A stretch of 39,633 nucleotides of DNA, taken from IMG/VR virus record IMGVR_UViG_3300010389_000042, positions 1-39,633 of that record; one strand, written 5' to 3'. This document shows positions 1 to 39,633 of the stretch, piece by piece. The notes below the pieces were generated by a model. It was not told the DNA's origin, ran no database searches, and was given only the letters and a program-made list of their open reading frames with translations. Position 1 is the stretch's first letter. Each line of letters begins with the position of its first letter. The position numbers were made by a program, and so were the translations under genes. Origin of the DNA: a virus.

Positions 1-23
1 GATTGTACTACAAGTTTCTGAGT

Positions 24-53
24 AAAAAAGCGGGGCGCCTGTCCCAACGCCCC
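24..53 (-). terminator. Rho-independent terminator of the leftward operon
   Basis: On the minus strand GGGGCG (plus 48-53) pairs with CGCCCC (plus 32-37) and is followed by GC and six T residues (plus 24-29). It lies 36 bases past the stop of the gene at 90-809 and closes the minus-strand unit that starts at 6500. Confidence 0.8.
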
Positions 54-89
54 ACGTTCTCCCTCGGATCCACGCTAGGGAGGTCGCCC

Positions 90-809
90 TTAGCTGCCTA
101 TAGCCCGTCGCAAAGATTCTTTTAAAAGACCAGGCAAGACCTCGGTCCCATAATCCACAGCGAAACGACGGAGGTCAAAGATCGTCGGAACGGTTGGCTG
201 AGTTCTGGCGTAGGTAAAGAGCATCTGGACGTCGTTGCGTCCTTTGATCCGATAGATGCCGGGTTTGAGGTTGGCGGTCTGACGAGTCTTGCGCTGGTCG
301 GGCACAGAGATGTACCGATACCCGCCACTGCCCGTGCCAGTCTTCAGGCCCTGCACAACCTGCTGGTACTGGCCAGGGCTCATGCGGCCGTAGGCATTAG
401 CCCTGACACCACGACCAGCAAGGAATGGGACGGGCCAATAGTTACCGCTAACAATCCCTGCCTTCCTGAGGTAATTAGTGAATCGAGTTTCGTAAATCGG
501 TTTCTGTCCTGCACCATCTTCAGCAGAAACGGGATAGAGGTACTTACCAGGCGCGTTACCTTTGTCGACTCGATCCTTGACTCGAATTGTCAGCTCGAAG
601 CCATTTGCTTCAGAGACGACAGAGTTAAGAGTTAATGGAACAGGATTGCGGAAGACATCTTGCATGTCTTGCCGGACCTGCTGCTTGGCGAAGAGGTAGC
701 CGTAGCGCTTGAGCGCTTGTTGAGTCGCGTAAGGCAGTTGAACTTTTTCTACGACGTTGATCTTTCCAACTAAATCATTTACATCCCACTCAATGTTCTT
801 GTACGCCAT
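90..809 (-). CDS. Probable phage structural (minor tail/neck, gpZ-like) protein
   Basis: 239 aa, ATG start with an AGGT ribosome-binding site five bases upstream. I do not recognise it with certainty. The layout (helical N-terminus, then an RNPVPLTLNSV segment near residue 55, a YLYPV segment, a NAYGRMSPGQ segment near residue 140, and a LKPGIYR segment near residue 180) resembles a family of phage proteins usually found among head-tail joining genes and sometimes labelled minor tail protein Z. No signal peptide, membrane segment or catalytic motif is evident. It sits alone between the candidate replication origin and a terminator, at the end of the replication operon, while the other head-tail genes lie at the far right of the window. 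That displacement is odd. It could instead be an unrelated early gene. The function is inferred from remembered family resemblance only. Confidence 0.6.
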   Translation of the reverse strand: MAYKNIEWDVNDLVGKINVVEKVQLPYATQQALKRYGYLFAKQQVRQDMQDVFRNPVPLTLNSVVSEANGFELTIRVKDRVDKGNAPGKYLYPVSAEDGAGQKPIYETRFTNYLRKAGIVSGNYWPVPFLAGRGVRANAYGRMSPGQYQQVVQGLKTGTGSGGYRYISVPDQRKTRQTANLKPGIYRIKGRNDVQMLFTYARTQPTVPTIFDLRRFAVDYGTEVLPGLLKESLRRAIGS

Positions 810-908
810 ATCGACCTAAACCGGGTGTCTGCGAGTCCAGGCTAGGCAGGGAAGGGGGAGGAGCTCTCGGGGCAGTTGGCGTGACCAGGGAACTCCACGG
901 CGCAGAAC

Positions 909-1242
909 GTAACCGGGTTCCGTCCAGGTGTCAAGCATTCGGGTCCGAAGGGGGTGTAACGCTTGTAACGGTGCGTAACGGTGGGCGTAACGCCGAGATC
1001 CCTTGCGGCGACTGCGTTGTAACGGTGTAACACTAAATCTCTACTTTTATAGATATAGATAGATAGAGGGGTGTCTGGGTGTGTGTACGTGTGTATGTAT
1101 AAGGGTGTGTTCTCTCGGAAGCGTTACACCCCGAAAAAACGTTACAACCCTTGCGCTGGAAGGGATCTCAGCGTTACACCGACCGTTACACCGAGGCGAA
1201 AAACGTTACAACTCAGTCACAGCAAGGGTTTTGGACCGTTAC
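909..1242. repeat. Inverted array of 13 GTAAC pentamers (iteron-like)
   Basis: GTAAC on the plus strand begins at 909, 956, 965, 975, 987, 1019 and 1027. The reverse complement GTTAC begins at 1123, 1141, 1173, 1185, 1205 and 1238. Eleven of the 13 extend to GTAACG, and most are preceded by GGT, GT or TT, giving a consensus near GGYGTAACG. The spacing of 956-987 is 9, 10 and 12 bp, roughly one helical turn, as expected for cooperative protein binding. Confidence 0.85.
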
Positions 1243-1290
1243 GCCTTGAGGGAAAAATCCAAGATCCCTTGCTATCACTGGGTTCCAACC
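991..1290. repeat. Three copies of a ~34-bp element (two inverted, one direct, degenerate)
   Basis: Copy A (plus, 991-1024) and copy B (minus, 1140-1173) share GAGATCCCTT at the left and TTGTAACG at the right, and form a long imperfect inverted repeat around the central AT-rich segment. Copy C (plus, 1259-1290) keeps AAGATCCCTTGC and a CACTGGGTTCCAAC end but has lost the GTAAC pentamer. The repeats are visible by direct alignment. Confidence 0.75.
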
Positions 1291-1307
1291 TTGAGACCAG
1301 CCAGAGA

Positions 1308-3806
1308 CTAAAGATCCAGCACGCTCATCGGTATCACCAAGCAACGCATTGGACCCATAGCTGGAAACCTGATGGCGGTCTTCGGGGTCGTCACACCATT
1401 GATGCGTTTCAGGGACTGTTTGTAGGCATTTCCGCTCCATGGGGTGTCCCGGACGATGGCCTGGAGGTTGCTGTTGCCGTTCGCGATGGCCAAGGAATCG
1501 CCCTGGATTTTGAGCCCATAGCGGGCGATCACAAGCGACGGATCCTCGGAGTCCTCGCGGTGTGCGGTGACCTTGAAGCAACCCCGCTGAGCCATGCCAA
1601 CCAGCTCCCTGAGGGTCATTCTTTTGCCATCTACTTGAATCATGTGGTTGAGAATGAAGTTCAAACACTTCATCTCATCAGCCTCACTTGGGTCGGTCTG
1701 ATGACTCTCCCAGTCCATACTTTGAATCCATTTCTGTGCTTGATCGAGGCTGATCAGTTCACCACCGGCAGGAGAAAGTGACCAGGCACCTGCGAGAAGT
1801 GTGCCGTGCTGATCGCCATAACGCTGGCCAAACTCTTTAGCGAGTGCCGCTGCAAATGTGCGTGCGTTAGATCGAATAAATGGGATGTTGTCGACGGTTC
1901 GAGCAATCAGCTTGCGGCCATTTTCCTCGGTGGCGAAGTCATAGATCCGCTGCTCAAAGTCCCGCCAGTCGTCTTTTGAGATGGGATCACGGCGCAGGCC
2001 AAGGACGCAGAAGCGGTCGACGTCGGCTTTCTGGATCAGGTTGACGTTGATGGATGAGACGCAGAACATGCTGCGGATCTCGAAGGAGTTGGAACCACCC
2101 GACGAGGTGCCCTTGTAGATCTTTCCGCCTTCAGAGGAGGCAATGCGAGCGAGGGCGAGGATGTTCTGAACGATCTGCTTGTCGCGTTGTTCGTTCTGCT
2201 CAAACTCGTCGAAGACAACGGGGATGGCGTCGGACTTCAGGGTGCCGCGAAGGCCGGCTTCAGTGGTGCCGCCGGTTGCTGCTTGGTAGATGCCGCCGAG
2301 GAGCGGGCGCATGAAGTGTTTGAGGATGGTGGTCTTGCCAGTGCCGGCTCCACCAGTGATCCAAATGTGAGGTCTCCAGTCGAGAGCACCGCAGACGGGA
2401 GCAAGAACAATCCAGCCGACTAGGAAGTAGGCGGAAGCTGGGACCTCCCACTTGAACTGGCGGGCGAGCTTGAACAGTTCAATGGTGATTTCATCAGTGA
2501 GAGGCTCGCTTGCGGGGCCAATCAGTGACTTGGCGTTTTCGTAGAAGTAGTACGAATTAGGCGGATTCTGAATGTGATGCTCAGTAGGCGGGCCTTGATC
2601 GGGGATGACTGAGAGCCTGTTGCCGAGATGAAGGATGACGCGACCTGCGTCGTACCAGGCGCCGCGGCCACGGATGCGACTTGGATCAAAGACGCCTTGC
2701 TGAGTGCAGACCCGCATGAGGGTGTCTGCTGCGCGATCAGTGTCGAATGAGGTTTTAGTGGGAAACATGGCGCACCACCAATCGAGGCTTGCCAGGTTCA
2801 TGAGGTTGAGCTTGGTGTGGCCAGAGGCCGGGAGCTCGATGACCTGTGAGGCCTCGTTGGGGAGGTAGTAGTAGTAGCCGCGATCGAAGCCAAGGCATCG
2901 GAAGGGCCACTCGGCGGGGAGTTCAGGATCGGCGTCAGGGGGAGCAGGGTCGTCAGGTTCGTCTTCGATGGCCTCTTCGATGTCGATGACCAGGGGAGTG
3001 GAGACGTTGTTTTTGGCGTAGTCGGCTGCTTCTTGAGGTGACCAGGATGCGTCGGCGAGATCCCAGCCCTCTGCCATTTCCTGAGGAGGGGCGATGATCT
3101 GGATGCGCTCGACGCCGATGCTCATCAGCTTGCGAGCGAGGCGGTCCATGGCATCGCGGCCGACTTGATCGTTGTCAGGCCAGAGCAGGACCTTGCGATC
3201 AGCGAGTGGAGTCCAGTCGGTCTTGTTGATCGCTTTGCAGCCTGAGGCCCAGGTTGTGCAAACGGCCTGGGGGAAGAGTGAGCAGGCAGCGGTCCAGGCC
3301 TTTTCGCCTTCGACTACAAGGATGGTTTTATCCGAGGACTTGATTGCATCGAGGTTTAGGAGTGGACGCGGGGCTGGTGGTGCTTTCCACTGCCAGCGGT
3401 CACCGTCGAACCAGAGAGGGCGGATTTTCTTGCCAGGAAAGCGAGCGACGATGAAGTTGTCGCTGTAGCGCCAGGTTAATTCAGCACCTTGGGTTGGGGG
3501 TTCAGGGCGCTGCTTGACGATGCCGAGGTAGGACTCAATACGTTTAGCGGCTTCTTTGAAGTCCCAGTTATTGCGGCGCATGAGGAGGTCCATGCCGGTG
3601 CCACCACCACCGCGTTGATCACGGCCACCGCACTGATTGCAGTACCAGGAGCCAGTACCGTCCTTATCGTCATAGCGATAGCGATCTTCGCCGCCGCAGA
3701 GTGGGCAAGGTTGGTGTTTATCGGTGAGCTGCTCAGGGGAGAGCCCTGCCAGGTCGGCAAGGATTGATGACCAGCGATTGAGCGCAAGGTCGGTGACTTT
3801 GTTCAT
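1308..3806 (-). CDS. Primase-helicase (zinc ribbon, Toprim, P-loop ATPase)
   Basis: 832 aa. It is expected to lay down RNA primers and unwind DNA at the fork. An N-terminal primase zinc ribbon uses C34, C37, C56 and C59. A Toprim domain follows with VEGEK at 165-169 and the metal-binding WPDND at 209-213. The C-terminal half is a P-loop ATPase with GGAGTGKT at 485-492 and a Walker B segment VVFDEFE at 530-536, like the helicase half of phage and plasmid primase-helicases. An acidic, proline-rich linker (about 279-298) separates the halves. It overlaps the upstream 69-aa gene by 4 bp, so the two are translationally coupled. It ends directly at the candidate origin. No DNA polymerase is seen in the window, so a host or out-of-window polymerase must extend the primers. 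Confidence 0.93.
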   Translation of the reverse strand: MNKVTDLALNRWSSILADLAGLSPEQLTDKHQPCPLCGGEDRYRYDDKDGTGSWYCNQCGGRDQRGGGGTGMDLLMRRNNWDFKEAAKRIESYLGIVKQRPEPPTQGAELTWRYSDNFIVARFPGKKIRPLWFDGDRWQWKAPPAPRPLLNLDAIKSSDKTILVVEGEKAWTAACSLFPQAVCTTWASGCKAINKTDWTPLADRKVLLWPDNDQVGRDAMDRLARKLMSIGVERIQIIAPPQEMAEGWDLADASWSPQEAADYAKNNVSTPLVIDIEEAIEDEPDDPAPPDADPELPAEWPFRCLGFDRGYYYYLPNEASQVIELPASGHTKLNLMNLASLDWWCAMFPTKTSFDTDRAADTLMRVCTQQGVFDPSRIRGRGAWYDAGRVILHLGNRLSVIPDQGPPTEHHIQNPPNSYYFYENAKSLIGPASEPLTDEITIELFKLARQFKWEVPASAYFLVGWIVLAPVCGALDWRPHIWITGGAGTGKTTILKHFMRPLLGGIYQAATGGTTEAGLRGTLKSDAIPVVFDEFEQNEQRDKQIVQNILALARIASSEGGKIYKGTSSGGSNSFEIRSMFCVSSINVNLIQKADVDRFCVLGLRRDPISKDDWRDFEQRIYDFATEENGRKLIARTVDNIPFIRSNARTFAAALAKEFGQRYGDQHGTLLAGAWSLSPAGGELISLDQAQKWIQSMDWESHQTDPSEADEMKCLNFILNHMIQVDGKRMTLRELVGMAQRGCFKVTAHREDSEDPSLVIARYGLKIQGDSLAIANGNSNLQAIVRDTPWSGNAYKQSLKRINGVTTPKTAIRFPAMGPMRCLVIPMSVLDL

Positions 3807-4012
3807 TTGGCTTTGCGGCTCTGTTCAATGCGGTAAAGACGTTCGGGCCACTGTTCTGCGGCGCGTTTCATTAGGTCTCGCCTGTAGTCGTTGTCGGCGA
3901 CAGTCCAGGTGACGAGCTCGCCAGTGAAGGCGTAATAGACAAGGCCGTCGTTTAGCCAGGTGTTTAGCTGTTGCAGGTAGCGTTTTTTAACGCGATCACG
4001 ATCAATTGACAC
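3803..4012 (-). CDS. Small conserved-type protein of the replication operon
   Basis: 69 aa, GTG start. The gene overlaps the stop of the ribbon-helix-helix gene by 11 bp and the primase start by 4 bp, so it is well anchored in a coupled chain. It is rich in Tyr, Trp and basic residues with predicted helices and has no recognised motif. It may be a small replication accessory or DNA-binding protein; this is context only. Confidence 0.75.
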   Translation of the reverse strand: MSIDRDRVKKRYLQQLNTWLNDGLVYYAFTGELVTWTVADNDYRRDLMKRAAEQWPERLYRIEQSRKAK

Positions 4013-4157
4013 CGGATTCCATCAAGCGAGCGATGAGCTGACGGACGAAACCAGATCGAGAGACGAGGAAGGATTCTGCTTGTTGGTCTAGCCAGTCGAT
4101 TTGATCTTGAGGCAAGTCAACGGTGATTGTCTTGCGCTGTGAGCGCTTGGCAGGCAT
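4002..4157 (-). CDS. Ribbon-helix-helix (CopG/Arc-type) DNA-binding protein
   Basis: 51 aa, ATG at 4157. A basic N-terminus leads into a beta strand (KTITVDLP, residues 9-16) and two helices (about 17-30 and 35-47), the standard ribbon-helix-helix pattern. Proteins of this family bind as dimers to short inverted repeats and often repress their own operon. A candidate site, AGACTAG-N10-CTAGTCT, lies 28 bp upstream. The stop overlaps the next gene. Below 60 codons, but the pattern and coupling make it a convincing gene. Confidence 0.82.
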   Translation of the reverse strand: MPAKRSQRKTITVDLPQDQIDWLDQQAESFLVSRSGFVRQLIARLMESGVN

Positions 4158-4184
4158 TGGATGCGCTTGGGTTTTGCAAGCGAA

Positions 4185-4208
4185 AGACTAGCGGTAAATA
4201 CCTAGTCT
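4185..4208. promoter_or_regulatory. Inverted repeat, candidate operator/promoter of the RHH gene
   Basis: AGACTAG (4185-4191) and CTAGTCT (4202-4208) form a perfect 7-bp inverted repeat around a 10-base spacer, flanked on both sides by TGCAAGC. It falls in the 56-bp gap between the VRR-NUC gene and the RHH gene. On the minus strand TTGCAG and TAGTCT lie 16 bp apart and could be -35 and -10 boxes overlapping the repeat. It could also act as a weak terminator. Confidence 0.45.
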
Positions 4209-4213
4209 GCAAG

Positions 4214-4564
4214 CTATCCCAGGATTTCGTTTGCGTCTTGGATTGAGCGAGCCACGCCAGCAATGCCACCAGCGCCACGAATGAGGCCCAGCCAATTGGA
4301 CTGATCCGGCGATAAGCGCCCCGTGGGGGTCTTGACCTCAATAGAAGTGAAAACAGCGACACGTTGGCCGACCATTTCAGGGGTGATGGTGATTGTGCGG
4401 AAGCCGATGAGGTCAGCGGAACCGCGAGCGAGGCCGAACTGAACTGGTCTGCCGGTTTTGGGATCCGGCAATGAGCCGGTGTTATTTCGGAAGAGGCGCA
4501 GGTCTTTGCGGAGGCCTACTGCTAAGCGGATCTGTTGCTGAAGTGTGGTCTCCGCGTTGGCCAC
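4214..4564 (-). CDS. VRR-NUC domain nuclease
   Basis: 116 aa, GTG start. A compact PD-(D/E)XK-type nuclease. The family signatures are visible: an N-terminal helix with E5, the GLARGSADLIG segment carrying the catalytic Asp (about residues 44-54), and the EVKT segment with catalytic Glu and Lys (about 76-79), followed by GRLSPDQ. Phage VRR-NUC proteins are usually free-standing like this one and act on branched or damaged DNA, often beside helicases. Here it lies between a homing-type endonuclease and the RHH gene in the replication operon. The length is normal for the single-domain form. Confidence 0.9.
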   Translation of the reverse strand: MANAETTLQQQIRLAVGLRKDLRLFRNNTGSLPDPKTGRPVQFGLARGSADLIGFRTITITPEMVGQRVAVFTSIEVKTPTGRLSPDQSNWLGLIRGAGGIAGVARSIQDANEILG

Positions 4565-4576
4565 AAAGATCTGCTG

Positions 4577-5107
4577 CTAGCAATCAGAGTAGAACTGACC
4601 GTGAAGTTTGCGTCGGGCTTCTTTGACAGCTTGAGCCGCTTCCTCGGCTGTCTTGAAGTAGCCAATGATTTGTGATCGGTATTTGTGGTAGACGCAGCCG
4701 ATGAAAGGCTTGCCGACGCGACCGCTTGGGTGAACACCGTTGTAGCCGGTCGTGTTGTTCTTGTTGAGCTTGCGATTGCGGCAGTTTTCTTGTCTCGTTG
4801 CGAGTCTTAGGTTGGAAATCCTGTTATCAAGGCCATTGCCATTGATGTGATCGACCATGAGCTGGCCAGGGTCTTGCTTGTGGTGCAGCAGCCAGGCAAC
4901 GCGATGGGCCAGGAGTACGCGATTGAAGTAGGTCAGTCTCCAGTATTTGCCGTTTTTACCGCCTGAGATTCCGCCTGCTTCATCGCCAGGCTTGATGGTT
5001 GAAAAGAGGGGTTTGATTTTCCAGTAAAACTTGCCAGTCTCCGGGTCGTATCTCCACTGCCTGCTTAGTTGTTCATAAGAAGGAAGTGGCCGGGACTTTT
5101 TAGACAC
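4577..5107 (-). CDS. HNH endonuclease with AP2-type DNA-binding tail (homing-type)
   Basis: 176 aa, GTG start, overlapping the helicase stop by 8 bp. It has an HNH core: HRVAWLLHH (68-76), the metal-binding VDHINGN (85-91), and N95/N99 with a following RLATRQEN segment. It is followed by an AP2-like module from TGYNGV (120-125) to about residue 170. This combination is typical of free-standing phage homing endonucleases, which cut alleles lacking them and spread by recombination. It interrupts an otherwise functional helicase/VRR-NUC/primase series, so it is probably a mobile passenger. No intron is visible around it. Confidence 0.9.
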   Translation of the reverse strand: MSKKSRPLPSYEQLSRQWRYDPETGKFYWKIKPLFSTIKPGDEAGGISGGKNGKYWRLTYFNRVLLAHRVAWLLHHKQDPGQLMVDHINGNGLDNRISNLRLATRQENCRNRKLNKNNTTGYNGVHPSGRVGKPFIGCVYHKYRSQIIGYFKTAEEAAQAVKEARRKLHGQFYSDC

Positions 5108-6500
5108 CGCTCCTTTTCCTGCCTTGCATTACTTTGTACGCCCAAGCTGAAGAGTAACCACGCAGTGCTGCTAGCTCTAGGAGTTGTGTCAAAGTCTTTG
5201 CTCTTGCTTGCTCTTGCTTCCGTTTTTCTTTCTCTTTGTTTTTATCAAGCTTTTCCTGAATCCTTTGCCTTACCTCTTCTCTTTTCAGTTCCTCAAGGTC
5301 CCCTTCCCTATGTCCCAGTCTCCTGGCTTTTTTCTCTTTTTCAAACACATGCCCGCACTCAGGGCAAATGGGCGCGGGTTTGAATGCGGCGTAACAGATT
5401 GGGCATTCGCGAACGGCTGGGGCGTTAGAGCTGTTTTTCTTGGCGCCTTCCAGCAGCGACCATTCCCGCTCATCGTCAGGGAAGCCGTGGGTTCGGACGT
5501 TGTTGGAGTGATCAAGGATGATTGCAGCCTCCTTGCCAGGAGCAGGCCTGAGAACGCGGCCGACTTGCTGCAGGTAGAGCGACAGTGATTTGGTTGGCCG
5601 CAGCAGGATGGCGCAGCTTGCGGCGGGTACATCAAAGCCCTCAGAGACGACCTCGACGGTCACTAGGACCTGGATGGTTGCATCACCGAAGGACTTGACG
5701 ACCTCATCGCGCTCAAGCGTCTGCCCAAGCAGGAGGCCGGCCTTGATGCCTTCAGCGTTGAACGCTTTGCAGACAGATTCAGCGTGTTTGACGTTGCAGC
5801 AAAAGGCAATTGCCTGCTGACCTAGGGCGTGCTTGCGGTATTGGGAGACTGCGTTGCCGGTGATCACCGGGCGGTCCATCGCTCTGGCTAGCTGCTCTTC
5901 GGCGTAGTCACCTGCCCTCTTGCGGACACCGGATAGGTCGGCTGCCATCGGTGGCGCGAAGATCCTGGAGCGAGAGAGGTAGTTGGTGAATACCAGATCG
6001 TGAACGCTGGGGCCTGGGACCAGGGTGTCGAAGGCGGTCGATAGGCCGCGGCCATCTAAGCGGCATGGAGTTGCGGTCACCCCAAGGCGGTAGGACTCGC
6101 TCCAGTGATTGGTGACCTTGCGCCACGAGCCGGCAACGGCGTGGTGTGCCTCGTCGATGATGATCAGGCAGGGCCTCCACTCGATCTTCTCCAGCCGCCT
6201 GACGATCGTGCTGACGGATGCGACCTGGACTGGGCAGTCCTTCTCGGGGTAACCGGCGGCGATGATTCCGTGCTCGACGCCTACCCAGTCGAGCTTCTGA
6301 CTGGTTTGGTTGATCAGCTCCTTGCGGTGAACAAGGACGAGGACTTTTTTGCCTTTCTCGGCTGCTGCTCGGGTGATTTCGGTGAAGATGATCGTCTTGC
6401 CACCGCCGGTTGGCAGCACTAGCAATGGGGCCTGGGCTCCGAGGCGGAAAGCGTTGCGAAGGTCCTGGATCGCACGTTCTTGATACGGCCTGAGCTGCAC
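5100..6500 (-). CDS. Superfamily 2 DEAH-box helicase
   Basis: 466 aa, GTG start. An ATP-driven DNA helicase or translocase. Motifs in order: PTGGGKT (30-36, Walker A), DEAH (116-119), TATP (142-145), a segment around VTVEVVSEGFDVP (280-292) and QQVGRVLRP (311-319, motif VI with the arginine finger). A zinc ribbon follows (C366, C369, C379, C382), then a Lys/Glu-rich, probably coiled segment (about 385-440). It is the first gene of the leftward replication operon and starts 41 bp from the divergent exonuclease operon. This helicase type is common in phages lacking a DnaB-type enzyme and is likely used for fork restart or origin remodelling. Confidence 0.93.
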   Translation of the reverse strand: MQLRPYQERAIQDLRNAFRLGAQAPLLVLPTGGGKTIIFTEITRAAAEKGKKVLVLVHRKELINQTSQKLDWVGVEHGIIAAGYPEKDCPVQVASVSTIVRRLEKIEWRPCLIIIDEAHHAVAGSWRKVTNHWSESYRLGVTATPCRLDGRGLSTAFDTLVPGPSVHDLVFTNYLSRSRIFAPPMAADLSGVRKRAGDYAEEQLARAMDRPVITGNAVSQYRKHALGQQAIAFCCNVKHAESVCKAFNAEGIKAGLLLGQTLERDEVVKSFGDATIQVLVTVEVVSEGFDVPAASCAILLRPTKSLSLYLQQVGRVLRPAPGKEAAIILDHSNNVRTHGFPDDEREWSLLEGAKKNSSNAPAVRECPICYAAFKPAPICPECGHVFEKEKKARRLGHREGDLEELKREEVRQRIQEKLDKNKEKEKRKQEQARAKTLTQLLELAALRGYSSAWAYKVMQGRKRSGV

Positions 6501-6541
6501 GAGCTTGCAAACGACTGCAATACGGCGTAGGATACCGCAAG
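6501..6541. promoter_or_regulatory. Divergent promoter/operator between replication and recombination operons
   Basis: The 41-bp gap separates two divergent start codons. TTGCA (6505-6509) and TGCAA (6516-6520) form an inverted repeat with a 6-bp spacer. On the plus strand TTGCAA (6505-6510) and TAGGAT (6528-6533) are spaced 17 bp apart, a good match to a sigma-70-type promoter, so a protein bound at the repeat would cover the -35 box. The leftward promoter is less clear. Confidence 0.5.
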
Positions 6542-7393
6542 TTGCCGCAGCTTATGGACAACGCCGCGTATCACGCGCATCCGGCCGTATCGAAGTCCCA
6601 CCTGGACAAGATCGCCAAAAGCCCCTTGCACTACTGGGCTCGGTATGTCGACCCGCACAGGGTCACGCCTGAGCCGACGCCGTCGATGCTCTTGGGTTCC
6701 GCCGTTCACTCCCACACGCTGGAGCTGGACAAGTGGGATTCGGAGTGGGCGGTAGCTCCTGCTGGGCTTGACCGCAGGACCAAAGCAGGCAAGCAGGCTT
6801 ACGCCGACTTCTTAGCTCTTAGCGAAGGCCGCTCTGTCATCACTGGCGAGCAGTACGAAACCGTTCAAAAGATCGGCCAGTCTGTCTTTACTCACCCTGC
6901 CGCGGCCATGCTGCTGCAGCTTGATGGCGAGGCTGAGACCACCCACATGTGGGTTGACGAGGCCACTGGCCTTGAGTGCAAGTGCAGGCCTGACTACTTA
7001 ACGTCTGACGGCGAGATGGTCATTGACCTGAAGACGACCCGTGATGCAAGCCCTCGCGGGTTCCGCAGTAGCGCGATGTCGTATCGCTACCACGTACAAG
7101 CGGCGTGGTATTTGCACGGGCTTGAGAAAAGTACGGGCAAAAGGCCAGACACCTTTATCTTCATTGCTGTCGAAACCGAGCCCCCTTATTGCGTTGGCGT
7201 TTATTGCGCTGACGCTGAGTTAGTGGCTGAGGGATGGCGCCAGGCCGAGGCTGACCTCGTAAAACTGGCTGCCTGCAAGTCCTCAGGCAAGTGGCCCAGC
7301 TACAGCGATGAGATCCAGGTGCTCGGGCTACCTAGCTGGATGAAATCCGGCACCAAAACCGAACAACCACCTCAAGAAATCGAAGGATTCTGA
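6542..7393 (+). CDS. PD-(D/E)XK exonuclease (RecE/Cas4-like, DUF3799 type)
   Basis: 283 aa from a TTG at 6542 with AGGA nine bases upstream. An in-frame ATG at 6554 is equally possible, and fits a transcript starting near 6540. The N-terminus (AHPAVSKSHLDKIAKSP) is the signature of phage RecE-like PD-(D/E)XK proteins. Catalytic residues fall in CRPDYL (Asp) and IDLKTT (Asp-x-Lys), followed by a conserved Tyr/Gln segment (YRYHVQAAWYLHG). The expected role is 5'-3' resection of double-stranded ends to make ssDNA for the annealing protein encoded two genes downstream. It is the first gene of the rightward recombination operon. Confidence 0.9.
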   Translation: MPQLMDNAAYHAHPAVSKSHLDKIAKSPLHYWARYVDPHRVTPEPTPSMLLGSAVHSHTLELDKWDSEWAVAPAGLDRRTKAGKQAYADFLALSEGRSVITGEQYETVQKIGQSVFTHPAAAMLLQLDGEAETTHMWVDEATGLECKCRPDYLTSDGEMVIDLKTTRDASPRGFRSSAMSYRYHVQAAWYLHGLEKSTGKRPDTFIFIAVETEPPYCVGVYCADAELVAEGWRQAEADLVKLAACKSSGKWPSYSDEIQVLGLPSWMKSGTKTEQPPQEIEGF

Positions 7394-7395
7394 CC

Positions 7396-7608
7396 ATGGA
7401 ACAACAACTCGACCGGATCGCTGAGGCATTTGAAAGAATTGCTGAAGCTCTTGAAAGCATCAACGAGAATGGACTTGATCTTCATGGAATTGATGGTTTT
7501 AACGAGATTATTGTTCACCATGAGTTCAATAACACTCCGATTCCGGTAGACACTTTGTACGTTGAATTAGAGGATCTCGACGGTTTTAAACTTGCACTGA
7601 ACAAATGA
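7396..7608 (+). CDS. Small acidic protein of the recombination operon
   Basis: 70 aa, ATG start two bases after the exonuclease stop, overlapping the next gene by 4 bp (ATGA). The N-terminal 25 residues form an amphipathic, coiled-coil-like helix (repeated RIAEA units), followed by an acidic, likely beta-rich segment. Not recognised. Its place between the exonuclease and the annealing protein suggests an accessory or linker role, by analogy with small genes between phage exonuclease and recombinase genes. Confidence 0.8.
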   Translation: MEQQLDRIAEAFERIAEALESINENGLDLHGIDGFNEIIVHHEFNNTPIPVDTLYVELEDLDGFKLALNK

Positions 7609-8258
7609 CCGACCAAAACTCTGCACTAACAACCACGACACCTGGCGGGGTATTTGGAGGCATTCAAGCCTTTGAGGACGGCCAGCGTATTGCCAAGGCT
7701 CTTGCCAGCAGCAGCTTGGTGCCCAGTCAGTTCCAGGGTCAGCAAGGTCTTGCAAATTGCATCGTTGCCTTGGAGATTGCAAACCGCATGGGTCTGAGTC
7801 CTTTGCAGGTGATGCAGAACCTCAACATCATTCATGGCCGCCCTAGCTGGAGCAGCCAATTCATCATTGCGCTGATCAATGGTTGCGGCCGATTCGAGCC
7901 GTTGCGTTACGAGATCAGCGGCCAGGGTGAAAGCCTTGCTTGCTATGCGGTTGCCAAGGAGAAGGCGACTGGCAATGACCTGAAGGGTCCGACCGTGACG
8001 ATGGCGATGGCCAAAGCCGAGGGTTGGGCCACTAAGCAAGGAAGCAAGTGGCGCACGATGCCTGAGCTGATGATTCGTTATCGCTCTGCTGCGATGTGGG
8101 GCCGGCTTTTTGTGCCGGAGCTGCTTGTGGGCATTACTCAAACTCAAGAGGAGGTGATTGAGATTGAGGAAGTGAAGGTCAGCAGTCCTGCTGCGGACCT
8201 GAATGCAAAGATGGCAGCTCAGCCTGCTCAAAAGGTTGAAGAGGATGAACTCTTCTGA
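7605..8258 (+). CDS. RecT/Bet-like single-strand annealing protein
   Basis: 217 aa. Expected to coat ssDNA made by the exonuclease and anneal it to complementary strands. Family features: a helical N-terminal part with IANRMGLSPLQVMQN (about 61-75), a central beta region ending in a W-x-T-MPELMIRYRSA segment (about 146-160), and a following FVPELLVG-type segment, which matches the C-terminal signature of RecT-family recombinases. The C-terminus ends EEDELF, an acidic-hydrophobic tip like those of single-strand binding proteins. It is coupled to its neighbours by 4-bp and 14-bp overlaps. Assignment by motif reading only. Confidence 0.82.
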   Translation: MTDQNSALTTTTPGGVFGGIQAFEDGQRIAKALASSSLVPSQFQGQQGLANCIVALEIANRMGLSPLQVMQNLNIIHGRPSWSSQFIIALINGCGRFEPLRYEISGQGESLACYAVAKEKATGNDLKGPTVTMAMAKAEGWATKQGSKWRTMPELMIRYRSAAMWGRLFVPELLVGITQTQEEVIEIEEVKVSSPAADLNAKMAAQPAQKVEEDELF

Positions 8259-8433
8259 GTTTCTTACTACTAACCAGCTTGCGAAGCGTTGGGGCTTGCA
8301 CCCTGACACGTTGATGAGATGGCGCAAGGCGGATAAGGGTCCCCCTTATTTCGTCACACCCAGCTCAGTGCTCTACCCAACGGCCGAGGTAGAGCAATAC
8401 GAAAAGGCCAACACCCATTTCCCTGAGGACTGA
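8245..8433 (+). CDS. Helix-turn-helix DNA-binding protein (excisionase/MerR-like)
   Basis: 62 aa from the ATG at 8245, preceded by AAGG at a workable distance; a longer frame from 8203 lies inside the annealing gene and is unlikely. The first half (LTTNQLAKRWGLHPDTLMRWRKADKG, given here in part) is a textbook winged-HTH helix pair of the excisionase/AlpA type, followed by a strand and a short C-terminal helix (AEVEQYEK). It may regulate the operon or act as a directionality factor. No integrase is seen, so a transcriptional role is more likely. Confidence 0.85.
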   Translation: MNSSEFLTTNQLAKRWGLHPDTLMRWRKADKGPPYFVTPSSVLYPTAEVEQYEKANTHFPED

Positions 8434-8771
8434 TGAGCTTCAAACTGAATCTCAGCATTTTCAAGAGCACCAAACCGGACAGCAGGATTGACTTCTCCGG
8501 GATGATGAACATCAAGGTGGAGGAGCTGGATGCGCTCTGCCGCTTCGTCATGAGTCAGACCCCTGACCAATACGGAAGCGTGCAAGTCCCGGTCAGTGGC
8601 TGGAAGAAGACCAGCTCACGCGGCCTGAACTACATCAGCGCTGTCGGCCAGCCTCCCCGCGACTGGGTTGATCCCGGCCCTGGCCCTTCGATTGATCAAG
8701 CTGCTCAAAGCTTGGCGACTGCCACCGATGGCGTCGTTGTGGACTTCAATCCCCAAGACGACCTGTTCTGA
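8433..8771 (+). CDS. Unknown protein with SSB-like acidic C-terminal tip
   Basis: 112 aa, start overlapping the previous stop by one base. Not recognised with confidence. The middle (about 25-75) is beta-rich with a GWKKTSSRGLNYIS segment. The C-terminal 30 residues look disordered and end in DFNPQDDLF, very like the DDDIPF-type tip by which bacterial SSB proteins recruit partners. With the exonuclease and annealing protein upstream, a ssDNA-binding role is a reasonable inference but is unproven. Confidence 0.8.
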   Translation: MSFKLNLSIFKSTKPDSRIDFSGMMNIKVEELDALCRFVMSQTPDQYGSVQVPVSGWKKTSSRGLNYISAVGQPPRDWVDPGPGPSIDQAAQSLATATDGVVVDFNPQDDLF

Positions 8772-8777
8772 GTTAAT

Positions 8778-8798
8778 GGCGGGCTAGCCCCGCCTTTT
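8778..8798 (+). terminator. Hairpin terminator of the recombination operon
   Basis: GGCGGG (8778-8783) pairs with CCCGCC (8789-8794) around a CTAGC loop, followed by four T residues. The next gene starts only four bases later (8803), so it could also be an attenuator or processing hairpin. Confidence 0.7.
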
Positions 8799-8802
8799 CC
8801 TT

Positions 8803-9045
8803 ATGCCTTACAAGCGTATGCATGGCCACAAGCGCCGCTTTCAGCTTCTGATTGATCCGCATCGCGCAGATCTGTTGGAGCAACTTGCTCGAAAAGAAAA
8901 GTTACGGGCGACCGCTTTTATTCGCGATCGGATTTATGAAGCGATAAAAGACCTGTCAACCAGTGACGAGTATCAAGAGGCTGCCGAAGCCGACGCAAGG
9001 ATACGAGAGGACTGGATTGCAAATCTTCGGCGAAAGCCTGAATAG
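8803..9045 (+). CDS. Ribbon-helix-helix-like protein
   Basis: 80 aa. A basic start (MPYKRMHGHKRRFQLL) gives a beta strand, followed by two helices (RADLLEQLARKEK and TAFIRDRIYEAIKDL), the pattern of Arc/CopG-type proteins. The C-terminal third is an extra charged helix. The ATG begins immediately after a hairpin terminator, leaving almost no leader. A regulator or plasmid-type antitoxin-like fold is likely; the target is unknown. Confidence 0.75.
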   Translation: MPYKRMHGHKRRFQLLIDPHRADLLEQLARKEKLRATAFIRDRIYEAIKDLSTSDEYQEAAEADARIREDWIANLRRKPE

Positions 9046-9049
9046 TGCT

Positions 9050-9139
9050 GTGAGCCAGAACCAGCTGGTTGTTTTGTTTGGGCTGACCTGGTTGGTCGGC
9101 CTTCTTATCGTCACCGTCGCACTCACGCAATTTTCGTGA
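9050..9139 (+). CDS. 29-aa single-span membrane peptide
   Basis: GTG start four bases after the preceding stop, GTGA overlap with the next gene. Apart from six N-terminal and three C-terminal residues, the whole peptide is one hydrophobic helix (LVVLFGLTWLVGLLIVTVAL). Reported because of the coupled context. It could be a chance frame. Confidence 0.45.
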   Translation: MSQNQLVVLFGLTWLVGLLIVTVALTQFS

Positions 9140-9312
9140 CCTCGTTTAACGCTTATCGCCGTGGCCTCACTACTTATGAGGTCACCTATAAAACCGATCG
9201 TATGCCGGTCCTCAAGTCGATGAGGATTATGGCGGAGGACACTTACCAGGCCTCAATGATCCTGCGCGACGCCTTCACTGATGTGACAATCGTGAGGATC
9301 GCACCGGTCTGA
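9136..9312 (+). CDS. Small hypothetical protein (58 aa)
   Basis: GTG start in a GTGA overlap with the 29-aa peptide gene; ends two bases before the next ATG. Basic, with two predicted strands and a helix (SMRIMAEDTYQASMILRDAF). Its pattern (a modified YEVTYKT strand, a helix, then TIVRIAP strand) is like the next protein and suggests small alpha/beta paralogues. No function recognised. Confidence 0.6.
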   Translation: MTSFNAYRRGLTTYEVTYKTDRMPVLKSMRIMAEDTYQASMILRDAFTDVTIVRIAPV

Positions 9313-9314
9313 CT

Positions 9315-9482
9315 ATGCGCAGGTTCGTCTTTTACATCGGCAGCTTGGGCCTTTATGAGGTCATCCAAGCTGCAAATGTGTATGACGCACGCCAGAAGTT
9401 GCGCTCTGGCTCTCTTTACCGTTTTTACAACCAAGCCGTTCTCATTTCGGAGTCTGAACCGTGTTACAGAGCCTCGGATTGA
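9315..9482 (+). CDS. Small hypothetical protein (55 aa)
   Basis: ATG start two bases after the previous stop; overlaps the next gene by 22 bp. It has strand (RRFVFYIGSLGLYEV), helix (IQAANVYDARQKL) and strand (YNQAVLIS) elements, like the 58-aa protein before it. Unknown function. Confidence 0.6.
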   Translation: MRRFVFYIGSLGLYEVIQAANVYDARQKLRSGSLYRFYNQAVLISESEPCYRASD

Positions 9483-9679
9483 AGTTGATTCGCATGGGAT
9501 CTAGGCGTCCCATCTGGGTGGTGCGCCCACCGAAGTGGATCATTGAGCATTTAGAGCCCCAGCCAGTGAATGGGGAGCACAACAGGTTGACGGGGATTGG
9601 CGTTTGGATGCTGAAACGCGCCAACCCCCTTGCGGCCGTGGACTTTACGAAGCGGATTGTGAAGGTGACCCTTCCTTGA
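9461..9679 (+). CDS. Small hypothetical protein (72 aa)
   Basis: GTG start with GGAG eight bases upstream; an internal ATG at 9494 is an alternative. Basic and Trp/Pro-rich (RRPIWVVRPPKWI), with a C-terminal strand. Its 3' end overlaps a convergent minus-strand HTH gene by 35 bp. Not recognised. Confidence 0.55.
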   Translation: MLQSLGLKLIRMGSRRPIWVVRPPKWIIEHLEPQPVNGEHNRLTGIGVWMLKRANPLAAVDFTKRIVKVTLP

Positions 9680-9836
9680 TCCAACGGAGAACACGGGTGT
9701 AAGGAATGCGGAGTGCGCGGGAGATTGACTTCCCGCTCATTCCGCCTTTATGCATGAACAGGACCAGGCGCGGATCCGGTGGGGCCGGGTCCTTTTTAGC
9801 TTCTTCCTTACTCACAAACTTGCACCATAAATGCAT
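9645..9836 (-). CDS. Possible small HTH protein on the opposite strand
   Basis: 63 aa, ATG start. Residues 31-56 (GGMSGKSISRALRIPYTRVL and the following RWIKEG) have the spacing of a homeodomain-like/resolvase-type HTH, with Gly and hydrophobic residues at the expected turn positions. An inverted repeat, GAGTGTAC-N7-GTACAGTC, lies three bases upstream of its start and could be its operator. Against it: it is the only minus-strand frame here, and its sequence also contains two strong hairpins that could act as terminators. Confidence 0.45.
   Translation of the reverse strand: MHLWCKFVSKEEAKKDPAPPDPRLVLFMHKGGMSGKSISRALRIPYTRVLRWIKEGSPSQSAS
9708..9745. repeat. 15-bp imperfect hairpin
   Basis: GCGGAGTGCGCGGGA (9708-9722) and TCCCGCTCATTCCGC (9731-9745) can pair with two non-Watson-Crick positions across an 8-base loop. 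There is no T-run after it. It lies inside the possible minus-strand HTH frame. Confidence 0.6.
9760..9797 (+). terminator. Likely terminator of the 8803-9679 gene series
   Basis: AGGACCAGGC (9760-9769) pairs with GCCGGGTCCT (9784-9793) with one mismatch, and the right arm runs into five T residues (9793-9797). It follows the rightward small-gene series by about 80 bases. Confidence 0.6.
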
Positions 9837-9839
9837 GTG

Positions 9840-9862
9840 GAGTGTACGCTATTTGTACAGTC
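9840..9862. promoter_or_regulatory. Inverted repeat GAGTGTAC-N7-GTACAGTC, candidate operator
   Basis: The two 8-bp arms match with one mismatch around GCTATTT. It lies between the minus-strand HTH frame (start 9836) and the rightward gene starting at 9906. TTGTAC (9853-9858) could be a -35 box with TAGTTA (9877-9882) as a weak -10, so binding would block the rightward promoter. The spacing does not fit the cyanobacterial LexA consensus. Confidence 0.5.
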
Positions 9863-9905
9863 CGCGCCTGTTCTGGTAGTTATGTCACCGTTTGAGCGAG
9901 TTTCC

Positions 9906-10163
9906 ATGTCAGAGGTCAAGGTCCGTACTGGCCGCGCCTGCAAGACGACGCCTCTTCGCGAAGAAGTTTTGGCGATGAAACCAGGCGATGCGATCTATGT
10001 GCCCTACTTCGACGCTGAAACCGGCAAGGGTTACAAGCCCACCACTATTTCGCAGGTGGTTGGCGTGATGAGCCGTGCCAGTGACAAGGTGAAGTATTCG
10101 GTGCGCCGAGATGCGACTCGCCCTGGCTGCTTCGTGCTCTGCCTTGAGAAGCCTGCAGCTTAA
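9906..10163 (+). CDS. Hypothetical basic protein (85 aa)
   Basis: ATG at 9906; in-frame ATGs at 9882 and 9831 are alternatives, but 9831 would cover the candidate operator. Basic N-terminus (SEVKVRTGRACKTTPLREE), then a beta-rich segment (AIYVPYFD, ISQVVGVMS, KVKYSVRRD, CFVLCLEK). Not recognised. The beta pattern with basic faces could bind nucleic acid, but this is a guess. It stands as its own unit between an operator-like repeat and a hairpin. Confidence 0.75.
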   Translation: MSEVKVRTGRACKTTPLREEVLAMKPGDAIYVPYFDAETGKGYKPTTISQVVGVMSRASDKVKYSVRRDATRPGCFVLCLEKPAA

Positions 10164-10187
10164 GTCTCATTTGATGCTGTAGAATGT

Positions 10188-10218
10188 AAGTCCCGGTACA
10201 AACTGGGACTTATCGTTT
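10188..10218 (+). terminator. Hairpin terminator after the 85-aa gene
   Basis: AAGTCCC (10188-10194) pairs perfectly with GGGACTT (10205-10211) around a 10-base loop and is followed by ATCGTTTTATTT. The next ATG (10228) follows within 16 bases. TAGAAT at 10180-10185 could be a -10 box firing through it. Confidence 0.6.
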
Positions 10219-10227
10219 TATTTAACT

Positions 10228-10698
10228 ATGGACACAAAGCCCGCACCGCTTACGTTCCACAGCAAGTCTCTTGATCGCGTGATAGCGATGGACGAGCTGG
10301 ACAAGCTGACAAGCTCAGAGCTTTATCGCTTCAACGGCGAGCTTGTGATGGCAGCCCGTTCGATGGAGAATGCTTTATCTGATGCGCTGCAGCAGGAGAT
10401 TCGCAGTGGTCAACCCGTCGATCCCGACTGGGTTCACAAGGTCCGCAAGAAGATGGGGATCTGCAACGCTTTTCGTACCAATGCGATGCAGCTGCTCAAG
10501 GTGCCGCAGAAACGGGAGATCGTTGAGATTCGGAAGGCTGCTCCTGAACCTGACGACCGGCTGGTGACTCAGCTGGCGGAGGAGAAATTCCAGGAGCTGT
10601 TGATTGACGAGCTCGGCGAGCGCCTGTTCAAGGAGCTTCAGGAGGAAGCTGTTGAACTTGCTCTTGAAGATCTTCGACTAAAAACTCAAGCCTCATGA
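10228..10698 (+). CDS. Hypothetical helical protein (156 aa)
   Basis: ATG start. Almost entirely helical and highly charged. An N-terminal domain (about 20-95) is followed by a short linker (KAAPEPDDR) and a Glu/Leu-rich C-terminal helix (about 108-150) that is probably coiled. No motif recognised. Its last 71 bp overlap a convergent minus-strand gene. Confidence 0.8.
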   Translation: MDTKPAPLTFHSKSLDRVIAMDELDKLTSSELYRFNGELVMAARSMENALSDALQQEIRSGQPVDPDWVHKVRKKMGICNAFRTNAMQLLKVPQKREIVEIRKAAPEPDDRLVTQLAEEKFQELLIDELGERLFKELQEEAVELALEDLRLKTQAS

Positions 10699-10840
10699 TC
10701 TCGTGGACTGCTGCTTGGAGCATGTCCTGGCAAGACATAAGAGTCTTAAAGAGATAAGCCTCCCGCGGCTCCATTTCGCGAGATTTCATCTCAATGAGTA
10801 GCTCCCTCTCAGGTGTTACATCCCGGCTAAACCAGGCCAT
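10628..10840 (-). CDS. Hypothetical coiled-coil protein on the opposite strand (70 aa)
   Basis: ATG at 10840 with GGGAG four bases upstream; TATAGT (plus 10862-10867) would be a suitable -10 box. A longer frame from 10885 would swallow these signals. Mostly helical, ending in a heptad-like segment (AAVHEIMRLEFLVEDLQEQV). The signals support a real divergent gene, but the 71-bp antisense overlap with the 156-aa gene leaves doubt. Confidence 0.5.
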   Translation of the reverse strand: MAWFSRDVTPERELLIEMKSREMEPREAYLFKTLMSCQDMLQAAVHEIMRLEFLVEDLQEQVQQLPPEAP

Positions 10841-10898
10841 AGCACTCCCTGCATTTGAGTTACTATAGGTAGGCCCACTGCTCACTTATCTTTTATTT

Positions 10899-11129
10899 GT
10901 GTCCGACTTTGCATTGAACACTACTTGGGATGATGATGCGGAATCTAAATCCCAACATGGCGACGGCATCAGCAGGGCTGTCCCAGGTGCCAAGACCAAG
11001 AGATTTCGGATCCGCGTCTCTCAAGTCGGCGCGAGCCCAATGTTCGTTGAGTTCCAGGCTGAGTCCAAGACTCATGCGCTGAAGTATGCGAAAGCACGCT
11101 GGCCAATGTCACAGCTTCAGGTGGTTTGA
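10899..11129 (+). CDS. Small hypothetical protein (76 aa)
   Basis: GTG start. The last half is a compact alpha/beta unit: a basic strand (KRFRIRVSQV), a second strand (PMFVEFQAES) and a helix (THALKYAKARWP), then a C-terminal strand. The helix-with-Trp ending is common in small cyanophage proteins as I recall. Stop overlaps the next ATG by one base. Function unknown. Confidence 0.72.
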   Translation: MSDFALNTTWDDDAESKSQHGDGISRAVPGAKTKRFRIRVSQVGASPMFVEFQAESKTHALKYAKARWPMSQLQVV

Positions 11130-11476
11130 TGCCTGAGCTAGACATGGATCAGCTGAACTCTCTCATCAAAGAGGGGAAGGCTGAGATCGCCCGCAAGGCG
11201 CGGACCAACTCCACAAGCTGGAGGAGAGGCAACATCCCTCCCAACGCCAGGCTGACTCCAATGGACGTCGTAGAGATTCGGATGCTCGACAAGCAGGGGA
11301 TGCCGTCGGCAAAAATCGCCGCCAAATACGACATCTGCTACGTGCATGTCCGAAACATTGTTAATCGCCAAGCTTGGGTGAACGCCGAAAAACAACTGGC
11401 TGCTGAACATGAAAAAGTGTCCAAGCTGCGGGCGAAAAGCCCTGAAGCTGACCGAGGTCGAGCATCGAAAGCTTGA
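11129..11476 (+). CDS. HTH DNA-binding protein (115 aa)
   Basis: ATG at 11129 overlapping the previous stop by one base. Residues about 38-80 (LTPMDVVEIRMLDKQGMPSA, then KIAAKYDICYVHVRNIV) form a clear homeodomain-like helix-turn-helix, similar to the HTH of phage small terminases, HNH-associated proteins and recombinase-type regulators. A basic, helical C-terminus ends in KSPEADRGRASKA. The frame overlaps the next gene by 68 bp. Likely a transcription regulator; a terminase-small-subunit role is unlikely so far from the head genes. Confidence 0.8.
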   Translation: MPELDMDQLNSLIKEGKAEIARKARTNSTSWRRGNIPPNARLTPMDVVEIRMLDKQGMPSAKIAAKYDICYVHVRNIVNRQAWVNAEKQLAAEHEKVSKLRAKSPEADRGRASKA

Positions 11477-11777
11477 CGAGGCAATCCGCATGAGGCGCAA
11501 GTGCGCCGTTTGCGCTCACGCCGAGACAACCTTCGAGATAACGGCTAAACAGATGGAGGAGTACAGCCTGCTCCTTCGCCTAAATACCGCGATCTCGCGA
11601 GTCCTTAATCCGACTAATCGCGAGTCCCGCAAGTCCTGCACCTCTTGTTCTTACTGGTTACATGGCTCCTGTTCAATGCAGTTCCCCGAGGCTGGTGGAT
11701 CGTTCGCCAGTGAGTGCTCGCTCTACGAGCCGCATCAACACGAGGATTTGCCCCTCGTGCGGCAAGGACACTCGTAA
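11409..11777 (+). CDS. Zinc-binding protein with two Cys modules (122 aa)
   Basis: ATG start inside the end of the previous gene. An N-terminal zinc ribbon (CPSC at 4-7, CAVC at 32-35) resembles the finger of NrdR-type and transposase-type proteins. A second module near residues 75-105 reads C-x2-C-x-Y-W, then Cys, then FPEAGG, FA and a last Cys. The same module occurs in the proteins at 11710-11988 and 13105-13413. Probably a DNA- or RNA-binding protein. Exact role unknown. Confidence 0.75.
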   Translation: MKKCPSCGRKALKLTEVEHRKLDEAIRMRRKCAVCAHAETTFEITAKQMEEYSLLLRLNTAISRVLNPTNRESRKSCTSCSYWLHGSCSMQFPEAGGSFASECSLYEPHQHEDLPLVRQGHS

Positions 11778-11988
11778 TCCAGTTATCTGCGCAGATTGCT
11801 ACCGCAGAACGCCCGCAGGTAAAGCCGAGATCAAAGAGGAGACTCGGATGCGCAAGTACGAGCCCCTTGCCGGTGGCGGACCATGCGCAGATTGCGCGCA
11901 TTGGAGTCACAGATGCTGCCTAGGCTTACCTGAAGGGGGTACGAGGTTTGCGGAAGGATGCCCAGCGATGATCAAGGAGGCGAACTGA
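11710..11988 (+). CDS. Zinc-binding protein with recurrent Cys module (92 aa)
   Basis: GTG at 11710 is the most plausible start; the frame is open back to an ATG at 11662, inside the preceding gene. The N-terminal part has CPSC and CADC pairs (about 14-17 and 27-30). The C-terminal part repeats the neighbour's module: CADCAHW, a Cys pair, LPEGG, RFAEGC. It ends in a strong ribosome-binding site region (AAGGAGG) for the next gene, whose ATG overlaps its stop. Confidence 0.72.
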   Translation: MSARSTSRINTRICPSCGKDTRNPVICADCYRRTPAGKAEIKEETRMRKYEPLAGGGPCADCAHWSHRCCLGLPEGGTRFAEGCPAMIKEAN

Positions 11989-12227
11989 TGCGAGCCCACC
12001 CATTTCTCAATCCGGTAGAAGCGGCGATTATTCGCTGGTTGATGAAGTCTCCAAGAATTGGACTTATTTGCGTCAAGCAATACGAGTCGACGGTTACTTG
12101 GGTGCTGCGCAATGAGAACGACGCTGTCTCGTGGGGTGACCCAGAGCCGGATGATGTTTCAGACGATTATGAGCCGGCTTCCATGAAGCTGGAACGCATC
12201 TACCATCTGCCCGATGCTGAGAAGTGA
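11988..12227 (+). CDS. Small hypothetical protein (79 aa)
   Basis: ATG at 11988 overlaps the previous stop (TGATG) and has AAGGAGG upstream, one of the best ribosome-binding sites in the window. One hydrophobic helix (EAAIIRWLMKS), two strands, then an acidic stretch (DPEPDDVSDDYEP). Its stop overlaps the next start (GTGA). Not recognised. Confidence 0.75.
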   Translation: MRAHPFLNPVEAAIIRWLMKSPRIGLICVKQYESTVTWVLRNENDAVSWGDPEPDDVSDDYEPASMKLERIYHLPDAEK

Positions 12228-12421
12228 CGCTCTACCACCCGAACACGGGGGTAGGCTCCTACGGCGCTCATCCGCTGTTTTATGGCATCGAAACTTACTA
12301 CCGGCCTTGGTTCTTTGATGGGCGAATCGTTTATTGGGGCGACCCAGTCGTTGGACGCGGAACAGCTCTTGTCCGAGCTGAAGCCATGGCAGATCGAGAA
12401 AGGGAAGGCCGACTTTCTTGA
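12224..12421 (+). CDS. Possible small aromatic-rich protein (65 aa)
   Basis: GTG start in a GTGA overlap with the previous gene, which favours it. The first 42 residues are rich in Tyr, Trp and Gly; the last third (GRGTALVRAEAMADRERE) looks like the shadow of the overlapping frame. It shares 140 bp with the next gene in another frame, so one of the two may be false or the start of the next gene may lie further right. Confidence 0.45.
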   Translation: MTLYHPNTGVGSYGAHPLFYGIETYYRPWFFDGRIVYWGDPVVGRGTALVRAEAMADREREGRLS

Positions 12422-12560
12422 TTACCTGTACAAGCTGTATGAGCGGGACTCTGCTGAGCCTGGTCTGCGCGGTACTTACACCGGTCTGATGGACCAGTTT
12501 GCGCAGGACACCGCCCAGATCATGCGCGCCTCATTCATCTCATCCCAGTTGGCGAGCTAG
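12282..12560 (+). CDS. Hypothetical helical protein (92 aa)
   Basis: ATG at 12282, with internal ATG 12318 as an alternative; neither has a clear ribosome-binding site. The body (AEQLLSELKPWQIEKGKADF, then LDYLYKLYERD and GTYTGLMDQF) is a regular helical pattern similar to small cyanophage proteins I recall (Trp-Gln-x(4)-ADFLDxLYxLYxR, then a TYTGL motif). The frame ends two bases before the kinase ATG, so the two are probably co-translated. Function unknown. Confidence 0.72.
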   Translation: MASKLTTGLGSLMGESFIGATQSLDAEQLLSELKPWQIEKGKADFLDYLYKLYERDSAEPGLRGTYTGLMDQFAQDTAQIMRASFISSQLAS

Positions 12561-12562
12561 CA

Positions 12563-13105
12563 ATGAAGAAGCTAATCGGCCTCTACAGCCCCGCTGCTGG
12601 TTCTGGTAAATCCACCGTCGCCCAGTGGCTGGCGGAGGAGCGCGGTTACACGATCGTGCCATTTGCCCAGACCTTGAAGGAGATGCTGATTCCGATGCTT
12701 AAGGCCCTGGGTTATGACCAGGCCGGAGCCGAGGATCTCGTCTTCAAGCACAAGCAGGTGGTCGTGCCATCTGCCGAAGTGAGTGTCAGGCACATGCTTC
12801 GTACGCTTGGCACCGAGTGGGGCCGATCCTGCGTTCACCCTGAGATCTGGTTGCGTTGCTGGTCCGAGCGAATCAAGCAGTACGACAAGGTCGTGGTTGA
12901 TGACTGCCGTTTTCTCAATGAGGCGCAGTTGATCAAGAACCTGGGTGGCGCACTCTGGTATGTCGAAAGACCGGGTATTCCCAAGTCCTTTGAACACGTC
13001 AGTGAAGGCGGCTTAAACGACTACAACGGCTTCGATTGCGCTGTATTTAACGATGGTGCAATTGAAGACTTGACAACTAAGCTGCGACTACTAGCGCACG
13101 CTTAG
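12563..13105 (+). CDS. Deoxynucleoside monophosphate kinase
   Basis: 180 aa. Transfers phosphate from ATP to dNMPs, supplying dNDPs for phage DNA synthesis. A P-loop (SPAAGSGKST, 9-18) opens the protein. The VRHMLRTLGTEWGR segment (about 75-88) is the hallmark of phage T4 gp1-type dNMP kinases and is followed by a VVVDDCRFLNEA segment (about 111-122) matching the family's DxRFxNE motif. The length is normal for the compact phage form. Together with the dCTP deaminase at 14081-14605 it points to active nucleotide metabolism. The stop overlaps the next GTG. Confidence 0.92.
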   Translation: MKKLIGLYSPAAGSGKSTVAQWLAEERGYTIVPFAQTLKEMLIPMLKALGYDQAGAEDLVFKHKQVVVPSAEVSVRHMLRTLGTEWGRSCVHPEIWLRCWSERIKQYDKVVVDDCRFLNEAQLIKNLGGALWYVERPGIPKSFEHVSEGGLNDYNGFDCAVFNDGAIEDLTTKLRLLAHA

Positions 13106-13413
13106 TGGCTTCACTGCGGTATCACGCCGGCCGGATGGTCCTGTACGAAGGATCCGAGGGTTGGCGTGTCCGCATTAAGACCCACACGGGCAAGCTGGAT
13201 TTACCGCTGAGCTGCACAGAAATTGAGCAGGCGGTCGTTGAAGCCGAGCAACTTTATGCCGACGCTCGGGCTATCACAAACAACAAGCCCAGGTGCCAGC
13301 ACTGCATCCACTGGGAATTTGTTGCGGCACAATGCGGAATAGGTTTCCCGGAGGGACGTTCAAGTGGAGGAGTCTTCGCAAAAAGCTGCTCAGCCTTCTG
13401 GGCCAACCACTGA
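13105..13413 (+). CDS. Hypothetical protein with recurrent C-terminal Cys module (102 aa)
   Basis: GTG start overlapping the kinase stop by one base. The N-terminal 60 residues form a beta hairpin and a helix (EIEQAVVEAEQLYADAR), similar to small DNA-binding or nucleotide-handling domains. The C-terminus repeats the four-Cys module of the two upstream zinc proteins: CQHCIHW, then Cys, GFPEG, VFAKSC. A zinc-binding role is inferred. It overlaps the next gene by 50 bp. Confidence 0.75.
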   Translation: MASLRYHAGRMVLYEGSEGWRVRIKTHTGKLDLPLSCTEIEQAVVEAEQLYADARAITNNKPRCQHCIHWEFVAAQCGIGFPEGRSSGGVFAKSCSAFWANH

Positions 13414-13600
13414 TTACGTCGTTCCCGATGACGCCTTTGACTGTGGTGACGGCTTCTATATCGAGGTGAGCACTGAGCCAGGGATTGGCGAAGTTCGCTA
13501 TCGGGCTTGTATGCCGAATTGTTCTATCGGCCGTTATGCCAATGATCTCTGGCAGGCTCAGATCTACATAGAGCATATGAAGGCTGCTCGCTTCGGCTGA
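13364..13600 (+). CDS. Hypothetical protein (78 aa), last gene of the rightward series
   Basis: GTG start in another frame inside the end of the previous gene. An N-terminal flexible stretch is followed by a beta-rich domain (YIEVSTEP, EVRYRACM) and a helix (DLWQAQIYIEHMKAARFG). Its last 77 bp are antisense to the convergent HNH gene. Not recognised. Confidence 0.65.
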   Translation: MEESSQKAAQPSGPTTDYVVPDDAFDCGDGFYIEVSTEPGIGEVRYRACMPNCSIGRYANDLWQAQIYIEHMKAARFG

Positions 13601-13889
13601 TCCAGCACAGCAGCTTGTGAGCCCTGAAGAAGTTCCAAAAAGGCTGCTTGATCCACCACAGCCAAACTGACGAGTGGGACTTGTCGGCATTGCAGCGCAG
13701 GCAAGCTGGCACGCAATTGCGGATCGTCGTCGGACCACCGTGAGCCTTGGCTTTTACGTGGTCGATTGTCGTGGCATGGTCCCCGCAATAGGCGCAGGTA
13801 TGGTCCCAAGCGGAGAAGATTGAGGCACGGAAGCGTTGCTTACTCGCTTTTTTGCTAACGAGATAGATGCCATCAATCTGATGCTCCAT
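13524..13889 (-). CDS. HNH endonuclease with paired CxxC (121 aa)
   Basis: ATG at 13889, overlapping the stop of the 58-aa gene; a start at 13937 would cover more of that gene. The core is CAYC (32-35), the metal-binding IDHV (42-45), a GG turn, N58 and CLRCN (63-67), the arrangement of HNH nucleases such as the small phage restriction-type or terminase-associated enzymes. A Trp-rich C-terminus (VWLWWIKQPFW) follows and is seen, as I recall, in cyanophage homologues. Possible roles are DNA nicking during packaging or homing. It converges on the rightward operon with a 77-bp overlap. Confidence 0.82.
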   Translation of the reverse strand: MEHQIDGIYLVSKKASKQRFRASIFSAWDHTCAYCGDHATTIDHVKAKAHGGPTTIRNCVPACLRCNADKSHSSVWLWWIKQPFWNFFRAHKLLCWISRSEQPSYALCRSEPARDHWHNGR

Positions 13890-14049
13890 CTTTTGGAAGT
13901 TCGTAGGTGGCGATCTCGATGTCGATGATGTCGTCATCGGTTTTGAAGCACTCTGAGATGCAGGCGTAGATGTCGCCTGGGATGTTCTCAGGGTCCTGCG
14001 CGGTCTCGAAGTAAAACTTCCCGGTTACTTCGATTAAGTACCGCTGCAT
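13873..14049 (-). CDS. Small acidic protein (58 aa)
   Basis: ATG at 14049, 31 bp after the dCTP deaminase stop, coupled to the HNH gene by a 17-bp overlap. A strand (RYLIEVTGKFYFE), a helix (IYACISECF) and a C-terminal strand with many acidic residues (DDDIIDIEI). Short but well placed. Function unknown. Confidence 0.7.
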   Translation of the reverse strand: MQRYLIEVTGKFYFETAQDPENIPGDIYACISECFKTDDDIIDIEIATYELPKDGASD

Positions 14050-14080
14050 GGGAGAGGCTCTCCGCTTCGACTCAGGGTAG

Positions 14081-14605
14081 CTAAAGACACTCCTCCCAGC
14101 TCGGCATCACGCGGGGCTGGCCGTTGTAATGCCCAATTTCTCCATAATCCAAATCAGGATTAGTGACCATCAGCAGGAAGACCATCTGACCAATCTTCAG
14201 CCCTGGGTAGAGGGGCAGATTATGGAAGCGCCTGTTGTTCTTCAACTCCAAGGTGAGCTTGCTTCCGTTCCACCCGCAATCGGCGTACCCAGCGTGGCTG
14301 TGCTCGTAGCCCTCTCTGGCGCGTGACGACTTGAGGCAGAACATGCCGCAAATGTCGGCGGGCATATTGAACACTTCGAGGGTTTCGGTGAGTAAAAACT
14401 CGCCGGGGGCCATCAGATAAGGATTTTCCTTGGTGCAATGAGCGATCGACTGGATCTGCAGCTCAGTGGTGTGCTCAACCTCGACCATGATGTTTTCGCC
14501 AATCCGCAGGTCCAAAGATGCGGGGTTGAGCAGATCCAACTCGTAGGGAACGACCATCCGCTCTTGCTGGCACAGGCGCTGGATCTCGTGGTCGGGAACG
14601 ATCAC
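14081..14605 (-). CDS. dcd: dCTP deaminase
   Basis: 174 aa. Deaminates dCTP to dUTP on the way to dTTP and belongs to the trimeric dUTPase/Dcd fold. The phosphate-binding CLKSSRAREG (90-99) corresponds to the family's GRSSLARLG, the HAGYADCGWNG segment (104-114) to the IDPGW motif, and E120 in LTLEL is in the place of the catalytic Glu of bacterial Dcd. A PLYPGLKIGQ segment (131-140) follows. The GR of the usual GRSS is replaced by LK, which is a divergence to note. A dUTPase assignment is less likely because the catalytic Glu is present. Confidence 0.9.
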   Translation of the reverse strand: MIVPDHEIQRLCQQERMVVPYELDLLNPASLDLRIGENIMVEVEHTTELQIQSIAHCTKENPYLMAPGEFLLTETLEVFNMPADICGMFCLKSSRAREGYEHSHAGYADCGWNGSKLTLELKNNRRFHNLPLYPGLKIGQMVFLLMVTNPDLDYGEIGHYNGQPRVMPSWEECL

Positions 14606-14629
14606 ATGCTTTTTATTTCTCAGAGCACA

Positions 14630-15367
14630 TTACTCGGTATATCGCTGATTATCATCCGTTTTCCACTGCCAGCCGCCAGCTGTAATACGAATTGCCCAGC
14701 CCGTACCAGGGCCTTCAACTTCCCAGCGCTTGAGCCATTGCTTTCTTGGATATAGAACGTACTTGGCCTCCTGCTTGTCCTTGTGACCGCCATGGATGAG
14801 ATCAGGGTGTCCCATGGGATCGTGGGCTACGAAGAATTGATCGGTGTATCCGACAATCACGCTCCAGTGGCCATAACCTCTGGGACGCTCACCCTTGCTG
14901 ACGTCACCGTGATGCAGCCAGCCCACAGCAACCGGACGACCTGCGTCGATCTCTTCTTCGAGCAGTTGGGGCGTTGCGTTGTCGACGTATTCGGCGGTCA
15001 AGCCAAGTTCCTTTAGGGCAGAGATATGCGCGTAAATCTCAGTTGTATCGCCGTACTTGGCCCGTATTTTGTCGTAGTCATTTGGGTAGAGCAGGCCGGC
15101 CTGATCCGCTGCAACCATTGCAATTGCCGCAGTGAAGCACTTGCGATAGCCGTTTGGCAGATCAAGCTGGTGAAAGTAAGGGGTTGGTAGCCACTCAATC
15201 CGGCCCCCTGCTTTCCAAATTTCGTACCAATCTGCATTCCGATCCAGCAAGTGCTCGGGAAGGTCAGCTTGGAGTTGGTTGATTGCCGCGATCTGGTGTG
15301 GCGCTGCGGTGTATCGACTAAAGAAATCGGTTAATCGCAACGTCATAGCCAAGAACAGCGGCAACAT
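14630..15367 (-). CDS. C39-like cysteine peptidase, candidate endolysin
   Basis: 245 aa. ATG overlaps the previous stop (TAATG), a strong coupling signal. The central domain has the papain-type C39-like triad: C77 in the GYRKCFTA segment, H167 in GYGHWSVIVGY and D183 in AHDPMG. The C-terminus ends in a Trp-rich segment (GGWQWKTDDNQ) that might bind cell-wall or glycan. No signal peptide; the N-terminal MLPLFLAMTL is hydrophobic but short. With three tiny membrane or coiled-coil proteins upstream, a cell-wall-cleaving endolysin is plausible. A processing protease is the alternative. Confidence 0.82.
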   Translation of the reverse strand: MLPLFLAMTLRLTDFFSRYTAAPHQIAAINQLQADLPEHLLDRNADWYEIWKAGGRIEWLPTPYFHQLDLPNGYRKCFTAAIAMVAADQAGLLYPNDYDKIRAKYGDTTEIYAHISALKELGLTAEYVDNATPQLLEEEIDAGRPVAVGWLHHGDVSKGERPRGYGHWSVIVGYTDQFFVAHDPMGHPDLIHGGHKDKQEAKYVLYPRKQWLKRWEVEGPGTGWAIRITAGGWQWKTDDNQRYTE

Positions 15368-15507
15368 TATTTCTTATATGTTAGGCCAGGTTTAGGAGTA
15401 GTAGATATTTGATTGACAATATGCATAGGAAGTAGCACCACCGTGCAGATAAAGCACGCCAGTGCTACGTCCACAGCAATTCCAACGATGTCGGAACGAC
15501 GGATCAC
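15367..15507 (-). CDS. 46-aa single-span membrane protein
   Basis: GTG at 15507 overlaps the upstream stop (GTGA) and its TAA overlaps the ATG of the peptidase. The N-terminus (IRRSDIVGI) is basic, followed by one hydrophobic helix (VDVALACFICTVVLLPM), then a polar, basic tail. Size and topology fit a small holin or spanin-like lysis protein, which is an inference. Confidence 0.65.
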   Translation of the reverse strand: MIRRSDIVGIAVDVALACFICTVVLLPMHIVNQISTTPKPGLTYKK

Positions 15508-15653
15508 TTGTTCAGGTTCTTGGGCTTCAGGGACTTCACAGTATCGAGAAGCAAAGCAACAACCCCGTTCTGCTTCAGGTTTGATGCACCAACCAGCTCA
15601 CTGATCAGTGCAACGACGGCCCAGGTGATAGGGCTGGTCAGGATGTCGTCCAT
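15504..15653 (-). CDS. 49-aa membrane-associated protein
   Basis: ATG at 15653. A hydrophobic first half (ITSP-type start with TWAVVALISELVGAS) and an amphipathic, basic C-terminus (VKSLKPKNLNK). Coupled to the next small gene by GTGA. Similar short proteins occur in cyanophages as far as I recall. A holin or antiholin role is possible from context. Confidence 0.65.
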   Translation of the reverse strand: MDDILTSPITWAVVALISELVGASNLKQNGVVALLLDTVKSLKPKNLNK

Positions 15654-15677
15654 GGAATTGCTGTAACTACAAAAAGC

Positions 15678-15938
15678 TTAGTGCTGGTGCCTGGATCCTT
15701 CTATGCGTGCCACTGCTGCTTCGAGCTCACGCAAACGGCTAAATACTTCGGCATCACGGCTTCTCATGTCGGTATGCAAGACGTCGAGGCGAGTGGCCAC
15801 ACTGTCGACGGATGCAGTTAGGCGGATTACAGCGTCTCGGCTTTCTACGGCACGTTTTCCATTATTCGATGCACTCATTGCGGCTACCGTTACTGAGGCC
15901 CCCGCAATGGCAGCCAGGATCTCAATCACAGGAGCCAC
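15678..15938 (-). CDS. Membrane-anchored coiled-coil protein (86 aa)
   Basis: GTG start. Residues 4-22 form a membrane helix (VIEILAAIAGASVTVAAMS), followed by a helix with heptad character (about 30-80: VESRDAVIRLTASVDSVATR and FSRLRELEAAVARIEG). The topology of one N-terminal span plus a long coiled coil is that of spanin-like or holin-accessory proteins. It is the first gene of the leftward peptidase series. The opposite gene begins only 18 bp away. Confidence 0.75.
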   Translation of the reverse strand: MAPVIEILAAIAGASVTVAAMSASNNGKRAVESRDAVIRLTASVDSVATRLDVLHTDMRSRDAEVFSRLRELEAAVARIEGSRHQH

Positions 15939-15956
15939 CTAGACACTCGTTTCATC

Positions 15957-16223
15957 ATGGCAGCCTCGACTGAACAAGAACACGACAGGGACCACACACC
16001 TTTGGCAGACTTTGTTCGCCTAGCGGTCCTGTCCTGGTCGATCTTTATGCTCAGCCTCAATTACTTGGGGCATGTCAAAGCAATGGATCCGACATTCCCT
16101 GCTTCGTTGTTAACTGGCACGATGGCCTCATTCGGGGTATCTGTTGGTAAAGGCAACGGCCAGAAAAAGAAGGACGAAAATAATGGCACAGTCACCGCTA
16201 AATCCCAGGAGAAACAACCGTGA
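15957..16223 (+). CDS. Small membrane protein (88 aa), holin candidate
   Basis: ATG start. Residues about 17-45 (LADFVRLAVLSWSIFMLSLN) form a membrane helix; a second weaker hydrophobic segment runs near 46-64. The tail is very basic and Lys/Asn-rich (KGNGQKKKDENNG). Class II/III holin-like size and charge. The stop overlaps the GTG of the next, exported, protein by GTGA. I recall similar small membrane proteins in cyanomyoviruses. Confidence 0.75.
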   Translation: MAASTEQEHDRDHTPLADFVRLAVLSWSIFMLSLNYLGHVKAMDPTFPASLLTGTMASFGVSVGKGNGQKKKDENNGTVTAKSQEKQP

Positions 16224-16711
16224 AAAGACTCCTCTTCGCAGCCGCCATTCTGATCGGCGCCGCCGGACCAGCGCAGGCTGATCTGACCCATCGCATTACC
16301 TCCAGCGTTTCGCTCACCGTTGATGCCGCGGCCAGTGCTGCCACCCGCATCGGGTCCAGCTACTCGGTGACCGGTAACAATGTCACCCTGGACACCGCTG
16401 GTGGACTTGGCTCGCTGACAGCCGGCAACGCTGTTGGTTACACCGCCGCCGATTACAGCGTGACTACGCCGGGAGACGCTTTTTCCTTTACCGAAGCGTT
16501 TACCGAAGGCGACGCCACTCCCTCCGCTACCACCGTCACTTCAGGAGTTGTTGGATCGCTTCCGATGCTGGGCAATACGACGACAACAGCAGGGGGTGTC
16601 GCGGGTCTGCTTGATGGTTCCATCGCCAGTGATCACGTCATCAGCTTGACCGCTGGTGGTGCGGGCACCAGTGCCGTTGGTCAGATGGTCACTGAGATCA
16701 AGATCGACTAA
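16220..16711 (+). CDS. Exported Ser/Thr/Gly-rich protein (163 aa)
   Basis: GTG start overlapping the previous gene. A clear signal peptide (MKRLLFAAAILIGAAGPAQA, cut before DLTHR). The mature part is Ser/Thr/Ala/Gly-rich and beta-like, with a SASV-type N-terminal strand, a SYSVTGNNVTLDTAGG turn and regular repeats of short strands. It resembles conserved cyanophage hypothetical proteins, though I cannot name a family. Export across the inner membrane by the host Sec pathway is expected, so it would reach the periplasm or the cell surface during infection. Coupled to the next gene by TAATG. Confidence 0.82.
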   Translation: MKRLLFAAAILIGAAGPAQADLTHRITSSVSLTVDAAASAATRIGSSYSVTGNNVTLDTAGGLGSLTAGNAVGYTAADYSVTTPGDAFSFTEAFTEGDATPSATTVTSGVVGSLPMLGNTTTTAGGVAGLLDGSIASDHVISLTAGGAGTSAVGQMVTEIKID

Positions 16712-17136
16712 TGCGCTGGTTAGCTGTATTGGTGCTATTTGCGGGGGCAGCGTCAGCTGTTCCCGTGGTGCCTAACTTCCGTACTGGCACGATGACTTCT
16801 CGCACGGAGTCAACGACGCAGATGACGGAACAAATCCGCAGCGTCAATTACGCGACTGGTTACACCTACAGCGCATCAGGCACAAACGTGCAACACTCTG
16901 GGTCAGGCATCGTGCCAGATGCCTCCGCAACTCAGACTCAAACCATCGACGGCGTTACTTCTAGTTGGACCGGACTCAAACTCCAGAACAAGCCCAATTG
17001 GTCAATCGTCAATCCAGGCGGTTCGTTCTCATTCGTGGAGCACTATTCCGGGCCAGGCTTAGAGGCCGTCACGGAAATCACCCGCACCACGGTCGTAGAA
17101 AGCGTTACGGATACGGTCTCTGTGTTTGGGCCTTAG
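16711..17136 (+). CDS. Exported beta-rich protein (141 aa)
   Basis: ATG overlaps the previous stop by one base. Signal peptide residues 1-16 (MRWLAVLVLFAGAASA) with predicted cut before VPVVPNF. The mature protein is rich in Thr, Ser and Gly with many short strands, and has a GGSFSFVEHY segment. Similar architecture to the preceding protein, and from memory both have cyanophage homologues. The stop TAG (17134) lies inside a region where the next gene's signal-peptide-like sequence is already open in a different frame. Confidence 0.82.
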   Translation: MRWLAVLVLFAGAASAVPVVPNFRTGTMTSRTESTTQMTEQIRSVNYATGYTYSASGTNVQHSGSGIVPDASATQTQTIDGVTSSWTGLKLQNKPNWSIVNPGGSFSFVEHYSGPGLEAVTEITRTTVVESVTDTVSVFGP

Positions 17137-17141
17137 CGCTG

Positions 17142-17867
17142 TTGCCCCAGCAGGCACTTGCTCAGGCCAACGCAACCGCTAATCCCGTGGCAAACAGCAC
17201 TGGCTCGGTGACAAACCAAGCCATTCAGATGCTTACGGGTCCCTACCCGACTAATGCTTACGGGCCAGGTATTTCATGCCAAGGGCCGACCCTCAACATC
17301 TCGCCGTTCGTAACCAAGAGCAATTCGTACGCTCTGCCGTATAGCTCGACAGTTCGTACTCCGTATTACGATCCCACCGACGATGACGAAAACGGCGTAC
17401 CCGATAACCCAGGAAATATCCTCTATTACCAAGAGGTCCCGAGCGGTCAGAAAAATAACCACGCCTTGAACTTCGGCATCAGCGCCACCGTATCAATTCC
17501 GCTGGATGGTGGCCTACAGGAGCGATGCAAGGCTTCCGCTGACACTCACACCGCGCTCCAACGCCAGCTACTTGCCAACAAGCGACTGGACTTTGAGCTA
17601 TCTCGTCTGCGGCACTGTGGTGAACTGGCCCAGAAGGGGATTAGTTTTCACCCGAAATCCAAGTTCTATACCGTCTGCTCCGACGTGGTCCTAGTGCCGA
17701 AGCCGGGCCAGGTCCTGCCGCACCGTCACCGGATCACGGTTTCAGCGCCCGACGCAAAGCGCGTATCGCCCGATTCCGGTCCCGCTGAGCCAGCCGCCGC
17801 TCCCACACAGAGTCAACCTTCAAAGGCACGCCCCTTACCTGTGCAGCCTTTTTTACCACCTTCTTAA
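17142..17867 (+). CDS. Exported conserved-type cyanophage protein, start unclear
   Basis: The frame is open from 16965 to 17867. From about 17103 it encodes a clear signal peptide (basic RKRYGYG, hydrophobic LCVWALALL, cleavage after QQALA) leading into QANATANPVANSTGSV. There is no ATG, GTG or TTG in frame between 16965 and 17142, where a TTG gives a start that would lack the hydrophobic core. The signal peptide must therefore be translated from 16965, from an unusual start, or by frameshift from the gene before it. The mature part has Cys residues (ISCQGPTLN, CKASAD, RHCGE, YTVCSD) and a helical middle (HTALQRQLLANKRLDFELSR). The last 134 bp are antisense to the convergent gene. Confidence 0.7.
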   Translation: MPQQALAQANATANPVANSTGSVTNQAIQMLTGPYPTNAYGPGISCQGPTLNISPFVTKSNSYALPYSSTVRTPYYDPTDDDENGVPDNPGNILYYQEVPSGQKNNHALNFGISATVSIPLDGGLQERCKASADTHTALQRQLLANKRLDFELSRLRHCGELAQKGISFHPKSKFYTVCSDVVLVPKPGQVLPHRHRITVSAPDAKRVSPDSGPAEPAAAPTQSQPSKARPLPVQPFLPPS

Positions 17868-18399
17868 CGGTCGGTTTGATCAGCTTGAGGATTAGTTCTC
17901 CTGCTGGTTTTGCCACCAGAGCAGCAGTGGAAGCCACCAAGGCGATCGTGGTCGTCGTGACCACCATCTCCATGGACGGAAGCCCGTCCACCACTTTTTC
18001 GAGTAGCGGTTTTGGTAACGCTGGAACTTCCGCTCTCTTAGGTATCGGCGCATCTGATTCAGGTAGTCGCGGGACTGAAGGGACGTTAGGGGACGACTGT
18101 TCCTCGTCCTCGGAATCTGCGGCCCTCGGTTGTACGGGCAATGTACGTACATATTCATGCGGCGAAAAGTCCATCGGGTTGAACGATGGAACCTGACCGT
18201 GGGGGCAAAACGCTCCAACTCGACCCGGATCGTCTTCCAACAACCTTGGGTTGAGTTTGGCGTCCGGGTGAACTGGAACGCAACCCGGCATCTCGATGAT
18301 GGGCGGGCCAAGTTCCAGGGTTACAGGTGGAGCACTGGGCAGATTTGGAACCGGAATTTCGCGGATCTGGGGGATGCGGATCTCAGGGATCTCAGGCAT
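17734..18399 (-). CDS. Proline-rich protein with C-terminal membrane helix (221 aa)
   Basis: ATG overlaps the previous stop (TGATG). The first 30 residues have Pro-Glu/Ile repeats (PEIPEIRIPQIREIPVPNLP), followed by a Cys-containing domain with MPGCVPVHPDAKLNPRL and FCPHGQVPSFNP, an acidic Ser-rich linker, and a hydrophobic helix near residues 148-167 (VVTTTTIALVASTAALVA). The tail is strongly basic (KKVVKKAAQ, RRLAQRDRNRAIRALRR). As I recall, proteins with the PGC and PSFNP segments occur in cyanomyoviruses. A structural or envelope-spanning role is plausible; unknown. Confidence 0.8.
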   Translation of the reverse strand: MPEIPEIRIPQIREIPVPNLPSAPPVTLELGPPIIEMPGCVPVHPDAKLNPRLLEDDPGRVGAFCPHGQVPSFNPMDFSPHEYVRTLPVQPRAADSEDEEQSSPNVPSVPRLPESDAPIPKRAEVPALPKPLLEKVVDGLPSMEMVVTTTTIALVASTAALVAKPAGELILKLIKPTVKKVVKKAAQVRGVPLKVDSVWERRLAQRDRNRAIRALRRALKP

Positions 18400-18623
18400 C
18401 AGAAGGGCAGTGCGGGTCCAGTCGCCTCGGGCATCTTGGGCATAGCACCTTTGATCTTGCCCTCAAGTTCGGCCTCGATGTGCTCGGTCACCTTGCCGCC
18501 AATGCGCTCCATGCTTTCGTCCATGAAGCTGTCGAACTGCATGTAAGAAATGACCAGCGCGGCAGTGATGGAAGTTGACAGCGCAAACCCGGCTACCGCC
18601 ATGGCGTTAATGATCGGCTGCAT
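18399..18623 (-). CDS. Small membrane protein with amphipathic tail (74 aa)
   Basis: ATG at 18623, overlapping the upstream gene by 17 bp; a longer frame from 18746 is not supported. One membrane helix at about 4-27 (INAMAVAGFALSTSITAALV), then a helical, charged stretch (MERIGGKVTEHIEAELEGKI). Similar short proteins follow each other in cyanophage genomes as I recall. Coupled to the Pro-rich protein gene. Confidence 0.78.
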   Translation of the reverse strand: MQPIINAMAVAGFALSTSITAALVISYMQFDSFMDESMERIGGKVTEHIEAELEGKIKGAMPKMPEATGPALPF

Positions 18624-18813
18624 TGAGGATTGCCTTCTCGTTGGCGTATGGTTCAACTTTATAGAAGTCGATAGCATCCTGCACATAGGGCACCAACCAA
18701 TCAGGCGGCCAGCAGTACTTCCAGTTACTAGGACGTAAGCAGCCAATCACCACCGTGCGCCACAGCGCATCGCCGTAGTTACGCACCAGTAAATACTGCT
18801 GCCACCAACTCAC
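18607..18813 (-). CDS. Small Trp-rich protein (68 aa)
   Basis: The GTG start follows directly after the T-run of a terminator (plus 18814-18819), leaving no leader unless transcription reads through. Rich in Trp, Tyr and Cys (RPSNWKYCWPPDWLVPYVQD). The pattern of a small hydrophobic N-terminal half followed by a Trp-Cys-Pro-Pro-Asp-Trp segment resembles small conserved cyanophage proteins as I recall. Function unknown. Confidence 0.7.
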   Translation of the reverse strand: MSWWQQYLLVRNYGDALWRTVVIGCLRPSNWKYCWPPDWLVPYVQDAIDFYKVEPYANEKAILNAADH

Positions 18814-18837
18814 AAAAAAGGGCCGCCGCAGCGACCC
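18814..18837 (-). terminator. Rho-independent terminator after the barrel-like gene
   Basis: On the minus strand GGGTCGC pairs with GCGGCCC (one G-T pair) around TGCG and is followed by six T residues. It follows the stop of 18869-19231 by about 30 bases and abuts the GTG of the next gene. Confidence 0.8.
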
Positions 18838-18868
18838 CAGTGGTTGGTGTGATACAGCCAGTATGGCG

Positions 18869-19231
18869 TCAAAAGGTGTACTTAGAGCCCACCTTCACGC
18901 CGAAGGCGGTATCAGCGCCGTCGAACTTGGAAGCAGAGACCTCTGCATACAGGTTCATGTGGTCGGACACTTTGCCGCTCACGCCGGTCTTACCAGCAAT
19001 GCCCCAGTCGGCAGAACCAGTCCCAGTGGCAAGGGCTGGACCCAGCTGTGCATAGAAGGGACCGTTCTCGACACCCACGTCAAGGTTCAGAGTGCCACCC
19101 AAGCTCTGAGCGCCGGAGAAACCCTGGTTGTACTCAGGGTTCACATAGAACTTGGTTTCTGCTTGAGCAGCAGGGACAAGAGCAACGCCCAGAGCAGCGC
19201 AGGTGAAAAGAGCAGATGCGGTTTTGATCAT
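18869..19231 (-). CDS. Exported outer-membrane-like beta-barrel protein (120 aa)
   Basis: ATG at 19231 starts a good signal peptide (MIKTASALFTCAALGVALVP, cut after AQA). The longer frame to 19351 lacks this feature. The mature part alternates hydrophobic and polar residues with regular Gly/aromatic positions (ETKFYVNPEYNQGF, LNLDVGVENGPFYAQLGP) and ends VGSKYTF with a C-terminal Phe, the signature of outer-membrane barrel proteins. The host may insert it in its outer membrane during infection. Its stand-alone position, with its own terminator, suggests separate expression. Confidence 0.78.
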   Translation of the reverse strand: MIKTASALFTCAALGVALVPAAQAETKFYVNPEYNQGFSGAQSLGGTLNLDVGVENGPFYAQLGPALATGTGSADWGIAGKTGVSGKVSDHMNLYAEVSASKFDGADTAFGVKVGSKYTF

Positions 19232-19337
19232 GGGATTAAGTAACCGTCCCAAAATCCTACCGATTGATCTAGGTAGACAGTCGGCAGAGTGTCTTTCCAA
19301 GATAAAGCCTCCATCCGGTTTGCAGGGGTTAGCCCTG

Positions 19338-21488
19338 TTAGACCGTTCCAACGTCGTCCACAGTGGCTGGACTCATGTTCACCCAGCTTGAGCCGTTGTA
19401 ACCCTCAAAGCATCCTTCAGTTGTATTGAATCGGATCATTCCCTGCGCTGGGCTGCCCGGTCGCTGAGCTGTGGTGCCCACTGAAGCCTGAAAGTAGCCG
19501 GTGCTGGTGTTATTAAGGTTCCCGCTGAATGTGTCATCGGCGTCAGACCTCAAGAAACTACCACTGTCAATACCATCCAGCAGATCTGCGTCTAATCCAG
19601 ACCCGGAACCATCATTTCCAGCGTGCCAAACTGTGTTTCCTAGGCAAGTGGCTCCGTCACTCTCCATAGTGAAATAGTTCGCTAAATTAACGCTGGTTCC
19701 AGCCGTGACATTTGATAGTGCTTCGAAAGATATTCTTGCGTTACTTGTTGCGTCTGTATTAACTTCAATACGAGCAGCATTGCCGTTCTGCTCTGGAACT
19801 TTATTTTGATGGTTGAAGGTTACATTGGCATTTCCCCCGCCATCGTTAACGGTTAAGGCAACACCGCCAGATCCCCTGCCAGAGACAATATCGCCTGTCG
19901 TCGAGTAGTCACCAGTGCCGCTTGTCTTCCCTGTGAGGTTGTCAAATGAATGGTTATGACTGTCGTCTGCTACGACTATGCTGTTGTAGGTTCCGCTAAC
20001 GTCACCGCTAAATGACGTTGATGTCGTTAATGCTGAGGAAGCGGGTTGATAATAAGAGCCTTGTTGCCCATCTAGTAAATCGGCGTCTAGGCCAGAGCCA
20101 GAACCATCGTTACCACCGTGCCAAATAGTGTTTCCATTTACTTTAGCTGCACCACTGGAACCTGGAAGCAAATCAATTCCACCAATAAGCGTAGTGCCAC
20201 TTTGTCCTATTTGAATATCAGAACCAGAGTTCCACTCAAGTAAAGTGCGAATATATCCAGTGGTCCATCCAGCAATTCTATGTCCACTTCCAAGTGCTAA
20301 TGCAACATCTGTAGCAGTATCGGTTCCAGGTCCTCCACCTGGAGGGTCAAAAGTTGCAAGAGTGCCATCAAATGCAATGTTGCCTGTAGAGACATCAGCA
20401 GCATCAGACCTTAAGAAACTTGATGCTTGGATCCCATCAACCGTATCGGCATCTAAACCAGAACCAGAACCATCAACTGTCTTAATTGCAGTAAGAATTT
20501 CAGACGCAGTTTGATCCGCAGTTGCACCTGACTCAATACCATCTAGTTTTGCGCCATCGACTGAAAGATCACGCCCATCAACAGTCTGCGAACCAGAGAA
20601 CGTAATGCTCCCCGTCATTTGACCGCCGCTTAGTGGCAGCTTGGTTGCAATGCTGTTGGTGACAGTGGTCGAAAAGTTGGCATCGTCGCCTAAAGCGGCG
20701 GCAAGCTCATTGAGAGTGTCAAGTGCCCCAGGAGCAGCGTCAACAACATTGGCAACAGCAGTGCTGACGAAAGCGGTGGTCGCAACTTGAGTTGTGTTGG
20801 TTCCGGCTGCCGCAGTTGGAGCGGTCGGCGTGCCAGTTAAAGCGGGGCTCGCCAAGGGAGCTTTGGCATCAAGCGCAGTTTGAAGCCCGTCAACGTTGCT
20901 GATTACATGGTTATGACTGTCGTCAGCAACCGTCGCCGTAATCGTGACGTTTGCGCTGCCATCAAATGATGCGCTACCGCTTACGTCACCACTTAATCCA
21001 ATAGTCCGAGCGGTCTGAAGCGTGCTTGCAGTGCTTGCGTTTCCGTTAAGGGCTGCAGTGATGGTGCCCGCACTGAAGTTGCCAGATACGTCCCGAGCGA
21101 CAATGGCGCTAGCAGTGTTGGTGTTAGTTGCCGTAGTGGCGCTATTAGAAACCTTGCCGGCAGTGCTAATAGTGCCAAGCTTTGTGTCCGCGATTGCCGC
21201 AGAGGCATTGATGTCGGCGTTGACGATCGTGCCATCGGCAATCTTCGCGGACGTGACAGCGCCACTATCAATCGTCCACGCGGAACCACCGCTTGAAACG
21301 GTGATGTCGCCTTTGTCGCCGTCAGTTATGCCTGTGCCAATTTCGACAATGCTCGCGGTGCCGTCATCTTTTTTGGTATAAAGCTTGCCGTCGTGAGTGT
21401 TAACGGCAAGTTCGCCTAGCTCCAGCTGCGAAGTAGTCGGAACCTTGCCAGATACCGACGAACGCTTGATCTTGATGGTGTTTGCCAT
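19338..21488 (-). CDS. Tail fibre protein (716 aa) with repeated domains
   Basis: The N-terminus (MANTIKIKRSSVSGKVP) is paralogous to the next fibre (MANTIRIKKRASTG), followed by an early-adhesin-like repeat section. The shaft contains three repeats of a GSGSGLDAD-L/T-L/V-DG unit, two of them flanked by WHGGNDG or WHAGNDG, and a C-terminus (TTEGCFEGYNGSSWVNMSPA) that looks like a receptor-binding tip. Ser/Thr/Ala/Gly-rich with little charge, as in fibres forming beta-helical trimers. It is the last of the minus-strand fibre genes and is preceded by a TATATA promoter-like box and a terminator. Base composition is uneven, suggesting recombination in the shaft. Confidence 0.85.
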   Translation of the reverse strand: MANTIKIKRSSVSGKVPTTSQLELGELAVNTHDGKLYTKKDDGTASIVEIGTGITDGDKGDITVSSGGSAWTIDSGAVTSAKIADGTIVNADINASAAIADTKLGTISTAGKVSNSATTATNTNTASAIVARDVSGNFSAGTITAALNGNASTASTLQTARTIGLSGDVSGSASFDGSANVTITATVADDSHNHVISNVDGLQTALDAKAPLASPALTGTPTAPTAAAGTNTTQVATTAFVSTAVANVVDAAPGALDTLNELAAALGDDANFSTTVTNSIATKLPLSGGQMTGSITFSGSQTVDGRDLSVDGAKLDGIESGATADQTASEILTAIKTVDGSGSGLDADTVDGIQASSFLRSDAADVSTGNIAFDGTLATFDPPGGGPGTDTATDVALALGSGHRIAGWTTGYIRTLLEWNSGSDIQIGQSGTTLIGGIDLLPGSSGAAKVNGNTIWHGGNDGSGSGLDADLLDGQQGSYYQPASSALTTSTSFSGDVSGTYNSIVVADDSHNHSFDNLTGKTSGTGDYSTTGDIVSGRGSGGVALTVNDGGGNANVTFNHQNKVPEQNGNAARIEVNTDATSNARISFEALSNVTAGTSVNLANYFTMESDGATCLGNTVWHAGNDGSGSGLDADLLDGIDSGSFLRSDADDTFSGNLNNTSTGYFQASVGTTAQRPGSPAQGMIRFNTTEGCFEGYNGSSWVNMSPATVDDVGTV

Positions 21489-21503
21489 TTGGCTCCCCTA
21501 AAT

Positions 21504-21515
21504 TGCCTATATAGG
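21504..21515 (-). promoter_or_regulatory. Palindromic TATA box upstream of the 716-aa fibre
   Basis: GCCTATATAGGC is a 12-bp perfect palindrome 16 bp upstream of the ATG at 21488, with a good ribosome-binding site (AGGGGAG) between. TATATA could be a -10 box. It follows a terminator, so the fibre may be transcribed on its own. Confidence 0.5.
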
Positions 21516-21525
21516 CGGGTAGGTG

Positions 21526-21546
21526 AAAAGGCACTTAGAAAGTGCC
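21526..21546 (-). terminator. Terminator overlapping the stop of the 465-aa fibre gene
   Basis: On the minus strand GGCACTT pairs with AAGTGCC around a TCT loop, followed by four T residues. The stop codon TAA lies in the loop and right arm of the hairpin. Confidence 0.65.
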
Positions 21547-22932
21547 GCCATCGAGTTCGAAACCGCTAACGGCGCCGTCCTCAAGGAAAGTAACGAGGTC
21601 GGAAAGTGCAACCTGCACCATGCTACCGGCGTCGTTAATGACCATGCGGTCAGTCGCTGCAAGAGTGGTAGCAGTGGCTGAAGTGCCGCCATCGAGGATG
21701 TTCAGCTCGCCGGTGGTAACAGTCGCACCGTCCAGGATGTTGATTTCGGCAGCGCTGGCGGTAACACCATCGAGGATGTTCAGTTCAGCGGTGGTGACAG
21801 TCGCACCATCCAGAATGCCGATCTCAGTAGAGGTCAGTGCAGCCAGCGCAGTTGCAGCGCCAGTTTGCATTCCAGACAGGGTGGTCAGGTCAGCGTCAAA
21901 CGCCTGAACGTCGGTGCCAATTTCAAGGCCAAGGGTGGTGCGAGCGCCTGATGATGTATTGGACCCAGTACCACCATCCGCAATCGCAAGAATGCCGGTA
22001 ATGTTGGACGCACCAAGATCAACCGCAAGCTCGGTTGATTCGATTACCAAGCCGCCGTTTGCCTTCAGGTCAGCACTGAAAGTCGTTCCAGTAAGCTCAA
22101 GACCATCACCAGCCGTGTAGGTGGTGTTGGTGTCGGTTGCGGCGATTGTGATGCTGCCAGGGCCGTTGGTGATCGTGATGTTGTCACCGGCGGTAAGCCA
22201 GGCTTTGCTCAGCGTGTTGCCTGTGGTATTACCAATCAGAAGCTGACCGTTGGCGTAGCTGGTTTGACCAGTGCCGCCTTTGTTGACCGCAATGGTGCTG
22301 GCTGACCAAGTACCAGAGGTCAGGGTGCCAACGCTCGTCAGGCTTGAACCAGTAACACCAGAGCCAAGGGTGCTGCCGGACAGCACCGACGTGCCAGCAA
22401 TTTTGAACTCTTTGCCAGAGTCAAGATCAATGTGCTCAGAGCTGGTCCAACTGTCGGTCGCATCGACCCAATTAAAGGTTTTGTCGGTGGTTCCCTTCAG
22501 CGTGATGCCGCCACCGTCTGCACTGGCATCGGAAGGGCTAGCGGTAGAACCCAGCTCAATGTTCTTGTCGTCCACCGAAACGGTGGTGCTGTTCACCGTC
22601 GTGGTAGTGCCATTGACGGTGAGATCGCCCGTAACCGTTAGGTTGTTGTCAAAAGTGGTATTACCACTCAAGGTCGCACCACTAAGGTCAAGCGTTCCCG
22701 TAAAGGTTTTGTCGCCGCTGATCGTCTGAGCAGTATCAAGCGTCGTAAATGCGCCCTCACCACCAATCGCAATGATTGAACTGGCAGTACCGTCGCCGTT
22801 GTCGCCGTAGCCGTAGTAAAGCTTTTTGTCGCCCGTATTTTCGTTGAACGCCAACTCCGAAGGAGCCAACGAAGAGGGAGCGCCAGCCGCACCAGTAGAC
22901 GCCCTCTTCTTAATGCGAATGGTGTTAGCCAT
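21535..22932 (-). CDS. Tail fibre protein (465 aa)
   Basis: N-terminal module paralogous to the 716-aa fibre (MANTIRIKKRASTGAAGAPS, then a LYYGYGDNGDGT segment). The middle and C-terminal parts are Thr/Ser/Ala/Gly-rich, with three tandem 13-aa repeats ending ELNILDG or EINILDG near the C-terminus. The shape is that of a fibre that forms a trimeric beta-helical shaft. It ends in a terminator and is followed by the next fibre gene, so the two may be alternative or successive host-range determinants. Confidence 0.85.
   Translation of the reverse strand: MANTIRIKKRASTGAAGAPSSLAPSELAFNENTGDKKLYYGYGDNGDGTASSIIAIGGEGAFTTLDTAQTISGDKTFTGTLDLSGATLSGNTTFDNNLTVTGDLTVNGTTTTVNSTTVSVDDKNIELGSTASPSDASADGGGITLKGTTDKTFNWVDATDSWTSSEHIDLDSGKEFKIAGTSVLSGSTLGSGVTGSSLTSVGTLTSGTWSASTIAVNKGGTGQTSYANGQLLIGNTTGNTLSKAWLTAGDNITITNGPGSITIAATDTNTTYTAGDGLELTGTTFSADLKANGGLVIESTELAVDLGASNITGILAIADGGTGSNTSSGARTTLGLEIGTDVQAFDADLTTLSGMQTGAATALAALTSTEIGILDGATVTTAELNILDGVTASAAEINILDGATVTTGELNILDGGTSATATTLAATDRMVINDAGSMVQVALSDLVTFLEDGAVSGFELDGGTF
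21688..21829 (-). repeat. Tandem 39-bp (13-aa) repeats in fibre gene
   Basis: The 13-aa unit (ATVTTAELNILDG and two variants) occurs three times back to back, preceded by a partial copy (TSTEIGILDG). The DNA copies differ at several third positions, so they are old rather than freshly duplicated. Confidence 0.7.
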
Positions 22933-22935
22933 GGC

Positions 22936-23196
22936 TCAAAAGTTGCCCCCGAAGGTCAAAGTAGAGGTTGTCCAAACAGCGTCAGCTTTGAACTGACCAG
23001 CAGCGCCGTCGTAATACACAACGCTTCTGTCTACTTTAGCCGTGCTGTCGATGTCAAAACCAGGTGCTGCCGGTCCCTGCGGTCCCTGCGTAACTGCAGA
23101 AACAACAGAGGTTTTGGGGACAGTCACAACGGCTGTACTTCCGTTCGTAGTGACTTCGACCGTGTTTGTTGTTGTCGTTACGTTGACGCTAGTCAT
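22936..23196 (-). CDS. Small tail-associated protein (86 aa)
   Basis: Overlaps the upstream gene by 4 bp. Thr/Val-rich N-terminus (SVNVTTTTNTVEVTT), then a short collagen-like TQGPQGPAAPGF stretch and a TAKVDRSVVYYDGAAGQFKA segment, with a C-terminus ending FGGNF. The end resembles the tip region of cyanophage fibre-associated proteins as I recall. It probably connects fibre parts; this is an inference from the neighbours. Confidence 0.75.
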   Translation of the reverse strand: MTSVNVTTTTNTVEVTTNGSTAVVTVPKTSVVSAVTQGPQGPAAPGFDIDSTAKVDRSVVYYDGAAGQFKADAVWTTSTLTFGGNF

Positions 23197-23531
23197 GCCG
23201 TGTAGCCCTCATCTCCGACCACAGTGCCTTCAAGGTAATACTCCTTGACGCCGGATCCATTAGTCAGCAGTACGTCGTAGTAATAGGTGCCAGTGATAAG
23301 CGCCGTTTGTTCCGGCGTTAATGACAATGTGACCGTGCCGGTGCTGCGGTCGGTGTAGGCAACAGCAAAGTCTGCAACCTTTGTAGTACGCGGTTTATTC
23401 CAGATCTGCGACGCAACGGTCCAGCCCGTTAGGTCGATCGCGGCGTCATTACTATCCTTGAACTGCAGCACAATGCTGTAATCAGCCCGGCGCTGCAGCG
23501 TGATGTTGTAGGTGCCAGGTGAGATAGCCAT
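23193..23531 (-). CDS. Tail-associated immunoglobulin-like protein (112 aa)
   Basis: A beta-rich single domain (ISPGTYNITLQRRADYSIVL, then GWTVASQIWNKPRTTKVADF). The N-terminal portion resembles the beginning of phage baseplate BppU-like modules, and proteins of this length with a YYYDVLLTNGSG segment occur in cyanophages as I recall. Likely a structural linker in the fibre or tail tip region. Confidence 0.78.
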   Translation of the reverse strand: MAISPGTYNITLQRRADYSIVLQFKDSNDAAIDLTGWTVASQIWNKPRTTKVADFAVAYTDRSTGTVTLSLTPEQTALITGTYYYDVLLTNGSGVKEYYLEGTVVGDEGYTA

Positions 23532-23540
23532 GGTTGAATT

Positions 23541-23678
23541 TTAGCGACCCTGACCGCGCAAGGGCTTTTTACCACGCCGACGAGGGCGTGAATGCTGTCC
23601 GTGACCCTGGGATGTGGTCTTAGGGCGACCAGCTTTGTGTTCAACCCGCCCCAGTGCGGTTTTGCTTTTTACTGCCAT
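23541..23678 (-). CDS. Very basic 45-aa peptide between fibre genes
   Basis: ATG at 23678 overlaps the stop of the large gene by one base. Rich in Lys, Arg, Gly and Pro (KAGRPKTTSQG, HSRPRRRGKKPLRGQGR) with no hydrophobic core, so likely disordered and possibly nucleic-acid binding or a lid for acidic surfaces. Similar short basic peptides appear in cyanophages from memory. Below 60 codons. Confidence 0.65.
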   Translation of the reverse strand: MAVKSKTALGRVEHKAGRPKTTSQGHGQHSRPRRRGKKPLRGQGR

Positions 23679-24841
23679 CAGGTTGCCATTAGTCCGTGAG
23701 CTTGCATGGCGTCGATTAACGCCTCAACCTTTGCCTCTAGCGTCACGCAATACTGCAACAGCTCATCCACGGTCGGCGTAGCTGCATCAGCAATCGTATT
23801 GGTGTCATTGGCCGCAGGCAGCGTTCCAGTCGTTGCCGTGGTGGTGATGTCCGTGATTGCTGCAACCTGGCCAGCAGCCGTCGCACCAAAGAAGCCGATG
23901 GTATCGCCAGTGATTTCCAGCTGCGTTGTCAGGGTGCCAGCAGTCTGAACTTGCAGCTTGAGCGCACCGATTTCAGCCGTCGTTGTTGGGTCAGAGATTG
24001 ATCCTTCAATCGCGGCATAGTCACGCTCATTAGGCGTGGTGTCGTCATCATTGCTGCGGTAGAAAACCGTGCTGATGATGTCGTCAGCGACGCCAGCTGC
24101 ATCATCCCGATGGTGATACAGCGTAATATCAGCAGAGCTGGCAGGATCGTCAACGTTGCCCTCAATCTGCAACGCCGTGCTGGAAAGAGTGGTGGTGATA
24201 TGCAGCGGGTAGTTCGGCGCTGTCTCGCCAATCCCGACGTATTGGTTGTAAAGACGGATCCGGCTGGCAACCGTGCCAGAGGCAGATGTCATCAGATCTA
24301 GGATCCCGTCTTCTGCGCCATCCGTTGTGGTTTGGATACCAGCAATGATCTGGGCGTAGGCGTGGGCGTTGCCGCCGTCATCCTCACCGCGAAACTCGAT
24401 ATTGCCAAGGTTGTCGTTGGCAGCAGGTGAAGCTGAGTTGCGGTACAGCACCAGATCCGGCGCAGTATCTAAACCCGCGTCGGTGTTTTCAATGATGACC
24501 TGATCGGTCGTGTCAGCGCTGAACAGGTGCAGTTGAGCTGCCGCCGTACCAGTGCCTAGCTGAAAACCTTCAGTTGTGAACTTGCCGGTGAAGTTTGAGT
24601 TATTGCTAATCGCCACCTCATTGGCAGCGGTGCGATAAATCCCAGACGTACCAGTGTCGCTCAGAAAGGCGATTGATGGTGCGCCAGCAGTGCCATCAGG
24701 CAACGTGCGGAACAACGTGCCAAGCGTGATGTTTTTGTTTTTATCGACGTTGGCAGCTTCCGATACGTCAATGATTGGCAGCAGATCAGTCGCTACTGGA
24801 GCGGTGAGAGCTGTCAGATCTGTGATTTTGCGGTCAGCCAT
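23678..24841 (-). CDS. Tail fibre or fibre-tip protein (387 aa)
   Basis: Starts MADRKITDLTALTAPVATDLLPIID, typical of phage fibre N-termini that contain a short capping motif. The body has beta-solenoid-like strands and the repeated phrases found in fibre tips (e.g. ALQIEGNVDDPASSADITLY, then GALKLQVQTAGTL). The C-terminal 40 residues form a helix (TVDELLQYCVTLEAKVEALIDAMQAHG, in part) suited to trimerisation. Its ATG overlaps the stop of the S74 protein. Host-range role likely. Confidence 0.82.
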   Translation of the reverse strand: MADRKITDLTALTAPVATDLLPIIDVSEAANVDKNKNITLGTLFRTLPDGTAGAPSIAFLSDTGTSGIYRTAANEVAISNNSNFTGKFTTEGFQLGTGTAAAQLHLFSADTTDQVIIENTDAGLDTAPDLVLYRNSASPAANDNLGNIEFRGEDDGGNAHAYAQIIAGIQTTTDGAEDGILDLMTSASGTVASRIRLYNQYVGIGETAPNYPLHITTTLSSTALQIEGNVDDPASSADITLYHHRDDAAGVADDIISTVFYRSNDDDTTPNERDYAAIEGSISDPTTTAEIGALKLQVQTAGTLTTQLEITGDTIGFFGATAAGQVAAITDITTTATTGTLPAANDTNTIADAATPTVDELLQYCVTLEAKVEALIDAMQAHGLMAT

Positions 24842-25848
24842 CAGTCAGCTGCCTCCAGGGCGGTGATGCGGGTTTCGAGTTGCTCGATGTGAGCTGCCAT
24901 TTCCTTAATGGCGTTTAGCATCGCAAACTGCAGGGATGTGGAATCAAAAGTCCGTAGGTCATCGACTTCAGTGCCATCAGGCAATTCACCTTCCCTCTGA
25001 CTTACTGAATATGGGATTACGTTTTCAATATCTTGAGCAATGACGCCCACATATCGATTGGAGTCACCGACGTAGCTAAAGATCACCGGGTTGACGCTTT
25101 TTACTTCGTCAAGACCAGTCTCAAAATTAACTACATTCTCTTTGGACCGTCTATCCGAAAGAGATGTCCATGACGTGCCTCCGTATTTCTCGGCAGTGCC
25201 ATTGGCTCGGAAAATGTAGCCTATGCGGCTTTGGCTTTCTAGGTTAAGAATTGAACCAGTGCCTGTATTGCTGGTGTTTCTGCTTAGGGAGTGTGCAGTG
25301 GCGTTTGAGCCAGCGAGCAGCCATCCTTGATTGCCTGTCTTTGTCACAGCGCCATCAAAAGTGACGGTGCCGTTTTCTGCTATTCGCACCCGCTCCGCAT
25401 AAGTACTACCATTTGGAGTGTAGAAAACAAGCTTTGAGTTTGAACCAAGGCTGTATATTCCAGCAGTTACGTTTGTGGCATCATAGTTAAGACCAAGACC
25501 TCGATTTAGTGCGGTGTTTGCAAAAACCCCAACTGTGTTTGTTCCGGTAATTCCAGTTGGTCCAGTTGGTCCATCCAGCCCAACGGTTACAGGAACGGAA
25601 GGACTTGTGGTGCCAATTCCAAGATTGCCAGAGCTGTCAAACGTCGGAGCAATATTCCAGTCGTCATTTGCAGCATTGCGCTGCTTCAACTGCCCGTTTG
25701 TTGTGTCATACCACCACATAAAGCTGTAGGTGGTTGCTGGTTCCGTCGCGCTGCTGTTATTGCTGACAATCGCCGCCAGGGCATTATTCAGGTCACTACG
25801 GACCGCCGCACCAGAGGCGTTCGCAATAACGTAATCGTGGGTAGCCAT
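24841..25848 (-). CDS. Tail fibre with S74 intramolecular chaperone domain (335 aa)
   Basis: The C-terminal third is a peptidase S74 auto-cleaving chaperone: SLSDRRSKENV (229-239) holds the Ser-Asp (231-232) and Lys236 of the cleavage site, followed by the NPVIFSY and VGVIAQDIENVIP segments and a C-terminal coiled helix (about 315-335). The domain assembles the trimeric fibre and is then released. The N-terminal part has a TTSPSVPVTVGLDGPTG-like section. It is directly downstream of gene J. AT-rich stretches occur in its middle. Confidence 0.9.
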   Translation of the reverse strand: MATHDYVIANASGAAVRSDLNNALAAIVSNNSSATEPATTYSFMWWYDTTNGQLKQRNAANDDWNIAPTFDSSGNLGIGTTSPSVPVTVGLDGPTGPTGITGTNTVGVFANTALNRGLGLNYDATNVTAGIYSLGSNSKLVFYTPNGSTYAERVRIAENGTVTFDGAVTKTGNQGWLLAGSNATAHSLSRNTSNTGTGSILNLESQSRIGYIFRANGTAEKYGGTSWTSLSDRRSKENVVNFETGLDEVKSVNPVIFSYVGDSNRYVGVIAQDIENVIPYSVSQREGELPDGTEVDDLRTFDSTSLQFAMLNAIKEMAAHIEQLETRITALEAAD

Positions 25849-25850
25849 GC

Positions 25851-28800
25851 CTAGGGTTGCTCAGAGCCGTAGCCCACTGCTTGATACTGGAAGTCTCGAT
25901 CTATCGCAGCGTTGGAGCTGTTGTAGAACGTGACCGTGAAACCAGTGCGGCTGCGGGATGTAACCCGATAATAGTCGCCCGAGTCAAGGTCGAATGCAGT
26001 GATGCCAATGTTCGGTGTTTGGTAAAACGCATTCGTGAACGTCACCGCGTTCGCGCCAGCGCCCGACGCGATCACTGCGCTGCTTTCAGTGCGGCTTTCA
26101 AACTGGATCGTGTAGCCCAGCTCATCAATCACTGGCGTCTGATCCGTGGCTTCAGAGGTTAGGTCGCACTTGAACTGGAATTGACGCCCGGTGTAGCGAC
26201 CAGATTCCATCGGCTGCCACGGTCCGAAATCAATGTCGGATTCCATTTGGATGTAGCTGCCGTCCTCCAGCAACAGGAAGTCGCCGTCTTCCAGCAGCAT
26301 CTCCTCGTCAGTGGTTGCTTGGTCACTGGTGCGGAAATACAGCTCAGCACTCGTCCCATCCGGGATGTCGCCGTCAAAATCGCTCCAGCGATCAAACAGG
26401 GCAGTCCGCTCATCAATGGCATCAGCTGGGTACAGACCACGGCTCAGAAGCCTGCGTTCGAAGACAACGCTGAACTTGCCGCCAAGGTCCAGCACGTTCT
26501 CGAAGTAGTAAGTGCCGCTAGCAAGGCGGTTGCCAACAAAGTCAAACGATGACAGGTCATCAACGTCAACGCCAATGGCGTCAATCGTCTGGTCACCGTC
26601 TAAAACCAGTCCGTCGTATTCCTCGCTGTAAAACACTCCGTCATACTGACCTTGATATGGCGGAACGTCTTGATCTTCCCGGACAACTTCAATATTAAAA
26701 CGCGGGATAGGGTTGGGCAGATCAATGACTGCGCTGTTTGCGTTGACGCTGTAGAGCTTCGTCTTTACGTCCCGAGCCTTTAGTAAATACTCGCCTTCTA
26801 GCAGCGGAACAACCGCATAGCTGGTCGTCGCTGAAACCCTGCGGATCTTGGTTGAGTTAGTCCAAGTACCAGTTCCATCAGTTTTGCGACTATGCCTGAT
26901 GACAACGACGTAGTTCAGCAGGTCATTGCCAATCACCGGGAATTCCCAGCGCAGAATTGCATTATCACCATTGGCTTGAATCGTGACGTTATCAATGTCT
27001 GGCGGCGGAACAACAACAGGCTTTGCCCCAGCTTCTTCGCTAGTAGGATCCTCCTCCACCACCGGAGCAGGAACGTTTTTGGTCTTTGAAACCCATTTCG
27101 ATCTCTTGTTAATAGGAGAGATTCCAACTGCTCTAACTTGGAAAACAAAAGTTCCGCCTGTTTTTAAGTTGTCAATTTCATAGTTTGTGTTGGTAGTTTC
27201 GTCATACCTCCAACGGCCTTTGCCGATTCTGTATCGGACTTCGTATCTGTTTGTGTAGCCAGAAGTTCCTCTGTCCCAAGATGCAAGAGCAGTAAAGCGA
27301 TAACCAGTACTGATTTTGAGTTGCCTAAACGTAACCCTTAAGTCTCTTGGTGTTGGTGGCTGCTCGTCAAATGTGGTGATGTCGTCAAACTCTAGATCGC
27401 CACCAGAGTCGGCAACGCTATAAATGCTGTCGTTGTGTTGAACGCCGGTAATGCTGTAAGTCCCATCACCGCCATCAGCAACAGACAAGCAGCGGAACTT
27501 CTGTTCAGTGACCGTTGAAGCACTGATTGACCACAATGATTCCGCCTGTGGTGCAGACGAAAATTCGCTGGATACGTTGATAACCTTTCCGGACGTTCCA
27601 GAAATCGTCCTGCTCTCAACTGATCCGTCTCTCAGCGTGCAGGTCAGCACATGATCCGTGCTACCAGCTGGCAGTGAAATAGTTTGATCAGTAGTGACTG
27701 CAGTTGTTGTCGCGCTTGCAATTCGACCCGCCAGCCTGGTGCCCTGGCGCATTTCGTCGGCAACAGCAAAAACCTGACCAGGCAAAACGACAGCGCCTTG
27801 CAAGCCAGCGGCAAACGCCACCACTTCGCCGTCAAGCTCTTCAGATGCAAGCATCCAACGCCCCAGGCGCTGCGCTTGATATTTCGACGTGCAGCCGATG
27901 CCAATAATTTCCTTGACCTGATAGCCGTATTTGCTAATCAGCGTGGCGTCTTCAATCACCACATAGTTTGGTTTGTAGAAGTTAGTCGGGTCGTTGTAGC
28001 GAACGCGGATGCTTGTGCTGCGGGTTTTCAGCGAGCTGCCTGAGTAGTTAAACGCGCCCTCAACAACGTTGCTATTGGTGTAAAGGTGAACCGGCGCTAC
28101 ATCGCTGCCGTCTAAGTTGCCGTGATCTGCCGTTGCCTGAATTGTATTGGCTTGCCAGAACAGCATCCCGCGAAACACACTGGCGAGATCCTGCAAAACA
28201 TTGAATGCATCAGCTTGATCGCCAATGACCGTGTTGCAGGCAAAGCGCGGTTCTAATGTGCCTTCTGGTGTTAGAACTTGTTGATTTGCGTATTGCGCCA
28301 GTGGGTACAGATCAACCCAGCTGATGTTTGACGCAGTGACAAAATCGCCCGCCCCATAGCGCGGGTTAATCACCATGTCGTAGAAGCAGCAGACCGGGCA
28401 AGTGGTCCAGGCTTGCTTCAGAGTGCCGTTAAACGAACCAATAAAATCAAGGCTGCCATCTGACCTGACTCTTGCGTTGGCTGGAACGGCAATAATTCGA
28501 CCCTTGATTTCATAAGCACGGGTTGGAAGGCTCGGAAACTGCCTAGTCGAAATTGACAGACCGGCTGTAACGCAATACGGATAAGAGCTTCTGACGTATT
28601 GACTTTCAATAAGCGACGTCCAAACAATCTGATTACCGCGCTTGTTTGATATTGCTGTTTTTTGTGAGATGTCCTCAAAGCTGGTGTATTTGACCTCAAA
28701 ATGGTTCTCTTTGAGATTCAGCTTTACAACCTTGATATTCCACGGACCAGTGCCGGTCAGGTTAATCCGTGGCGTTTTGATTTGATAGTTGCTGGTCGAA

Positions 28801-29303
28801 ACACCTGTGACAGTGCGGTCATAGACAAGGTTGTAGGCGCTGCCTTTGTTCTGAACATACACCCTGACTTGGATCGTGCCATCAAAAAGCTGCCCTTGCG
28901 CCAGCCCTTCCATCGCGGTTGAAAACAACCGTGGAATCGTGAACAGTAGCTCTACAAAATCAACTTCGGGATCAGTAACTTGACGGATGATCTGCCCGCT
29001 TCCATAGGAACGCGAACGAACTTCGCCAAAAGTGTCCAGAGTTTCAGAGTAGTTTTCGCCTATTTCTGTGTTGATGTCAGTGACTGTCGAACTTCTGCCG
29101 CCCATTTGCGACAGCCTTCCTTGCGTCCTGCCGCCAAGGTTAAATTCGTACTGAACATCATCCGTTGCAAAGTTATTGGTCCTTCCAGTCTTGAGTGGAG
29201 TTTCATCCAGGAAAACGCTTTCGCCTTGAACCGCGAGACCTTGGATCGGACCCTCGCAGAGCAGGTCAACGATCTTGATGACTGATTCGCTGTTAAGTGC
29301 CAT
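25851..29303 (-). CDS. Tail tip host-specificity protein, gpJ-like (1150 aa)
   Basis: The central tail fibre or tip protein of lambda-like tails, which contacts the host receptor. The N-terminal region (VIKIVDLLCEGPIQGLAVQG, then TTFDEQPPTPRDLRV further on) is homologous to the J family, followed by fibronectin-III-like modules near residues 640-830. The C-terminal part is beta-rich with a short duplicated phrase (LLEDGDFLLLEDG) and ends in a TNAFYQTPNIGITAF segment and a FQYQAVGYG end, reminiscent of H-type lectin tips. The gene is 1150 aa, close to lambda J (1132 aa). Confidence 0.9.
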   Translation of the reverse strand: MALNSESVIKIVDLLCEGPIQGLAVQGESVFLDETPLKTGRTNNFATDDVQYEFNLGGRTQGRLSQMGGRSSTVTDINTEIGENYSETLDTFGEVRSRSYGSGQIIRQVTDPEVDFVELLFTIPRLFSTAMEGLAQGQLFDGTIQVRVYVQNKGSAYNLVYDRTVTGVSTSNYQIKTPRINLTGTGPWNIKVVKLNLKENHFEVKYTSFEDISQKTAISNKRGNQIVWTSLIESQYVRSSYPYCVTAGLSISTRQFPSLPTRAYEIKGRIIAVPANARVRSDGSLDFIGSFNGTLKQAWTTCPVCCFYDMVINPRYGAGDFVTASNISWVDLYPLAQYANQQVLTPEGTLEPRFACNTVIGDQADAFNVLQDLASVFRGMLFWQANTIQATADHGNLDGSDVAPVHLYTNSNVVEGAFNYSGSSLKTRSTSIRVRYNDPTNFYKPNYVVIEDATLISKYGYQVKEIIGIGCTSKYQAQRLGRWMLASEELDGEVVAFAAGLQGAVVLPGQVFAVADEMRQGTRLAGRIASATTTAVTTDQTISLPAGSTDHVLTCTLRDGSVESRTISGTSGKVINVSSEFSSAPQAESLWSISASTVTEQKFRCLSVADGGDGTYSITGVQHNDSIYSVADSGGDLEFDDITTFDEQPPTPRDLRVTFRQLKISTGYRFTALASWDRGTSGYTNRYEVRYRIGKGRWRYDETTNTNYEIDNLKTGGTFVFQVRAVGISPINKRSKWVSKTKNVPAPVVEEDPTSEEAGAKPVVVPPPDIDNVTIQANGDNAILRWEFPVIGNDLLNYVVVIRHSRKTDGTGTWTNSTKIRRVSATTSYAVVPLLEGEYLLKARDVKTKLYSVNANSAVIDLPNPIPRFNIEVVREDQDVPPYQGQYDGVFYSEEYDGLVLDGDQTIDAIGVDVDDLSSFDFVGNRLASGTYYFENVLDLGGKFSVVFERRLLSRGLYPADAIDERTALFDRWSDFDGDIPDGTSAELYFRTSDQATTDEEMLLEDGDFLLLEDGSYIQMESDIDFGPWQPMESGRYTGRQFQFKCDLTSEATDQTPVIDELGYTIQFESRTESSAVIASGAGANAVTFTNAFYQTPNIGITAFDLDSGDYYRVTSRSRTGFTVTFYNSSNAAIDRDFQYQAVGYGSEQP

Positions 29304-29323
29304 CTCAGAATGCCTCGGTGGTG

Positions 29324-30556
29324 TTACTGCTTATCGCGGTCGTAACCGACAGACAGTATCTGAATTTCACAAGTGTTGCGGCATTTGAAGTCCTCAATCG
29401 TCACTCTAATTCGCAACGCAGTCACACCATCAGCTGGCGCGTAATTAGTCCGCTGAATCCAAATGTACTCCTGCCCTTCTCTTAGCTGAGCTTGGATGGT
29501 GGCGACAGATGAACCCAAGGCTGTTCCTGTTTCACGATCCTGCACTTGAACGCTGTAAGTGATTGCGCCATCTACGACTGACGTACCGGGACCTGCGACG
29601 AAATCATATAAACCTTTGCGTAAAGCTAGGACGACATCAGCGCCTGTTTTTGTTCGATCTATAGTAAAAGCATCTGGAATAGTTAATGCTGTATTTTTAA
29701 CCATTTTCAGCGTTGGCAAGTAGCCCCATTGCGGTCCCGAGTAGCGCAAAGTTCGCTGGGCTTCAACGCCTGACGTGGCAGTAAAAGTCGCAGCCTTAAG
29801 CTTCTCACCGCCAAGGCGTACTTCGCTGGTAGCAGTTGCAGTGTCCCTGCCTTTGGATGGCACTTTCAACGGATCAGATTCGTCCGTCACTTCGATGTTG
29901 GCGGATAGCAGGTGGCTGCCAACTAATGCCCTGCCGTAGACAACTGGGATTGTTGCTCCAACGCCGACGCTGTTGGCTGCGCCCGTGTACGCATAGGACT
30001 GAGCGCCATTACTGCCTCTGATGTCAGATTGGAAGCCATCAGTGCGCGTCGTACCAGCAAAGCGATTGCCACCGCCTGAACCAAAGTTGCCAAGGGTGGG
30101 CATACGAGCTTGAGGCGACAGCATTTCGGTGACGCCGCTCAAGATCAATGCACCTCCGATTGCGCCGATAGCAGTACCAACTCCGATAGCGCTTTTGGTT
30201 AGACCCAGCGTGCCAATCGCGGCGCTGCCAAACGGCACAAGCAGTGCCACTGCAACCAAACCAACGCCAATCAAGGTCCTTGTAAGACCGCTGCCGCTAC
30301 CAGCAACCACTGGCGTCAATACCAGATCATTGCTGCCCATTGGCAACTGAAGATCTGGATAATCCAGTGCAAAATCCGCCTGCACTAGCTGATAGCCGAT
30401 CCCATGCTCGTGGGCGTGGACTAATTCCTCTTGCAGCTTCGGATAATTAACGCAAAGCAGCTTGATCGCTTCGCCAGGTGTCCGCAAGTTGAAATAGGTG
30501 TGCTCAAAGCCGTAACGCTCACCTAGATCGCCCATCAGTCGGACAACCTGCTCCAT
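29324..30556 (-). CDS. Tail tip assembly protein, gpI-like with long C-terminal extension (410 aa)
   Basis: Start chosen at the ATG at 30556 (MEQVVRLMGDLGERYG); starts at 30586 and 30655 are open too but overlap the NlpC gene by 68 and 137 bp. The N-terminus matches lambda I, and two hydrophobic segments (about residues 65-125) match its membrane-like middle. The last 200 residues, including TIPVVYGRALVGSHLLSANI, extend past the usual ~220 aa of lambda I. It probably helps mount J on the tail tip. Confidence 0.85.
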   Translation of the reverse strand: MEQVVRLMGDLGERYGFEHTYFNLRTPGEAIKLLCVNYPKLQEELVHAHEHGIGYQLVQADFALDYPDLQLPMGSNDLVLTPVVAGSGSGLTRTLIGVGLVAVALLVPFGSAAIGTLGLTKSAIGVGTAIGAIGGALILSGVTEMLSPQARMPTLGNFGSGGGNRFAGTTRTDGFQSDIRGSNGAQSYAYTGAANSVGVGATIPVVYGRALVGSHLLSANIEVTDESDPLKVPSKGRDTATATSEVRLGGEKLKAATFTATSGVEAQRTLRYSGPQWGYLPTLKMVKNTALTIPDAFTIDRTKTGADVVLALRKGLYDFVAGPGTSVVDGAITYSVQVQDRETGTALGSSVATIQAQLREGQEYIWIQRTNYAPADGVTALRIRVTIEDFKCRNTCEIQILSVGYDRDKQ

Positions 30557-30920
30557 ACCGGAAAACTGCCGCGACCCTTCGAGCATAGTAGCTACGCAAA
30601 GGCTCCACAACACTGAGGGAGTCCTGCTGCTGATGCAAGATCCGGTCGTAATCAACCAGCACTGCAGCGTGCATTGGCGCTTGCGTATCGAGCCGCATGA
30701 TCAGCACATCGCCGGGCTGCCTGCGCTCATAAGCCACCTGGCAAAAACCGATCCGCTCCGCCTGCTCCAGGAAAATGCTTTGGCAGGTTTCAAGGTCGCT
30801 GGGACGTTCAAAATCAGGCAGTTTTACGCCCTGCAGACCAAAGAAGTCCCGTACCAGGGAAAAGCAATCGTTGACGCCGTACTGCCAGCGCCTACCGATC
30901 AGGGATTGATAGTTGACCAT
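30519..30920 (-). CDS. NlpC/P60 peptidase, C-terminal half of gpK (133 aa)
   Basis: A cysteine peptidase domain: C19 in VNDCFSL is the nucleophile, H84 in MHAAV the base and H96 the third polar residue. In lambda the NlpC and JAMM domains are in one protein, gpK; here they are two genes overlapping by 22 bp. It is expected to be in the tail tip, locally cleaving peptidoglycan or processing a tail component. Confidence 0.88.
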   Translation of the reverse strand: MVNYQSLIGRRWQYGVNDCFSLVRDFFGLQGVKLPDFERPSDLETCQSIFLEQAERIGFCQVAYERRQPGDVLIMRLDTQAPMHAAVLVDYDRILHQQQDSLSVVEPLRSYYARRVAAVFRYGAGCPTDGRSR

Positions 30921-31222
30921 TCATCCTCTGGCACTGCCCAAATATGCCAAGGAACGCCAAGGCATTTGCAGGCTTTTAGATCAGCTTCACTTGCGCCACC
31001 GCCCATTGGGTGCGAATGGACTACTGCCTCAATCGTGCCAGTCAATGCAGCCCGTGCATAATCCCGTGGGTGCAAGACAAAATCCTGCTCAGGATTCTCC
31101 GCAATGTTGCGGCAGTGCAGATAGCGACCAGAGACGACCAAGCCGCAGGCTTCGGCAGGCAATAGCTCTACGGCGTGGCGCTCGAACTCACACCTGAAGT
31201 CGGGCACCAGGGAATCCTCCAA
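30899..31222 (-). CDS. JAMM/Mov34 metalloprotease, N-terminal half of gpK (107 aa)
   Basis: A JAB1/MPN zinc metalloprotease fold: catalytic E24 after a helix, then the metal ligands H69 and H71 in VVHSHP and the S78/D81 pair in ASEAD. The spacing of H-x-H-x6-S-x2-D is that seen in phage K proteins. The gene overlaps the L gene by 35 bp and the NlpC gene by 22 bp. Probably needed for tail tip assembly. Confidence 0.9.
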   Translation of the reverse strand: MEDSLVPDFRCEFERHAVELLPAEACGLVVSGRYLHCRNIAENPEQDFVLHPRDYARAALTGTIEAVVHSHPMGGGASEADLKACKCLGVPWHIWAVPEDEWSTINP

Positions 31223-31889
31223 ACGGCAAATTACCCTTTGCGAACCTAAGGGCGCAGCTGCTGTAACGCTTGCCGCACTGATCGTTAGCTGCCGTGGTGC
31301 TGTTGTCGTTCACGTCAAAATATCGCTTGCCTCGATAGCCGCATTCACTGCCGCGATACTTCCAAGGGCAATGCTCAAGCACCTGACGGCGGGGAAGGGC
31401 AAGGTTTAACAGGTCCAATTTGCTGGTCAGCTCAAATTCAACCAGCTCTGGATTTTCTTGGGAAACGCGGTCGATGTACCAGATCTCGTCCTCGAACTTG
31501 GCGGTTGGGTCTGCTGTCGGATTGCCACCGCTGAAGTTGACAGCATCGAGAAACTTTTTGCAGGTGCGGATCCGCGTCACCTTTGCCTGCAACGGGTTAT
31601 AGAGAACCAGCAATGCGGAAATGGCGCTATTGGCGTTTGCAACACGCATTGTCGGGCGCGGCAAGGTGCCCTTAGTTGTCATCTCAAAGCCTTCAACCTC
31701 AATCGGTGTTGCGGCGTAGGTGAGGCCACCGAACACAATGTCCGCCGTCAGTTCATTCGTGCCAGCGTGATAGTAAAAAGTAGTATCAACGCCATTAACA
31801 GCGAGAGTCAGTTCCATCTGGAACAGCTCGATGATTGCCGATGGCTGAAGCTTGTAGAGCTGCTCTTGGATTGACTGAGGAACGGTCAT
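31188..31889 (-). CDS. Tail tip protein gpL-like, four-Cys [Fe-S] (233 aa)
   Basis: N-terminal part typical of the Phage_tail_L family (QLYKLQPSAIIELFQMEL). The C-terminus has C174, C183, C205 and C212 (EHCPW, SECGY, NDQCGK, SSCALRF), almost the same as the four cysteines known to bind an iron-sulfur cluster in lambda gpL. It makes part of the tail tip, next to M and K. ATGA overlap with M. Confidence 0.92.
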   Translation of the reverse strand: MTVPQSIQEQLYKLQPSAIIELFQMELTLAVNGVDTTFYYHAGTNELTADIVFGGLTYAATPIEVEGFEMTTKGTLPRPTMRVANANSAISALLVLYNPLQAKVTRIRTCKKFLDAVNFSGGNPTADPTAKFEDEIWYIDRVSQENPELVEFELTSKLDLLNLALPRRQVLEHCPWKYRGSECGYRGKRYFDVNDNSTTAANDQCGKRYSSCALRFAKGNLPFGGFPGARLQV

Positions 31890-32227
31890 GGCTCAAATAC
31901 CTGCCGAAATGTTGCTGTAACTGTCGAGATATTTGGATTGGTTAATTCCTTGGACCACTCGGAACACACCCATATGTATTCGGTCGTATCGTCCGGCGGA
32001 GTCCACTCAAACGTTTCAACGCCAGCCCTGGCATTGAGGAAGTTTTCAAGCGTATCTGCATCAGTCTCGCTTAGGTTTTCCCACGTCATATCCCACGTTT
32101 TAGGATTTTGGTTCAGTCCAAATGTTGTACGTTGCTCATACCCTGAACCGAATCGCGCTATGCGGACATTCGGTTTACTGCTTTTAGAGATGCCGTAAGT
32201 CGGGGCAATATCAGGGAGAGTAGCCAT
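31886..32227 (-). CDS. Minor tail protein gpM-like (113 aa)
   Basis: 113 aa of the lambda M family (Phage_min_tail), with an N-terminal FGSGYEQRTTFG segment and a TWDMTWENLSETDADTLENF segment and a VETFEWTPP strand, as usual for tail-tip M proteins. The start overlaps the tape measure stop by one base, and the stop overlaps L. It builds the tip together with L, K, I and J. Confidence 0.92.
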   Translation of the reverse strand: MATLPDIAPTYGISKSSKPNVRIARFGSGYEQRTTFGLNQNPKTWDMTWENLSETDADTLENFLNARAGVETFEWTPPDDTTEYIWVCSEWSKELTNPNISTVTATFRQVFEP

Positions 32228-35200
32228 TATGCGAGCAAGCCTCCTGGTCGTTGTTGATTGATCAGCTCAGCTCGGACAGCTGCGCCGATAGCTGCGCCCA
32301 AAGCCTTGGCCTGGCCGCCATCACCTTGAACACTACTGCCAGATGCATCAACATTAACCACAACATTCGAAACAGCAGTGCCGGATGTTGTGACTCCTAG
32401 TTTTCCGTCGGAACCTCGCTTCAGAGGAAGAATTGCCTCCGGGCCAGCTTCGCCCATCAGGCCAAAGCGACCGGTGCCGCCGTTGGCGTAAGCGAACATG
32501 GTGGGCTTGTCGACGATGCCGCCCATTGCGTAACGCTGGACGCCATGGCCGAACACGCCGCCTTTAGCAAACTGCATTCCGAGAGGCATTTTGCCAATGG
32601 GAATATCTTTGCCGACAGCCAGTGCGCCAGAGGCCCCGCCTCCAACCCCTTTAGCCGCGCCAGCACCAGGAAGCAATCCAACAATCGTGTTGAGGATTGC
32701 CATCTGGATCATCTTCGCGATGATCTGACCGGCCATGTCCAAGAAATAGTTGGAGATGTTCTTGAAGAAGCTGTACAAAGCTTCGCGAGTGGTCTGACTG
32801 CCGTCGATGACGCTGTTGAAAGAGTTACTGAAGGCTTCGCCGATTGTGTTAGCGGCTCCGCTGATCACATTCACAGGGTCAAGAAGATCAGTCAACTCCT
32901 GCTTGAGTTCAGCGATATTCGCCTTCATCTGCTGGAACGGAGTTGGGTCGATCTCCTGGCGTTTGAGATCGACCATCTCCTCGCGTTTGAATGGATCTAA
33001 ATCGGGATAAGAGTCCTTGAGGCGTACGCGCTCACGCTCAATTAGAAGGCGGTTGTACTCCTCCTCGTTAATCAAGCCAAGTTGATACTTGCGATCCTGG
33101 AGTTCAGCAGTAAACGTGCGCTCTTTCTTGGCGGCCTCTTCAGCCAGCTTGTTCTGGCGTTCTGCCTCTTTGTTTTGATCCTCTCGGTACTTAAGGAGGC
33201 CTTGTTCAAACTTGCTTAGCGCCTCTCTGAGGTCGTTTTCCCGCTTGACCGGATCCTCGGTCTCAAGGGCCGCCATGTACCTATCCAGCGCAAACTCGGC
33301 GCCAAGCTTTTCAAGCTCATTATTTTTGAAGATTGCAAGACGCACTCGATCTCTAAGGCCGAGCTCCGCTTGCAACATTGGCCGCTTACCTTTACCCCCG
33401 CTGTCGCTGCCCCCTCCAGTGGGATCTGGGAAATCGCTTGGGGTGACATCGTCAAAGGCCGACTTAAATTTGGACGGATCGAGCTTAAGAACGGTTTGAA
33501 GGTCTCTATACTCCAAGCCCAGTTTTTCTGAAAACTCAGTCGCCTGCTGCGCAAGAACAGTATTAAGTACAGGTACTTGATAGGCCAAAAATTTGGATTT
33601 TTGATCCGCCGTAAAGGCTGCAAATTCTTGCTCAATTTCTAGCTTGCGTTTTAGCGCAGCTTTCTGCTCTGCTTCGACAGTTTCCCTGGACTGTCCTGCG
33701 AGAGTTGCACCAGTTCCGCCTGCTTCAAGACGAGCTCGCAGAGCTGCAATAGACCTGGCTTTCTCAATCCGGTTGATTACGTAATTAACGCCAACGGTGA
33801 TTACGCCAATAGCAGCCAGACGTCTGAGGGTTGACAGCACGCCGCCAAGTTTCTGTTGAGCGACGATGCTTTCCTGGGTGGTTTTACCTAGGGCACCCTG
33901 AAGCAAAGTGAAGGTTGCCGATATAGGCCCTTGCATTGCAGTGAAGGCCTTAAGGACAAGATTGACCCCAGCAAACGCGGCGGCGAACTTAACAATGCCG
34001 GCTATCTTGTCCGTGTTGTCAAGTAGCAGCTTGAGGCCTTTGGCTACACGCTGAGCCAGAACTACGACTTGAGGAGCAATGTCCTTGATAAATTCGTTAA
34101 AGGCGTTCTGAAATGCGGCACCAACCGGACCCAACGCTTGGCCAATTTTTTCACGTAAAGCGTTGATCGTGATAGTCAAACGCGCGCCTGCTTCGGCGTT
34201 GCTATCGGAAATCTCCCGTGCTGTGTCTTGATAGGTATCGCCAAGCTTGACGATGAACTTCATCAGCTCGTCAAGGCCAACCGTGCCATCGCGCAGATTC
34301 TTCTGCAGCTCAGGCAGGGTCATCTTGTTGGCCTCAGCAAACATCGTCACTGCGCCAGGCAAGCGCTCACCCAACTGACCGCTCAGTTCTTCTGCGCTGA
34401 CCTTGCCTTTCGAGAAGACCTGGACCATTGCGGTGATAGCGCTTTGGACGTCCTGCGCGCCACCACCTGTTGCCTTAATAGCGGCCGTGACGTTGCGGAA
34501 CACCAGCGCCGCATCACCAACGTTGCCATTTGCGCCCTTAACCGCGGCAGTCAGGCGTGTCATGCCCTCAATCGCCGTCTGCTGAGGGACGTTGAATTGC
34601 TGTGTGACAGTGGCAGCTACAGACAATCCTTTTTCGTATTCCGCTTGCCCACCAGCGACGCCCCTCAAGGCGATCCGCATCTTTTCCAGCTGTGCTGCGT
34701 AATCAGCTGTACTGGACAGGGCCTCACGGATCATCGAGACCTGAGCACCCGCAGCTGCACCAGCAAAAGCACCAGGCACACCGCCTACAGCACCACCCAA
34801 GAGTGCGCCACCAGCGCCTTCTGGACCGCCAAAGATGCCGCCACTAAGAGCAGCGCCGGCCACCTGGGCGTAACCGCCAGCGCCCATGCGAGGTCTGGCT
34901 CTGCCACCGCCCCGCTGCAGGGCCATCATTTCGGAGACGCTCAAGGAAGGAAACAGATTGCCTGCACCCGAGCGACCTCCCCCAAGGGGGACGATTCCAG
35001 CTCTCGTCCCACCAGCGATCATCGCCCCTGTTACTGGGTCTCTGTAACCGCCGACTCCAGGAGCTAATGGCCCTTGAGTTCTGTAGTACTCCTGAATATC
35101 TGCAAGTTTCTTGGCGCGACGAATCGCGCCTTGCTCTTTACGGGCTAACTCGTCATATGCCGCAGAGGTTTGACCGAGAACTTCACTTAGCGCACGCTGT

Positions 35201-35880
35201 GTCGCAATCAGTTCGTTCTCAGCATTCCTCAGATCGTCGCTTCCGATCTCAAGGTGATCAATTTCAGCAGTCAGCTCGCTAATTCGCTGGCGCAGCCCCG
35301 CATATGTATCTGGAAGGCCAACCGCCATGGCTCGCGCAGGCATGGTGCGCCTTGCTGCTTCCGCCGCAGCGGCTACTTCTTGGCGCCCAGTGATAAAACC
35401 CTGGCGACGCTCGTAAGCGCGGATATTAGTAAGAAGTTCTAAGTATTCACGGCTGTCGACCGCAAGGCCGTTTAGTTCTTGACGCCTAGCCTGGATGGCA
35501 CTTGCGAATTGATCTGCCCCATAGCCAGGCACCTGAAATGATCCAAGGTTATTTTTTACCTTCGTTACCGCTCCATCGAGCTGGCCAAGTTCACCATTAA
35601 GTTTTTGAATGTCGCGAGTCAGCTTGTTATACGTGCCACTGTTGATTGTGGTTTGTGCCTGTAAACCCTTAAGCGCCTGAATCTGGCCGTTGATTAACTG
35701 CGTGCTTTTGCCGCCAGCCCTTGAAAATTCAAGGACCCCACGACGGAGCTCCTGGATGCCCTTGTCTGTTACACCGACTGTCTTCTCTAGCGCCCGAAAT
35801 TGCCCCTTCAGGCGCGAAAACGTCTCTTCGCCCTGAAGGCCGACCTTGATCTTTAGATCACTTACGGTCTTACTTGCCAT
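32227..35880 (-). CDS. Tape measure protein (1217 aa)
   Basis: The longest gene. The N-terminal quarter is helical and coiled (VSDLKIKVGLQGEETFSRLK). A conserved tape-measure domain (QQTAIEGMTRLTAAVKGANG, SAEELSGQLGERLPG) lies at about residues 420-560. It contains a hydrophobic segment (AGAALSGGIFGGPEGAGGAL) at about 340-370 and a Lys/Glu-rich coiled section (890-970). The C-terminus has the lambda H-type region (DSAT/KDIPIG-like, AKGGVFGHGVQRYAMGG). By the usual 0.15 nm per residue the tail would be about 180 nm long. It overlaps the GT frame by 11 bp. Confidence 0.93.
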   Translation of the reverse strand: MASKTVSDLKIKVGLQGEETFSRLKGQFRALEKTVGVTDKGIQELRRGVLEFSRAGGKSTQLINGQIQALKGLQAQTTINSGTYNKLTRDIQKLNGELGQLDGAVTKVKNNLGSFQVPGYGADQFASAIQARRQELNGLAVDSREYLELLTNIRAYERRQGFITGRQEVAAAAEAARRTMPARAMAVGLPDTYAGLRQRISELTAEIDHLEIGSDDLRNAENELIATQRALSEVLGQTSAAYDELARKEQGAIRRAKKLADIQEYYRTQGPLAPGVGGYRDPVTGAMIAGGTRAGIVPLGGGRSGAGNLFPSLSVSEMMALQRGGGRARPRMGAGGYAQVAGAALSGGIFGGPEGAGGALLGGAVGGVPGAFAGAAAGAQVSMIREALSSTADYAAQLEKMRIALRGVAGGQAEYEKGLSVAATVTQQFNVPQQTAIEGMTRLTAAVKGANGNVGDAALVFRNVTAAIKATGGGAQDVQSAITAMVQVFSKGKVSAEELSGQLGERLPGAVTMFAEANKMTLPELQKNLRDGTVGLDELMKFIVKLGDTYQDTAREISDSNAEAGARLTITINALREKIGQALGPVGAAFQNAFNEFIKDIAPQVVVLAQRVAKGLKLLLDNTDKIAGIVKFAAAFAGVNLVLKAFTAMQGPISATFTLLQGALGKTTQESIVAQQKLGGVLSTLRRLAAIGVITVGVNYVINRIEKARSIAALRARLEAGGTGATLAGQSRETVEAEQKAALKRKLEIEQEFAAFTADQKSKFLAYQVPVLNTVLAQQATEFSEKLGLEYRDLQTVLKLDPSKFKSAFDDVTPSDFPDPTGGGSDSGGKGKRPMLQAELGLRDRVRLAIFKNNELEKLGAEFALDRYMAALETEDPVKRENDLREALSKFEQGLLKYREDQNKEAERQNKLAEEAAKKERTFTAELQDRKYQLGLINEEEYNRLLIERERVRLKDSYPDLDPFKREEMVDLKRQEIDPTPFQQMKANIAELKQELTDLLDPVNVISGAANTIGEAFSNSFNSVIDGSQTTREALYSFFKNISNYFLDMAGQIIAKMIQMAILNTIVGLLPGAGAAKGVGGGASGALAVGKDIPIGKMPLGMQFAKGGVFGHGVQRYAMGGIVDKPTMFAYANGGTGRFGLMGEAGPEAILPLKRGSDGKLGVTTSGTAVSNVVVNVDASGSSVQGDGGQAKALGAAIGAAVRAELINQQRPGGLLA

Positions 35881-36552
35881 CGGAGCCCTTCTTGCTGAGT
35901 TCGCTTAGTGCTGCGGCCTCCATGACCTGAAGGCCCTCAAGCATGTCGCGGCGGTTGTCGACATTGTAGAGGTCAAATAGGCCTCCGGAACTAAGCAGTA
36001 CCTCATACTTCAAGCCCACGTAACCAGCCATGCTGGTTGTCCACTGGGTTTGCATCCGCAGGAACATCGTCACGATGTCCCAGTTGTCGTCCCAAACCTC
36101 AAAGTCGTCGCTGCTTTCTTCCTTGGGCGCCTCAGCGGGCAGGACGATACCAAGGGCGGCAGCATCGTCCTTAGTGTGATCCTCTACCCGCTTTCCACCG
36201 CTAGCCCAGTAGATCGCAGCGTCCTTTAGTTTCCCGCTTTGGCGCCCTCGAAGGTGTCGGTGTAGGCCTTGAGGACTCCGCGGATCCAGTAAGGATCGTC
36301 GCTAAGTTCCCGAACAGCCTCGATAGAAAAAGGTAGAGCCTTACCGTTCTCATCCTCGATTCCGTCCCATCCCGTAAGTACAGACTTCAGCAAGTCAAAC
36401 TCGCTTTTCTCGCTGAGCTTAAGGAATTCGCTGCGGCCCAGTCGCTTGAAGACTGCGTCGAACGTAGTGGTTTCAAATGTGCCGCCGTCTGCAGGCTCTT
36501 CAATGCTTACGGGCCACTTGAAGGTTTTTACCTTTTTGCGAATGAACGCCAT
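35870..36552 (-). CDS. Tail assembly chaperone GT fusion (via -1 frameshift)
   Basis: Translation starts at ATG 36552 as protein G and shifts into the -1 frame at GGGAAAC (36229-36235), then reads to 35870 for a total of about 227 aa. The T part (about 119 aa) has a DDFEVWDDNWDIVTMFLRMQ segment and GLKYEVLLSS, which match DUF1799 proteins that are the T half of lambda-type GT chaperones. The T frame has no good start of its own before 36073 (GTG). GT binds tape measure and tail tube protein during tail assembly and is not part of the virion. Confidence 0.85.
36226..36552 (-). CDS. Tail assembly chaperone G (108 aa)
   Basis: The unshifted product, ending at TAA (36226-36228) right after the slippery heptamer. 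N-terminal basic segment (FIRKKVKTFKWPVSI), a beta-alpha body and an acidic end (AYTDTFEGAKAGN). Its size and place between tail tube and tape measure are as expected. Ratio of G to GT is probably set by the frameshift. Confidence 0.9.
   Translation of the reverse strand: MAFIRKKVKTFKWPVSIEEPADGGTFETTTFDAVFKRLGRSEFLKLSEKSEFDLLKSVLTGWDGIEDENGKALPFSIEAVRELSDDPYWIRGVLKAYTDTFEGAKAGN
36229..36235 (-). other. Programmed -1 ribosomal frameshift slippery site
   Basis: GGGAAAC read as G GGA AAC in frame 0, an ideal X XXY YYZ heptamer. It is at the very end of G, with stop codon TAA immediately after. In lambda the G-T site is GGGAAAG at the same place. Confidence 0.9.
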
Positions 36553-36589
36553 AAGGCCGAGTAGTAGTTCCGCTTTATCTTACAGGCAC

Positions 36590-36613
36590 AAAAAAGGGCC
36601 GCATGAACGGCCC
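36590..36613 (-). terminator. Rho-independent terminator after the tail tube gene
   Basis: On the minus strand GGGCCG (plus 36608-36613) pairs with CGGCCC (plus 36596-36601) and is followed by six T residues (plus 36590-36595). It sits 25 bases after the stop of the major tail tube gene, in the 86-bp gap before G. Confidence 0.85.
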
Positions 36614-36638
36614 CGAGGTTGGTGTGATTGCCCTCAGC

Positions 36639-37574
36639 TTAGGTGTAGATGAGGCTGAATTCATCATTCCCACTGGTGCTGGGCACGCAGGTATACGGGA
36701 TGTTGAACATTGCAATGCCGTCCTGATCGCTGTAAGACACGTCGCCGATGTCGACGCGGGTCGAAGCAAAGTCGACGATGTTGCCAGCAGCGGTGCCGTG
36801 AGTGAAGTCCAGGTTGCCCAGGCTGGTGTCACTCAGTGCAGCAGCGAAGTAGTCCTTCGATGCAATGTTGACTGCCTCGATGGTGGTCGAGCCAGTGCCG
36901 GCGCGGTCGGTCAGGAGAACTTCCTTGGTGCCACCGACGAGCTCGCGGTAGACTAAAGAGTTGCCGATGTCGAAGCTGAATGCTTGAAGCGCGCCGGCAT
37001 AAGACAGGAGCGAGAAGCTGCTGGTGTTGCCGTTCTTGAAGATCAGCGGGGTTGCCTGGTTCGCGTAAGTAGCGGAAGGCAGAGCGCTGTCGTCGGGAGC
37101 GACGTACACACCGGTAAATGTGAAGTCGATCGAAGGGATTTCGCCAACGGTGGCGTTGATGCTGAATGTGCCGCGGCAGCCGGTCACCTTGTGGCGCAGA
37201 CCATCAATGTTGTAGTAGATGGTGACGCTGGTGAAGCTGGAGCTTACCGGCGTGTAGGTGACGCTGGTAGACGCGACAATCTCTTCTTCCAGGCCGCAAG
37301 CCTGAAGGGCTTTGCCGTACTGGGGAGCGGTGCCGGCCGTACCAGAGCCCGTCAGCTCAACGCTGAAGCTGCACTCAACGCGAGTGTTGGCGAGGAGCTG
37401 CTCAGATGCGCCCAGGTAGGGGCGAACAAGGTCGCGGTTTACAACGTCACTCTGCTGAGGAGTGATGTTCAGATCCCTTACTAGAACGGCGTCGGCTCCG
37501 GTCGGAGTTGGATCCGTCCCGTAGCTCGACTCCGTCTCGATCAGAATCAGGCGTTTCCGCAGTAATAGGGCCAT
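36639..37574 (-). CDS. Major tail tube protein (311 aa)
   Basis: ATG start (MALLLRKRLILIETESSYGT). A beta-rich protein with the N-terminal IETESSYGTDPTPTGADAV segment and a RPYLGASE segment, as in many siphovirus tail tube proteins, followed by repeated short strands with a C-terminal Ig-like region. It should form hexameric rings stacked along the tape measure. A strong terminator follows it, which fits the need for high expression. The 79-aa frame upstream overlaps it by 128 bp. Confidence 0.9.
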   Translation of the reverse strand: MALLLRKRLILIETESSYGTDPTPTGADAVLVRDLNITPQQSDVVNRDLVRPYLGASEQLLANTRVECSFSVELTGSGTAGTAPQYGKALQACGLEEEIVASTSVTYTPVSSSFTSVTIYYNIDGLRHKVTGCRGTFSINATVGEIPSIDFTFTGVYVAPDDSALPSATYANQATPLIFKNGNTSSFSLLSYAGALQAFSFDIGNSLVYRELVGGTKEVLLTDRAGTGSTTIEAVNIASKDYFAAALSDTSLGNLDFTHGTAAGNIVDFASTRVDIGDVSYSDQDGIAMFNIPYTCVPSTSGNDEFSLIYT

Positions 37575-37686
37575 TGCTGGTTACCTCAGATGGTGTTGGG
37601 GGAAGCGTGCGCTTGATTAACTTGCGCTCGCCCGTTTCCGGGTCCAGCAGGTAACTCCCGCCTTCACCACGGTGTTCATTAGTCAT
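37447..37686 (-). CDS. Possible small disordered protein upstream of the tail tube (79 aa)
   Basis: The N-terminal 38 residues (MTNEHRGEGGSYLLDPETGE, then RKLIKRTLPPTPSEV) look like the small Gly/Glu-rich protein often found before the tail tube gene. The second half overlaps the tail tube gene by 128 bp in another frame and is an Arg/Ser-rich, shadow-like sequence. The start is credible, the full length less so. Confidence 0.5.
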   Translation of the reverse strand: MTNEHRGEGGSYLLDPETGERKLIKRTLPPTPSEVTSNGPITAETPDSDRDGVELRDGSNSDRSRRRSSKGSEHHSSAE

Positions 37687-37730
37687 GGTAAGTCGAGTGG
37701 CTTGTTAGGCCCAAGTCTAGATCTGGAGAT

Positions 37731-38156
37731 CTATTGAGTCAGATCAGCAACCTGAGAGCGATACATCACCTCGTACTCACAAAAAACCACCCCAGCGGGT
37801 TGATCGGCCTCGAAGAAATTAAAGGTTGTTTGTGCTGGTTGCACGTCAATTGCCAGGCCACCCAATGTCAGATCAGACATCAACCTGGAATGCATACTCT
37901 CAATTACGGCGTCGGCAGTGTTGTCCGGGGTCGATCCACGGACAATGACGTTGATCCGCACACGCAGCGTCCAGTCCAGAGTCGGAAGACTTGTGTTCTG
38001 AACCGGAGTGTCCGTAAGGGGTTCGATAATGATTGCCGGCGACTCGGCCCGCGCCATCGGCTCAACGCGCGACCGATAGATGCGAGTACCCACCCCGGCA
38101 GTGCCGGCAAGTGCCGTTGCGATTGCACTGAGGATTGATTCGCGCTTGGTAGTCAT
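37731..38156 (-). CDS. Tail terminator protein, gpU-like (141 aa)
   Basis: Caps the tail tube once it has reached full length and joins it to the head. The sequence (MTTKRESILSAIATALAGTA, then MARAESPAIIIEPLTD) has the helix-strand order and length of the lambda U family (131 aa). It is situated before the tail tube gene as in lambda. The start overlaps the 50-aa gene (ATGA). Confidence 0.85.
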   Translation of the reverse strand: MTTKRESILSAIATALAGTAGVGTRIYRSRVEPMARAESPAIIIEPLTDTPVQNTSLPTLDWTLRVRINVIVRGSTPDNTADAVIESMHSRLMSDLTLGGLAIDVQPAQTTFNFFEADQPAGVVFCEYEVMYRSQVADLTQ

Positions 38157-38305
38157 GGCTTGGAATACAGCGATCCGAAAGGCCCCGGATCTGGTCTCCC
38201 ATTAACTATGGCCTGCGCACGTCTGTAGATATGACAATCAGTCTTGCCGGCTGCCTCAAGAGCCTCCAAAACCTTTACCCAGTTCTCACGTGTGCGCTTA
38301 TCCAT
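38153..38305 (-). CDS. 50-aa hypothetical protein
   Basis: ATG start. Basic helix (RENWVKVLEALEAAGK), a Cys/His segment (TDCHIYRRAQAIVNGRPDP) and a Gly/Pro end. ATGA overlap with the tail terminator gene. Not recognised; it is in the place where lambda has gene Z but it is too short. Confidence 0.65.
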   Translation of the reverse strand: MDKRTRENWVKVLEALEAAGKTDCHIYRRAQAIVNGRPDPGPFGSLYSKP

Positions 38306-38338
38306 TTCCGCATTATGGGCATGGATTTAGCCGTTGGC

Positions 38339-38665
38339 TCAATCGCAGGCCATTGAAATGGTGACGGACTCACCTGCGCCGATAGCAGTGGTGCGTGAAC
38401 GGACGTAGCGGACTGGTCGATTGGCGTAGAAATGAGCGTCAACGCCCGACTGGGTGTGAGCTTTCGCTACGTCCATAGAGAACCATGTGTCGCCATCCAG
38501 GCTGCCCTCATCTACGACTGTGACGTTGCCGCCTGTTACGTCGTGGACAAAAACGAAATTGATACCGCTGACTTCAACGGCATCCGTGGCCGCAAGGGTT
38601 GTCAGCGTGCCAAGGGTCACAATGTTTTCGCGACGTGAAGCCCAGCTTCCGTAAATCTCAGGCAT
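38339..38665 (-). CDS. Beta-rich head or neck protein (108 aa)
   Basis: ATG overlaps the stop of the head-tail joining protein by one base. The sequence is beta-rich with NVTVVDEGSLDGDTWFSMDV, an aromatic-Arg segment (YANRPVRYVRSRTTA) and an AGESVTISM end. Its pattern is like the 136-aa protein at 39019-39429, both ending in a strand pair typical of Ig-like or decoration domains. Probably structural; exact role unknown. Confidence 0.8.
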   Translation of the reverse strand: MPEIYGSWASRRENIVTLGTLTTLAATDAVEVSGINFVFVHDVTGGNVTVVDEGSLDGDTWFSMDVAKAHTQSGVDAHFYANRPVRYVRSRTTAIGAGESVTISMACD

Positions 38666-38949
38666 CAGTCCCTCATCAAGAAAATTTGAGTGATCTTGCC
38701 ATCGTCCATAAGCATGGGTTCACGGACTGTGTAGGCCGTACCATCAACCGTGATGGCGTCTCCCCTTGTTATCGACGTGAAATCGGCTGTCTTGACCAAG
38801 AGCTTGTAATCCGTGGTCAAAACAACTCCGTCGGCAACGATCTCGCTTGGCATGTCCAAAATGCCAACGCCGGTATCGTCGCCCTTGGTGACACTCACGC
38901 CGAACCCGGCGGTAGAAAAGAAAACGTCTAAGTCTTCGGTGAATGCCAT
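38665..38949 (-). CDS. Head-tail joining protein (gpFII-like, 94 aa)
   Basis: Small protein with a SVTKGDDTGVGILDMPSE segment and then a beta barrel: VLTTDYKLLVKTADF, GDAITVDGTAYTVREP, ITQIFLMRD. This is the layout of the lambda FII / Phage_attach family, which form the ring between portal and tail. Its position after the head genes and before the tail terminator is the lambda place. A very strong terminator lies directly upstream. Confidence 0.85.
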   Translation of the reverse strand: MAFTEDLDVFFSTAGFGVSVTKGDDTGVGILDMPSEIVADGVVLTTDYKLLVKTADFTSITRGDAITVDGTAYTVREPMLMDDGKITQIFLMRD

Positions 38950-38966
38950 AGATACAGCCTACATAC

Positions 38967-38997
38967 AAAAAGCGCCCAGACCCGAAGGCCTAGGCGC
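38967..38997 (-). terminator. Strong rho-independent terminator after the head protein gene
   Basis: On the minus strand GCGCCTAGGCC pairs with GGTCTGGGCGC (two G-T pairs) around a TTCG tetraloop and is followed by five T residues. The 11-bp stem with a UUCG loop is one of the most stable hairpins in the window. Confidence 0.9.
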
Positions 38998-39018
38998 CGC
39001 GTCCTTCGCTTAAGCAGC

Positions 39019-39429
39019 TTAGGCGTACTTCTTGGCAGCCACAGCGTTGAGGCTGTAGGTGTGGGTAGAAGTGGAGGTGGTGGACACAGCCTTCACCCAA
39101 CGCTTAGCGCTGGACTTAGGGAAGGCGATGTACTGCTTGGAAGCAGAGGTGCTCACCTGGGCAAACGCAACGGTGCCAGAGGCTTGCTCGGTGCCGTCGA
39201 GAGAGAAAATAGCGGTGATGTCGCTGTAGGTGCCGCCGGAGGTGTCGGCAGACTGGAACTTGACGTCGAGGGTGGAAGTACCACCGTTCTCAACGTCGAG
39301 GATCACGACGATGTCGCCTTCGTAGTCGTTGAGGTCAACGGCAGTGCCGTCGAGATCAGCGGTGCGGGCAGCCGTAGGCGCAAAGGCCAAGTGGCTGAGC
39401 TTGTCGAGAGTTTGGGAAAGAAGGGCCAT
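39019..39429 (-). CDS. Head-associated structural protein (136 aa)
   Basis: ATG with a perfect AAGGAG ribosome-binding site eight bases upstream. Beta-rich, Ala/Ser/Thr-rich, with a DGTAVDLNDYEGDIVVILDV segment and a VKFQSADTSGGTYSDI segment and an FPKSSAKRWVKAVS strand. The order suggests a head decoration or cement protein, or a minor head component. The strong translation signal and strong terminator argue for high copy number. The capsid protein itself is not seen in the window. Confidence 0.82.
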   Translation of the reverse strand: MALLSQTLDKLSHLAFAPTAARTADLDGTAVDLNDYEGDIVVILDVENGGTSTLDVKFQSADTSGGTYSDITAIFSLDGTEQASGTVAFAQVSTSASKQYIAFPKSSAKRWVKAVSTTSTSTHTYSLNAVAAKKYA

Positions 39430-39432
39430 GGC

Positions 39433-39633
39433 TCACTCCTTGGGGGTGGTGGAACGAGTGCGCTTGGGCTTTGCCTCCGCTTTGGGCTCGGGCTCGGACT
39501 TGGGCGCTTCGGGCTCTTCAGCCTTGCGGGCCTTGCCGAGTCCGATAAGCATTTGGGCGTCGGCCAGACTGACCTCGGCAAAGGAGCCCGCCGAAGCAGG
39601 CTCCCCCGAGATCATTACCGGCCGCAGGATTTC
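39433..39633 (-). CDS. Head-region protein, 3' part (start beyond window)
   Basis: The frame stays open through the right edge (EILRPVMISGEPASAGSFAE), so its start lies outside the window; the ATG at 39615 is internal. Its C-terminal half is Lys/Glu/Pro/Ala-rich (EEPEAPKSEPEPKAEAKPKR) and probably disordered. It resembles short phage head-region proteins with a hydrophobic VLRPxxxxGE start and a basic tail. It ends three bases before the next ATG. Confidence 0.75.
   Translation of the reverse strand, partial: EILRPVMISGEPASAGSFAEVSLADAQMLIGLGKARKAEEPEAPKSEPEPKAEAKPKRTRSTTPKE

Follow-up and report, generated by a model that had tools for sequence, protein, structure and literature searches.

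The 498-bp gap at positions 810–1307 of the window, a virus record of 39,633 bp that was analysed as a whole, is very probably the replication origin of a tailed phage. Its iterons would be bound by the C-terminal domain of the neighboring primase-helicase, with opposed loading, melting of an AT-rich segment, outward unwinding and priming. The original prediction, an iteron array at a candidate origin, was supported by the density of the repeats and by the conserved place and plan of the array. The support for this candidate origin extended further to the fold of the adjacent protein, a natural experiment on reader and target, and a control in which the primase gene is absent.

The GTAAC array and its centre

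The gap is flanked by the primase-helicase gene (1308–3806, minus strand) and by a minor-tail-like gene (ORF 90–809, minus strand). The ORFs of the window include lambda-like tail genes, RecT, a DUF3799 exonuclease and nucleotide-metabolism genes, and the tail, tape-measure and tail-fibre genes are encoded by the window itself. No exact terminal repeat was found in the window, which may be an incomplete genome. The hosts of this phage are probably picocyanobacteria, since among its cultured relatives Synechococcus phage S-H1 is the closest (42% identity). Rfam gave no matches within 700–1450, and scans of 700–1400 for promoters and terminators found none.

Thirteen GTAAC sites span 909–1242 (334 bp), 65 bp past the primase-helicase gene. 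The left arm (909–1031, plus strand) contains seven iterons of the form (T/C)GTAAC(G), in which GTAAC starts at 909, 956, 965, 975, 987, 1019 and 1027. The right arm (1123–1242, minus strand) contains six in the opposite orientation, at 1123, 1141, 1173, 1185, 1205 and 1238. An exact recount agreed with the predicted seven plus-strand sites on the left and six minus-strand sites on the right, and the predicted position right after the primase-helicase gene was also borne out.

The window contained 74 GTAAC in total, versus 41 ± 6 expected from dinucleotide shuffles. At the density outside the array (1.55/kb), the Poisson probability of 13 sites in 334 bp was 2e-14. An equal density elsewhere in the window was not seen, the richest other 350-bp stretch holding 3 sites. 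The commonest 6-mer downstream of the gene was present in 11 copies, compared with 5 in the best of 200 shuffles and 6 in the best of 179 other 430-bp stretches of the window. The claim of a count far above chance was upheld by these comparisons.

When the sites were read side by side, GTAAC was followed by G in 11 of 13 and preceded by T or C in nearly all. This suggested that the repeat unit is nearer to the heptamer (T/C)GTAACG. The predicted pentamer stood as a count, and gave way to the heptamer as the working unit. Comparison of the window with a 95%-identical relative (L010) for changes in the iterons gave 0/65 versus 11/387 changes, which was not significant. A scan of the collection for triples of GTAACG returned at least 119 stretches; 1 of the 80 loci listed carried this primase-helicase, which by a rough estimate is about chance level.

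The arms flank the 40-bp segment with the highest AT content in the whole window (1026–1065; 22.5% GC, in the bottom 0.01% of its 40-mers), a candidate DNA-unwinding element. The tract that follows between the arms (1066–1110) is, on direct reading, GT-rich. The predicted AT-rich centre was therefore correct for its left half and not for 1066–1110. Two 50-bp stretches, at 975–1024 (plus strand) and 1140–1189 (minus strand), form an imperfect inverted repeat with 82% complementarity.

A second origin motif, with the consensus CAAGGGATCTCGGC, was present as an exact copy at 992–1005 (minus strand), and with two mismatches each at 1159–1172 (plus strand) and 1258–1271 (minus strand). In the family, it occurred at 2.98/kb in the origins versus 0.10/kb elsewhere, a 30-fold enrichment. 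Unlike the drifting iterons, it is conserved across the origins of the cyanophage relatives. A GC-skew switch at the array was not borne out: the extremes of cumulative skew did not fall consistently there in the window or in the complete genomes of S-H1, Bdellovibrio phage phi1422 and Pararheinheimera phage KLER1-1.

The adjacent primase-helicase and its relatives

The primase-helicase (832 aa), the proposed initiator, consists of a zinc-ribbon primase N-terminus, an AAA+ helicase and a C-terminal winged-helix domain. The zinc-ribbon segment matched P4 alpha (54% over about 50 aa). Residues 437–832 were modeled with AlphaFold2 (mean pLDDT 79). In a Foldseek search of the PDB, the best matches to the predicted helicase were SCCmec Cch (5dgk; E 4e-8) and SaPI PriRep1 with dsDNA (7pds; E 5e-6), and in structural alignment the helicase part also matched MCM helicases (Z about 12).

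The C-terminal domain alone (pLDDT 90) had a winged-helix fold in the predicted model. In structural alignment, this domain scored best against the C-terminal portion of SaPIbov1 Rep (8tch), with a modest Z of 5.4 over 89 residues; Foldseek with this domain alone found nothing at E ≤ 0.001. A profile search of PDB sequences with the primase-helicase gave no true relative at E ≤ 1. The protein was not filed in the SaPI Rep/Cch family because no sequence homology to it was detectable.

Searches with the primase-helicase gave 35 viral loci at first and more later, among them contigs from Cyanobium genomes and from metagenome bins. A strongly over-represented 6-mer was present just past the gene in 48 of about 58 loci (p ≤ 0.01 versus 200 shuffles). 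The relatives with an array of the same plan include cyanophages, a Bdellovibrio phage and a Rheinheimera phage. Their iterons are spelled CGTTACA, CGTGACA, CGTAACA, CGTCACA, CGATACA and CGACCCA, and further CGTTAGA, CGTAAGA, CGTAATG, CGTATGA and CGTTGGA. Among the CGTNACA iterons, all four bases were found at the fourth letter across the relatives. Conservation in the relatives thus held for the place and plan of the array, while its letters drift.

Phage phi1422 (31% protein identity) has twelve GGTAAC sites in a mirror-symmetric arrangement with an AT-rich centre. These sites, past the primase gene (L222, 14007–14311), are in almost perfect mirror order and are unannotated in the record. 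KLER1-1 has CTTACA and GCTAA sites at the corresponding place. In the complete genomes of S-H1 and phi1422, the iteron cluster after the gene is the sole one. The arrays of five distant relatives (L019, L021, L029, L030 and L036) were weak, and none was detected in L094.

Other features of these loci were noted. In Cyanobium sp. Cruz-8D1, the replication gene is on three contigs (L044, L046 and L049), with similar CGTTAGA-type arrays. In the primase-helicase of L034 (4050–7643), the Walker A motif is interrupted by an insert, probably an intein, that gave weak LAGLIDADG/homing-endonuclease matches; L050 (2659–6429) gave a similar weak match. N-termini without the zinc ribbon were seen in L028, L034, L047, L078–L081 and L090–L092. 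The three N-termini scanned against Pfam (L027, L028 and L078) matched no family.

The part of the protein proposed to read the array

The tail gene provided a natural control. Where it lacked an upstream primase-helicase there was no array (L038, L041 and L042), and where the primase-helicase was present there was one (L039 and L040).

Exchanges of the N-terminus left the iterons in place. L027 lacks the zinc-ribbon/Toprim N-terminus of L020, a relative close to it in the helicase, and its CGTATG iterons are kept, nearly the same as those of L020. In L028, L034 and L047, the N-terminus is different and CGTTACA is kept.

A natural experiment was found in two groups of loci whose initiators are 97% identical. 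The repeats are CGATACA in L078, L080, L081 and L092, and CGACCCA at nearly every repeat in L090 and L091; seven aligned sites are switched inside conserved flanks. The initiators of the two groups have six fixed differences in 883 aa, five of which fall in a 17-residue stretch that immediately follows the recognition helix; in 200,000 random draws, this degree of clustering was never reached.

In the window, the counterpart of these 17 residues, as mapped by alignment, is a loop and wing segment (codons 803–819; 1350–1400, minus strand), and the predicted recognition helix is AYKQSLK, including Q797 (codons 794–800; 1407–1427, minus strand). Taken from the sequences, the tail-gene control, the N-terminal exchanges with the array kept, and the CGATACA/CGACCCA switch implicate the C-terminal portion of the primase-helicase as the reader of the array. 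The proposed iteron reader in the window is encoded by the codons of about residues 703–832 (1311–1700, minus strand).

The DNA identity between L080 and L090 was 82–99% along the gene, with 90–99% over most of its length, and 81% in its last 100 bp; it fell much further where the gap begins and recovered downstream. To judge from these alignments, the switch looks like the replacement of a cassette, made up of the last codons of the reader and the origin, probably by recombination. The CGACCCA form is represented by two contigs (L090 and L091) from one metagenome, other than that of the CGATACA group, and counts as one switch only.

An association of Q797 with iterons ending in NACA was striking by eye. 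It was not taken as independent evidence, because it involves only two to three changes on the helicase tree.

Known systems, alternative readings and significance

The original prediction knew of no named phage origin with this motif. As far as the layout goes this must be qualified, since the SaPI origins and P4 crr have it. The kind of system is known: a SaPI/P4-like initiator-iteron origin. The SaPI rep-ori (SaPIbov1 Rep, SaPI5 PriRep1) and SCCmec Cch/Cch2 use a self-loading AAA+ helicase. In SaPIs, the iterons follow directly on the rep gene and are recognized by the C-terminal domain of Rep (PMC7581432); they are arranged in opposed sets, on which two hexamers are proposed to be loaded head to head (PMC9894130).

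The candidate origin in the window is likewise directly downstream of the gene of an initiator-helicase, with short repeats in opposed sets and an AT-rich segment between them, and the predicted model of the initiator (mean pLDDT 79) has the Cch/SaPI Rep helicase fold. On the other hand, no homology of the initiator to SaPI Rep or Cch was detectable by sequence, and the system is on a tailed phage with its own tail genes, not on a satellite island or cassette. It also differs from SaPI and SCCmec in the zinc ribbon of the primase half, the second conserved motif CAAGGGATCTCGGC and the letters of the iterons.

A SaPI-like scheme is supported here because the anatomy is the same as that of SaPI Rep/ori. 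The winged-helix domain at the C-terminus of the primase-helicase would bind the heptamer iterons, and two helicase rings would be loaded in opposed orientation by the two oppositely directed arms. The AT-rich segment that the arms flank (1026–1065) may then melt, and the helicase would unwind outward, giving bidirectional replication. Synthesis would be started by the primase portion of the primase-helicase itself.

Iteron plasmids of the Rep/pi type have long direct repeats in one orientation, unlike the opposed heptamers of the window. Geminivirus Rep is a rolling-circle initiator of small ssDNA circles and is unrelated to the primase-helicase. A passage of PMC12548392 describes close relatives among the geminiviruses as often differing in their iterons, which are recognized sequence-specifically by the cognate Rep. 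The family of the window is similar in that close relatives have different iterons. In Vibrio PLE, the origin varies together with its reader, RepA, and the pair is exchanged as one module (PMC8263062). Unlike the window system, that of PLE has a RepA_N initiator without helicase or primase, and direct repeats of about 30 bp.

The main rival reading is suggested by P4, in which crr, with inverted 8-bp repeats, has the same position. According to the annotation, crr is just downstream of the primase-helicase gene alpha and has ten 8-bp type 1 repeats in both orientations, and a separate ori contains six more. The window is like P4 alpha/crr in the fusion of primase and helicase and in the short inverted repeats immediately past the 3' end of the gene, while the letters of the repeats differ. 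The array could accordingly be bound by the initiator as a cis-acting accessory or copy-control site, with synthesis starting elsewhere. We consider this improbable. A second iteron cluster, as at the separate ori of P4, was found neither in the window, which may be incomplete, nor in the complete genomes of S-H1 and phi1422, and the AT-rich segment is enclosed by the array itself.

Two other readings have far less in their favor. The array is upstream of ORF 90–809, repressors may have several sites, and an HTH_17 protein is encoded at 8203–8433. This would allow an operator array for a transcription factor that controls the primase-helicase or the tail gene. However, the array accompanies the primase-helicase and not the tail gene, it is 3' of the former, no sigma-70 promoter was matched in the gap, and the iterons switch spelling where the C-terminal domain of the helicase also differs. 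An operator is thus very unlikely. Still less likely is a site for packaging, partition or integration (pac/cos, centromere or attachment arms). Such sites also carry short repeats, and the gap borders structural genes; against this, the array is lost where the primase-helicase is absent, and no integrase or ParA/B was matched among the window ORFs covered by a non-exhaustive scan.

We therefore favor an origin read by the primase-helicase. The occurrence of such origins across a phage family, the drifting spelling of the iterons and the apparent linked cassette of reader and origin appear undescribed in the literature searched, which was not exhaustive; a search for cyanophages and iterons matched only an unrelated system.

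It is conceivable, although we hold it with somewhat less than even confidence, that in this family the final codons of the initiator's DNA-binding domain are linked with the neighboring origin in a specificity cassette and the two are swapped together, by which close relatives gain mutually incompatible origins. The pressure for such exchanges perhaps comes from satellites, nucleases or competing phages. If this is true, the natural series of iterons would let the recognition code of such initiators be read. The near-identical proteins with different repeats make the choice of base by residue directly testable, and also the cross-use of origins by related phages in one cell.

For most phages known only from sequence, the origin is undefined. 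For this family of cyanophages and Bdellovibrio and Rheinheimera phages, the array provides a rule for finding the origin: a mirrored repeat just past the primase-helicase gene, with variable letters. The SaPI-style scheme of initiation by an MCM-like helicase would thereby be carried into free-living phages.
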